DNA of 64,000 nt from Chondrosia reniformis (lineage: Eukaryota > Porifera > Demospongiae > Chondrillida > Chondrillidae), in assembly GCA_947172415.1 (NCBI GenBank), contig OX359201.1:4340001-4404000 (forward strand), read 5' to 3'. Each line of letters opens with the position of its first letter. Positions within the stretch are counted from its first letter, which is position 1. Under the pieces are notes generated by a model. That model saw nothing but the letters and a program-made list of their open reading frames with translations, did not search any database and was not told where the DNA came from. The translations under genes were made by a program, and so were the position numbers. Below, piece by piece: positions 1-64,000 of this stretch.

Positions 1-575
1 CCACGTCACTGTTACTTTTACCTAAATGACAGGTCCAACCTGAGACAGGTTCCCCACGTCACTGTTACTTTTACCTAAATGACAGGTCCAACCTGAGACA
101 GATTCCCCACGTCACTGTTACTTTTACCTAAATGACAGGTCCAACCTAAGACAGGTTCTCCATGTCACTGTTACTTTTACCTAAATGACAGGTCCAACCT
201 GAAACAGGTTCCTGTTACTATTACCTAAATGACAGGTCCAAACTGAAACAGGTTCGATTCCCCCACGTCACTGCTACTTTTACATAAATGACAGGTCCAA
301 CCTGAGACAGGTTCCCCACGTCACTGTTACTTTTACCTAAATGACAGGTCCAACCTGAGACAGGTTCCCCACGTCACTGTTACTTTTACCTAAATGACAG
401 GTCCAACCTGAGACAGGTTCCCCATGTCACTGTTACTTTTACCTAAATGACAGGTCCAACCTGAAACAGGTTCCTGTTACTATTACCTAAATGACAGGTC
501 CAACCTGAAACAGGTGCCCCACATCACTGATACTTTTACATGATTGACAGATCCAACCTGAAACAGGTTCCCCAC
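1..575. repeat. 53-bp minisatellite array
   Basis: A unit beginning CCACGTCACTGTTACTTTTA and ending GACAGGTTCC recurs every 53 bases (starts at 1, 54, 107 and on). Some units are shortened where the CCACGTCA part is missing (near 211 and 471). The last units, near 510-575, drift in sequence. The array is cut by the window start, so its full length is unknown. No coding sense is visible. Confidence 0.95.
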
Positions 576-3500
576 ATCAATAAAATGTATTCTAATTGAT
601 CTGGTCCATTGCAACATCTGTATCCATATTATAATGTTTGATGGGTGCATCGAATATTTATGAGTCAAACTGTTAACTTAATTACATTTTGATATACAGC
701 TTAAAATCAAGATTATTCAAATTCTGTGAAGGTATAAAGCTGTTAACACATTGCTTAATACAGGGGCAGAACAACACAAATTTAACCTTTCCTCTCTATA
801 TATATATAGATGATATCCCTCCAAAATGTCATGCCCTTGTCATGTGATTTACTATTTATATCGTTTATCATTGACAAAAATGAGTCGATTTATTCTTTAT
901 TACAGAGGTAAACGTACATATATTTATACATCACTGTTTTTCATCCATTCATAATATATCTATATATATGTTCGAGGAAAGCCAGCATGCATATGGACAC
1001 TGCACACGTACGGCAGGTAAGTCTTTAGTTATAGAATCATTTTATGGAATTTTCTTTCACTCTTTATTTTTTATACAGATTCGAAAGATTACTCAAAGCT
1101 GTTTTTTGAACATTGTCTGGATAGAACTTCTATCCTGAAGTTTTATTTATACTTTGTGTAATTTTTATATGTTAAGTTTTCTTTAAGTGAAAACGTTAAG
1201 TAGCGATAATATCTTTAACGAATATTAAAGATACCTTTACTTACTGTAAAGACAAAGGTAGACATAAAGGTACCTTTACAGTCTCCGTAAAGTGGTGCAT
1301 AACGGTCTTTACACTTACCGTAAAGGTTACCATAAATTATATCTTTAAGCGTTTCCATAAATGTACCATAAAAACGCCTATACGGTGCCTTTCTGGTACC
1401 TTTCCAGGCACATAAAAGCGACTAAAAATTACAGTGGAAATTGCTTGTATAGGAAAATGGCTGACTTGTGCTGAGCTCACATTTTATATATAGTGCACCA
1501 CACTGATGAGAGCCAAGAAGCTTGAAAATGCTAGTATAGCTGTCCGTGGTTCTATATATTTCTGTTATGTTGCAATTGATTTTTAAAGATATATAATGTA
1601 CAGCAATTTACATGCATAAAATAATTTATATAGGTGTACATATATTTAATATGACCTTCCATGGGATTTTATTATTTTATTGCAGATTTCACAGCTTTAT
1701 AATATTATTTAGATCTAGATGTATATACTAATTAAATGCCTCTATATACATATGGTGTACGTGATACGTATAATAGCCATAATATATAATTTTATTAATA
1801 TTGTTATTTGAAATTGCACACAGTTATGCAAGAAGCTCTATACCATGTGCCTTTGAGCATGCTCAGACCTATTTTAGATGTTCCATAAAAAGTATATAGT
1901 ATATATGTAATCTCAAGCTCTAAATATACAAACCTTCATTGATTCCAATGGACTGACACTGTAGGGAAATAATAAAGTCAATCGATATATAATGTCATTT
2001 AACTACAACTTACTGGGCCTATCCCACTGGCAATTAAGACTGAAGCAACGATCAGTTCTTCAGGCAACTAACATGCTGCACATGTATGGTAAATACAAAG
2101 TTATTATTAGCTATAGAGTGCCCATGTATGGATATACCTACGTATAGTATGTGTATATATATTTTAACTTACCATAACGGTTCTCTTAAATCGAAGATTG
2201 CCGAATTGCTAGCAACTCTGATACTCTGTTGTCGCAATTAAAGTCACGTGTAAGGCTTTTTTCAAAAGTCAGGATTCAACCAATCTAAATAACTGTCAGA
2301 TTGATTTTTGGAAAAAATGGCGTCCTAAACCGTTACCAATTTTTGAACCTAAAATCGACAGCAGAAACTACTAAAGACTATATTATATTGATAAATCGCC
2401 TTAATATAAAAGTATGAACTCAAAAATATTGTTGTAATTGCAGGAAAATGGCATTGTCTAGTAAAAGTACTTAAAGGAATATCCACCATTTTACTAATTC
2501 GTTGGTAACCGGAAATCTGCATGTTAGCCATATGTACATATTAGATGACCCTATGATGTTATGTAAAACATTCATACTTGCTACATAAGCATTGCTAGCC
2601 TGTTTTGGATGATAAAATCAGAGTCTTATTTAAGTATAAGACGATTTAAATTATATTTATATATTGATCAGTTTGGTCCTTTGGGTGTACTTTGCAGTTG
2701 ATCACCCACAGCACTAACATCTAGGCTTTCCTCTACTGGGCTTTTTATAGCCCAAGTAAACTTTTGGTAGTCTTGTGGTCTTGCACGTCCTGATTTATGG
2801 AGTTCATCACAACATGCACCTGTTGCGGCAGACTATATATAGAACCTTCTGATTAGCTATATATTAATTATTGTTTCTACTGGTTATTACATGCATATTG
2901 TGCTTTTCATTATTGTCAATCGTTTCTTATGTATTCTTTGTATACCTATATTATCATATGGTCATTAATTAATCATGTATATAGGCAAAACAGTATATCA
3001 TTAAATTTGTCTTAATTGATGTGAATCATTTGTCCAATTACTTATATTAAAGAAAGACTTCACTAATATAACAAATTAAATGAGAAAGCAGTAATTAATA
3101 GTCGATATATAGTAATTTATTTTATATTATAAATTTTATTGAAATAAATATAATTTTGATTCCATGCAATTAGCTACAGCTGTGCATGCATGCAGCGCTG
3201 GCTTAACAACGTTGATCATGCTTATATAAGTTAGTATTTATAGTACTATGTACGTACATGTACGTACATGTATATACTATATGTTAAATATTATATACAT
3301 TTATACATGTGTACGCAGTTACATAAAAAAGATCGATCATTTTGATTCACATGTATATAGTAAAGATATATTTACATATACCTGTAAAGAAGCTTAAAGA
3401 TAACCATAAGATGTCTTTTGATACCTTTAAGGATATTTAAGATCCATATGGACTAAAAGATATCTTTACTGTTTTTAAAACATCCTTAAAGATGGTTTCT

Positions 3501-3800
3501 AAGATCTTTACATTCAACTTTACGGTCTTTACAGCTGTAAAGATGTACTTTTTACAGTGTTTATTGCATGCATAAGGAAATTACTAAATGGCAAATCATT
3601 ATAAGACATTTGTATCACAGCTCAAAAAGTTCATGATCATATATATTGAATAAAAATCACAGAGGGATTTGACTAACAATAAGTACTCTGTCAGAACCAC
3701 GTCTAGTTCCAAAATGAACATCTACTTCTAGCCAAATGACATGTAAACAAATGTTCTGAATAGGAATAAAAACGGAATGGATTTCCAAAGAAGTGGTCCA
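576..3800. other. gene-free AT-rich stretch with two GTAAAG-rich blocks
   Basis: No exon or protein similarity is recognisable. Two blocks (about 1196-1427 and 3358-3556) are dense in short GTAAAG/CTTTAC words on both strands. Both end in the same orientation with TTACAGTG followed by a similar ATTGC-containing flank. On the minus strand this reads CACTGTAA, like the end of a CACTA/EnSpm-type element with subterminal transposase-binding repeats. I see no matching left ends, so I only call them related repeat ends. The rest is simple AT-rich DNA. Confidence 0.5.
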
Positions 3801-3821
3801 AATTTCACAAGGTGTGCCTAG

Positions 3822-5870
3822 CTAATATCTTAATTCATCTGGAATAAAAAAAATTACATGGGCAAACCAAACATAGTGTAGATTTGTCAATCCACTTGCA
3901 GCTGAAACCTGAGTGGAAACCTTAATGAAATAATTTATCCTACAAACGCTGGTAGCCTGTGTTGCAGTATCTTTATATGTGCTAGCACACGACTGCTGGC
4001 ATGAAAACCTGCCTTCAAAGGAACCAATAGTAGAGCCATTTATCCTAACACAGTTACATTTTGAACATAGTATACCAATGTCAATTTGGCCTTCAAAAAG
4101 TCCACAGGAAATGACAATTAAAGCTTCTTTGGTAACTCTATCTAAAGATGACTCAAAAATAGGTGGCAAAGGAATCACTGATCTACTTCCCATCTCATCA
4201 CTGGAAATAGGTTTAAAGCAGACAGAAAAAGAGCCTTTCAAGTCATCTTGATATTCTTGGGGCAACCTTGAGGTAACAGTAAAATCAAGCATGCAAAATT
4301 TTCTCATAAGTTGGATCTCAACACTTCTGTTATTAGTTGGATAACCACCTAATAAACCATTCATTCTCTCAAAAGCAAATAACCAAAAACTATACACTGG
4401 GCCAAAGTCCCTTATACACTCCTGTCTCCTGTAGATGAAGGTGTAAGTGCATATTGGGAGTCAAATACTTAGGGGATTACAAAGCCTCAGTTTGTATACA
4501 AAAATCAGTTAATAATTTACGGGCCCCAGCAATTTCATGTGGTTTAATTATTCTAGAGCAAAGTATACTACATGCCTTTACAAACATTTGCCAACATTTG
4601 TAATCGTTAATTGGTAGAATAGGCCTTAAGCAAGGTAGGGAAAACAATAAGACCCAATTTTTCCACTGATCGGCACTGAAGGAAGAAAACCCAGAGGACA
4701 ACTTAAATGGACCAATAAAATTATTTACCTTTTCCTGGATGGATTGGAAATCACTCTAGGCTTAAATTTTCCATTCTCTTTCCAAATTGTCATCATGTGC
4801 TTTGCAGTTCCTAATAGTAAATTGTGCATGGGGTTGATAATAACCATTCTAGTTGGGTCAAAGTAAGGCAATTCTAAAAGCACTCAATACTTGATCCCAT
4901 ACTCTTGCTGTATCTTCCTTTGCGCCTGTTGAGAAGTAGCTAAATGCCATTTGTCTGCAAAAGACTGAACAAGTGACAGCTCCCTTTTTGACCAGTTTTC
5001 AGTGTCAAACCCACCATAATTGGGCTTGTTAATGTCTGCTACATATGTAAAAGATTTTAAACATTTCAGGTATCCTCTATGGGCATTAAGATTCACAAAA
5101 CCTGACACTTTCCTAGCTGCTGGGGTATCACATGCCACACACAACAGAACTGCTCTAGCAAGTATTTTCCCACAGTCAGTACTTATTTCTACTCCATTGT
5201 TCCAAAATGCTTTTAATTCAGCAACTAATGGTTCTAATATGAAGTTTAGGTTATAGCAGGTTCTTTTGGACTGGGTATAAGACCAACCAACAAAATGTTT
5301 TCCGGCTTAAATCTCTCGATCCTGGGTAAATTTTGTACAGCCAAATAAATTGCAACCAAAGAATATGAGGTATGATCAAAGGGCTGAAAAAATCTAATAA
5401 ATGCAAAAGTGTGCACACTACTTAATAAAGGCAAAGACCTATATTCCTGAAATTCCTTCCATATACTTCCATGGTAAACATCAGTGAGGTCAGGAGTTGG
5501 ACCAACATTACGTCAATGTTGACACTTTTCCAGCATGCCTTATACGCATCAATATAGCTTCCAAACCTGTTTTAACACTTTTATAACAATAAACCATCTT
5601 TGGAAAATAAAGAGTTTTACCTGCAGAAATTCTATAGGATTTAAATAGAGGTTGATTGCAAGGCCTACGTTTGGATGGGTGTGGAAACTTGGCATAACTA
5701 CAGTATGCCTGCCTCTTTGAGGAAATTAGTCTTTCACCTAGAAGGTCTCCAGACTTATAAATAGAATTACACTTTTGGCAATATATGTACTTTTGAAAGG
5801 TATCCTTTATATTAGTGGCTTTGTTAACCTGATAAACAGTTCTTGGCAATTTGCCTACAAATTTAGACAT
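3822..5870 (-). pseudogene. decayed EnSpm/CACTA (tnp2-like, DUF4218) transposase
   Basis: Minus-strand reading gives ordered but broken pieces of a tnp2-type transposase. At 5870-5508 is an N-terminal part with Cys pairs (YCQKCNSIYKSGDL). At 5434-5246 is a stretch matching the family's NLPR..RF..ENI.LVG.IP.PKEP block. At 5144-4884 is CDTPAARKVSGF with Cys and GGFDTENW. At 4701-4477 is GFSSFSADQWKNW. At 4397-3822 is a DUF4218-like block (FAFERMNGLLGGYPTNNRS). The family normally has one long ORF. Here several frame changes and stops separate the blocks, so it is inactive. An acidic segment at about 6035-6150 may be the element's first exon. Termini were not found. The family call rests on motif memory; a profile search would settle it. 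Confidence 0.75.
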
Positions 5871-7310
5871 GGGTCCATTTGGAAACCGTTAGCCCCATAG
5901 CCCCAAAAAACTTCAGAAAGAACAACAGAAAGATAGATAGAGTAGCATTTGACAATTTTGCTACTAATTGTATAGCTAAAAGGAAGTAGGAATATAGAAT
6001 AACCAACTTGTTTTGACCATTGTCAGGACACGGAGATGATTACTCTTCATTACAATCATTGATAATGTCTTCCATCTCTTCAGGGTTAACTATAAGATTA
6101 AGGGATTCACCTTCATCTTCATTACCACTCATATCACTACCAAAGTCAACAGCAGAAAATCAGAAAATGCCATTTCTCTAACTCATATGACTTGCAGTCA
6201 TGCACTTCAGTGCGCTCACTTCTAACTGCTCATTTCCTCCAACTAAATTCTCCAAGGAAGTATTGATTGATATTCCTTGTTCTTGGACTTCCCTTGGTAT
6301 GGAGTACTGACATCTCCAAAGACCACTAGAAGAATCACAGGAAGAAGTTCTGTTAGTGTCATGCATGCATTTAGTTTTTAAAGATATACATTCATCGTAC
6401 ATCAATTTTGGATCATACACAAATTTAAATTATTTTCTGCATGCACATGTACATTGTAAATTCATCAACAGCAAGCTATACAGAGAGTGCATTATAACTT
6501 GCCAGATGAGAAAAATTGATTTAAACAAAAGGTAAAATCTCACATATCCGTACTATAGCTGCACTGCATATAGTTCAAATTCATATTGTATACCTTCTTT
6601 TAAGCCTACTGAGTCCAGAAAACCAGGATTTTAGATGAGGTTCATTTACATATGCCCGAAGAAAGAAATGAACTTTTAATGTGTAAGTAAATGCAATTTA
6701 TCCCATGCAACCTGCACAGTATAGCTCTATATGACTATTTAGTGGGAGCTAAGCGCTTATTTGAAAATCTTCAAAGAAAAAGAAGATTTGCTATTCTAAC
6801 TGATGAACAGAACACCTCACTCAAGAGAGTTAACATCAAAAAAAAGACAGAGAAGAATTAGGGTGAACTATTTATAGACAGCTTAACTGAGTCAGTCTGA
6901 CCTTATGTTATCAAATGTTTCATAGAAATATGAGAACAGAACATCACAAGCCAAATCCCATCAAAGAGAAATGTTTAGTGACATCACAGTTGACCATATG
7001 ACAGTAGAGTCAGAAACCGAAGACCCTGTAACAAAAAAAACAAAGTTAGTTTTACACAAACTTCCATGGTGATCAAATGGTAAAACATGACCATGCATGC
7101 ATGTGTAAACTATATACACATATTAAACACAATTCCACAGAAGCAACTGATCATGAACTATTGCATGCTCTAGACAGAAAATATGAAGAGACTCTAACCA
7201 ATAAACCTTATCAGCTAGAATGCCACCAAGGGGAACTGCCTCTTGGATCATTAGTAGCACCTGGCAAGGTATAAATTGATTTTATTTCATTAGTAAAACT
7301 GTATGGAACC
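5871..7310. other. no gene recognised
   Basis: Apart from the acidic minus-strand stretch noted for the neighbouring transposase, I see nothing recognisable. A 65-codon open frame at 7077-7274 ends in a good splice donor (AAG then GTATAA), but it resembles no family I know and is not called. Confidence 0.5.
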
Positions 7311-10300
7311 TTAACCCTTTATCCCTCCTCCGCCCGTACCAAAAATGGAACAAACTTCCAGAATTTTCGTAGCTTGTGCCAATCGTCGAACTCCGCTATA
7401 CTTGATATCAAAAGAAAGCAAAAGAACTGTAGAATCCCGATAAAGAGTGATTTCCCTTTATTAGAGCCTATTTCGCTTGGTTCCATCTCTTCAAAAGGGC
7501 TACCTTTCCGAAGCGAATTACTCCGTATAAGTTATGAAATTTTCGTATACGTTCTTGTTAAATGGCTGCCAAGCGTACGCGTTTTACAACAGATCAAGTG
7601 TTTTCTTACTTCTTTACCGAAAATTCATCGAGCGAAGATGTAGAAAACGTTGATGAAACATTCACAGAGTATGTGGGCATTGCTCTGTCGGATTCTTATG
7701 AGGAAAGTACCGACACAGATCTACTATCAACGGACAGGACTTCGGCAAATGAAGATTCTGACGATTGTGGGCCTATATCATCACCAAAACCGGTGCAAAC
7801 AGGCTGTGGCACGACTTCATTGCTAATTCAGGATGCCACTCCTGATCCTGTCGTGGAATCTGCAGATACTTCTACAGATTCAGATGAATTTGTCATCTCC
7901 GATTTCGATCTTGATGAAAGCAACAGTGGAAGTCAAGTTAGTGGAAGCAATGATAACAATGAATCCACAAGTGTTCAAAGTGCCCAAGGAAGTGATTCAG
8001 AAGTTGAAAGGAGAGGACAAGCCAGAGGTCGTGGACGTGCACGTGGTAGGAGAGGACAAAGCAGGGGTTATGGACGTGGATACAGATTGAGTGGAAGAAG
8101 TCAGCATCGTGCACAAGGTAGAGTTGGCACCTTTGGTATTAGGGGCTCTCGCACAAGTGGTAGACAGCAACCTACCAGTTACACAGAATTGATTCCTGAA
8201 CAGGCAAAATCAATAAGTGAAGTGGACCCAGGATTCTCAGAGTGGAGTGACTTCCAGCCTTTGCGTGAATCGGGACCTTACCTACCTTTTCCTGAGGATC
8301 ATGATCCAACTGAGCTGGAGTTATTTCAACTGTTTATCACAGATGATATTTTTGATCGTTTTGTTCAGGCAACCAATTCATATGCTGGATAAAAGGAAGT
8401 AGACATACTAGAGATTCAAGCGAAGGATCCTGACCAAGGAAGAAATGTACAGATTCATTGGTGCACTATACTCCTGCTGAGTATTAGCTCTGTCAGGAGT
8501 TACACACAGGCATGGGATAGCAAGAGCTCACAGGTTTGCGTGCATGGGTACTTCCATTTGACACAAATGCAATGTTATACATTATTTATTTTTATTATTA
8601 TTATACAATATTATTTATTGTGAATTTGTAGGTACTTGTGGGACTATTGGATTTGATGAGTCGCCATAGGTTTGAAACCATCAATACCTTTCTACATGTG
8701 GTCACAGTGGACGAAGAATTGCAGACTGAAGGAGATGCATTTAAGAAGGTTCGACCACTACACGACCATGTGAAGAAGACATCACTTGAATACTATCAGC
8801 CTCTCCGTGAATTGTCCGTGGATGAAAGAATGGTGAAGTCCAAAGGCAGAAGTCGATTTCGACAGTACCTTCCTAAGAAACCCACCAAGCGGGGCTTCAA
8901 ATATTGGGTCATTGCAGACACCGATTTCGAATGGTATTGTGGTAGTCAGCGGAGGACAGAAATTTCAGAAAAAGGATTGGCATATGATGTAGTGATGAAC
9001 CTCACAAAGCCCTTTACATTTCAGGGCTACTTTGTCTTTTTTGACAACTTTTATACCAGCCCTGGCCTCTTAAAATCCCTGAAAGAGCTGGGAATAGGGG
9101 CAACAGGAACCTTGCGAACCAACAGAAGGGGCATCCCAGAAGGTGTTCTGAAGCTGAAGCAAGTACTTGGATTCTCTGATGTCCCCTGTGGGACTGGCTA
9201 GTACTTTCGCAAAGAAGACGATGTTTATGTTTGTTGGAGGGACAAGCAGTGTGTCGTTGTAATGTCCAACAATTACCCTGGTCAGAGTGATGGGAGGGTG
9301 AAGAGACGGGGGCGAAATAACCAAGGACAGTACGAGACGTTAGACCTTTCACTTCCATCAGCCATCAAGGCATACAACCGATTCATGGGCGGGGTTGATA
9401 TCTCAGATCACCTAATAAGCTTTCACAGGATTTTGAGGAGGACAAAGAAATACTGGAAAACACTGTTCTTCCACTTACTGGAAGTCAGTGTTACCAATGC
9501 TGCAGTGTTCAAGAAGTGGTTCTGCATGCAGGCAGGCATAAAGGCTCCAAGTGTGGGTACTTTTCAGGATGCACTTGTACAGGCCATCACCAAGACGTAT
9601 GCGGTGGGTTCCAGTCAACTTACACTGGCAGATTTCACAGTCAGGCATGGTTCAATACCAATTGAAGGCTGAAAGCGCTGTACAATCTGCAAAAACAAGT
9701 GCAGCTGGAACTGCCCTGATTGCCCCTTTTCCCCTGCTCTTTGCCAGACTCTGTGGAGGGACTGCACATGGCATTCAATTGAGTTTGCAGCAGAAAGGGG
9801 CAAGTGGTTTAGCCAGCAGAGGGAAAAACTCCAGAGAGGATCTCCTTCTTCTGAATTTGGATCTAAGCGACGAGGGAGACCTAAAGGGAGTAAAAACAAG
9901 AGAAAAAGAACAAGCCACTAACTATGTATCTTAGTTTTGTACATATGTTGTGACAACATAAGCTTATATGATCACAAGACCTTGAAACAATGCTTATAAG
10001 ACTGAAATTTAATAGCGACTTTTAAATCATTCATAACTCACCAAAATTTCACTCTATCTTCTTGTGCCTGGGCTTTTTAGAAAGAGTAGACACAGGGCTT
10101 TAATTTGATACCTATCTTATCGTTATGCGCTGTTGCATAAAGGCTACGAAAATTCTGCAAGTGTCATATATAAAGAAATATTTAGGACGGCCGCCATTTG
10201 TCCCCATTACGCAATTATTTTGCATTATTGCACAATTCGACTGCCGTCAGGGATTCTGTATCGCTTTCTCTACAAGTTGATATATGAAACTACTCCATTG

Positions 10301-10375
10301 CCGCATTTTGTGACAAGCCAAGAACTTTCCAAAGACAATACCTGGAAACTTGTTATGGGAGGGATAAAGGGTTAA
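7311..10375 (+). mobile_element. piggyBac transposon, complete ends, TTAA duplication
   Basis: The element is bounded by TTAA at 7311-7314 and TTAA at 10372-10375. Inside these are perfect 14-bp terminal inverted repeats, CCCTTTATCCCTCC at 7315-7328 and its complement at 10358-10371. TTAA target duplication and CCY starts are the hallmark of the piggyBac superfamily. The roughly 3.06-kb interior encodes one transposase in the plus direction. Intact ends with a broken gene suggest a fairly young but now non-autonomous copy. Confidence 0.95.
7562..9921 (+). pseudogene. piggyBac transposase, interrupted
   Basis: Three blocks in order. 7562-8392 is an acidic, Ser-rich N-terminal region with an RG-rich stretch, typical of the variable piggyBac N-terminus. 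8638-9672 is the DDE_Tnp_1_7 core, with catalytic Asp in SVDERM (8821-8823), a second Asp in FFDNFYTSP and a third in MGGVDISD. 9673-9921 is a C-terminal Cys-rich, zinc-finger-like tail (CTICKNKCSWNCPDC) followed by a basic end. Breaks: frame 2 ends at a TAA (8390-8392) before the core opens in frame 1, so about 245 bases are frame-disturbed or intronic. In-frame stops lie at 9199-9201 (TAG) and 9670-9672 (TGA). All three catalytic Asp survive. It sits alone between the inverted repeats. Confidence 0.9.
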
Positions 10376-12690
10376 ATTACTGTTCTGCAGAAACATGAAC
10401 GGCACTAAACTGTGATCCTACTGCACAAATGACTGCAAGCACAGGAGAGTGATAAACTTTAACAAGATAACTTTCACCCTTATATACATTACAACTACAT
10501 CCCATATATATACACACTTACTGGAATTTGTATTTGCATTTTTGTTAATTCTTCAGCTACTATATCGATGTAGCCATTTTAATTTGATTTTGCGCAATAC
10601 ATATAAATGATTACAGCATAAGGTCATGATCATTCATTTATTGAATTAGTACTAATGATATTCATAACATTCGCACCTCGTCTGCCGAAACTGGCTTACT
10701 TAAAATGATATTCATAGAATCAATATTATTCATAATCTAAAATAACAAACTATAAAAACTTTGCTTCTGATAATGTATACATTGCCAACTTCAGCAAACT
10801 CTAAGCAAATTCGTTCATTTGCTCAAGTTTGCATTGTATGTAAACTTAAGATTTGCTAAAGTGTAAACTAATGACTTTGCTAGCAAAACAACTAAGTTTG
10901 CACAACTGTAAACTGCCCTTATTCTTGCAGTGTCTCAAGTTGCTGCATACAAGCAAAGAGAGCATAAGTAGCTAAAGAAGGTTTATGTATCTGGTAGCTA
11001 TATAGATATTGACATTTACTGGCCGGAAACATCCCAAGTCAATGGCCAAACTGGATTACAATACGCATAGTTGCTCTAGGTGTTTGGTTAGAGTATAAAC
11101 AACTTAGCTATGCAGATATTAATCAACAGCAGCCTCAAATTGTTGTTCATTGAATGGACCTTCTGACATATATCTAGCTAGCTAATAGCAATGGAACAAT
11201 AGCTAGCTATAGCTATAGCTAGATAGATAGATAGATGAGACCACTTTACACATGTCAATTAGCTACAACTAGCTATATGTTTGTTTGCCACTCTGTAAAT
11301 TGGTTGGACATTTTACAACATTATATACGCTGATTAGTGATAGCTGTTTCTAAGCAACCTAGCTACACCATGTTAACACCACACAAAGCTATACTACAAA
11401 TTGTATGCACGGCTATTTCCCTCATTTTAGGTAGGTACCCATGCATTCATTGTGCTAGAGTGGTGGCTAGCTGTAGCTGGCTACACGGCATTCGGTGTGA
11501 TGTCATTCTTGATTTGCATTTACGTACTCGTGCTGCTGGTTGTGGCTCACTGGCACTATTTAGGCAGTGCACATGCACAGTCAGGATTGACTCGCAATGT
11601 TATATGCCTTCACCTAGTATATCTTGTGCATGGTTGGTTAGTTAGCTACAGTGGTGATTAAAGATACGTAGCCATGCATGATATGTGTGTGCGAATCGAG
11701 TGTAAAATGCGGGTCAATGTCCTCTGTGTTAACTTAACGTTTTGCCAGCATCCAGCCATTTGACAAAGATTTCGTAGGCATTCTTCGATCGACAGTAGAG
11801 ATTATTGCCCGTTTTGCACATTTAATGACCGAAAAGTGATCTAAGACTGTGTGTACATTTTTACTCGCTCGAGTAAAATTGTACACGCACGAACCATAGA
11901 TACTCTATACTCCGGTTACGGAGTATAGAGTATCTATGCACAAACCATCTGCGTGCTACATGTGATTAGGTGGCTATCAGCATAGGTTTCGGAAGCAAAA
12001 AGTTAATCATTAGGGAGAAACTTTCGGAATAACATTTTTCGGTATTCTGAACCCCTTACAAACTCATTCCCTATTTCTATTAGGCTTAAATGGTCGGTGA
12101 TTTCCTTGTGAACATGCAGAGTCATAATACTGTTTAGTCTTATTTGCGTCATGGTTGACCTAAGGTATGTCTTCACTCTATAGCTCCCATATTTTCTCAC
12201 TTTTTGAAGAGATCCTTTAACTTGGGAACTGCAGAGATAACTGGTGAAAAAGGAAACTGCGGCGGAGGCTATAGACTGGAGGTACAGTGCATGTATCGTC
12301 TGTATATGTACAGACCTAAGGCTTACATTGAGAGAGCCAAGACCATGTTCAGTGGCGAGTGTGGTCTTCAGGAACGATCGTCCTGATCGTGAAATGATCG
12401 TCCGTATTAACAGTTCACGTTTACCATTAATCAGTATTGATGTATTTGATTTTGTTAACCATTTTTTGTCCGCTTTATGGAATATCGGGGTGTCCGCATT
12501 TCAGGGGTTAAAATATATGGGCAATTCGTGCACGCGCAAAACGTCCGCTAAAGTGAGGTGTCCGCATTTCAGGGGTTCGGATCAGCGAGGTTCCACTGTA
12601 TCATGTTACAGTACAAAATGGATGGCAGCTGCGTTCACGCCTAGTCGTATATCTATGGTGGTGCCTTCCCAAACTATTGCGTAACCGGGC
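10376..12690. other. intergenic, no gene recognised
   Basis: AT-rich DNA with GCTAGCTA-type low-complexity patches around 11170-11280. The only structured items are a 44-base hairpin (11895-11938) and a transposon-end-like segment (about 12475-12597). The latter on the minus strand starts CAGTGGAACCTCGCTGATCC next to TA, as pogo/Tigger ends often do. Short open frames here look like chance. Confidence 0.5.
11895..11938. repeat. perfect 20-bp hairpin (micro-palindrome)
   Basis: CATAGATACTCTATACTCCG is followed after the 4-base loop GTTA by its exact reverse complement. The flanks CACGAAC (left) and CACAAAC (right) are near-identical 7-mers, as if a target site had been duplicated. A related small palindrome beginning CATAGAT lies at 60068-60099. 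Confidence 0.85.
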
Positions 12691-12696
12691 GGTAAA

Positions 12697-15600
12697 ATGG
12701 AGACCAGAGAGCTGATAGAGAACCAACGAAGAGACTTGCTGTTGCGCGGCCTATTTAAGCAGTCATTGAAAGGTGTGAATGCTCCCATATTGTGTATGTT
12801 TGGAATTCAGTATTTGAGTTGCACTCGCTTAGACCAATTTCGCAGAACCTGTTGGGGAGTACTAGTTCCTCGGTTTTGGAATCACTGCAAAGAGGATTCG
12901 GTAAGTGTCATACAAACCTTTATGGATTACTATACTACGATAAACCTCGGTTTTAATACCGAATGTCACAAGTTCGATTGCATCTTTTATTTCATTTATT
13001 TGAAGGACCCTTTGAAAATGTTGAATTCTTTCTGTGAGGCTACAAGTCTCCTGCATGGGGAAATCCTATCCTTTACAGTTCAAATACAAGCAGATAAGAG
13101 TTTGGATAAGCAGTGAGTTGTTTTGTGTATGTAGGCATTCCTGTCCTAGGCTGATGTTCTGTTACAGCAGGCCTAGGTTGGTGAATTTACAGGGGCTTAC
13201 AGCCAAAATGTATAAACTCTGCACTATTCTCAATGAATGGTCAATAATTGATAACCACATGTAATGCATTCAACCAAAGGGCACTGTCTAACACAACTAC
13301 TGATGTTAGTTACAAACCTATAATGAATAACATTAATAGTTAACAGTTAGTTTGTTATCAACGGTTATGCCATAAACTCAACATTTCCACTTGCAATTGG
13401 TATCCCATGGTAACATGTTAGCACCAATTATGTGGCACCAGTCCACCCTTCTGATATGGTATCAAAGTTTTAGTCTCGCGTAGCCCAGACTGCTATTTTG
13501 CCTCCATATTTTCTTGATGACATCACACGGTTGGTGAAATAGGGTCTGGTGAATAGCCTATACCGTTTTTGTTCTGAGCCACCGGAACTTGGTGGCTCAT
13601 TAATATTCAGTTACCATGGTAATAATGATATTCATACCTTATAACGCGTTGTAACCGCTTAGTGAATCGGCCTTCTGTGAAAAACAACTTTCATGTATTG
13701 TTAAAAGCGCTTTGAAATTGTTGTCAGAATTTACGACGCCATACATGAATTTACTAATCAGTCAACCTGCAAAGCGCCGACTTTCCACTGTTTGCTAAGT
13801 GATTTCGTTTCTAACCATTTTGTTAACAGAAGTTACTAATTAGTTACGTTCCCCCACCCCCCGCAGAACAAAAATGGTATAGGCTATTCACCAGACCCTA
13901 TTTTGCTGACCGTGTGACGTCATCAAGAAAATATGGAGGCGAAATACGTAGCGGTCTGGGCTACGCAAGACTATCAAAGTTTTTAAACTTATCAATAGCA
14001 TATATTTCTTCAAATGATTATTACAGAACGTTTTGGTCTTGTGGACCTTCATCAGATGAATAGGGAGTGCATTGTTTTGTTTTGTTTCAATTCAGGATTA
14101 TTGATGAAATGTTAGGAGAAGTGCTCTTGAGTGTTGCATCTGTGACTACTCCTCCACATTTTGAAACTTGGTTGAATGGAGTTCTGTCAATATCCTGTGA
14201 CCTCCACTTGAGACTGAATGGGGTTAGACTAGAAAGCTTTCAAGTTAATAACCCTTTTATAGGTGAGTAGGTCAGGCAATTGTTTTTCTTTGTGCAGCAA
14301 TTGTTGTACAAATGTTTGTTGTAAATTTTGTTGAGATTTGGAGCGACCAATTGAATGGATTTCATTTTCATCCACTATTGATTACTTAATTTCAGATTAA
14401 ATGTTACTGAGTGTTTCTATTTAGTACTCCTCTGATAAACACACAGTCTAGTATATTAATATCCTTTTAGATGATTAGGAGATCATTGGTAGCAGCTACA
14501 GCACCTTGTAATACATAGGTATATCTTGAAGTGATATGGAGTAGTTGTTGTGAGCATATTTAGTTGATGAGTAATAGGATTTGAAAGCTAGAATATTCCA
14601 GTCTTCATCACCAATAAAGATAATAACTTATTCCTAAAGAAGGCCTCCGGGTTGAAACGTTCAATCCTAAAGATATACCTACTGTTGCTCAACATATTTT
14701 GTATGGAACCAGGGAAACTTTTAGCACCTGCATGTAGGACTTTACCTGACAGGTGCTGTAGTTTTATATAAAATGACTGTTTCTGGTCATATGGTTTAAT
14801 ATTTGATAGTTGCAGGTATGAACTGCAGATTTAACTAAAGCAAGAATAATGTAAACTTATTTTCCTACATGATACATTTATGTCATAGTAAGAGACCTAT
14901 TAGGAAGTAAACCTAATGAGAGCTTTGCATGAGGATACAAGAATTACTTTTTATTCTTCTACTCCAGTGGGCCAAGAGAGCTGTTTCTGGGAATACCACC
15001 CTTCATCAATGTCAGTGGGCATGAAATACATAGTACTGTGTGTATATATCAGACAAATTTATATATTATGCATAGATATGTACATTCATATTGCAAAAAA
15101 TGAATTCCTCTTAGACTATGATGAGCATCTCTTAGAAGAAGTTTGGGAACAATTTAAAGCTGCCTTGAAGATTTTGGCTAAATTTAACTTGGAAAAATTG
15201 CTCTGTACATATGCAGTAGTGGAAGCATTGCATCGCAAAGTAGGTTTGAACTCCTCAGGTTGTGTAAATTTGTGAACCCTAAATTCCTAAATAGGATTTG
15301 CTTTAATGATGACTTCTTGCAGTAACAACATTCAGATGGTGTAGCAACAATAAATAATTGAATTACTCTAGAATTAAAGATCACTAGATGCTCATATACG
15401 TATCTCACGTGTGATATATCTAAGTGTCTCTAATTCCTTGTATAAAATGTAGATAAAGCAGTTTATTCATGAGACTTGCAAAGAAGATTTTGAAACTGAG
15501 CTGCTATCAGATATTGAAAGTCTTGTGCAACAGCATTTGATGAAATGGCTTTGTGATATGCCTGGTATGTCGGTACATACAGTTATGTACATGAACGAGT

Positions 15601-18600
15601 ACGGATTACTTGTTGCAGGATACATAACTATAGATATGATTCTTGAGCTTCAGCAACAACTTATTTAACGTTTCAACCCGTAGGTCTTCATCAGCTATAT
15701 AAATAAATTGAATGAGTGGGGTTAGTTTATTGGTGGAATATACGTATGTGTGATGTGTGGCAGTTAGTGATTTGTTTTTTTTTTATGATTATGAAAGGAG
15801 TTTAAACAGAGCTTCTTTCTAATTGAGAAGTAAATCATCCCAGATTGGATCTAATGTGATTCCTTGGTCCAAGTTCATACATCTGCTTCTTTGATCTTCC
15901 TTTGTGAAGTGTACCTTGGTGAGATATCCAAGACAATAGCGGACAGAATGAAAGAGCACCAAAGAGCAGTAGGGAGAGGAGACAATAACAACTCATTGGC
16001 TGTACATGCTGACACTAATGACCACCATATAGACTGGGGCAGGAGTAATGGATACAGAGAGGAATCAGAAAAAGAGGCCATAAACATTAGGAGAAGCAGA
16101 TATATGAACTTGGACCAAGGAATCACATTAGATCCAATCTGGGATGATTTACGTACTTCTCAATTAGAAAGAAGCTCTTTTCAAATCCTTTAATGATGAT
16201 AAAAAAACAGAATCACTAACTGTCACACATCACGCATATACGTATACCACCAATAAACTAACCCCACTTATTTAGTTTATATAGCTGATGAAGGCCTACG
16301 GGTCGAAACGTTCTATTATTTAAATGAGTGGTTGAAGCTCAAGAATTGTATCTATACATACAGTTACATATGCAGATGCAACTATATAAAAAGTTACTTA
16401 TCTATATCAGTCACTAACTTAAAAAAGAACCACTTCAATCAGTCCCAAAAATTATGCAAAATTGTTATACATACTGTACATACGTACATCTAAATCCCAA
16501 CAATCTGGTCACCCTAGCTTCTAATGTGACCATGCTGGCGTCTGTGTTAGATAAGATCTATTGTGGTAAGCAAAACTTCTGTAAAAGTGTGTACATACGT
16601 ATGTTTGTATGCACTTCCTTTGTGAGGATGTTTAACCTTCTTTGTAAATCTATGCATCCACAGATATACGTAGCTGCTAACATTACAACTACTGCCCTAT
16701 AAACGTACATTCTTAACATTAGTACATGAAAATTTAAAACATCAATTTTGCTGTTTAAGCATCTATACAGTAGATGCATATTTTGACCGCAATGATTCTC
16801 ATCAACTGAAGGTGTATGTGCTGTTGTGTTGTTTTCAATCTACATAGGTTTGGTTACTGAAGAATCAAAGGCCTATTGGGAAAATCAGCTAAAGTACTTT
16901 GCTTTCAAGACATTTGCTGAAGTGCGGTATGTTAACATGTACATACATATATGTACGTATCTGTATGTACTGTATATAGTCTTCCCTGAAGCGCTCAGTT
17001 TACGTACTTCATATCCTCCGGTTGGGTATAGTAAGTTACAATGTATTGCTCAATACAGCAAATGTCTCTCCCTGAGCTGAACTACGTATGTATACACATT
17101 GTCTGAATGTGTACCTTAAAAGTTGTAAACCTCCATTATTCTATTATATAAACACATGTAGTATTAGCATGCTGTTTGAGATTATTGTTGAATTTCCTGA
17201 TTCTAAGCCAGCTCTTTTCGATTTAAAGGTGAGTAATTCTGTAACATTGTTACTATATGTCAATGGAATCTCTTATTTTGCTATAGTTCTGTCCTTTCAT
17301 GGCGACTAATATCATATCATTATGGACTCTATCTTACATTTTCTATAGAAAACTCTAGAATATGTAGACCTTTGGGATTTTTTGATTGAATCTTTGAAAT
17401 CATCGTGAGTTAATCTACTCATTCTAGTTTGTGTTTTTGTTTAGAGCAGTGTTTTGGTTTTATCTTATACATACACATATATATACTCATAGGTCTATCA
17501 GTAATTAGTGGTACAGTATTAGTATGTATTTGTTGTAACATTTATGTTTTGTTTACCTGGGGAAATGAGTTCATCTCTGTTTAATCCTTCCAAATGCAAG
17601 TTTGTGATATTATGTATATTATACATTTATTTTTCTCTACCAATTGTTGTAGTATATTTGCCAACTTTTCCTTAATTATATAGTAACATTGCTCAGCATT
17701 TATGTCTAAGCAGCCATGTTTTATTTTAACTAAATTTTAATAGAAACATTTATACATTTCATCATATTCAGATTTAAATGTGTTAAACTTTAGATTTGAG
17801 AAAAGGCTTTTACATCCTGGGGCCAGTACAGCTGATATAATTACTCAGTACATATCCACCATTAAGTGTTTGAAGATTCTGGATATCAGTGGCAAAGCAG
17901 CAGATAAAGTGTGCACATCAATTAAGGCATATCTCAGGTACGTATGTACGTATAATTTTGTAGCTTGAAGACTTGTAGCATCAGTATGTGACAACATTCC
18001 TAATCAATGCATACAATGCCTTTAAAAGCGTGTATTTAAGAAAGATGAGCATTAGAATCTGGAGGTGTGAAATGATGTATGGACCATCTATTGCCTTGAT
18101 CCCTTATCTCTGCCAGGTGATCCACCTCCTTTTTATCACGGGTGCTACCTCTAGGTAAAGGACACTACCTTTTGAGTTTCTAGGAGGACCACAATTCCCC
18201 TCAGTATTTTAACACCAGAGTGTTTACTTGTTCCTTTATGTTGTTTTCTGGCTAGTTGACATCCACAAGAGCCGTGTTTGCACACTTCCTGATGCTTCCA
18301 GGGTTGGTGTTTGGGGAGTGACCATCTTGTAGGCCTTGTCCTCTTTGACTGATGTACTACATTCACTATTGGTTGTTCTGATGATTTGACTCACTCCATC
18401 ATGTGTATGACCTCTTATTCGAAACATTCAATTTGTGAAATCAGTAGAATACAATTTTTGTTGTGGCTCAGTAAAGCTAGAATATGCAACCCTCACTATT
18501 ATCCAGCTTATTATGGCTACTTTTCAATCTTGGTTCAGCAGCACAAGAAATGATACAGTTCGATGTATAGTGTCCAGTCTTTTAGATGACTCAGGCAGTG

Positions 18601-21600
18601 ACCTACAAGAGGTACTGTTCAGAAGTAGTATGTATGTAGGTAACATAATCATATCCTCACTGATACATGTGTTTCATTTAGTTCTTATGCTGTCCCTAGG
18701 CTCTAGCTAATCCCAAAGAGGATACTGAGGAGAGGATGCTGGCTTGTGTACCTGAATGGATACCAGATGCCCCAGGAGCCAAACCAGGTCTGGTTGCATT
18801 ACAGTTTTGGTGATGTTGTCTGTTTTGAAAGTTTGAAATGTTTCATTTGAAGTTTTGTAGTGACTGATGTGTTAATTTGACTTAATTGGAGATGCAATCT
18901 CACCCTTTTGGGACTGATACTTTATATATGTAGCACATGCTGCTAGATACCAGGGATAAAATTATATATAGTATTATGCTCTGAGCCGGAGGAAGGCCAG
19001 GGTATGCAGTATGACAAATTGCATTCACAATGGTAGCGTATACGTATGATCAACGTACTACTTCCATTCAGGGTAGCCTTTCCTAAGGTATAAAAACAGC
19101 TCTCTTGGGATCAACCTGGTCATGTTGAGGCACCATAATGGTGCTCTATAATAGTCAGTATACCAAGAGAGCCTGTGGAACATCTCCAATATACGTAGTC
19201 ACCATTATTTTATTTCATATGCCCAGAGATCGCCACTGAGTTCGGGAAATTTTTTTGTAAAATATTTTCGTGGTTGGCTCAAACCATGAAAATTTATCAC
19301 ACGAAATATTTTTAACAAGGAAAAATAACACGTTGTACAGTCTACGTATATGTAAACGCAACACAGCTGAGCACGGCCAAAATGGCTCTACTGCGATACC
19401 TGCAGCGCAAGGACGGTTTACCGGACCCAAAGGGGTGATTTTCGTCTGAAGTACCAGCAGCAACAATTGCTCGTGCGACCCAGACCACGAAAATATTTTA
19501 ACACGAAAATTTTTCCAACGAAAATTTCCCGAACTACGGTATTTTATTTCATATGCCAAGAGATTGCCACTGAGTGGAATTGATATACCAATCACGTGAC
19601 CAGGGCAGGGAAACCATCACTCAAGTCAAATGAATGCTTTGGAGATGGTTCATCTTTAGTCTTTTGAATGTTTAGAGATGCAGATTGTTTCGTTAGAATC
19701 AGACCCCCGGGGGTCTTCTTCAGCAACTTCAGTGACTGAAATGTCTTATTCTAAAGAATCAAACTGTGTCTCTAGACTTTCAAAAGACTAAAGGTGAACC
19801 ATCTCATAGATAAGTCTGGTGCAATTAGAAGAAATCTCTATCATCAAATAAATGTCTTGCTTAAAATGTCACTAATATGTGTATACATGCATCCTTTTCA
19901 TTGAAGAATTTTAGGCTGTAATGTTTTGTGATTTAGCTGGTTGTTCTCCTATACGTACATTATACATATCATACAGTACCACATCTTTTTGTGTTTTCAG
20001 CTCTTATGTTAGGAGAGTATTCCGGTGGAAGGGATTCAGTTGATATATTAAGGTTTGTTCTCTTTATTGCATGCAGTACATGATTTAATAGTTGTGGTTT
20101 GGTTTCACTTAAAGAGGGAGGTATAAATAGAACATTGCTTTGGGTGCTGCAGCTCATTTGAAGAGAACAGGTACTATTAGGTGGCTATTCTGGGTTGAGT
20201 TCCCATCAATTGCTTCTTTCATTGTAAAAATTGGAGTTAATTGCACAATACCTGTGCAAAGGCTATGATACTATACTTCTTTCATCCTTTTCTATGTTTT
20301 AGAATTGTTACTTGTGGTTTATAACTACATATTAATTGCAAAATGGGATTCTAGGTTGGCTATTAAACATTATAGCAATAACTAACCAAGCAATTAGCAT
20401 TCAACAATTCACAATGAATTACTGATGTTTCAACCACAAGTGGTGGCCTTCATCAGAGTACACTAGACGTAAACTGACTGACAATGAGAAATTTGTTTTT
20501 AAAAACTATACTTGTGTAAATATCTCCACACTGATTGGCCAGAAACTAATGATGTCATACAACATCATCTAGGCCTAGGTCTATTCTACTGTCTCTGTCT
20601 TTCTAATTGGATGAGGTACTTCCAACAAAATCAATACTGAGACCCTGATCCCCCCTGTTCACCACTTCTCTTGGTTGATCTCCAGGATATTATTATTTCC
20701 TGCTTAATCCAGGATCCTTGCGTCTTCCCAGAGGGGCTGGTGGTGTTGGGACCAAGCATACTCTGCCATTGCTGATTTCTCAATGTCCCCTCTCCTAGAA
20801 GCTACTGGGTGTTCTTTTAGTCATGTCTCCAAGGTCCTTTTACTTTCCCCTATGTACTTTTGTCGACAGCTGCACGAGATCTCGTACACCACTCCAGTCT
20901 TCAATGTGGGATCTCTATCCTTAATCCTGCAAAACTCATGTCTCTGAGTGAAGGGGTCCTAAAGACAGTCTTAATGCTGTACCTCTTCCAAACCCTCCTG
21001 AGATCCTCATCAAGTCCTGATACATAGGGGATGTAGAGGATATATGATTGTTCTTTCTGTATCCATTGTGATCATTGGTGCAATGACCACTTTATACGGG
21101 TATCCCTTATCCTGTAATACCTGAGTGAGATGTTCCTCTTCCTTTTGTTTCTGTTCTTTCCTTGTGCAATGGCTCTAGCCCTATGAAAGAGGCCAGAGAC
21201 CTTGCTTACCTTTCCATAGTTGGGGTGGTGAAAGGAGTACTGCAGATATCCGTAATGGTCTGTATATGTGGGTTTTCTATATGTCAATCTTCCCATCTTC
21301 ATTGAATTGTTAATTGATTTCTAAATAATCACTTGGTTGAAATCGAAAGAATCATCGCTATAATATGTAAATACGTATTGTTGTGATTGGCCTGTGCTGT
21401 ATTATTTTTCATGTTGTAAATTACAGTCTTCTTTATTTACACTAGCGGATAATACAAGTAAATCCTTCGCAGACATTTCAAATATACAGTAGAATAGGCA
21501 TCACGCCAATGCCAATTTGTATGTGCCATGAAGCATGACAAATGAGAAGTATCCTCATGCAGTCTGTTTTTGAAACCTCTGAAAGCTACCTTTTCTTCCT

Positions 21601-24600
21601 TTATTAGTGTTCTTATGCAAATCTACGGAAATATGAAATTATTTGTGAAGGAGTACTGCCATTTACTCTCTGACAGGCTGTTATCCTCCATGTCATTTGA
21701 GATAACCAGAGAAGTATGTATGCATACTGCATTTTACATACACATCAAGCTTATATGTATGTTAGCCACGAAAACAAACTGCCTATGTTATACCTATGGG
21801 TATTTTCCACAACTGAAATGACTTTTTGGCCATTCTGGAGAGTGTAGTGTGTGGCTGTATTCATTGCCAAATCGTATGCACTTTATTGAGAAACAGGCAT
21901 AGTGAAAAGCCCATACTCTAATATATGTGCATTGGTTAAGACAGACTTTACTGTAGATAAGTATAATCTGATCCTCAGCCATGCAGTTATACATACGTAC
22001 GTATACTTTTAAAGTACCTCAAGTAGGTTTTGAACATGATAGATACCCAAGATGCCCTAAGTAGTAGTGCTTTGTGTCTAATATTACACAACATCAAAAA
22101 AGTGCTAAACAGGAACATTGATATTTGGACTTCAAAACTTAACACACGAGTAATTGACCTATGTTTATTATAATATGGCACTATGAGTACATTAACAAAG
22201 TGAATCCTGGTATACATGTTGCGTATACATATGTGTACAGTGTGTGATGGAGTAAAATGAATAATGATAACTTCTAATAGGTGCATAATCTGGAAATTCT
22301 CAAGTGCAAGTTTGGTGAATCCAACCTTCTATTGTGTGACATAATGTTGAAAGATATTGTTGATTCTAGAAGGTTTGCCAATGCAATTGCAGCTGAGCAA
22401 CAAGCATCTACTACACCCACTTTAGTGAGTGAAGTATCTCTAAGTTAGATATATATACAGTACATATGTATTCATTTGCCAGATTAATTTCTGAAAAAAT
22501 AGAGGACTTTAAGGTCTGAAGGCAAAAACTTTGATATCCTCATTATCCTCATCAAATTCCAGAGTTGAATGATGAGGAGATTAATTGTTACTTGGGCTTT
22601 TGCAGGCTTTCCCTGTTGAAGCCTTTATCTTGTCACATCTGTTTTGGCAAACTCTGCATTGTGAAGAACTGGAATTACCAGTTGATTTATTGAGGTATTG
22701 TACCACTGTATATATAAAATAATTTAGAGCAAACTGCATGGAGAGTGTCTAGTTTGGCTGTAATCATTGCCCCATTGAATGTACATATTATGTATTTAAT
22801 GGTAGATTAATGGGAAACGGGCATGATGTCAAGCCTTGACTATTCTACTTAATCTTGACAGAGCTGGACCACCATAAACTATATGTTGACTAACCTTTTC
22901 AGAAAAATGTCTGCACACCCGTTTTTATTTCATCTTAATTTTAGTGCCCTCAAGGGTTATACAAAGCAGTATCAAAAGTTGAAAGGAATGAGAACTTTAG
23001 AATGGAAATCATATCTTGGCTTAGTAGACCTTGAGGTTACCATTGGTGATAAAACTTTAGAATTTTCAGTTCCCCCTCCAAAAGCAGTGATAATTTTTCA
23101 TTTCCAGGAAAAAGGTACATATTAGAATAACTACATTTACGTAGTTGTATATCTTTCAATTCAAGGTAAGTATGTAATTGGGATTGTGTCCAAAACACAT
23201 TGTTAAAACCTCTAAAGTGTATATGAAAATTAATGAGGTACATAAGACTTTATAGCCCTATTTTAAATATCCAATATGCATAAGAATAAAATTACAGTAT
23301 ATACCATATGGCCGGAAATATTGGCGGGGAATTAAATTTGGCGTGCAACATCACGCCATCAATTTTTATCTCCTGCATGGCATCGCCAATGGAGACCTGA
23401 AAGCTAGGTAGCGTACCGTCTACTGGCAGGCTTGCACAGAAGAAAAGGCACTACCATAGTGAAGGAATAGAAAGGTAGTGGCCCACTCGTACGATAGATA
23501 GTCGACCTACGTCTGACTACTCATACGATGTCATCATCATTTAACTCTGGGTATTATCCCTGCCCACTCATGTCCCCTGAGGAGCGCAATGAGCTAATGG
23601 GCTAATCAAACTTCCATCGTATGCCATACTGATGAGTCCTAATAAGGACGAAACAGCTGTCTATGGCTCGACCATCTTTTTGAGTGGCTAGGGGGAGACT
23701 CTGGTTCCCATCGAGCGAACTTCGGTTCCGCCCATTAGCTCATTGCGCTCCTCAAGGGACATGAGTGGGCAGGGGTAATGCCCAGAGTTAAATGATGATG
23801 ACATCGATGCTTTAAGATTGGCTTTAGATCTTAAAGTTCCCCTATTTTTTCTACTCATACGATAGTGGCATGACTGCTAACGCATGGCAACTGACAGGGT
23901 AAGGATCCACGTAACGTCATATGATGGATGTACTTAGCTGCGAGTTTTTATTATGAATTAAATTCCACCAACATTTATCTTGCCTGTTTGGAGGCAAAAT
24001 TGCCAAATATTTGGACCACCAATATTTCTGGCCATATGGTAGTTTACTATTTACCCAATTTCTTTTTGCTTTCACTATTTCAGATAGGTGGACTTTGGAT
24101 GAATTGAACAAAGCAACCAAATTGTCACATACATCATTAAGGAAGCACCTATCCTTTTGGGTTGCTCAAGAGGTCATCAAGGAAATAGACAAAGATACCT
24201 TCACCTCAGTGGATGCTATTACAGAAGAGGAAGAAGAGTTGTATAAAGGTTAATTGATCAGTCCCAAAATCCTTGTTTAAATTTATTGAATTTATAGATT
24301 GAAGCTCAGTGAGTGGTCACATATAGCATTACAAGTAACTCAATGAGAAGGATTTTACTTTAATAAATGTGTATATATATATGAATGGGTTTAGTTTTTA
24401 CTGTGTTTACACCAGCCCAGTTTAGGTGCAAAAAGCGCAGGTACTGGGTCTGGATCAGTATTGTGGTTTTTTAAGAGCCTGCTTGTGAATGTAAAGCTAC
24501 TAAGTAAAGTAACTGCTTTAAATTGAGTGAAGGAAGAAAGGATCATTCCTTTGTGTTTACACTGCCATTCACAACTACGTACAGTAGGTAAACTTGGACA

Positions 24601-25741
24601 GCTACCTCATTGAAGTGGGCCAGTGCAGTTGGACCAGTCTCTGTTCACATTGCATGTTCTCATTGGGCAGACTGAGCTATTAGCATACTAACTGTGCTGA
24701 CCCACCTAAACTAGGCTAGTATACGTATATATAAACATGATATAAGTGTACAGTAATTCAAGTTTCACTTTTTTCGTGTTTGTATCTATAGAAGTCACAT
24801 GTGTATGTATGTATGTATGTATGTGTTGTGTGTGTACACATACATATGCACTCAATTTGCAGCATGATAAGGGCAGTTAATATTCTCTCCGCTATCTGTT
24901 TTCTACATATTGCACACCATCCAAATAATGGTTGTTATACTTACATATGTAATAATTATTAGTTCGTAATTGAAATGTGTAATTCAGTTATTAATAGATG
25001 ATTGAAAGTTTTGCTGGTGTAGTTAACTATGTTAAGCTGCAGATCATTTATGTATTTGAACTGATTAGGACAATTGAATATTGATGAACTTGAATCAGTT
25101 GATGATATTCAAACCTTAACTCCCCAAGAAGATTCTGAGCTTGAGGTACCTTTTTACTGTCAGTGTGTATATAATATATGCCTACTTGCAGAGGAATTAT
25201 AGAATACATACGTACAGTATGTAAGTAAATGAACTTTTAGATAAACAAACCCTTAGAAATTATTTGATGAAAAAAAATGCTTAGATACTTTATTTTGCCT
25301 AAAGGCTTATTTCACACAGTTTATCAATTCAGGAATGTCTCATTTTCCAAATTAGACAAGGTATTTCTAGTGTGCTGTAAAATTGTCGCTTATTATTGAC
25401 AAGAGACCTATGTAGCTTGATATATTGCTTCTTAGTGTGTTTCTAATAGTATGAATTGCTTCATTTAATGACTGGATTTTTAATTGAGAAGGTAAAATGA
25501 ATTTACAGTTCTAATTATATTTTTTTGCTAATTTTAGTCATTATGGAACTACATAGGAGGAATGCTTACCAATCTTGGCTCAATGCCCTTGGAAAAGTTG
25601 CATTCAATGTTACAAATGTTTGCCATGCCTGGAAGTGATGCTGAATCAGTAACATTAGCTAAGTTAAAGAGATTTCTTGATGGAAAAGTTGTCAGTGGAC
25701 AGTTGATATATCTAAACTCTACCTATAGTTTACCTAGTTAA
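12697..25741 (+). CDS. ANAPC2: anaphase-promoting complex subunit 2
   Basis: Cullin-like scaffold of the APC/C ubiquitin ligase; with the RING subunit APC11 it forms the catalytic core that ubiquitinates securin and cyclins. Exons: 12697-12900, 13006-13112, 14096-14262, 15115-15239, 15453-15564, 16848-16926, 17162-17228, 17349-17404, 17794-17937, 18542-18611, 18700-18787, 20001-20052, 21608-21713, 22281-22424, 22606-22694, 22945-23114, 24084-24248, 25069-25145, 25538-25741. They total 2226 nt (741 codons plus stop) and every junction keeps phase. Vertebrate APC2 is about 820 residues. Diagnostic blocks: FPDSKPALFDLK, RLLHPGASTADIITQYIS, the cullin-homology stretch MQIYGNMKLFVKEYCHLLSD near residue 420-440, MRTLEWKSYLGLV, and the C-terminal winged helix that begins WNYIGGMLTNLGSMPLEKLH near residue 676. 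The first exon and start codon are least certain. Exon 10 has a NAGNAG acceptor, and I chose the downstream AG by alignment. Confidence 0.93.
13472..13971. mobile_element. 500-bp MITE with about 100-bp TIRs (ANAPC2 intron 2)
   Basis: Left arm (about 13473-13575, starting GTCTCGCGTAGCCCAGAC) and right arm (about 13864-13971, ending GTCTGGGCTACGCAAGAC) are inverted copies over roughly 100 bases. The direct repeat TATCAAAGTTTT (12 bp) flanks them at 13460-13471 and 13972-13983. There is no coding capacity. Long TIRs plus a 9-12 bp duplication suggest a Mutator-like (MULE) MITE, but that class is inferred. Confidence 0.88.
14000..14062 (-). repeat. degenerate PLE/hammerhead-type end
   Basis: On the minus strand, CTGATGA, A, then GGTC-CACAA-GACC is followed by AAAACGTT. 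The layout matches the hammerhead-like ends elsewhere in the window, but the essential G of GAAA is A, so it should be inactive. No protein remains are attached. Confidence 0.5.
15864..16193 (+). pseudogene. PLE GIY-YIG endonuclease fragment
   Basis: Translation shows YLGEISKTIADRMKEHQRA followed by NNSLAVHADTNDHHIDW and later EKEAINIRRSRYMNLDQGI. This is the usual order of the GIY-YIG domain of Penelope-like retroelements (YIGET-type start, R..EH, N.LA.H, IDW, E...I). The first Tyr of the domain is lost among divergent residues and no upstream RT is present, so it is a dead fragment. The last 100 bases are part of the inverted arm. Confidence 0.8.
16272..16331 (+). ncRNA. hammerhead-like ribozyme motif at PLE end
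   Basis: Core CTGATGA (16285-16291), an extra A, stem II GGCC/GGTC around TACG, then GAAA (16305-16308) and ACGT-T, with the predicted cut after 16312. Stem I is ATAG (16281-16284) with CTAT (16313-16316). After an internal loop it continues as CCACTTATTTA (16264-16274) against TAAATGAGTGG (16321-16331), with one mismatch. The very short stem III is self-complementary, as in hammerheads that work as dimers. Cleavage is not shown; the extra A before stem II departs from the textbook core. Confidence 0.65.
18040..18430 (-). other. unidentified GC-richer stretch in ANAPC2 intron 9
   Basis: About 390 bases with higher GC than the intron around it and overlapping open frames on the minus strand (18151-18427). 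The translations match no family I recognise. The composition suggests an old retroelement coding fragment, but I cannot name it. Confidence 0.3.
19241..19539. mobile_element. palindromic MITE flanked by 35-bp direct repeats (ANAPC2 intron 11)
   Basis: The ends TTCGGGAAATTT at left and AAATTTCCCGAA at right are inverted. The interior is rich in CGAAAATTTT words on both strands. Outside lie two 35-bp direct copies of TATTTTATTTCATATGCC... (19206-19240 and 19540-19574) with two mismatches. That is far longer than any normal target duplication. Confidence 0.75.
19638..19807. repeat. fold-back repeat around a PLE-type motif
   Basis: GAGATGGTTCATCTTTAGTC at left is mirrored by GACTAAAGGTGAACCATCTC at right (imperfect, about 75-bp arms). 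In the middle on the minus strand is CTGAAGAAGACCCCCGGGGGTC, the same layout as the hammerhead-like ends, but the following GAAA is GATT, so it is inactive. Confidence 0.7.
20420..20462 (-). ncRNA. hammerhead-like motif at PLE end
   Basis: Minus strand: ACT, CTGATGA, A, stem II GGCCAC/GTGGTT with a CACTT loop, GAAA, CATC, then AGT closing stem I with ACT. The core bases are present, but stem I is short and the ACAT stem III is not self-complementary, so activity is doubtful. Confidence 0.5.
20425..21302 (-). mobile_element. Penelope-like element, 3' half (ANAPC2 intron 12)
   Basis: Minus strand, in order: RT C-terminal part at 21302-21072 (LTYRKPTYTDHYGYLQYSFH then the region leading to RARAIAQG), a GIY-YIG domain at about 20910-20630 (GVVYEISCSCRQKYIGES, then LKEHPVASRRGDIEKSAMAE), and a hammerhead-like motif at about 20460-20425. 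Stops and frame changes break it. It lies antisense to the host gene. The RT palm motifs are missing. Confidence 0.85.
23530..23850 (+). mobile_element. retrozyme-like element with internal hammerhead, 13-bp duplication
   Basis: Flanked by identical 13-mers CTACTCATACGAT at 23517-23529 and 23851-23863. The inverted arms 23526-23602 and 23730-23806 match at 74 of 77 positions (three C/T differences). The 127-base loop holds a full type I hammerhead (23617-23671) and a GAAC-TTCG-GTTC tetraloop hairpin (23717-23728). After the right arm come a 9-bp hairpin (23810-23818 with 23828-23836) and a terminal T6. There is no open frame. The transcript would fold as a rod with the ribozyme at its tip. 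Non-coding hammerhead elements flanked by target duplications are known as retrozymes and are thought to use PLE machinery in animals. A single copy with long inverted arms is not the usual tandem form. Confidence 0.8.
23617..23671 (+). ncRNA. type I hammerhead ribozyme
   Basis: All conserved elements are in order. Stem I outer TCG (23617-23619) pairs with CGA (23669-23671); an internal loop TAT/T follows; stem I inner GCCATA (23623-23628) pairs with TATGGC (23662-23667). The core is CTGATGA (23629-23635). Stem II is GTCC (23636-23639) with GGAC (23646-23649) around TAATAA. Then GAAA (23650-23653), CAGCTG (23654-23659), and the cleavage triplet GTC with the cut predicted after 23661. Stem III CAGCTG is too short to fold alone but is palindromic, so two molecules could form a 6-bp helix, as in dimer-acting animal hammerheads. 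No core base deviates. Confidence 0.92.
24395..24725. repeat. possible MITE in ANAPC2 intron 17
   Basis: AGCCCAGTTTAGGTG near 24413 and CACCTAAACTAGGCTA near 24703 form an imperfect inverted pair about 290 bases apart. No clear target duplication is seen. A TATG/GTAT tetranucleotide run lies just beyond, at about 24802-24830. Confidence 0.4.
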
Positions 25742-26092
25742 CCCTCACTTTGCAAAGTCTTATTTAGTGTTGTGCTTCTGAATTATGATGTTTAACCTGA
25801 ATATTAAATTTATAAGATATACTGTTTTTCCCACTAATTGTTCTGCTGCATGCAGAACATACACCTCCTCAAATGGCAGTAATGTGAGCTAATATATACA
25901 TACATTGCATAAGATTTATAATGTACTAATTGGTTCATGTAAGAAATTGTTAAATTTGAGCTTTGATCTTTGATAAAGGTTGTGGCTTACAAATCTTTGT
26001 AGCTTCACAACTCCACCAATAACCCATCCCCCCTTTTTATCATATACGTATATATGTATATATTTGTCATCATATTTCTATTTTTGGAACTA

Positions 26093-26559
26093 CAGTCGAC
26101 TCCACTTATAACGAACTCGCTCATAACGAATTTTGGGTTATAACGAACGATTGTCAAAAACAATTTCCTGTCCATTCAATTCCTTCTGTTCATAACAAAC
26201 AACCCTAAACAAACTTCTGTTATAACGAACGTGTTAACTTATGATCATTATGTATGTGTGAAACCAAAAATGGCTGTATTTATCATTCTTAAACCGAAGT
26301 TACTGGACGAAGTGGATAAAGGGAGGAAGGAGAAGGGTATTTGTGATGAATTTTCAGTTGAAAAGTCCACCCTGAGTACCATTATACTATTTTACGTAAT
26401 TTTAATTTTGTAAGCATTCTACTGTATTCATACTGCACTGATGAGTAGTTTATTTGTATAGTTATATACAGATAAAGTACATTTGGTTATAAAGAACTTC
26501 TTTTATAATAAACAATTATGCTAGGGATTTTGGTGTTTGTTATATCAGGGAGTCGACTG
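26093..26559 (+). mobile_element. deleted pogo/Tigger element
   Basis: TA at 26091-26092 and 26560-26561 flank inverted ends CAGTCGACTCC and GGAGTCGACTG. TTATAACGAAC words repeat inside the left end. The remaining coding sequence (about 26264-26388) reads KPKLLDEVDKGRKEKGICDE and VEKSTLSTI, which is the N-terminal helix-turn-helix (CENP-B N / pogo type) that binds the ends. The DDE catalytic core is deleted, leaving 467 bp. Confidence 0.88.
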
Positions 26560-26633
26560 TATTACGTCTTTAACATCATAATATGTCGCATTTCCTTTTC
26601 TTTTTGTTTATATTTGAGGTGTAACTCTAGTGT

Positions 26634-26680
26634 CTTTTCAGCTGAAGAAGGTCTACTGACCGAAACGTTCTGAAATAATT
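26634..26680 (+). ncRNA. hammerhead-like motif
   Basis: TTTCAG, CTGAAGA (the T-to-A change is at core position 7, which tolerates any base), A, GGTC-TACT-GACC, GAAA, CGTT, then CTGAAA closing a 6-bp stem I with TTTCAG. It is followed by a TTGTTTCGTGC flank also seen next to the copies at 37560 and 44975. No PLE coding remains lie nearby. Confidence 0.6.
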
Positions 26681-26714
26681 CAATTGTTTCGTGCCACTAC
26701 AGGAAGCTCATTAT

Positions 26715-27260
26715 CTACCGTATTTATAGCGGGAAAATTTGGCGAGGACTTAAATTTGGCAATTTGACGAGTACTTTGAAGCTTGCCAAATTTAATTCTT
26801 TGCCAAATTTTCCTTAAGCATGATAGCAGTGGCGGATCTAGGGTGGTGCCTGGGTTTTTTTTCTTAAGAATTACCATTATTACTAGCACAAAAACGATTT
26901 TAACTAATCATACATTAGAAACGGTACTAGCCAGTTTCAGCGTCATACGATGTACTTAGACTATGCAGTAGTCTAAAACATTCTATTACTCTCTTCCTTC
27001 TTGGCTGAATGCCATCTTTCTTTGACGTCTTGCACAATCTAATTGCTTCCTGTGCACCACCCAAAATAAGTTTCTGGATCCCCCACTGGATAGACAGCTA
27101 TCGATATCGAATGTAACGGTACCATCGTCCATTTAAACAATTATAGCCAACGATTGTGTCATAGTTACGGGGTAATCCGCCAAATATAAAACTCGCCAAA
27201 TGTTAAAATTGTGCATTTCGCCAAATATATTGCCCACCAAATTTTCCAGCTATAAGGTAG
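26715..27260. mobile_element. MITE with ATTTGGC-rich ends
   Basis: The left end TACCGTATTTATAGCGGGAA and the right end (complement begins TACCTTATAGCTGGAA) are inverted. Both are followed inward by AAATTTGGCG words. The interior (about 26820-27120) is unrelated, and no gene is visible. Confidence 0.7.
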
Positions 27261-27282
27261 TTTATCATACAAATCTTAATGT

Positions 27283-27602
27283 GTAGTATGTATACCTTGG
27301 CTTTATTGACCTTGTAACTGGTGCAATATTTTTTGTAGTACTATGGGAACAGCTGGTTTTCTAAATTTTGCAAATTTTGTGAATGATATTGCATTCGTAA
27401 ACAATTTTTTTTCAAACATTTCCCGTCTCTTAATATATTATTTAGGTATATAAATATTAAAGCAGTCATTTGTGAAACTAGGAAAATGAAATTTTTGTTC
27501 TACCAGCAATTCTCAAATCTTTGGTTTGCAGGCATATGGTACATATTTATTTTCATCTCTCAAAAATAGCTCAAAAGGTAGCCAAAATGATGTCAACAGA
27601 TA
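27283..27602 (+). pseudogene. decayed MATE exon 2 fragment
   Basis: The stretch 27297-27360 (TTGGCTTTATTGACCTTGTA and on to AACAGCTGGTTTTCT) and 27565-27600 (AAAATAGCTCAAAA, then CCAAAATGATGTCAAC) match exon 2 of the three MATE genes in the right order. Between them the sequence has diverged by substitutions and insertions. It is an old fourth copy, upstream of gene A. The following 27885-28000 also matches the 5' flanks of genes B and C. Confidence 0.8.
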
Positions 27603-28104
27603 GGCATACCACAGAAAGCGACTTTGTAAGATGTTAATGGGATGTTTTGTCTTTGTTTATGACATATTCTGGACAGCTCTACTTCAACTGCTCAAATTGC
27701 TATATAATTGCATCCTTCAAGAGAAAGAAGTGTTATGGTTTGGAACACAAAGGGAAAGAAACCTGCACCAATAGCAACAAAAAGAATTTACAATCAAGAA
27801 CATTGTATTCATAGACAGAATTCAAAGAGGCATATGAGTTAACAGGATTATTAAGCTTTGTATTCTCTTTAAGCTGTCAATTTATATGTTGCTAGGTGAT
27901 AATGGGGCATTTGGAGCAACTCTGATGTTACTACTGTGCTGGCAACCTGTTTGCCTACATTTAGTGTTAGGTTCTTGGATATAGGTATATAGGATAAGTA
28001 GTAATACACATAATTGTATGCGTATATGAATAATACAACATAGAATAATACAACATTTGGTCTAACAATGTCTCCAATAAAGCAGTCACAGCTGTTCATT
28101 TAGT

Positions 28105-28839
28105 AGAACTCTTTAATTACCTTATTGACAACATTTATGTATGTGTAGACGGTTCTGTATTTAAGCAATGTGTAGGTATCCCTATGGGTACTGACTGCGC
28201 CCCTGTAGTTGCTAATCTTTTTCTGTTTGCCTATGAGTATGAGTTTATGAAATAACTACTTAAGGATAACATCACCCTAGCTATTAAATTTTTCAATACT
28301 TATAGGTATATTGATGACCTTTTATGTATTAACAACAAGGATTTTGAACTGTCAATTAGTGACATTTACCCCAAAGAACTTATTCTTAAAAAGATAAATA
28401 CCAGCCCTAGAAAATCCCCCTTTTTAGACTTAGATTTAACCATTACTAGTAATTAATTTATTACTAAAGTATATGATAAACGAGAGGACTTTAATTTGAT
28501 ATAGTAAATTTCCCCCATTTAGATAGTAATATTCCTAATACCCCAGCCTATGGTGTCTTTATTTCACGACTAATTAGGTATTCAAGAATATGTAGTGACT
28601 TCTCTAGTTTTCAGGCTAAAAGTTTGCAGTTATGCAGTAGGCTTATTAAGCAGGGTTACAAATACTTTAAACTAAAATCAACCTTTAAAACTTTCCTATC
28701 CCGGCAGCCTCTAGTTAGAATTAAGTATAAGCAAAAAGTAGCTAGTATGCTTAAGGACTGTCTTGTGTTGCCCCATATTGTGTTACCCCACCTCCAAAGA
28801 AATGTTACTACCATAAGACCTAAGGGTAGACTTATGTAA
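28105..28839 (+). pseudogene. reverse transcriptase fragment, Penelope-like type
   Basis: Reading plus: VGIPMGTDCAPVVANLFLFA, then the palm box RYIDDLL at about 28303-28323, then SPRKSPFLDLDLTI, VYDKREDFNL and YGVFISRLIRYSRICSDF. This order is the RT of Penelope-like or related YIDD retroelements. In-frame stops after YEFMK and after ITSN, plus a frame change near 28500, make it dead. It lies between the decayed MATE exon and gene A, so it may have arrived before the MATE array expanded. A hammerhead-like motif follows at 29050. Confidence 0.8.
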
Positions 28840-29049
28840 TATGTCCTACTTGTGTCTATAAGATTACTAATAGATTTAATTCATAAAATTTAATTTGACT
28901 TACATTCCTTTCATAAAATTAGATTTCATCATGTGTCTTAGTTAACACCTTATTTAACTTTTGGCGCCAAAATAGTGTATATAAAGCCTAGATTTAGCAT
29001 AGAGAGCCAAGGATTCACAGAAGATCAAGATAAAGAAAAAGACAAAGAC

Positions 29050-29112
29050 TCCCAGGATCACTGATGAAGGGTGGAATTCCCAGAAACGGCTGTCTGACCC
29101 AGTGGAGAAGAA
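29050..29112 (+). ncRNA. hammerhead-like motif downstream of the RT fragment
   Basis: CTGATGA (29061-29067), A, GGG-TGGAATT-CCC, A, GAAA, CGGCTG, TC, then TGA pairing with TCA (29058-29060). The CGGCTGTC part parallels CAGCTGTC of the intact hammerhead at 23654. Stem I is only 3 bp before mismatches. A similar mutated copy lies on the minus strand at about 14960-15020. Confidence 0.5.
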
Positions 29113-29384
29113 GATGAAAGAATGGAAAAGAAGGAAGACTCTAGGACCTGTATCTTCATCCAATCTTATGTATCTCTATCTCTGTATGTTCAGGTTTAGT
29201 TCCCCTATAGGCTCTTTCACAAAATAGGCATAGCATGTAGGAAAATGGTATTTTAGATTTTTCATAAGGGAAGAACTAAACTAATATTTTATACACACCT
29301 AAAAGGTACCAACCAAGGCCTGGTAACATAAAAATGCATACTCAGTCTTTTCCTCTTACTCTGTTATAAACCTTCATGTAGAGT

Positions 29385-31593
29385 ATGAAAACTGTAACTA
29401 AATTTTATAACAAGATTAAGAGGTCAAAGAGGGCTCACTGGATTCTTAGCCAGCTCTTATGGATCAAAGAAGAAGTAAAAGCTCAGCTGTATCTTGCTAT
29501 ACCTATTGCCTTAAGTTGTGTTCTATTGGAAGTTCCATTCTACACTTCCATTGCCTTTGTTGGACATATAGAGGGACGTAATGTGACCACATCTACATTT
29601 GTGGAGGCTATGGCTTTAAATATAAGCTTCATTCATCTAATTGTAACAAGTGTTACTTACGGATTAGTGACAGCCATAGAAACTCTGGTTTCTCAATCTG
29701 TTGGTGCTGGTAACTTTCCAAGAATAGGAGTGATACTTCAGAGATCCATATTGATCATTTTTGTAGTAATGCTCCTGCAATATGCAATATTATCCAACTC
29801 TACCTCCATTCTACACCTGCTACATCAGCCTCCCTGTGTCATAGATCAAATTGAACTGTTTATGCAAGTTTTTTATGTGGGTATTCCACCATTTGTTCTT
29901 CAGTATCTCTTGATTAGATACTATCAAGTACAGGGTGTAGTCTTGCCCTTCATACTGACAGGAGTAGTGGCTAATATTGCCAACATTGTGGCTCACTTTG
30001 TGTTTGTTGTGGTGCTAAAATTGGAAATGAGAGGAGCCGCACTTTCTCTGTGCATCTGCTATTACTTACATCTGCTCTTAATTGTGATTATTGGAATGGT
30101 CCTGAAGCTGAACAAGAAGACATGGGAAGGATGGAGTAGGGAGTGTTTGAATGGTTGGGGAGAGTTTCTAAAATTGGCTTTACCTGGAGTTATTATGGTT
30201 GGTATTGATTGGAGTCTATTTCAAGCTGGTTATTTTCTTCTAGGATTTATGCCTGGAAATGAAATCGAACTAGGAATATTTGGAATTATAACCAACTATG
30301 AGGTCCTAGTGTTTACATTAGGTCCACTTACACTTGGATTGGCAATGTCAATACAAATAGGAACAAAACTAGGAGCTGGTAAGTGTCCCGTATACATAAC
30401 TGGAAGAATGCACTAATGCAATTTGCATGTTTGCTATATGCCATATGAATTCTTGATTATAAATTTTCATTCTAAAATAAAGACATGGTTATTGAAGCTT
30501 ATTTTATTAAGCAGAAAAGCGCTAGTGCATGATTCTATTAATTCCTGAGATTGTTACTTTTGTGCATATTTTCCTTAAGTGTAACCAGAATATTTATCAG
30601 ATATATGCATATATATATATATATATATATTGATTTTCATCTGCATGCACTAAGCTACTAGTTTATCACAGTATTCATCATAGTATAACATGCAATTATT
30701 TTCCATAATTAGGTAAACCAAACGAAGCAAAGAAATCCATGTTAACTTCATTTGTCATGTTTGGAATGTGGATGTCATTTCTTGAAATAATAACTTATTC
30801 TCTAAGAGAATATATTCCTAGAATATCCACTTCTGATGAATGCATCTTGAATCCATTGCATCTTCCCTGGTTGCTATTACTTATGGAATTGTTTTTTGGT
30901 CAGAGTCAGTATTTCCTAAGTTGTGTACTGCGAGGATGTGGCTTACAAATACTAGGAAGCATCCTAAGTACTACATGTTTTGGCTTTATTGGCCTTGTAA
31001 TTGGTGCAATATTTGTTGTAATGCTTGATATGGGAGCTGCTGGTTTTCTGATTGGCCTCATTGTAGGAGCTGCAGTTGCTTTTGTGTTGTACATTTTAAT
31101 CATCATTTGTATTAATTGGGAAAAACGTTCAAAAATAGCTCAAAACTTGGCCAAACCAAAGTCAACAGCTGAGAATCATGCCATGGTAAACAATAGTGAT
31201 CCGTCACACAAAGAAAGGAATAGTGATCCATCACACCAAGAAGATCATGCTACTATCAATTCTACAGCTCCTGATGTCAATGAAAAGAATCAGAAGAAAT
31301 CCCAACATGACAATTCAGAGAAAAATGGTGAAAATGAAGCATGCAATTGCAAGAATGACTGTAGGGAAGTAAGCAGTGGATATTTGAAGAAAGGAGTTGA
31401 GACAGCCAAGATGAAAAAGAATTCTGCTAGAGACCTTCTTGTTAAAATCATAGCTGTCGTAGTAATTGTTTCAGTGACAGCAACAGCTATATGCATTGGG
31501 AATCTGTTTGTCTACAAGTGGAAATTATGTGATATGTTAGATTACCTGAATTCTGCAAATGACACCATTATCATAACCAAAATCAGTTGCTAA
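29385..31593 (+). CDS. MATE multidrug/toxin extrusion transporter A
   Basis: SLC47-type MATE: proton- or sodium-coupled antiporter exporting organic cations across the plasma membrane. Exons 29385-30378 and 30713-31593 join in phase inside GTKLGAG|KPNEAKKS, giving 624 residues. The family's twin signatures are visible: SQSVGAGNFPR (about residue 105-115) and IGTKLGAGKPNEAKKS (about 325-340), each starting a six-helix bundle. After the twelfth helix comes a hydrophilic tail rich in Ser/Asn/His, with a repeat of NSDPSHKE/NSDPSHQE. A thirteenth hydrophobic helix near the C-terminus follows (KIIAVVVIVSVTATAICIGN), as in animal SLC47A1. Substrate specificity cannot be read from sequence. First of three tandem copies. 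Confidence 0.93.
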
Positions 31594-31700
31594 ATGAACC
31601 TTAATTTCATTCACTAATTATTATTAATAAGTTATAGTATTTTCATTTATTTATATTTCAGCATGCTGTGTTCGTGTATACTGCAACTATTTATAAAATA

Positions 31701-32634
31701 GACTGACTGACTGACTGACTGACTGACTGACTGACTGACTGACTGACTGACTGACTGACTGACTGACTGACTGACTGACTGACTGACTGACTGACTGACT
31801 GACTGACTGACTGACTGACTGACTGACTGACTGACTGACTGACTGACTGACTGACTGACTGACTGACTGACTGACTGACTGACTGACTGACTGACTGACT
31901 GACTGACTGACTGACTGACTGACTGACTGACTGACTGACTGACTGACTGACTGACTGACTGACTGACTGACTGACTGACTGACTGACTGACTGACTGACT
32001 GACTGACTGACTGACTGACTGACTGACTGACTGACTGACTGACTGACTGACTGACTGACTGACTGACTGACTGACTGACTGACTGACTGACTGACTGACT
32101 GACTGACTGACTGACTGACTGACTGACTGACTGACTGACTGACTGACTGACTGACTGACTGACTGACTGACTGACTGACTGACTGACTGACTGACTGACT
32201 GACTGACTGACTGACTGACTGACTGACTGACTGACTGACTGACTGACTGACTGACTGACTGACTGACTGACTGACTGACTGACTGACTGACTGACTGACT
32301 GACTGACTGACTGACTGACTGACTGACTGACTGACTGACTGACTGACTGACTGACTGACTGACTGACTGACTGACTGACTGACTGACTGACTGACTGACT
32401 GACTGACTGACTGACTGACTGACTGACTGACTGACTGACTGACTGACTGACTGACTGACTGACTGACTGACTGACTGACTGACTGACTGACTGACTGACT
32501 GACTGACTGACTGACTGACTGACTGACTGACTGACTGACTGACTGACTGACTGACTGACTGACTGACTGACTGACTGACTGACTGACTGACTGACTGACT
32601 GACTGACTGACTGACTGACTGACTGACTGACTGA
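31701..32634. repeat. uninterrupted GACT tetranucleotide array, about 233 copies
   Basis: 934 bases of pure GACT/CTGA with no visible interruption, starting about 110 bases after the stop codon of gene A. Gene B has a shorter, interrupted array at 41704-41930. Gene C has none. Such purity suggests recent expansion or an assembly fill. Confidence 0.97.
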
Positions 32635-32744
32635 AGTTAACTAAGTAGCATTATATCCAGAAGTGGCCGAATAAATATAATTGACTTAACCATACATACA
32701 TGCATCACTTCTGTGTTAGGGTGATATCTAGGAATATATACCAC

Positions 32745-32935
32745 AGGCTATCCCTGTTTCTTTTTAACCACTTTGTGAACGTGGTATATATAGAGCATCG
32801 AAACATGTTTTGGCATTTAGAAAAGCATACATAAATGACTGCATAAACTAAAATCACTTTGTTGTTGATTATTAGATGTTAATTGATATTACCTTGAATA
32901 GGGGAACAATGTCCCTCTGATAATATATGTCATGG
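32745..32935 (+). repeat. dispersed repeat (CATCGAAACATGTTTTGG family)
   Basis: Core words TTTTTAACCACTTTG, AGAGCATCGAAACATG and TAGAAAAGCATAC. Other copies lie at about 36911-37100, 42055-42240, 46690-46870 and 59930-60150. The copies at 36911 and 59930 are the tail of a longer repeat that starts with a hairpin. No protein is encoded. Confidence 0.8.
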
Positions 32936-32974
32936 ACCAGAAAAGAATGTTCGTAGCTTATCGTATGTATATAT

Positions 32975-35365
32975 CAATTCATGATCATCAATCCAAAGTA
33001 ATAATAATACTATAAATGTTTCAACAACTAATCAGTTGTCTTCTTCAGTAGTACAATTATACTACTTATTACAACATAGTCACTTCCAGAAACTTAATTA
33101 AATTAGATCTGCCATGCAGAGTGTCCTCTAATATTGTAATATTTTCTTCAGTACTAAATAGGCTTCAGGTAAGGGACCTTTCTCCTGTTCATTGTTTTTG
33201 GGAGATGGTTCACTTACTATGACTCCAACATACAACGGGAGTATATACAGAGAGGTTTGCTGGTCCAAGATTCACGGTTACGTCTTCCAAGCCAATGTAA
33301 TGGTCCTCAATCATGGAATGTCCTGCTAGAGCACTGATGTCTGAAACCGATACACCACTCCACTTAGAGGGTCCTTAGGATTACTTGATGGGGGTGGAGG
33401 GGCTTTAGGATGGGACAAAATGTGCCATTAGATACATCATGGGTCTGTAGGATGTGTCATAATATATATCCAAGTTTCCCAAGACTTGTTTGATGGCCTT
33501 AGAAACTGAATATAAGGTAAAGTTACTTTGACCAGTGGCCCCTTTTGCATGGGCGATGTTATTCCAACCAAACATCTCCGGATTAGATTAGTAGGGTATC
33601 CATTCATTCCCAGAACGCTTGTGGGCCAAGGGATGGTGTAATAAAAACTGCAGATACTGGTGGTATGTGTTCATTTTGGGAACACTGAAAAGGAAACTGA
33701 CCCATCAGTCTCTTTACTTAAGTTGATTAAATAAAGAAAGGACAGTTGCTCACCCTTCTACACCTCATGGGTGAACTGTACTGAGCTTTTTATACTGTTA
33801 GGGTGCTGATGGAAATCCTCAACTAGCTGTGTTTGGTTCCGGGGCTACACAAGTGTCATCAACACATTGATTATAAAACCCCATCCAGTAATTTAGAGAA
33901 ATAGTATTTAGCTGCTTTAATAGAGAACTGCAAAGTGAATGGAAGAAAAGTATTGCTAGCAGTAGTAAAATGCAAGACCTGGCCAACCTATTGGCTGTGT
34001 GTGAACCTGATTATAGAACGAATATCAAGACAGAAATTATATATAGAATCCTTATTACTAAGATAAGAGGCGATGCAGTTAGATTAAGAGTAGAAGAGGG
34101 TATATATATATATGGGCTATAGATTGGAGAGGAGGGAACTTCTACGTATGTTATAGAGCACTGTGAAAAACAGGGAGTAGAAGACTTAATTCTTAGTTGT
34201 GAAAAGATTAGTAATGAAAGGAGTATTTTGGTTAGGGAATTAAGAGTGAGGTGGCATTGACTAAGGCATGGAGTAGTAAAATTGGGTATATTGTAATAAT
34301 ATTAAAATTGACAAAAAGACACAACTTGACTGGATAATAGCCCCATGACTCCCTCCCCTGTCTATGTATTAAATTTAATCTATATTTTATAAATGTGTTA
34401 TTAAGTTGTACATCCCCATATTACTTACTTTATTTTTACTGTATACATATGTCTACATAATCCACACATATCACATGCACCCTTTAAATCACCTTCCATC
34501 TCTCAATGCACTTGAACTACGTATTATGCACCACTTCAGAACTTGTTGCTTTTGTATGTGACTGTCTGGGAAGCTTGATGCACCCAGGCAGTCGGCAATG
34601 TAACTGGGAAGATAGCCTTAAGTCTTAAGTTCTACTCTGTCCCATTGTATCTTTGTGACATCTCCGACCTACCAGTTATCTAAATATCTTGCCTCCATCC
34701 TTATAATAGTCCACTAGTAGGGAATACCGCCTCAGCAGTCAAGAACTCTGGTTTATACGTGTCCAGGTATAGCCCTGTACCCTTAACTAGCACTGGTTGG
34801 CACATTAATTGTAAGCATATATATGCATGGTCACTTTGACAATTATATGTACGGGACACTTACCAGCTCAAAGTCCTTAGAGTTCTTGACTGCTGAGGTG
34901 GTATTCCCTACCAGTGGACTATATAAGGATGGAGGCAAGATATTTAGATAACTGGTAGGTCGGAGAGGTAATCCACGGCCATAAATCCTTGGTGTTTGTC
35001 CTGATGAACTCCTGAGACTATTTTTTGTACAGTTGTCCCGACCGGTGTGGAAGATGCTCTTGGATGGCACATCTGTCTGTACTCCTGTTGTATCATATGT
35101 TGGAGTCAGGGTACATCAAACACCTCCCAAAAAATGAACATGAAGAAAGTTCCCTTGCCTATTTATAAAGATAAGCATAGATGACATCATTAGAAGACAC
35201 TCCAGTGGAGCTATATACGTAATTTAATTCAATTTTCCGGAAGTGACTACGTTGTTATACGTAAATAGTGTTGTTAATTGTTCTTATTGTACTACTGATC
35301 GAAGAAGACAACTGAATTAGTTGAAATGTTTACTGTATTATTATTACTTTGGATTGGTGAATTAT
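32975..35365 (-). mobile_element. PLE remains with inverted ends (MATE A spacer)
   Basis: Inverted ends at about 32975-33110 and 35222-35365 share ACTGAAGAAGACAACTGATT-type hammerhead-like sequence, AATCCAAAGTAATAATAATA, and a TAGTCACTTCC inner part. Inside, 35070-34843 (minus) codes a short RT piece with PRIYGRGLPLRPTSY and YSPLVGN, like the PRIYGLPK block of PLE RTs. A second, inverted copy of this piece lies at about 34670-34745. The middle (33110-34660) has no recognisable coding except a possible capsid-like stretch near 33970-34230. The homologous segment at 42890-44250 lacks about 900 bases (33940-34838). Confidence 0.65.
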
Positions 35366-35499
35366 ACAATAAACTACGAATGGAAGCTATAGGACCCAAT
35401 CGTTCAGGACTCTATAAAGTATATAAGTAACTGTATTTAGTTATTAATATAATTGATAATACCGTATTATCTCTAATATCAGTCCGGGACTTGTATTTT

Positions 35500-35884
35500 T
35501 GGGGCGCCGCAGGCGCCCCTATATTGTTTTCAGAAATTATGTTAACGTATGGCTTCCTGTTCGTAGTCTTGTATATATATATATCTGTCAAAAAATGGCG
35601 GACGTTCGGCTAGCTTTCGTTTTCTAGCTTAAAATTAGCTTTCTCTTCCTTAGCGTAGAACAGTGAACGAACGAAATGGACTTAAAAACCACCCTTACTA
35701 ATACTATGTAACGTAAAGCTTGCGTAAAAACGTTTTCTACGAGATATGGCCTTGAAAAATTGACGGTCAACAAGAGTCGATCGGAAATCGGTTAACCGGA
35801 TATCTATGACAAGCAGCCAAGTAGTTCGAGTTTACTTAGGGGCGCCTGGCGCCCCACGAGTTTTTTAAACTCGAACTACTTGTT
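35500..35884. mobile_element. insertion with GC-rich hairpin ends, absent from the B duplicate
   Basis: Compared with the duplicate at 44393-44405, 35500-35884 is extra, so an insertion is directly visible. It starts with GGGGCGCC-GCA-GGCGCCCC (35501-35519) and ends with GGGGCGCC-T-GGCGCCCC (35839-35855). The second hairpin is nested in a 17-bp palindrome CAAGTAGTTCGAGTTTA / TAAACTCGAACTACTTG (35818-35834, 35866-35882). No open frame; the class is unknown. Similar TCGAGTTTAAAAACTC sequence occurs at 42345-42390. Confidence 0.75.
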
Positions 35885-36008
35885 TCAAACCTTTTATTGA
35901 AGACTGGGCTTGTATAAGAGACTGGGCTTTTATTTTTTTCAATCCTTCAATTCATATTGGTAAATCAACTTTGTTGGGACAATTTCCGCATGCATAAACT
36001 ATGTAAAT

Positions 36009-37117
36009 AAGTTAAATAAAAACATTCAAAAATAAAGTTAAAAGTAGGGATGGCACTATAACAGTGATTGGCACATCCAGAAAAAGTAACCAAAACAAGA
36101 AAGTGATCATATGGTAAGGCTAACATTGCAGAAGTGGCATACTGAAACTTAACTATACACATCACTTCTATGTTTGGGCGCATCATGGATATACTAGAAG
36201 TAGGGATCGATGCGCCCAAACATAGAAGTGATGTGTATAGTTAAGTTTCAGTATGCCACTTCTGCAATGTTAGCCTTACCATATGATCACTTTCTTGTTT
36301 CGTTACTTTTTCTGGATGTGCCAATCACTGTTATAGTGCCATCCCTACTTTTAACTTCATTTTTGAATGTTTTTATTTAACTTGTATTGCTCCTTTTTTC
36401 TTATTAACATTTGTTTTGAAAGTTTTCTTGGCGAAAATTTGAAATAAAGTAGCAGAATAGACGATATAATCGAGAGCTCTAAATTAAAAAAATGGCGTCC
36501 GAAAAGATCCCAAATTTGTCAAATAAATCATCTACCGTTCTTTAATATTTAGTTTAGGATATTAAAGGGTCCGTAATCGTTAATAATACGACTATATATA
36601 GGCCCTGCAAAGCGACTAAGTAATTCGATCACGGGGGGCGGCAGTACCACAAATATTTCTAACTCAAGTTACTTATTTATATACAGAGAATTTGACTTAA
36701 TTAAAAAATGGCGTTCGAAGATTTGGCACCTTAAAAAGTAACACGCTTCGGATAGAGCGCGTTGAAATCTAGGGTTGCCTATTCCCTAGTTCGGAAACAT
36801 TCATGACGATTTAGTGCTTGTATGTACCTGCGTAAGTTCGCATGCTAGCGCTAGCTCATTTGAAAAAAGAAGAAGAAAAAATGAGGAATTTCAGAATTTG
36901 GCCTATTTCGGTTTAACCACTTTGCGAAGGTTGTAGAGCATCGAAACATGTTTTGGCGTTTAGAAAAGCATGCAAAAACGACTGCAAACACTCGAATACA
37001 AGCAAAAAACCTATCGCTGTTGATTTATTAGGTGTTAATTGATAATACATTGAATAGGGCGGCCATGTTTTTTTTCGGCCATCCCTACTTATAGAGTACT
37101 ACCGTACTCTATGATAG
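36009..37117. mobile_element. 1.1-kb dispersed repeat X, copy 1 (hairpin head, covarying tail hairpin)
   Basis: Extra relative to the B duplicate (44519-44523), so a true insertion. The head is a hairpin of two 175-base arms (36009-36184, 36209-36383) around 24 bases. The tail is the CATCGAAACATG family. The 3' end carries a stem ATAGAGTAC/GTACTCTAT. Inner marks AAGTAGGGATGGC and GGCCATCCCTACTT are inverted near the two ends. No coding capacity is seen. Copy 2 at 49756-60170 is split by a transposon. Confidence 0.8.
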
Positions 37118-37547
37118 AGAGCAGCATGTTTGATAAGTATGAATATATACCATAAGTCTTTTATTAGTGTGTCAGTGGGCTTATATTGGGTACTGGGCTT
37201 ATAACTCGTAAAGGTGGGCTTCTATTGGAGACGAGCTTGTATTAGAGATAATATGATATGTACGTACGTACGTATATATATACCAACCACAGCCTGGTAG
37301 CAAGAAAACTTATAAATGCATGAGAGAATATAGGTTCATTGCTACGAGCCATCCCAGGAACAACAACCTGGACTGTGGACTGATCCTCAATGATGTGTGG
37401 CACCCCTTTGTCACCCAGCTGTAATATAATATTTCTTCTGAGTTTTTTCACTACCTATTTTTAGAACTATTACATCATCATTGCAACATCACATTACGTC
37501 ACGATTTCTTATCTCACCAATCAGTTTGTTTATATTCAAGGTGTAAC

Positions 37548-37600
37548 TTATTTGTGTCATTAGCTGATGAAGGTCTACGGACCGAAACCTCCTGAAATAA
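37548..37600 (+). repeat. mutated hammerhead-like motif
   Basis: Same context as the copy at 44974-45011, but stem I is disturbed (ATTAG) and ACGT is ACCT. It sits in the duplicated 5' flank of MATE gene B and so pairs by descent with the copy before gene C. Confidence 0.6.
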
Positions 37601-37888
37601 TTCATTAATTGTTTCGCGCTGCTACGGAAAGCTCATCAACTAACTAACCTTATAAATGCATGCTTAGTCTTTACAGTTATACCTTCAGTAGAGTTTTGTG
37701 TGGTTGTGTTGGTAGGTGATAATGAGGCATTTGGAGCAACTCTGATGTTACTACTGTGCTGGCAACCTGTTTGCCTACATTTTGTGTTAGGTTCTTTGAT
37801 ATAGGTATATAGGATAAGTACCAACCACAGCCTGGTAACATAAAAATGCATATTCAGTCTTTTCCTGTTATAAACCTTCATGTAGAGT

Positions 37889-40800
37889 ATGAAAACTGTA
37901 ACTACATTTTATAACAGGATTAAGAGGTCTAAGAGGGCTCAATGGATTCTTAACCAGCTCTTATGGATCAAAGAAGAAGTAAAAGCTCAGCTGTATCTTG
38001 CTATACCTATTGCCTTAAGTTGTGTTCTATTGGAAGTTCCATTCTACACTTCAATTGCCTTTGTTGGACATATAGAGGGACATAATGTGACCACATCTAC
38101 ATTTGTGGAGGCTATGGCTTTAAATATTGGCTTCATTCATCTAATTGTAACCAGTGTTACTTATGGATTAGTGACAGCCATAGAAACTCTAGTTTCTCAA
38201 TCTGTTGGTGCTGGTAACTTTCCAAGAGTAGGAGTGATACTTCAGAGGTCCATATTGATAATTTTTCTAGTAATGCTCCTGCAATATGCAATATTATCCA
38301 ACTCTACCTCCATTCTACACCTGCTACATCAGCCTCCCTGTGTCATAGATCAAATTGAGCTGTTTATGCAAGTTTTTTATGCGGGTATTCCACCATTTGT
38401 TCTTCAGTATCTCTTGATTAGATACTATCAAGTACAGGGTGTAGTCTTGCCCTTCATACTGACAGGAGTAGTGGCTAATATTGCCAACATTGTGGCTCAC
38501 TTTGTGTTTGTTGTGGTGCTAAAATTGGAAATGAGAGGAGCCGCACTTTCTCTGTGCATCTGCTATTACTCACAACTACTCTTAATTGTGATTGTTGGAA
38601 TGGTCCTGAAGCTGAACAAGAAGACATGGGAAGGATGGAGTAGGGAGTGTTTGAATGGTTGGGGAGAGTTTCTAAAGTTGGCTTTACCTGGAGTTTTTAT
38701 GGTTGGTATTGATTGGAGTCTATTTCAAGCTGGTTACTTTCTACTAGGATTTATGCCTGGAAATGAAATTGAGCTAGGAATATTTGGAATTATAACCAAC
38801 TATGAGATCATAGTATTTACATTAGGTCCATTTACACTTGGATTGGCAATGTCAATACAAATAGGAACAAAACTAGGAGCTGGTAAGTGTCCCATATATA
38901 TATATATATATGTATAACATATACTCTCTATGCAGTATAGTTGAGAATTTCAAAGCCTGCAACTATACGTACTATTTAAAATACTGATTATCCTAGGGGT
39001 CACTTGGATCTCTTTAATTTTGTAACTGGCACTGTGTAGCTATAGTACTTGATTGTAATTTTAATATTACATAGTCACTTGGATCTCTTAAATTTGTAAC
39101 TTGTACTGTGTAGTACTTGATCGTAATTTTAATATTTGCCAGTAACTTGCACTGAGTAGTGCACTTGAGTGTAATTAGCTAGCAAAGTATTTTACTATAC
39201 TTATAGACATTCGCTATGAGCAATTTCGTTACGAGATTCTACTGTATGCACACATGGAAAACGTACACACATGGATAAGAATTAAGCCTTGTTGAACGTC
39301 AGCAACATGAATTTACTAATTCTGGACGTTTCGACCCAGAGTTCTTTATCAGCAATACATGAGGAATGGGAATACAAGTCAGTATAGGAAATTAGTAAAT
39401 TCATGTTGCTGACACTAAACAAGGCTTTATTCTCATAATGATACACATGAATAAGTAAAAATATTAACAGATAACGTAAGAAGAGAAGACAGAGCTTAAA
39501 TTACCTAGGTAATACGGTCGACCAAACGAATTCAGTCTTTCGTATCAATATAGGAACAACTCTGCCTGAAACTTGACGGGAACGTATATACAAAAACGCT
39601 TTATCTAACCTTCGCTACAACTCGCCTGTTCGGTAGCTCCTTCTCGTAGGAGAGCGTCGACTTGTCATAGCCGTTCTCGAAAGGATGATCTTCTTTAGGA
39701 ACGAGGCGGTAACGTCTTTGCAACGTGAAATGATTCCCAAATTGTGTAGGCAAGGACATACGAGGGTGTGGGAGACGCATTACAAAAACGTAATACATCA
39801 TCAGATTGCGCAATCATAACCTTGAATTCTTTACTATATCTCGATTAATTTGCAACTTTAATTAAGCAAAACTTCGCCAGACGTTTGACATACACATGTA
39901 CCATGATATATGTCGGTTTCACAGTGATTTGACGAATTGATAATTTTTATTAATATAACACTTGTTTTCAATATAAATTTCCTATAGGTTTTCTATAGTC
40001 CTATGGCATTTTATATGCAGACTTTGTCCTTAGTTTTCTACCAAACGGAGACCTAAATCAAAAATCCCTTAATTTTAAATGAGTTTTATACCCTAAACAT
40101 TATGATGATATGCCCATTCTGTTGCTAGGTCCTTTCCTGGAGCTATATGAATTATTTATATTATATTAGATTAGATTAGATTAGATTAGATTAGATTACC
40201 TTAGTATATTGTAACTTGTACTGTATATATTGATTTTCACCTGCATGCACTAAGCAGAGCGAATTTATCACCACCAGTATTACATGCAATTATTTTCCAT
40301 AATTAGGTAAACCAAACGAAGCAAAGAAATCCATGTTCACTTCATTTGTCATGTTTGGAATGTGGATGTCATTTCTTGAAATAATAACTTATTCTCTAAG
40401 AGAATATATTCCTAGAATATCCACTTCTGATGAATGCATCTTGAATCCATTGCATCTTCCCTGGTTGCTATTACTTATGGAATTGTTCTTTAGCCATAGT
40501 CAGTATTTCCTAAGTTGTGTACTGCGAGGATGTGGCTTACAAATACTAGGAAGCATCCTAAGTACTACATGTTTTGGCTTTATTGGCCTTGTAATTGGTG
40601 CAATATTTGTTGTAATGCTTGATATGGGAGCTGCTGGTTTTCTGATTGGCCTCATTGTAGGAGCTGCAGTTGCTTTTGTGTTGTACATTTTAATCATCAT
40701 TTGTATTAATTGGGAAAAACGCTCAAAAATAGCTCAAAACTTGGCCAAACCAAAGTCGTCAAAGATGCATGCTATGGTAAACAATAGCGATCCGTCACTC

Positions 40801-41184
40801 AAAGAAAGGAATAGTGATCCATCACACCAAGAAGGCCATGCTACTATCAATTCTACAGCTCCTGATGTCAATGAAAAGAATCAGAAGAAATCCCAACATG
40901 ACAATTCAGAGAAAAATGGTGAAAATGAAGCATGCAATTGCAAGAATGACTGTAGGGACGTATGCAGTGGATGTTTGAAGAAAGGAGTTGAGACAACCAA
41001 GATGAAAAAGAATTCTGCTAGAGACCTTCTTGTTAAAATCATAGCTGTTGTAGTAATTGTTTCAGTGACAGCAACAGCTATATGCATCGGGAATCTGTTT
41101 GTCTACAAGTGGAAATTATGTGATATGTTAGATTACCTGAATTCTGCAAATGACACCATTGTCATAACCAAAATTAGTTGCTAA
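37889..41184 (+). CDS. MATE multidrug/toxin extrusion transporter B
   Basis: Exons 37889-38882 and 40307-41184, 623 residues. It differs from copy A at scattered positions (for example NIGFIH for NISFIH, LFFSHSQYF for LFFGQSQYF, PGVFMVG for PGVIMVG, PKSSKMHAM for PKSTAENHAM). Both signature blocks and the C-terminal helix are present, so it appears functional. Its intron is 1424 bases against 334 in copy A. The extra DNA includes a fold-back (39299-39412) around a PLE-type motif and an ATTAG pentamer run (about 40164-40198). The spacer upstream is a diverged copy of that before gene C, which supports duplication of whole units rather than of the coding part alone. Confidence 0.93.
39299..39412. 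repeat. fold-back with degenerate hammerhead-type centre (MATE B intron)
   Basis: TCAGCAACATGAATTTACTA at left and TAGTAAATTCATGTTGCTGA at right are exact inverted copies. The centre on the minus strand reads CTGATAA, A, GAACTCTGGGTC, GAAACGTC. The conserved G of CTGATGA is A, so cleavage is not expected. Confidence 0.75.
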
Positions 41185-41703
41185 ATGAACATTAATTACA
41201 TTCACTAATTATTGATTATTTATTAATAAGTTATAGTATTTTCATTTTAATTATTAATATTGCAACATGCTGTATTTGTGTATGCTGTAACTATTTATAA
41301 AAAATATAATCTACATGTACACCAACATTGACAACCTCTCAAGGCTTTTGTCTGCAGGGATAGCTGATAGACCTCCAATCAATACCAAACTACGATTCCT
41401 TGCTGATTTACCACTAATGATCAGACTAGATGATATTATAGTACTTGTAGTGTTATTACATGAGGTGGTGGTGCTATTATATAGAAGTGGTATATATAGA
41501 GTTGGTATGTGTAGTGTTAGCATTAGTGGTGCTATATAGCAGTGATGCTAGCGGTGGCAGTGCTATATGCAAATACCAGTCTATAGTTAATGTCAGCTTA
41601 TATTTAGACACTATTGAAACAGGCATTGTCAATGTTTACCTGAGATTACCTCCAGAAAAGAGTCAGCAAGGGGTCAAGTTCACCAGTTTGATGATTTGAA
41701 ATA

Positions 41704-41930
41704 ACTGACTGACTGACTGACTGACTGACTGACTGACTGACCGTCTGACTGCATGACCGTCTGACTGACTGACTGACTGACTGACTGACCGTCTGACTGA
41801 CTGACTGACTGTCTGACTGACTGACCGACCGACTGACTGACTGACTGACTGACTGACTGACTGACTGACTGACTGACTGACTGACTGACTGACTGGCTGG
41901 CTGGCTGGCTGACTGACTGACTGACTGGCA
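41704..41930. repeat. interrupted GACT/CTGA array after MATE B
   Basis: About 225 bases of CTGA units with GTCTGAC, CCGAC and GGCTGGCTGG interruptions. It lies about 520 bases past the stop of gene B. On the minus strand it opens a long Ser/Gln frame, which is a by-product of the repeat and not a gene. Confidence 0.95.
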
Positions 41931-42889
41931 GATGGAGCTAGGAAATCACATAACCTCTTACACAATTGTGTGGAGTAATGATATTGGAAGTAGGGATGGC
42001 CAATGCAGCAATAATGTGTTAGGGTGATATCTGAAGTATATAGGAATAGCACAGCCTATCCCTGTTTCTTTTTAACCATTTTGTGAGCATTGTATATATA
42101 TACGTAGAGCATCGAAACATGTTTTGACAATTAGAAAGGCATACATAAATGACTGCATAAACTGAAATCACTTCATTGTTGATTATTAGATATTACCTTG
42201 AATACAGGAGCAATGTCCCTCTGATATGTCATGGACAAGAAAAGAACGTTCGTACATGTAGCTTATCGTATATATACAGTATATACAAGTTACAATATAC
42301 TAAGGTATTCTAATATAATTAATTAATTAATATAAATTAATAAACAAGTATTTCGAGTTTAAAAACTCCGAATTAACTCGAATTACTTGGCCGCATCGTT
42401 GGGATTTAATATATATATTCGTAATACTAACGATTGAGGACGCTTAAGTGTCCTGAAATTTATAAATAACGATGGAAAAGCTTCGTTAACTAAAGCTTCC
42501 TGAACGCCGCCATTTGCAAAAACGATGTATTGACGTATAAATTAAGTGTTACAATAGGGACATCATATGACATACGTATGTAAAGGCCTTGGCCTTTTAT
42601 GTCTCTTGTGTACAAGTTACAAAATGGTCTCTAACCCTGTTGATTATGCGAATGCATGCAACCAACCGTCGGTATTCTTAGCTCACTCACAAGCAAATCA
42701 AACTGCTGTGCACGTGGTTATTAGCTGAGACCCCTTTAGGACTGGAACCTTTGTTGATATATGGCATGCAGATGCATCATCTTCAGTCTATATACTAAGG
42801 TGTGAAAGGGTAATTGGTAGGCCATGTGTTCTACCTTGCAATTGGATGATCTGTATCAACTACTACTCTCTATGCAGTAGTTGAGGATT

Positions 42890-44250
42890 TACAACATATA
42901 GTCACTTCCAGAAACTTAATTAAATTAGATCTGCCAGAGTGTCCTCTAATACTGTAATATTTTCTTCAGTACTAAATAGGCTTCAGGTAAGGGACCTTTC
43001 TCCCTGTTCATTGTTTTTGGGAGATGGTTCATATACCATGACTCCAACACACAGCAGGAATATTATACAGATACGTAGGTGTGCCGGTCCAAGATTCACG
43101 GTTACGTCTTCCAAGCCAAAGTAATGGTCCTCAATCATGGCATGTTAATTCTGCTAGAGCACTTATGTCTGAAACCATTACACCAGTCCACTTATACTTG
43201 ACAGGGGTAGAGGGTCCTTAAAATGTGCCATTAGATACATCATGGGTTTGAAGGATGTGTCATAATATCCAAGTTTCCCAAGACTCATTTGATGGCCTTA
43301 GAAACTGTATATAAGGTAAAGTTACTTTGACCAGTGGCCCCTTTTGCATGGGCAATGTCATTCCAACCAAACATCTCCGGATCAGATTAGTAGGGTATCC
43401 ATTCATTCTCAGAACGCTTGTGGGCCAAGGGATGATGTAATAAAAGCTGCCGATACTGGTGGTATGTGTTCATTTTGGGAACACTGAAAAGGAAACTGAC
43501 CCATCAGTCTCTTTAGTTAAGTTGATTAAATAAAGAAAGGACAGTTGGTCACCCTTCTACACCTCATGGGTGAACTGTATTGAGCTTTTTATACTGTTAG
43601 GGTGCTGATGGAAATCCTCAACTAGCTGTGCTTGGTTCCGGGGCTACACAAGTGTCATCAACACATTGATTATAAAACCCCATCCAGTAATTTAGAGAAA
43701 TAGTATTTAGCTGCTTTAATAGAGATTCTGAACTGCAAAGTGAATGACAATTATATGTACGGGACACTTACCAGCTCAAAGTCCTTAGAGTTCTGACTGC
43801 TGAGGTGGTATTCCCTACCAGTGGACTATATAAGGATGGAGGCAAGATATTTAGATAACTGGTAGGTCGGAGAGGTAATCCATAAATCCTTGGTGTTTGT
43901 CCTGATGAACTCCTGAGACTATTTTTTGTACAGTTGTCCCGACTGGTGTGGAAGATGCTCTTGGATGGCACATCTGTCTATACTCCTGTTGTATCATATG
44001 TTGGAGTCATGGTACATCAAACACCTCCCAAAAAATGAATATGAAGAAAGCTCCCTTGCCTATTTATAAAGATAAGCATAGATGACATCATTAGAAGACA
44101 CTCCAGTGGAGCTATATACGTAATTTAATTCAATTTTCCGGAAGTGACTACGTTGTTATACGTAAATAGTGTTGTTAATTGTTCTTATTGTACTACTGAT
44201 CGAAGAAGACAACTGATTAGTTGAAATGTTTACTGTATTATTATTACTTT
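42890..44250 (-). mobile_element. PLE remains, duplicate of the MATE A spacer segment
   Basis: Homologous to 33070-35300 but lacking about 900 internal bases. It carries the same minus-strand RT piece at 43971-43768 (PRIYGLPLRPTSY, YSPLVGN) and the same hammerhead-like right end (about 44190-44240). The left hammerhead-like end present before gene A is missing here. Confidence 0.65.
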
Positions 44251-44959
44251 GGATTGGTGAATGATACAATAAACTATGAATGGAAGCTATAGGACCCAAT
44301 TGTTCAGGACTCTATAAAGTATATAAGGAACTGCATTTAAATATTAATATAATTGATAATACCGTATTATCTCTAATATCAGTCCGGGACTTGTATTTTT
44401 TCAAACCTTTTATTGAAGACTGGGCTTGTATAAGAGAATGGGCTTTTATTTTTTCAATCCTTCAATTCATATTGGTAAATCAACTTTGTTGGGACAACTT
44501 CCACATGCATAAACTATGTAAATATAGAGAGCAGCATGTTTGATAAGTATGAATATATACCATAAGTCTTTTATTAGTGTGTCAGTAGGCTTATATTGGG
44601 TACTGGGCTTATATTTTTTGATAACTCATGAAGGTGGGCTTCTATTGGAGACGAGCTTGTATTAGAGATAATATGATATGTACGTATGTACGTATATACC
44701 AACCACAGCCTGGTAGCAAGAAAACTTATAAATGCATGAGAGAATATAGGTTCATTGCTACGAGCCATCCCAGGAACAACAACCTGGACAGTGGACTGAT
44801 CCTCAATGATGTGTGGCACCCCTTTGTCACCCGGCTGTAATATAATATTTCTTCTGTTTTTCACTACCTATTTTTAGAACTATTAAATCATCATTGACAA
44901 CATCACATTAAGTCACGATTTCTTATCTCACCAATCAGTTTGTTTATATTCAAGGTGTA

Positions 44960-45030
44960 ACTTATTTGTGGCATTCAGCTGATGAAGGTCTACGGACCGA
45001 AACGTCCTGAAATAATTCATTAATTGTTTC
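44960..45030 (+). ncRNA. hammerhead-like ribozyme motif upstream of MATE C
   Basis: TTCAG (44974-44978), CTGATGA (44979-44985), A, GGTC-TACG-GACC (44987-44998), GAAA (44999-45002), CGTC, then CTGAA (45007-45011) pairing exactly with TTCAG. A further TTATTT upstream can pair with AAATAA downstream across a bulge. The predicted cut is after 45006. Stem III is the palindrome ACGT, again suggesting action as a dimer. All core bases match the hammerhead except the extra A. Confidence 0.7.
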
Positions 45031-45302
45031 GCGCTGCTACGGAAAGCTCATCAACTAACTAACCTTATAAATGCATGCTTAGTCTTTACAGTTATACCTT
45101 CAGTAGAGTTTTGTGTGGTTGTGTTGCTAGGTGATAATGAGGCATTTGGAACAACTCTAGTGTGCTGGCAACCTGTTTGCCTGCATTTAGTGTTAGGTTC
45201 TTTGATATAGGTATATAGGATAAGTACCAACCACAGCCTGGTAACATAAAAATGCATACTCAGTCTTTTCCTCTTACTCTGTTATAAACCTTCATGTAGA
45301 GT

Positions 45303-47828
45303 ATGAAAACTGTAACTAAATTTTATAACAGGATTAAGAGGTCAAAGAGGGCTCACTGGATTCTTAACCAGCTCTTATGGATCAAAGAAGAAGTAAAAGC
45401 TCAGCTGTATCTTGCTATACCTATTGCCTTAAGTTGTGTTCTATTGGAAGTTCCATTCTACACTTCCATTGCCTTTGTTGGACATATAGAGGGACGTAAT
45501 GTGACCACATCTACATTTGTGGAGGCTATGGCCTTGAATATTGGCTTCATTCATGTAGTTGTAACCATTGTTACTTTTGGATTAGTGACAGCCATAGAAA
45601 CTCTGGTCTCTCAATCTGCATGTTGGTGCTGGTAACTTTCCAAGAGTAGGAGTGATACTTCAGAGATCCATATTGATCATTTTTGTAGTAATGCTCCTAC
45701 AATATGCAATATTATCTAACTCTACCTCCATTCTACACCTGCTACATCAGCCTCCCTGTGTCATAGATCAAATTGAACTGTTTATGCAAGTTTTTTATGC
45801 GGGTATTCCACCATTTGTTCTTCAGTATCTCTTGATTAGATACTATCAAGCACAGGGTGTAGTCTTGCCCTTCATACTGACAGGAGTAGTGGCTAATATT
45901 GCCAACATTGTAGCTCACTTTGTGTTTGTTGTGGTGCTAAAATTGGAAATGAGAGGAGCCGCACTTTCTCTGTGCGTCTGCTATTACTCACAACTACTCT
46001 TAATTGTGATTATTGGAATGGTCCTGAAGCTGAATAAGAAGACATGGGAAGGATGGAGTAGGGAGTGTTTGAATGGTTGGGGAGAGTTTCTAAAGTTGGC
46101 TTTACCTGGAGTTATTATGGTTGGTATTGATTGGAGTCTATTTCAAGCTGGTTACTTTCTACTAGGATTTATGCCTGGAAATGAAATTGAGCTAGGAATA
46201 TTTGGAATTATATCCAACTATGAGATCATAGTATTTACATTAGGTCCATTTACACTTGGATTGGCAATGTCAATACAAATAGGAACAAAACTAGGAGCTG
46301 GTAAGTGTCCTGTATATATATAACTGGAAGAATGCACTAATGCAATTTGCATGTTATTTCGTGTTATATATTTTGTGTCTTTAGAAACATTAGTGTCATT
46401 TATAGATTGTGATGCATGTTCTAAAATTGATAAATAATTTTAAATTTATACTAAATAAGGTCATGCATTGTTGTGATATATTTAATTGTAGCTCAGCTGT
46501 ACATAGAGCTCAGTCGACTAATTCAATTGAAGGATAATGAGGGTTTAATTCCATGCAAGCTGTTGTTACGTTCAGGCCTGTATTGCTTTAGTGTGACCTG
46601 AAGATTTATTCAAGTTATGTAATATATGTCTACGGTGCCTGTGGTGCTCCTGTCCATAATGTCTCTGGTGCCCCTGCCGCTTGCCTATTCCTGGTTAGCC
46701 ACTTTTTGAACACTATAGAGCGTTTAGAGCATCGAAACATGTTTGGCAATTAGAAAAGCGTGCATTAATGGCTGCAAATACACGAAAGTCGCTTTGTTGG
46801 TGATTTATGAGGTGTTTCCTGCTAATACATTGGATAGGGCGGCCATTTTTTCTGGCCATTCTCCTACTTATATATGTATCTAGAGTACTTTGATTTTGCA
46901 CTAAGCAAGACATCAGTATATATTACATGCATCCAATTATTTTCCATAATTAGGTAAACCAAACGAAGCAAAGAAATCCATGTTCACTTCATTTGTCATG
47001 TTTGGAATGTGGATGTCATTTCTTGAAATAATGACTTATTCTCTAAGAGAATATATTCCTAGAATATCCACTTCTGATGAATGCATCTTGAATCCATTGC
47101 ATCTTCCCTGGTTGCTATTACTTATGGAATTGTTCTTTAGCCATAGTCAGTATTTCCTAAGTTGTGTACTGCGAGGATGTGGCTTACAAATACTAGGAAG
47201 CATCCTAAGTACTACATGTTTTGGCTTTATTGGCCTTGTAATTGGTGCAATATTTGTTGTAATGTTTGATATGGGAGCTGCTGGTTTTCTGATTGGCCTC
47301 ATTGTAGGAGCTGCAGTTGCTTTTGTGTTGTACATTTTAATCATCATTTGTATTAATTGGGAAAAACGTTCAAAAATAGCTCAAAACTTGGCCAAACCAA
47401 AGTCTACAGCTGAGAATCATGCCGTGGTAAACAATAGTGATCCCTCACACAAAGAATGCAATAGTGATCCATCACACCAAGAAGACCATGCTACTATCAA
47501 TTCTACAGCTCCTGATGTCAATGAAAAGAATCAGAAGAAATCCCAACATGACAATTCAGAGAAAAATGGTGAAAATGAAGCATGCAAGAATGACTGTAGG
47601 GAAGTAAGCAGTGGATGTTTGAAGAAAGGAGTTGAGACAACCAAGATGAAAAAGAATTCTGCTAGAGACCTTCTTGTTAAAATCATAGCTGTTGTAGTAA
47701 TTGTTTCAGTGACAGCAACAGCTATATGCATTGGGAATCTGTTTGTCTACAAGTGGAAATTATGTAATATGTTAGATAACCTGAATTCTTCAAATGACAC
47801 TATTGTCATAACCAAAATTAGTTGCTAA
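45303..47828 (+). pseudogene. MATE transporter C, 4-base frameshift in exon 1
   Basis: Exons 45303-46300 and 46954-47828 follow copies A and B closely, including splice sites, twin signatures and the C-terminal helix. Exon 1 is 998 bases instead of 994. Four bases (CATG at about 45619-45622) are inserted in the codons for SQSVGAG, so the first signature is destroyed and translation ends at a stop 8 codons later. Everything after is open in the original frame from 45652. Either a young pseudogene or a sequencing/assembly error. Reads across 45610-45630 would tell. Confidence 0.88.
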
Positions 47829-48272
47829 ATGAACCTTAATTATATTCACTAATTATTGATTAAAGTTATAGTATTTTCATTTATTAATATTGCAACATGC
47901 TGTATTTGTGTATACTGCAACTATTTATAAAATATAATCTACATGTACGCCAAGATTGACAACAAAAACTTTGACTTTAGATTTTCGGAGCTTAACTACA
48001 ACCAATTCAATTATTTGTTCTAAAAGTTTCCAATAACTCCAAATGTGTATCACGTGGCCCCTCTTCCCTTGCACACGTTACTTTTTGTATACTGACTGTC
48101 ATTATTCAATGCCAAATTAGCCTATATATTTAATTTGAAACTATCTTGTTTTTGTATTCTTCAAGATTTACTTTTGCTTTCAAACAGTGTCTCCCTTAGT
48201 TCAGTTTTCATACAGTTTAATTAAAACGTTTTTGTTATTATAATAATATCTATTTGTCTATACGTAATTTCT

Positions 48273-51200
48273 TCATGGTGGTATCCTTTCAAACGGAAAT
48301 ATATCTTTGAAGCAAGATGGAAAGACACTCTCCACTGCTATTTTCGCCTCCTCTTCAGTGACATCTCTGACACAAAGTATAGATTTTGTTGCCCTTTCCT
48401 TCACACATGCCTGCAATATATAGTAAAAAGCAGATTTATGAATGCCAACATATGTAATAGAATAAGGATTACTTCTAATTGTGTCAAACTTATCTTTTGA
48501 AAGGATCATCTTTTGATTCATCTAAAGACGCAGGGTTGAAAGGTCTACCAATCAAGAAGAGACAACAAAACTGCGTCTTTAGATGCTCTAATAGTTGAAA
48601 GATGATTAATCCTTTCAAAAGAACGCCAACATGCAGCTAATATATATAAATAGAACTTTTCAGTAATTTGTTTCTTGTTGAAATTAATTATACATAAATG
48701 GGGAGGTCATATACGTAGATACAAAGCCAAGTATTACATAACTTCCATGTTAATGTTAGCGGTTAAACACTCAAAGAGAGGAGCCACAATGTGAAATGTG
48801 ATCTGATCCGCTGATACTGAGTTACGTAGATGTAGTTTTACACATACGTGTACAGTAGGTCTGACCTGATGATGACCTTTCCATCCAAATTTTAAGCGTG
48901 CAAAGGTTTCTTTCCAGAAGAAACAATCTCCACTTAAACTTGCAGCTCGTACCTTGAAAGGAATTGGTAGTATAGTATCTCTTTGTTAATGGCAGTTATG
49001 CTGTATAATACATACGTATGTACTTATGGTCAGTTATTTAACAGGGCAATTGCATTAATACTTAGTATAATCAACAAAGCAATTGCTGGGAATTGAACTC
49101 AGGACAGCTAGTTTTGACCATCAGTGCTCTTCCTGACACTGAGTTACAATTGCTTCAGCAATGCTCCATTTAAGGGGATAAATTCTACATTATTAGCACA
49201 GTAACTTTTCATCTTTTGATGAGTCTTGAGCACCTAAAGTAGCAGTTAGCTTGTTTTTGTCACATATTTCAATCCCACAGCCCCAAGAAGTTAAACATGC
49301 ATGTACAAAACTGTCAAAATATGGAACATCTTATGCAACTAAAGATAATTACATTCCATGTAGGTATAAGAAATCCTTACTTACTTATGTGTAGTTCAGT
49401 TGGGTTTTGAAGTGATAATTTGGACACATTTTTTAAAAGGCATAATCTTAGCTTGGCAATAATGAGCTAGTGTGATAAATGAGAGATGCATGTACGTACC
49501 TCGGAGCAAGCAAGATGATGTATGTTATCCCAGTCAACTTCAGCACGGCAATCATCATATGCATGAATAAGCTCATGTGTAAGAACATCATTCATGCTAC
49601 CTTGGGAGTATATAGTATTTTCACAGAGTATAACCTGGAGGAGAACATATAAACCAAATATTATCAAAGATACAGCTAGTGCTTTGATTTAGTCTGAATG
49701 TTAAAATCAGAACAGACTTTTGTTTAATTCAACTAAATATGTGGAAGCTATATATAAGTTAAATAAACATTCAAAAATGAAGTTAAAAGTAGGGATGGCA
49801 TTATAACAGTGATTGGCATATCTAGAAAAAGTAACGAAACAAGAAAGTGATCATATGGTAAGGCTAACATTGCAGAAGTGGCATACTGAAACTTAACTAT
49901 ACACATCACTTACTTCTATATTTGGGCGCATCATGGATATACTAGAAATAGGGATCGATGCGCCCAAACATAGAAGTGATGTGTATAGTTAAGTTTCAGT
50001 ATGCCACTTTTGTAATGTTAGCCTTACCATATGATCACTTTCTTGTTTCGTTACTTTTTCTAGATGTGCCAATCACTGTTATAATGCCATCCCTACTTTT
50101 AACTTCATTTTTGAATGTTTTTATTTAACTTGTATTGCCCCTTTTTCTTATTAATATTTGTTTTGAAAGTTTTCTTGGCGAAAACTCGAAATAAAGTAGC
50201 AGAATAGACGATTAATAGAGAGCTCTAAATTAAAAAATGGCATCCGAAAAGATCCCAAATTTGTTAAGTATGTTTTGAATTTCTACCGTTCTTTAACATT
50301 AGTTTAGGATATTAAAGGGTCCAAAATCTTTAAGAATACGACTGTATATAGGCCCTGCAAAGCGACTAAGAAATTCGATCGCGGGTGGCGGCAGTACCAC
50401 AAATATTTCTAACTCGAGTTACTTATTTTATATAGGGTAAAGCGGGGGAAAACGGAACACTTGCATTCAACCGACTCTTACGAAGCAAGGAATAAATTGA
50501 ACAACTTCATATCGTAGGACACTTAGGTATAACCTTCAGCGAATATATGCATGCAAAACGATTGGGTTAAGGTGGCGGGTCACCTAATTATCGCCCTTTT
50601 TATTCATGACCTGTTAATCATATTCATAAGATAACACAGGAAGTGCTTTGCATATAATTATACGCATAAGCACGATGGCCGCCCGCGAAAGGGAGCGCAC
50701 TGGCACAAAAACGAGCGGGAAAGTAATCCATAAAAGGAGCGTATACGCACGTTATTCGTACACCTAGGCTTTAGCCAATCTGCAGAGAATTTCGCTGTGT
50801 CCCTCACGATGGAAACAGAACGAGACCGTTCACTGAGCCAAACCCCCGTGCATTCGTCGACTGTAAGGAGCAAAAGAGCCAATACTGCTCAGGTATGTTT
50901 TTACAAAAGTAAGCAAATAAACAGCAATGTTTTTAACAATAAACTGATTCTTTACAGACTGACACATCTGTTCCTAAGAGGCGCAAGGCCAGGTACACTT
51001 GGGCTAGAAGAGCACACTACAGAAGCATGCAAAAGAAGGAAGCAATAAAGAAAGCCACTGATGCTCGTGTCAACAAGGAGAACCTGCAAACCTCAACAGC
51101 GTTAGCATCCTCCTCTTCCATGGACTCTTGTGATTTGAAAGGCTCACGCATTATGAATGTTGCTGAACTTCAGAAATCAATTGAGGTGCTAACATCTCAC

Positions 51201-54200
51201 AGTGCACAATGTGGTGGCACTTGCACTTTGGAAGGGGAGAGTATGCACTCTGGTTTAGCTGTGGTATTCAGAGCTGTCTGCAGTAAATGCAGCAAGGTCT
51301 TCTCGATTTGTTCCTCACCAAGAGTTGTGACACAAAAGGGGAAAAAGTGGAGTGTCAATCTAGGTGCTGTGCTTGGTCAGATGACAACAGGTGGGGGTCT
51401 GAACAGACTCAATGCCACCCTAGCTCTTCTGGATGTCCCAGGCATGTATAAGCGGATGTTCGCTGCTACCGAAGCACTACTCGGCATGGAAATGATGAAA
51501 CAACTGGCAACATCCATGCTGAAAGTGGCTACTGAAGAAAGAGAACACGCTATCAGCATGAACAGCTATCATCATGGCATACCAGCCATTACAGTTGTAG
51601 TGGATTGTGGCTGGTCTAAGCGCAGCCACAAACACTCTTACAATGCTAAGAGTTGGGTGGCAGTGATTTTCGGTAGGCACACGAAAAGGCTGCTACACCT
51701 TGGAGTACGAAATAAATTCTGCTCTGTTTGTGCAATTTCAACTAACAAGGCGTGCACAATTCCAACTCACACCTGCTACAAAAACTGGACTGGTAGCTCA
51801 GCAGCAATGGAGAGCAACATCAATGCAGAAGTTGTATGGCTTGCGTTACATGTTTGTTATTGGCGATGGCGACAGCTCTGTCATGGCTACCATACGTCAA
51901 TCTGTCTTTTATGGAGTATATGTGAACAAAATTGAATGTGCCAACCATGCGTGCAAGGCCTACAGAAGCAGGCTTGAAGCTCTTGCGAAGGACAATCCTC
52001 AATTTCGAGGGAAAGGAGGGCTGACAAAGAAAGCTATACAGCGTCTCACCATCGGTGCTAGAATGGCCATCAAAATGCACAGTTCAACGCGTAACATCAA
52101 TCAACTGGGGCATGATCTCCGCAACGGACCTTCGCATGTGTTTGGAGACCACAGCAACTGAACTTCCCAGTTCTGCACCCACAGCACCACAGTTGCATCC
52201 ACCATACAAGAAGACTCAACTGATCCAGTAGACGACACACACATCTCTTCACAGCCCACCTCCTTTGTTGATCAACTAGATGACATCATTGAAGAAGAAG
52301 TGGAGGCAGTAAGCGAAGAGGATGAGCATGAAGCACGACTGGGTGGCAGCACATCAGTTGGTCAACTTCCGCCAGGACTATTTAGCAAAGTGATGGCCTG
52401 TGGAGATCGTCTTGTAATGCTAGCACCACAGTTGATATCAAACGAAACCAGCAACCTGGCTGAGTGTTACATGTCTGTGCGCTGCTACTTTGATGGGGGT
52501 AAACAGTACAACCGTGTACAAGGTGGTGCTTTTCAACACAGGTGCAACACCGCAGGTCTGCAAGTCCAGCATGGCCCACAATGGCCCCTTTCCTTTTGGC
52601 AGGAGACAACAGGAGCAGCCCCTGGGTCAATGATGACTGCCTACGTGAAGTCACGGGAGAAGAAGTTGGAGAAGGACCGCACACGAAAGCAGTCAGCACA
52701 GTACAAACTACGACGTACTGCTTCAAAGCGCACCACCACAGACAACCCTCAGCATCACTATGGCCCAAACTCACAACAGCCTGATCTATCCAAGGAAGAT
52801 CTTGATCACCTTTGCACGGAGTTTTACAGCCGTGAGGTAGTGATCTGCACAGAGGATGCTGCCTACGTAGAAGCTCACACAAGACAACAGTCGGAGGAGA
52901 GCCTTTGGTTCCAGCAACGGCGCTTGAGGTTAACAGCTTCCAACTTTGGCAAGGTAGGAAAACGGCGTGACACTACCCCTGTTGCCAATCTCGTCAAAAC
53001 GTTGCTCTACGGGAAGGTGTTTAGCACGGCAGCAACTCGATGGGGCCTCACTCACGAAGAAGATGCACGGGCCGCCTACATCCAGTATCTCCATCAACAG
53101 GGCCATTCAACTGTCACTACCTCTTCCTCAGGCCTAGTAATCGACTTGGACGAACCTTGTTTGGCCTGCAGTCCAGACGGTCTCGTGGACATACCTGGAT
53201 TGGCCGATCCGCTGGGCATTTACGAACTGAAGTGTCCATACACCCTTGCGAAGGACTCGATGACACCCCAGGCAGCCGCCGCATCCAAGAAAGGATTCTT
53301 CTGTAAGGTTGGACCGACTGGTGCGATAGAACTGAGAAGAAACCACGACTACTACTACCAAGTCCAAGGAACGCTTGCCATCACGAAGCGTTCATGGTGC
53401 GATTTCGTCGTCTGGATACCCACGGCCTTCTCAGTTGAACGGATAAGCTTCGATTCCAAGTTCTGGGAAGCAGCGAAGACAAAGCTCATTCGATTTTACA
53501 AGATAGCAATCCTCCCAGAGCTCGCCTTGCCAAGACACACTAGCGGGCAACCAATTCGCGAGCCGTGTACTTCCGGTGATTACGCAATAACAACCGCAAA
53601 ATTCCATTATTGTTGTGGATGAGACTTTGGGGATATCCGTTTATTACGTCTTACTTAACTGTATTTTAAGATAGACTCCTGAAACTTTCTGACACACATT
53701 ATTACATTGCACACCATGCACCTACGTGAGAATTTGTAATAATTATCAATGTGATGTCCGCAATGGGTTAATTTCATACACATACATGGGACAGGAAAGC
53801 AGTTCATGTGCTTCCTGGTGGAAATCAGGAAATCGCCCACGTACGAACATGTGCTACGTCAAGTAACGCGTGTAAACGAAAGCACTAGATTATAGCCGCA
53901 AATATGGAGGAAATAGGCTTAATAAATGCGATTATAGTGAGCGGCGGCAAAAACGTTATATTCAGCTATCGCAAGTAGCCGAAGTAGCAGCCCTCCTGCT
54001 GCTTCTAGTTCAGATATAGTAGGAAACGTCGAGAAAGTAAGAAGTCGCTACTGCCTACGCTGCAAAAGTTATATGGGCAGTAAATATCTCTGTGATTTTA
54101 ATTGAAAAGGTGCCCCCGCCACCTTAACTGCGCACCATAACAAAAATACAGCACAATAATCATTACTGAATAACTTGTAGCACATGCTAAAATTTCGCTG

Positions 54201-57200
54201 CAACGAACAAGAGACATTCCATTATATCTTTACAAAGACGAGTCACTAATGAAATGTATGGTGGCCGAGTGGGGTCAGGCCGAGGCCGCAGCGGCTAATA
54301 TGGCCGCACCACAAGCGGCTAATATGGCCGCGCCACAAGCGGCTAAAATGGCCGCGCCATAAGTGGCCTCTATAATTGGCCGCCTCGTGCATTCCAATCG
54401 TCTCGCCGCGACCACGCACACGTGCTTGCTTGGCTTGGACGGTTGCACATGGCCCAGAAGAAGGAACGTTTGTTAGAACTAAGCAGCCTCCTCAAGGAGG
54501 GAATAGAGGAGTTGATGCATCTGGATGAAGAACATGAAACTGGTAGCTAATTTCCAGAGATAGCTAGCTGCAGCTGGCTACTGCTTGCAGTTACTTTTAG
54601 TGAAACTTTAATTTGCTAATGCATTCTGTGGCTACTCTCTCTGATTGTAACTTTAGAACACACCAAATCACCAGGCATTAATGTAGAGCTTTCAAGTCCC
54701 CGTGTGGCTGACAGTAAGCATCAGTTGCTATATATATACACCGAATATGGAGTTTATGATGCAATGTGTGGTGCTGTACAATGCATGCAACTACATGTAA
54801 CTGCTAATACCTTGAATGCGTGAATTTGCTAACCGCAATACATGCATCACCATCTTAGGAATTGTGATATTACACTTTATTCCCATGACCTTATGCAGTT
54901 GTGCAACGTGCAAAGCGCATGGCACAGTTGGGCAAAGGCAAGGCCAAGAAGCCCAGGAAAGACGAGGACGACTCTGTGATGGTGCGTCTGCAATGCTCTT
55001 ATCTATATTATTGCAATCATGAATTGCATGCTATATATAACTATTTGTTTTTCAATTGAAAGATATCTATCTGTTGAATGGAACACGTTGGTAGGGGAAA
55101 GTTCAGCCAGGTGTCTGGGTACAGGGAGGTCCAGTTGTCACGTGATGACTGTTACCTATCAGTGGTGACCGTTGCAGCAGTGTCCCTGAAAGTGAAGGAT
55201 AGGGGACTTACTTTATTTCGTCAGAATGGTACAGTCATTCAGAATTGTGAACTTTCAGTGAAGGGGAACAGGAAGCCTTGGACAATTGGCAACTACTTGC
55301 TTGCCATCAAGAAGTCACCACACCAAATTAAATTTGGTTTAGGTAAATCTCCTGATCAAGACTCACCATGTAAGTGTAGTCTCAGTATGACTGTATAACT
55401 GCACTCCTTGTGCATGTATAATTGGTATAAAACTAGTCTCTGCACATGGCACAATCATGCTTTATTTAGCTTCGTCAATTGGTTATTAGCTTCTTCAGAA
55501 TCTGATGTACCGGATGGAAGTGTTTCATTTACCAGCTCTTTGACTTCCCCAAGCTATTCAAGGATCTCTGTTGCTGGACCAACCCCGAATGTCCAAGCAA
55601 GAAAGAAGGGTAAACCAGACCAAATACAATATTATATCGGTACATTTTTTGCTTTGTTTACATGCTGCATGTAAACAAAGCAAAAACTGTATCATGGTTG
55701 TAGCATTAGTATATCATGTCAATAAATTGTACATTTTCAAAACCTTCAGTTTCCAGCTCAGTACTTCCTCCTGTCTCGGTCACTGGCACTTGCCAAAATT
55801 TGCTTGCAAAGAAGGAAGGTAATTAAATATACAGCTATATATATTTATCTGCACTTGCAAATACATATGGTATACGTATAATTGTATGTTTTGGATGCCT
55901 GGCCAGCTTCGAGTAGATGGTAAGGAGAGTCCTTTCCATGCATTGATTGTGTGTTGTCTATCTCCAGGCCAGCCCAGTAGTACTAGTCATGTGACAATTG
56001 ACCTGACAGAAAGTAAGAGTGCAAAGGAGTCCATGCCTGTGCAAGGCAGCTGCTTATTGGAGCTGTCAGCAGAAGAGCTACGAAAGGCCACACAGAACTA
56101 TTCAAATCTACTGGGCTCTGGTGGTTTACTTCTTATCATTCATCTATAGCTGCCTCTAGGGTTATGATACAATATCCATGCACCTGAGTGGCTATATAGG
56201 TGAACTCATTTGGAACTGAAGCATATGCATGCATTTGCTGTAAGCACGGGCATATAATATTGTGCAGAGTGCTACAAACCCCTGTGAGAGTAAAGAACAG
56301 CTGAAAAGTGAGCTCTACAGTCTAGGAAAGTACCGACACAGGAACCTTGTGGATCTCATGGGATTTTGTGCACAGTCTGATTGTTGCGCCCTTGTGTATG
56401 AGTTCCTAGAGCAGGGATCCCTCTATGACAATTTACATGAGGTTAGTTCTTTCACACAGTTAAGCTGTATATATTTTGCAAGCTAGAGCTGTATACGTAT
56501 AAATATATGGTTACATCGGTTACAATGCATGTTGACATTGTAATTTTGCATTATACAGAAAACTACAGCCATGTCTGTAAATGAGAGAGCTAGAGTTTCA
56601 AAGGATGCCTGTCGGGGTTTGGCATGGCTGCATGCAGTTACAGCTCACCTTAATCAAACCCTCAACCAGAACCAAGTTATCATCCTGCACTTTCTTTTTC
56701 AGGCCCAACTTCCTAAACCTTCTTTTGAGCCATGACATACTGATAAAACACAGTAACACGCAAACCACAGGCTAAAAGCAGTTAGATAACCACTATTAGC
56801 TAGCTAGCTGCGTGGGCAATGGTACTAGCTATATAGCTATGATGGTAGCTAGCTAACACTAAAATATAGCTAGCTAGCTAGTATGAAACTCGAGACCTGC
56901 ACATAATTAGCTAGCTACCAAGTTATAGTTAGCTTGTATCTATACCTTCTTCTGATGTTGTGGACATATCGCAGTCTAGCCAGGATTGTTCTGTAACTTC
57001 TCCACGACATAAACAAATCTCTCAAAAGGTCTGATGCATAAGAGAAATCAGACATTAGCTATCTATTACATATCTATGATTTAACAGGCACTATAGCCAA
57101 AATCCATACGCATAGTTACCATCATCAACATCGCCCCGTGCCGCCATTTTCCTGTCGGCTACCGCACGGCTGCGTCATTATATGGTCGCTTATGGCGCGG

Positions 57201-60200
57201 CCATAGTAGCCGCTGCGGCCTCGGCTTGACCCCACTCGGCCACCATAGAAATGTTACTGACCGACTCATGGTGCCTGGAAGCCTTTGCAATCCCAGAAAA
57301 CACACTTCACGATGACGGGCATCATCACGTGACTTGCGTAGCCTACGTGGCGGGAGATTTAAAATGCCAAGAAAGTAGATCTGGAAAACTTACAGAGGTC
57401 AGTGGTCTACGGAAGCCCTAAAAGCGGCTTTAGCTGCTATCAAGTGTGGCACAAACCTGCGTAAAGCTGCAAGGAAGTTTGGTATTCCAGCTACTACTCT
57501 GCATCGGCATCACAAAGGTAAAACACCATGTAGCCAATCAAAAATAATAATTGTAATTAAGACATGGTCTGTAATAACATCATGCAGGTACAGATGTATG
57601 CAAGGGTTCAGGGCACCCAACCGTCCTCACTTATGGAGAGGAGCAGGAAATTGTTGCAACCTGCCAGGCAATGCAGGAATTAGGCTATGGTTTTACTCGA
57701 GCAATGGTAGCTGAGGTAATTACTGACTACCTGGTCTCAACATCAAAACCAAACCTTTTCCACGGAGGTGTACCAGGCAAGGATTGGTGGACCCTGTTTC
57801 TTCGGAGATGGCCCCAGCTCTGTGTGAGGAAGCCAGAGCATCTCTCTAAGAAGAGGGCAGAGGGTGTCACACAGAAGGTTGTGGATCATTGGATTGATTT
57901 AGTACAGAGGGTCTTGAAGGAGAATGCATTGGATAAATTGTCAGAAGATGAAGTGGCAAGCAGATTATGGAATGCAGATGAAACCGGCCTTTGTCTGGAT
58001 ACAACATCCACCAGAGTGCTAGCAAGACGAGGTGCCAAATCTGTATATGAAATTGGAGGAGGATCAGGAAGAGAGTACATAACCGTTCTTGGTTGTGGCT
58101 CTGCTGATGGCATCAAGTTGCCTCCATTTGTTTTGTACAAGGCGAAGAATCTGTGGGAGAGGTGGACAAGGGGTGGGCTTGCCGCTGCTCGGTATGGTGT
58201 CTCAGATAGTGGTTGGATGGAGGCAAACAATTTCCTTGACTGGTTCAAATGTCTCTTTGTGCCATCAGTGTCCCATCTTCTGGCATCTGGTCCAGTTGTC
58301 CTTTTTGTAGATGGCCATGGCTCACACATCAGCCACAGCCTAGTCACTACTGCACGCAAGGAAGGGGTTATCATCATGTGCTTACCTCCACACAGCAGCC
58401 ACCTCTTGCAACCCCTAGATGTAGCATGCTACGGTCCACTAAAGACTGTTTGGAAGGAGACATTGAAGCACTACAAGCTGCAAACGGCGGCTACTCAATT
58501 GACAAAGGTTGAGTTTCCTGGGTTGCTAAAGATGACGTGGGAGAAGAGTCTACTGGCAAAACATTTGCAAAGTGGCTTCAAGCGTTCTGGCCTGCACCCC
58601 CTGTCCAAAACTGCAGTACCCGATACAGTGGGCCACAATGCACTGCTCAAGTGAGCACTCCCAGGCGACACAGCATTGAGGTCTTCAGTCAGTGCAATCG
58701 CATTCGGCCACATTTGACACCACTGAGGCTTCACCTCCGAGACCACTTTGCACAGCTCCTTGTTGCCAAGACCCAGCACACTAGTACTGGCAGTTCTAAA
58801 CAAAGGAAGAAGATCAGACCAGATTATTATGGTCAAGCACTAACATCAGACCAGGTCATAATGATGATTGAACAGAAGGAAAAAGAAAAGCTAAGCAAGA
58901 AGAAGTCAATGGGTGCGTGTATTTTGCACACACATATTGCCAGTTGTGCATGTACATCTGCAATCTTTAAAGAATGAGTACACTGCATACTTGTAGGCAC
59001 ACGGAAGAGGATTGGAAAGAAGGTATCAAAAGAAACAGTGGTTGCACTGACTGAAGGTATGTATGATAGCTATGTAATGTCATGCTGATAGAATGATCTA
59101 CTTCAGACAATATTTAATAACTAGATAGCTGTTTTATTCATGACCACTTTTTTATTTAGATGCAGAGTCAGAGGATGATGATGTATGCACTGCATGCAAC
59201 AACTTACATGAAGAAAACAACTGGGTAGCCTGTGATGGATGTGACGCTTGGTACCACTTTGGATGTACTAGCTTGGAAGCCATGCCAGGAACCAAAGATC
59301 AGTGGTTATGCGAAGACTGTCTCTGATCCGTGAAGACCCTTAATTCATGCTGAGATGCACTCATTACCTGCCAATTGCCACTAATAAACTAAGAACTCAA
59401 TCCACTAAACTGTAATGTACCTATAACTCGATAACAAATGCTAAATCCAACTGTTCCCTTGTGTTCCATTTTACCCCGCCCGCCATTTTGACCGGAAATA
59501 ACATTGTGTATACGAGATGAAGCCTGGTACTCGTAGCAGCGAATGGACAAGATTGCTTTTACAGTAAGTAGATAGAGTAATACTACCTCTAGTATTGTAC
59601 AGAAATTTAAACCTCTGGGTATCATGGCTTGTTTGCGGTGCGGTGTCAAAATTGCAATCGTGAATTGTGTTCCGTTTTTCCCCGCTTTACCCTACAGAGA
59701 ATTTAAAACTTAATTAAAAATGGCGTTCGAAGAGGCCCTAAATTTGAAACTTTCAAAAGTAACACGCTTCGGATGGAGCGCGTTGAAATCTAGAGTAGCC
59801 TATTCCCTAGTTCGGAAACATTCATGACGATTTAGTATTTGTATGTACCTGCGTAAGTTCACATGTTTGCGCTAGCTCATTTGAAAAAAGAAGAAAAAAA
59901 AGAGGAATTTCAGAATTTGGCCTATTTCGGGTTAACCACTTTGCGAAGGTTGTAGAGCATCGAAACATGTTTTGGAGTTTAGAATAGCATGTAAAAACGA
60001 CTGCAAACACTCGAATGCAACCGAAAATCCCATCATTGTTGATTTATGAGGTGTTAATTGATAATACCATAGATTATCTACGTAATGTAGATAATCTATT
60101 ATAATACATTGAATAGGGCAGCCATGTTTTTTTTTCCAGCCATCCCTACTTAGAGAGTACTGCCGTACTCTCTGATATACATAACCTATTCAATGTGATT

Positions 60201-63200
60201 CCAATATTTATTTCAGGTAAAGGCACACCCTTTAGGGGCCAAGTTTCATTAATACAGAGAAAGATACTAATACCACATAGAAACAGACATGCTATGCAAA
60301 AGAATTCCATATAATTCCATTCAGAGAGAAGGTAAGGTCTAACCAAAACTAAATGCCACACCTCAACTAATTAAGCACTGAACAGTTAGTATTAACAAAA
60401 CTATTGTTATATTTTATCAATACAAAGTACACTAAAAATGTAATACCTTTTATAGAAGATTATGAGTTTTTCATGTAATGAATGACAATCATTGAATGAT
60501 AGGGAAAACAGTATCAAACATCATGAAAGGCCATACAAACACAAAAGAAGAAAATACTAGAAATCAAATATAGGACAGCTGGCTTTGGCCACTAATGCTC
60601 TGTCACTGAGATACAGTTGTCATAGCAATGCTCCTTCGTTCCATATAAAGAAGTAACACAATGTATGACATACTAAGTTGGCTTAAAATGAAAAGGGTTG
60701 TTTGTTGCGTTCATAATAACAATATTGGAATAATGAGACTCAGCAACACAATTTTTCACAGAAATGAACGTTTTGACCCTGAGGTCTTCTTCAGCAATCA
60801 TTCAAATATTATTAGTTGGCTTAGCATTACAAAGCAACATACACTCACTAGTCACAGCACCATGCACTCTGTGAGTACCTGTTTGTTTCTTGGGTCATAG
60901 CCTCCCATGACGTTACCTCCACAAGGCTCACATACCACATGTTTGCTGACTTTCACTTCACTAAAGAAAATGTTGATGTTATCAAGCAGAAGTTTACCAA
61001 GTATACTTACGTAATAGAGATAAATAAAGAGTGAAAAACTGACACTATCAGCACATATTCATCCTCATCCAAAGCTCTCACTAGGGTGTGTTACCTATAG
61101 GCTTTTTATTCTTAAGTAGACGTAGCATGTAAGAAAACTGGTGTGTTGGATTATTCGTGGATGTACCATTTCCTGAATAGGCATACAACATGCTCTATAT
61201 ATAAAAACATTAGTATATAACATTAGTGTAATTAGTAAAACAACTAATGTAGAGGAGGTCACTAACAGAAAATAGAAAAAAAACATATCTTATAAGCAGG
61301 GTTTTCAAGAGACAGGATTTCAGGAATAGACTTCAACACAAATATTACCATACTCTAAAGGAGTACCATGCATTCTTACCATCCCAAATCTTTCATAGCA
61401 TCAAACATGACTTTAACATAAGATGATCCTGCTAATAAAAGAATATATGAAACTTTAAGTCATATACTGAGGTAATTTAGGATGAGAAATCAAGGAGGCA
61501 TCTACAGTGAAACCTCCCATAATGGACATGAGAAGCGCAACTACGGACAGCGGATGTGCAAGGGACAAAATGTACGGATTTATTTTTGTATCTAGCTAAT
61601 ATATTATTAACCTCCAAAAACGGGACACCTTCCTATTCTGGACAGCAGACAAATTTTTGAAACAAATGAGTTGCTTGCAATATGTACTATTGTACCTCTA
61701 AGAATGGACAAACTTCTCAAACTTATCACCTGCACAGAAGAATCCTGGTATGAGTGTACGAAATCTAGTAGATATCTTCCAGTGTGAAGACTCCAATAGC
61801 ACTAACCATTGGGTGTCTATATTGTCAATGCATGAGTCCAAAAAAGATTCTTTGTACATCAGAGTATTCAGATGTGAACAAAGCCCTCTATGAGTGGTAT
61901 AATGTGTTCTAAGAACATTTACCATGGGAAACACAGCTAGTGGAGAAGGGGAACTGATTGAACATCTAGGGAAGCCTGATTTTAAGGGTACCAATGGCTG
62001 GTTCAAAAAGTGGAAGAAAAGATATTAAGCAATTTACAATCAGGAATCAGGTGATGTGCAAGGAGAAACAGTTGATTCATGGAAAGAGAGGTTACCTGAG
62101 ATGTGTTCAGGTTTATAAGAAGGAAGATATATGGAATCCGGATGGGACGGGGATTTTGGCAAGCTTAACCTGAACATGGATTTGGGTAGAAAGGAATTAA
62201 TGCAAGGGAGAAAAGAAAGGTAAAGCAAATGATAACAGTGGCTTTTATTGTTACTGCAGCAGACACTAAAGAAAAACCTGTATTTATGCCACGTTGCTTT
62301 CGAGGGATTGATAAACCATGTTGCCAGTAACAGTTGATTTTTAGTCAGAATAAAGCTATATTGACAAAAAAATCATTGTTTATGAAATAGTTATCGCTCA
62401 GTGAAGCTGGTGTATTGGGCAATGCAGTGGATATTGTCAGTGGTGGGCTTGAGGAGGAAGAGGCTAGATCAGGAGCTTCAAGATCTCATTGACAACACCA
62501 TAACTGCTCATGGAAGTGTTATTCCTACTAATAGTGCGATCTTAAGACCTTAATTATTCCAGTGAATTACCTTGATTTAATACCTAATGCTTAGAGAATT
62601 CCGATCTGCAATTTCATGGCAAAATTTTTGGCCAAGTTTCAGGGAAGTTCTAAATGGGAATGGTGATGATAATCTCCCAGTCTGCATAGACCTTGATAGC
62701 AAAAGTTAAAGGAAAAATTTCAAAATTTAGGGGGGCAATGGTATGAGGGGGTGTCAAAGCAGTTTAAAAGTCTGGGGGGGGGGAGGCGAATGTCCCCCCC
62801 ACCCTTTATGCAGCCCTGCTTTCTGATTACTTTTCTTCCAATAAAAATGTTTGAAGGGGGTCAGCGCTTTGCTTTAGTTAACAAATACAGTTACACATGC
62901 ATGCTGACTAGTATAACGTTTTTTTCATTTATATATAAGTACTCCTTGTATGCATTATTGTATATTGGTTTGTCAAGTAAATATATCTCAGAGTGATTAT
63001 TTATAGATTACATTAGTTCTGTTACTAGACAACAGACCATTAAAGGTTGACCTCCTAGATAGGACAAGCTGAGTTAATGAAGAGTTTCATACCTTTAGAG
63101 GTTGCATTAACAGCCTTTTCCAACCATTTCATACACCTTTCGTGTTGTTTCGTTGGCTCTCTTTCTGAATTATACCCTTGCGAATCCCTTTGAGGAAAGG

Positions 63201-63249
63201 CCTTGTTCTCTGCTTCGTTAATACTACTAGGTCCTTTACTGGAGCTCAT
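48273..63249 (-). CDS. ATP23: ATP23 mitochondrial inner-membrane metalloprotease
   Basis: Peptidase M76. In yeast Atp23 matures and chaperones ATP synthase subunit 6 from the intermembrane space; the human homologue is also called XRCC6BP1. Exons (minus): 63249-63093, 61428-61380, 60960-60879, 49634-49500, 48952-48866, 48410-48273, 648 nt, all in phase, 215 residues. Visible: an N-terminal helix region with [23 protein letters not shown], the Cys pair CEPCGGN (79-85) with GGYD, zinc-binding HELIH at 116-120 followed by [27 protein letters not shown], and [10 protein letters not shown]. The protein stops at FERIPP, about 25 residues short of the conserved tail in other animals. The third intron is 11.2 kb and holds a nested TE block. 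It is convergent with the MATE array. Confidence 0.92.
48494..48621. repeat. 128-bp fold-back MITE (ATP23 intron 5)
   Basis: CTTTTGAAAGGATCATCTTT at left and an imperfect complement ending CCTTTCAAAAG at right, with an inner CATCTAAAGACGCAG / CTGCGTCTTTAGATG perfect pair. It lies about 85 bases before the last ATP23 exon. Confidence 0.75.
49070..49185 (-). mobile_element. tRNA-derived SINE, copy 1
   Basis: Minus strand: an A-box-like TAACTCAGTGTCAGG followed about 45 bases later by a B-box-like GAGTTCAATTCCC, spaced as in a tRNA head. The second copy (60560-60645) shares GGAGCATTGCT, CTCAGTG, CAGAGCA..GGCCAAA and AGCTGTCCT. Both lie in ATP23 introns in the same orientation. A SINE is inferred from the paired promoter boxes. 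Confidence 0.65.
50571..54123 (+). mobile_element. TTAA-target transposon (Kolobok-like) with Mutator-like/YqaJ gene
   Basis: TTAA at 50567-50570 and 54124-54127 flank inverted ends GGTGGCGGGTCACC and GGTGCCCCCGCCACC. TTAA target with GG-starting ends fits the Kolobok superfamily; piggyBac shares the target but not this transposase. One gene fills the interior. Confidence 0.82.
50797..53622 (+). pseudogene. Mutator-like transposase fused to YqaJ nuclease, two lesions
   Basis: Exon 1 50797-50892, exon 2 from 50958. A basic N-terminus leads to a Mutator-like transposase domain: [20 protein letters not shown], first acidic residue in [12 protein letters not shown], second in IGDGDSSV, third likely Glu in [10 protein letters not shown], then FQHRC. 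The C-terminal part is a YqaJ-type exonuclease (PD-(D/E)XK): [48 protein letters not shown]. Such fusions recur in animal transposons. Lesions: a frame change near 51835 (just before IGDGD) and an in-frame TGA at 52159-52161. The gene is GC-richer than its surroundings. Its role in transposition is inferred. Confidence 0.85.
54257..57247 (+). mobile_element. TIR transposon carrying a captured kinase gene
   Basis: Ends TATGGTGGCCGAGTGGGGTC (54257 on) and its complement ending at 57247; about 52 bases match with two mismatches. GAAATG duplicated at 54251-54256 and 57248-57253. The left end has three tandem GCGGCTAATATGGCCGC-type units (54297-54360). There is no transposase inside, only a broken kinase gene, so it is a non-autonomous gene-capture (Pack-type) element. 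Superfamily unknown; a 6-bp duplication is uncommon. Confidence 0.85.
54449..56735 (+). pseudogene. captured, truncated receptor/IRAK-like kinase gene
   Basis: Exons with good GT-AG sites: 54449-54542, 54657-54713, 54899-54981, 55111-55342, 55499-55609, 55750-55818, 55968-56123, 56268-56441, 56559-56735. After a coiled N-terminus ([20 protein letters not shown]) and Ser-rich linkers come kinase N-lobe pieces: [20 protein letters not shown], then [49 protein letters not shown]. These are typical of TKL/IRAK-type kinases. The phase breaks between 56123 and 56268, where the exon with the rest of the glycine loop and the VAIK lysine should be. After WLHA the catalytic loop is replaced by unrelated sequence. 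It cannot be an active kinase. Confidence 0.78.
57364..59326 (+). CDS. pogo transposase with C-terminal PHD finger
   Basis: Exons 57364-57517, 57588-58650, 58689-58912, 58997-59056, 59160-59326 (1668 nt, in phase). N-terminal HTH ([32 protein letters not shown]), then the DDE_1 domain: [12 protein letters not shown] (first Asp), [13 protein letters not shown] (second Asp) and [20 protein letters not shown] (third Asp), followed by [13 protein letters not shown]-terminal [36 protein letters not shown]. Odd points: codon 5 is TAG (57376-57378), so the usual start is broken unless another promoter or exon is used; the third junction is a 38-base intron whose only alternative is a frameshift. The PHD finger may guide insertion to modified histones (inference). 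Otherwise open, so recently active. Confidence 0.85.
59930..60165. repeat. tail of repeat X copy 2 with a palindromic micro-insertion
   Basis: Matches the CATCGAAACATG family, but the word GATAATACATTG is split by about 40 bases. These hold a hairpin (arms 60069-60081 and 60087-60099) and end in a repeated ATAATA. The other copies in the window lack it. Confidence 0.8.
60560..60645 (-). mobile_element. tRNA-derived SINE, copy 2
   Basis: Minus strand: CTCAGTGACAGAGCATTAGTGG then AGCTGTCC, aligned with copy 1 at 49070. The B-box is eroded here (ATTTGATTTC). Followed at about 60770-60800 by another mutated hammerhead-type motif (minus; GAAA changed to AAAA). Confidence 0.6.
61508..62560 (+). 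pseudogene. decayed Tigger/pogo element
   Basis: CAGTGAAACCTCCCATAATG at 61508 looks like a Tigger-type terminus. From about 61862 the plus strand shows shattered transposase pieces: [50 protein letters not shown], then [12 protein letters not shown], which is the ....IWNADETG first-Asp region. Many stops and frame changes. A C-terminal trace lies at about 62400-62530. The right end was not found. It lies in ATP23 intron 1, antisense to the gene. Confidence 0.75.
62561..63092. other. ATP23 intron 1 remainder, nothing recognised
   Basis: AT-rich with a G/C homopolymer patch near 62775-62815. No repeat family or exon seen. Confidence 0.4.
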
Positions 63250-63382
63250 CTTTCGACAATTTGTAAAATGGCGGCAGCCTAATTTTGCGGTTTATCAAGG
63301 AATGTTAATGACTTCATTTAAGAATGCTTTATTCAAAGATTGTGGTCTAGGAACCATTTAGAAGAAGAAAGAAAGCGCAACT
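63250..63382. promoter_or_regulatory. possible bidirectional promoter
   Basis: 133 bases between the ATP23 start codon (minus) and a divergent ATG. Includes AAAATGGCGGCAGCC, resembling a YY1-type GCCATnTT site in reverse, which is common in TATA-less promoters. Inferred from geometry and this one motif. Confidence 0.4.
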
Positions 63383-63428
63383 ATGACGAAATTATTCTGG
63401 TTAACCATGGGATTGGTCATTCTTTATG
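63383..63428 (+). CDS. putative first exon of a divergent secreted/membrane protein
   Basis: ATG at 63383 opens MTKLFWLTMGLVILY and then meets GTTAGC, a weak donor. The residues look like a signal peptide. No downstream exon is identified before the window ends, so the gene is unproven. It would share the short upstream region with ATP23. Confidence 0.35.
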
Positions 63429-64000
63429 GTTAGCAAACGTCTGTTCTGTTGATTAGATGAACAATTAATAGTAAATATGTCTGTGAATGTTTTCTCCAAA
63501 CAGTATTACGTAGTTAGTAGTTACTAGTAGGTAAGTAAAGTATGTAAGCGGCCTTTATTGTGACACTTATAGCCCAATTAGCAAGGAAGGTCCCACGGTG
63601 TGTATAAGTCTGTGGAAGGTTTCAGTTGATAGATTCTACGCTGTCGTGATCGAAACTTGAGCATAGCTTGCACCCCCTTTTCAAAATTAATTTCTCAGTA
63701 TTAGCCTCTCCATCAATTATTATTAGGCGCTTTATTTAGTGTTTTAACTCTTTTACATAGCCGTTTAAACTTACCGTATGCCAAACTGACCGATGTTCGC
63801 TTTATTGTAAATATTAGTTCAGCTGTTTCTACGAGATATGTTAACCTAACCGCAAACCGTCTTAGAGGCGGACTGCACTTAGCTGATTTAGAGTAGTGTC
63901 AAGTTAAAATATTTGAGACACTTTCAACAATGGTGTTAAAGAGGTATTGTGTGGCAGAGATGGTTGATTTAACCTGACAGCCTATGACATAGTCGCATTA
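63429..64000. other. no gene recognised to window end
   Basis: No repeat or exon could be supported. If the divergent gene is real this is its first intron. Confidence 0.4.

Follow-up and report, generated by a model that had tools for sequence, protein, structure and literature searches.

Head-to-head insertions of a sponge hammerhead retrozyme family point to Penelope-type machinery

The question raised by the locus

How does a short element that encodes no protein come to lie in a genome as two inverted arms? The question is raised by positions 23517-23863 of the window, the whole stretch of 64,000 nt of Chondrosia reniformis DNA analysed here (C13:4340001-4404000, in a searched genome of 117 Mb and 15 contigs). 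The first-pass annotation described this locus as a retrozyme-like, RNA-mobilised insertion and took it to be a single monomer built as a long inverted repeat, perhaps of a distinct class. Metazoan non-LTR retrozymes are described as non-coding elements with monomers of 170-400 nt and a type I hammerhead, arranged as tandem units in some copies; their target-site duplications are longer than the 4 bp of the plant kind, and they coexist with Penelope-like elements (PLEs) that carry minimal hammerheads (PMC7229834). According to a 2020 review, the metazoan repeats show no conserved motif that reveals the mobilising retrotransposon (PMC7761336). PLEs are considered strong candidate movers by coexistence, common type I hammerheads and tandem copies (PMC7229834).

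The insertion and its empty sites

The insertion lies in an older host element (23302-24041) with 26-nt terminal inverted repeats (TIRs) at 23302-23327 and 24016-24041, which are 92% complementary. It is flanked by identical 13-mers, CTACTCATACGAT, at 23517-23529 and 23851-23863 (plus strand), which had been annotated as a duplication. Separate searches with the two flanks yielded three paralogues of the host element matched by both of them (C5:4825752, C11:2371281 and C13:3822695). In the aligned sequences, the insert is absent from all three, and each has one 13-mer-like site, exact in L011 and altered in L010 and L012. Because the paralogues have this site once and without the insert, the 13-mers are a real target-site duplication, and the empty sites show that 23530-23850 is an insertion accompanied by a 13-bp duplication. 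The three relatives of the host TIR DNA element are longer than the window copy.

The insert of 321 nt does not consist of a single monomer with inverted halves, as had been thought, but of two partial, oppositely oriented copies of a 350-nt unit, whose positions are given here as mono. The left arm (23530-23602, minus strand) is an antisense monomer that runs from mono 217 to mono 145, and its outer end, located at a site called S, is tail-less. A single base (23603) stands at the joint and belongs to neither arm. The right arm (23604-23850, plus strand) is a sense monomer from mono 19 to mono 265, whose outer end is located at a second site, T, so that the window copy is without about 100 nt of the unit. 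The S-to-T stretch (23803-23850, plus strand) is present in the right arm only, where it forms a tail with a hairpin at 23810-23836 and a T6 run at 23845-23850.

The right arm also contains the type I hammerhead ribozyme (23623-23667, plus strand), with cleavage predicted after 23661. It matches RF00163 with 37.1 bits, against a cut-off of 34 (E 1.1e-5; Rfam, 4227 families, both strands), and is the sole Rfam match in the window at the gathering score. A TTCG-capped hairpin is found at 23717-23728 (plus strand) by direct reading of the sequence, as are the terminal hairpin and the T6 run. Complementary arms extend over 77 nt (23526-23602 with 23730-23806, 96% complementary), although 23526-23529 are bases of the 13-mer and a chance part of this pairing. 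On all of these points, namely the ribozyme and its cleavage position, the inverted arms, the 13-mers, the hairpins and the T6 run, the first-pass annotation was borne out. No ORF of at least 200 aa overlaps the insert. Folded as a single strand, the right arm of the window copy scores only weakly better than its shuffles (z -1.68; 11 of 200 dinucleotide shuffles as good).

Elsewhere in the window, MATE transporter genes, three in tandem, occupy 29382-47828 (from ORFs, with a protein search of the first). Among the hits of that search that carry an organism name, MATE proteins of fish rank best. At 31647-32650, three overlapping minus-strand frames consist of SVSQ repeats; the DNA here is a tandem repeat of short units that stays open in more than one frame, and is probably not a gene.

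A retrozyme family with a 350-nt monomer

The insert has many relatives, and the retrozyme-like reading therefore did not fail for want of other copies. At least 175 matches to it were found in the genome (40 scored of 1089 first-look candidates), and searches for the family ends with at most three mismatches located a 24-mer from one end 410 times and a 33-mer from the other 260 times, against none for the reversed-pattern controls of either search. At least 51 of 65 listed type I hammerheads exceed the cut-off (73 of 11921 candidates scored); these counts are lower bounds, since the window's own hammerhead is absent from that listing.

The complete mobile unit is the 350-nt monomer, as defined from L004, and it occurs in tandem within the arms of L004 and of other copies. 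When folded as a circle, the monomer is predicted to adopt a rod, with a free energy of -126.9 kcal/mol; 60 mononucleotide shuffles average -86.4 (z -6.7), which is a laxer control than the dinucleotide shuffles applied to the right arm. The features found are a type I hammerhead, a 350-nt non-coding unit with tandems, and genome-wide repeats with duplications; by these tested features, all read from sequence, the element is a member of the metazoan non-LTR retrozymes, non-coding and presumably RNA-mobilised. The proposal of a retrozyme-like, RNA-mobilised insertion is thus upheld, the duplication being genuine and the genome also containing PLEs.

A second family of type I hammerheads is present as well (L030:1500-1740 and L033:1500-1733), about 250 nt long, its two members being 81% identical to each other.

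Two arms with two fixed outer ends

Thirty-eight distinct copies were parsed. They are not a random sample, most being the best DNA or hammerhead matches and the remainder coming from pattern sites on contig C1 and the start of C2. Two arms were detected in 25 of the 38, and in all 25 the minus arm precedes the plus arm, that is, the arms lie head to head. Their outer ends use two fixed sites 49 nt apart, S at mono 217 and T at mono 266, between which the unit contains a hairpin, a C-run and a U-run. For typing, ends at mono 210-228 were assigned to S and ends at mono 258-280 to T, with end coordinates transcribed by hand from the copy parse. Eighteen two-arm copies have one end of each class, one is T+T, and six have one end outside both classes. 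The combination of one S with one T therefore occurs in 18 of the 19 copies with both ends typed (binomial P 7.6e-5, or 1.4e-4 without L056, which is apparently a duplicate of L006). The sole T+T copy, the diverged L031, is a counter-case to this one-of-each rule. Where a single arm was detected (13 copies), the outer end is S in seven cases and T in six, a division that misses short arms, as L038, counted here, has a 19-nt T arm.

Exact end repeats of at least 9 bp are found in 20 of the 38 copies, compared with 46 of 1404 pairs crossed between copies. The repeat of L083 is internal to the element, and L003 and L040 have repeats that resemble microsatellites; as a set, the duplications of the copies are real. 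Flanking duplications and tandem forms, both proposed for counting in the first-pass annotation, were found.

Six of the 38 copies, including a pair that duplicate each other, are located inside a 13-bp satellite, ACTAGTTGTATGT, that also hosts PLEs and whose period equals a common duplication length. The dimer of this satellite has 190,357 overlapping matches with at most three mismatches, and its reversed control none. Blocks of it occur on contigs C1-C14 (e.g., C1 3.86 Mb, C3 3.00 Mb, C8 3.00 Mb and C14 2.65 Mb), and because the listed exact matches fall in few blocks per contig, it may be a centromere satellite.

Penelope-like elements of the same genome

PLEs of the Penelope/Poseidon type have head-to-head terminal repeats, one of which may carry a tail of some 31-40 nt (PMC3846280, PMC11167929). 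Their duplications are 8-10 bp long, and self-priming has been proposed for the inversion in rotifer PLEs with palindromic joints (PMC3846280). The PLE protein of the lizard Anolis is reported to cut and extend both DNA strands in vitro, and to start reverse transcription within the RNA at two neighbouring sites, between which the tail lies (PMC11167929).

In the sponge genome, a search for GIY-YIG gave at least 38 matches (150 of 382 candidates scored), and one ORF contains both RVT_1 and GIY-YIG. A further open frame, L071:958-3102, has a GIY-YIG match in the N-terminal half, and Pfam detects no RVT_1 across the 714 aa that were read; its order resembles that of PLEs with permuted domains. 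Two PLE insertions could be read at both ends, each with an 11-bp duplication: L068 (GACTTGTTATA) and L074 with L070 (TATATGTCCTA). Both have head-to-head arms, with the tail confined to one of them; one outer end stops at, or 2 bases past, CCCAAAGAT, and the other has a tail of 34-35 nt.

Among the first 100 of 387 exact PLE ends listed, 16 close pairs are head to head, none is opposite-facing and two are on the same strand. An exact tail match occurs at one end in ten of these 16 head-to-head pairs, at neither end in six and at both ends in none, the last figure carrying little weight alone because 10 tails among 32 ends give about 1.6 such pairs by expectation. Two PLE end pairs, C6:4755160 with 4757169 and C13:2947063 with 2949013, lie head to head about 2 kb apart and have tail-length matches on both sides; they are possibly exceptions to the one-tail layout, or else neighbouring insertions.

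The retrozyme copies thus display the layout of PLEs, with head-to-head repeats, a one-sided tail and a short duplication. Comparison of the monomer with 20 PLE loci found 16-nt chance matches only (E 2.1), and because the retrozyme and PLE ends are without sequence similarity, no particular PLE family is named as the mover.

Joints between the arms and the template

In the 22 duplication-bounded copies, 41 arms were measured, with lengths from 19 to 810 nt, some exceeding one unit. The inner coordinates of the two arms differ in 22 of the 25 two-arm copies and are no more than 10 nt apart in three, and the 16 joints that were read have either 0-4 nt of microhomology or an insert of 1-22 nt; the joint of L037 is palindromic (mono 265 and 263). 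Since arm length, unit content and joining points all vary between copies, the inverted repeat is made at insertion. Hence the first-pass picture of a transcript shaped as a rod with a ribozyme tip finds no support, and neither does that of a distinct monomer class: the inverted arms are an insertion product, and the interest of the element resides in its insertion footprint rather than in its class of RNA.

The hammerhead cleavage site is read through 30 times in the 41 arms, and no inner end lies within 5 nt of it. Templates were therefore not linear cut monomers, a candidate that is rejected, but closed or uncut RNAs. Inner ends cluster at mono 260-268, where start site T is located (9 of 41), and at mono 19-26 (6 of 41), and 7 of 41 fall in mono 194-217 (P 0.02), all of these windows having been chosen after inspection of the data. 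The cluster at mono 260-268 fits a reverse transcriptase (RT) that finishes a lap of a circle, and an RNA 5' end nearby would fit too; that at mono 19-26 could reflect either the 5' end of an RNA or a halt of the RT at a stem base. Variants compared by eye between the arms are mainly private to one arm, a comparison confounded by age.

Proposed mechanism and its alternatives

The genome itself displays the empty sites, the head-to-head arms, the two fixed ends used one of each, the variable joints, the read-through of the cleavage site and the layout shared with PLEs. As read from these sequences, this animal non-LTR retrozyme family is probably inserted by PLE-type machinery that primes from both target strands, a reading to which we give a probability of about 0.7. 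The hammerhead would cut the transcript, and a host ligase would close the monomer into a circle, steps adopted from PMC7229834. The PLE protein would make staggered cuts in the target, leaving 3' overhangs, and the 3' ends of the two target strands would then prime RT at internal sites of the RNA, S for one and T for the other, with 49 nt and the hairpin between them. Both cDNAs would run back along the uncut, probably circular RNA for variable lengths, sometimes for more than one lap, before being joined at their ends through hardly any homology or none. The product of priming by each target-strand 3' end at one of the two sites would be the layout observed: the arms head to head, just one of them tailed, and a duplication of roughly 8-14 bp derived from the 3' overhangs. 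We infer the circle from the arms that read through the cleavage site; the enzyme, the cuts and the joining are likewise inferred. Against PLE-type insertion count the dissimilar ends of retrozymes and PLEs, the T+T copy L031, the two PLE pairs with tail-length matches on both sides and the second hammerhead family, in which no head-to-head arms were found within the stretch examined (L030, L033 and also L081).

The same machinery might instead have copied a linear, uncut multimeric transcript, with the hammerhead idle in insertion. The ribozyme was dispensable for insertion in vitro in the Anolis PLE (PMC11167929), and the inner ends at mono 19-26 could mark the 5' end of such an RNA; however, arms of up to 810 nt require either long tandem transcripts or a circle, and the ends at mono 260-268 suit completed laps of a circle as well as a nearby 5' end, which leaves the linear template rather doubtful. 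That a single cDNA or antisense RNA snapped back and copied itself into inverted arms is very unlikely. The palindromic joint of L037 and the three copies whose arms meet within 10 nt are what such self-priming would produce, but the meeting coordinates of the two arms differ in the other 22 of 25 copies, the joints have microhomology or inserts, and the use of S on one arm and T on the other is not predicted; as the general case, self-priming is rejected.

Inversion could also have arisen by twin priming if LINE-type machinery inserts the element. In the twin priming of LINE-1, both target strands prime on the RNA and an inversion results, which happens occasionally and at a variable internal site. 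In favour of this origin, LINEs too use target-primed synthesis, produce duplications of 9-14 bp and can leave inverted insertions. LINEs have, moreover, been named beside PLEs as possible retrozyme movers (PMC7229834, PMC11722881). Priming from both strands is alike in the two cases, but here inversion is the rule and not the exception (25 of 25 two-arm copies) and involves two fixed sites; there is neither poly(A) nor a fixed LINE-like 3' end, and the layout is common to the PLEs of this genome, the elements that the comparison covered. A LINE origin is consequently regarded as distinctly improbable. Finally, two unrelated insertions or a DNA rearrangement might have brought the arms together by chance, which deserves hardly any credence: one duplication encloses both arms, the same arrangement recurs in 25 copies, and for the window copy the idea is refuted by the empty sites, which are without both arms.

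A two-protomer complex on one RNA would explain the one-of-each rule. More tentatively, and at somewhat less than even odds, a paired PLE complex may sit on one ribozyme-made circle and oblige the two strands to prime at different sites, S for one and T for the other. The two cDNAs would then be copied from that circle in a single direction, with the RT tending to halt where copying has already started, as the inner ends at mono 260-268 suggest.

Relation to known elements and significance

With the metazoan non-LTR retrozymes (PMC7229834), the element has in common its monomer size, type I hammerhead, tandems, duplications and coexistence with PLEs. The retrozymes described in that source are direct tandem repeats, and the word "inverted" does not appear in its text, whereas the two-arm copies reported here have a head-to-head arrangement and outer ends at two fixed sites. 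Plant LTR retrozymes have a type III hammerhead, LTRs, a 4-bp duplication and a unit of 600-800 nt (PMC7229834); they too are non-autonomous hammerhead retroelements thought to move via RNA circles, but the window element has a type I hammerhead and a 13-bp duplication, and does not belong with them. With PLEs, as described in the sources cited above, it shares the head-to-head repeats, one-sided tail, short duplications and two adjacent internal start sites. PLEs, however, encode an RT and a GIY-YIG domain, and because the window element has no ORF, hence neither of these, it is not a PLE, although it acts like one at insertion. The retrozymes add to this the use of one site of each kind per insertion, a rule not seen stated for the Anolis protein in the text consulted (PMC11167929).

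Animal retrozymes and the head-to-head layout of PLEs are already known; the two-site insertion layout appears to be new for retrozymes. In the literature on animal retrozymes and Penelope elements, as represented by titles and abstracts and by few subscription papers or preprints, neither inverted animal retrozymes nor a two-site footprint is reported. The layout suggests PLEs as the likely inserters of animal retrozymes, which would help to settle the open question of what mobilises them. It ties genomic insertions to the two internal RT starts of a PLE protein in vitro, and offers a simple account of the inverted terminal repeats of PLEs, in which each strand primes, one per site. The footprint of two ends, one tail and both strands is also a test applicable to any animal genome with retrozymes. 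If the paired complex on a single circle is true, retrozymes would represent the minimal substrate for Penelope retrotransposition, with the one-of-each rule as its signature in animal genomes.
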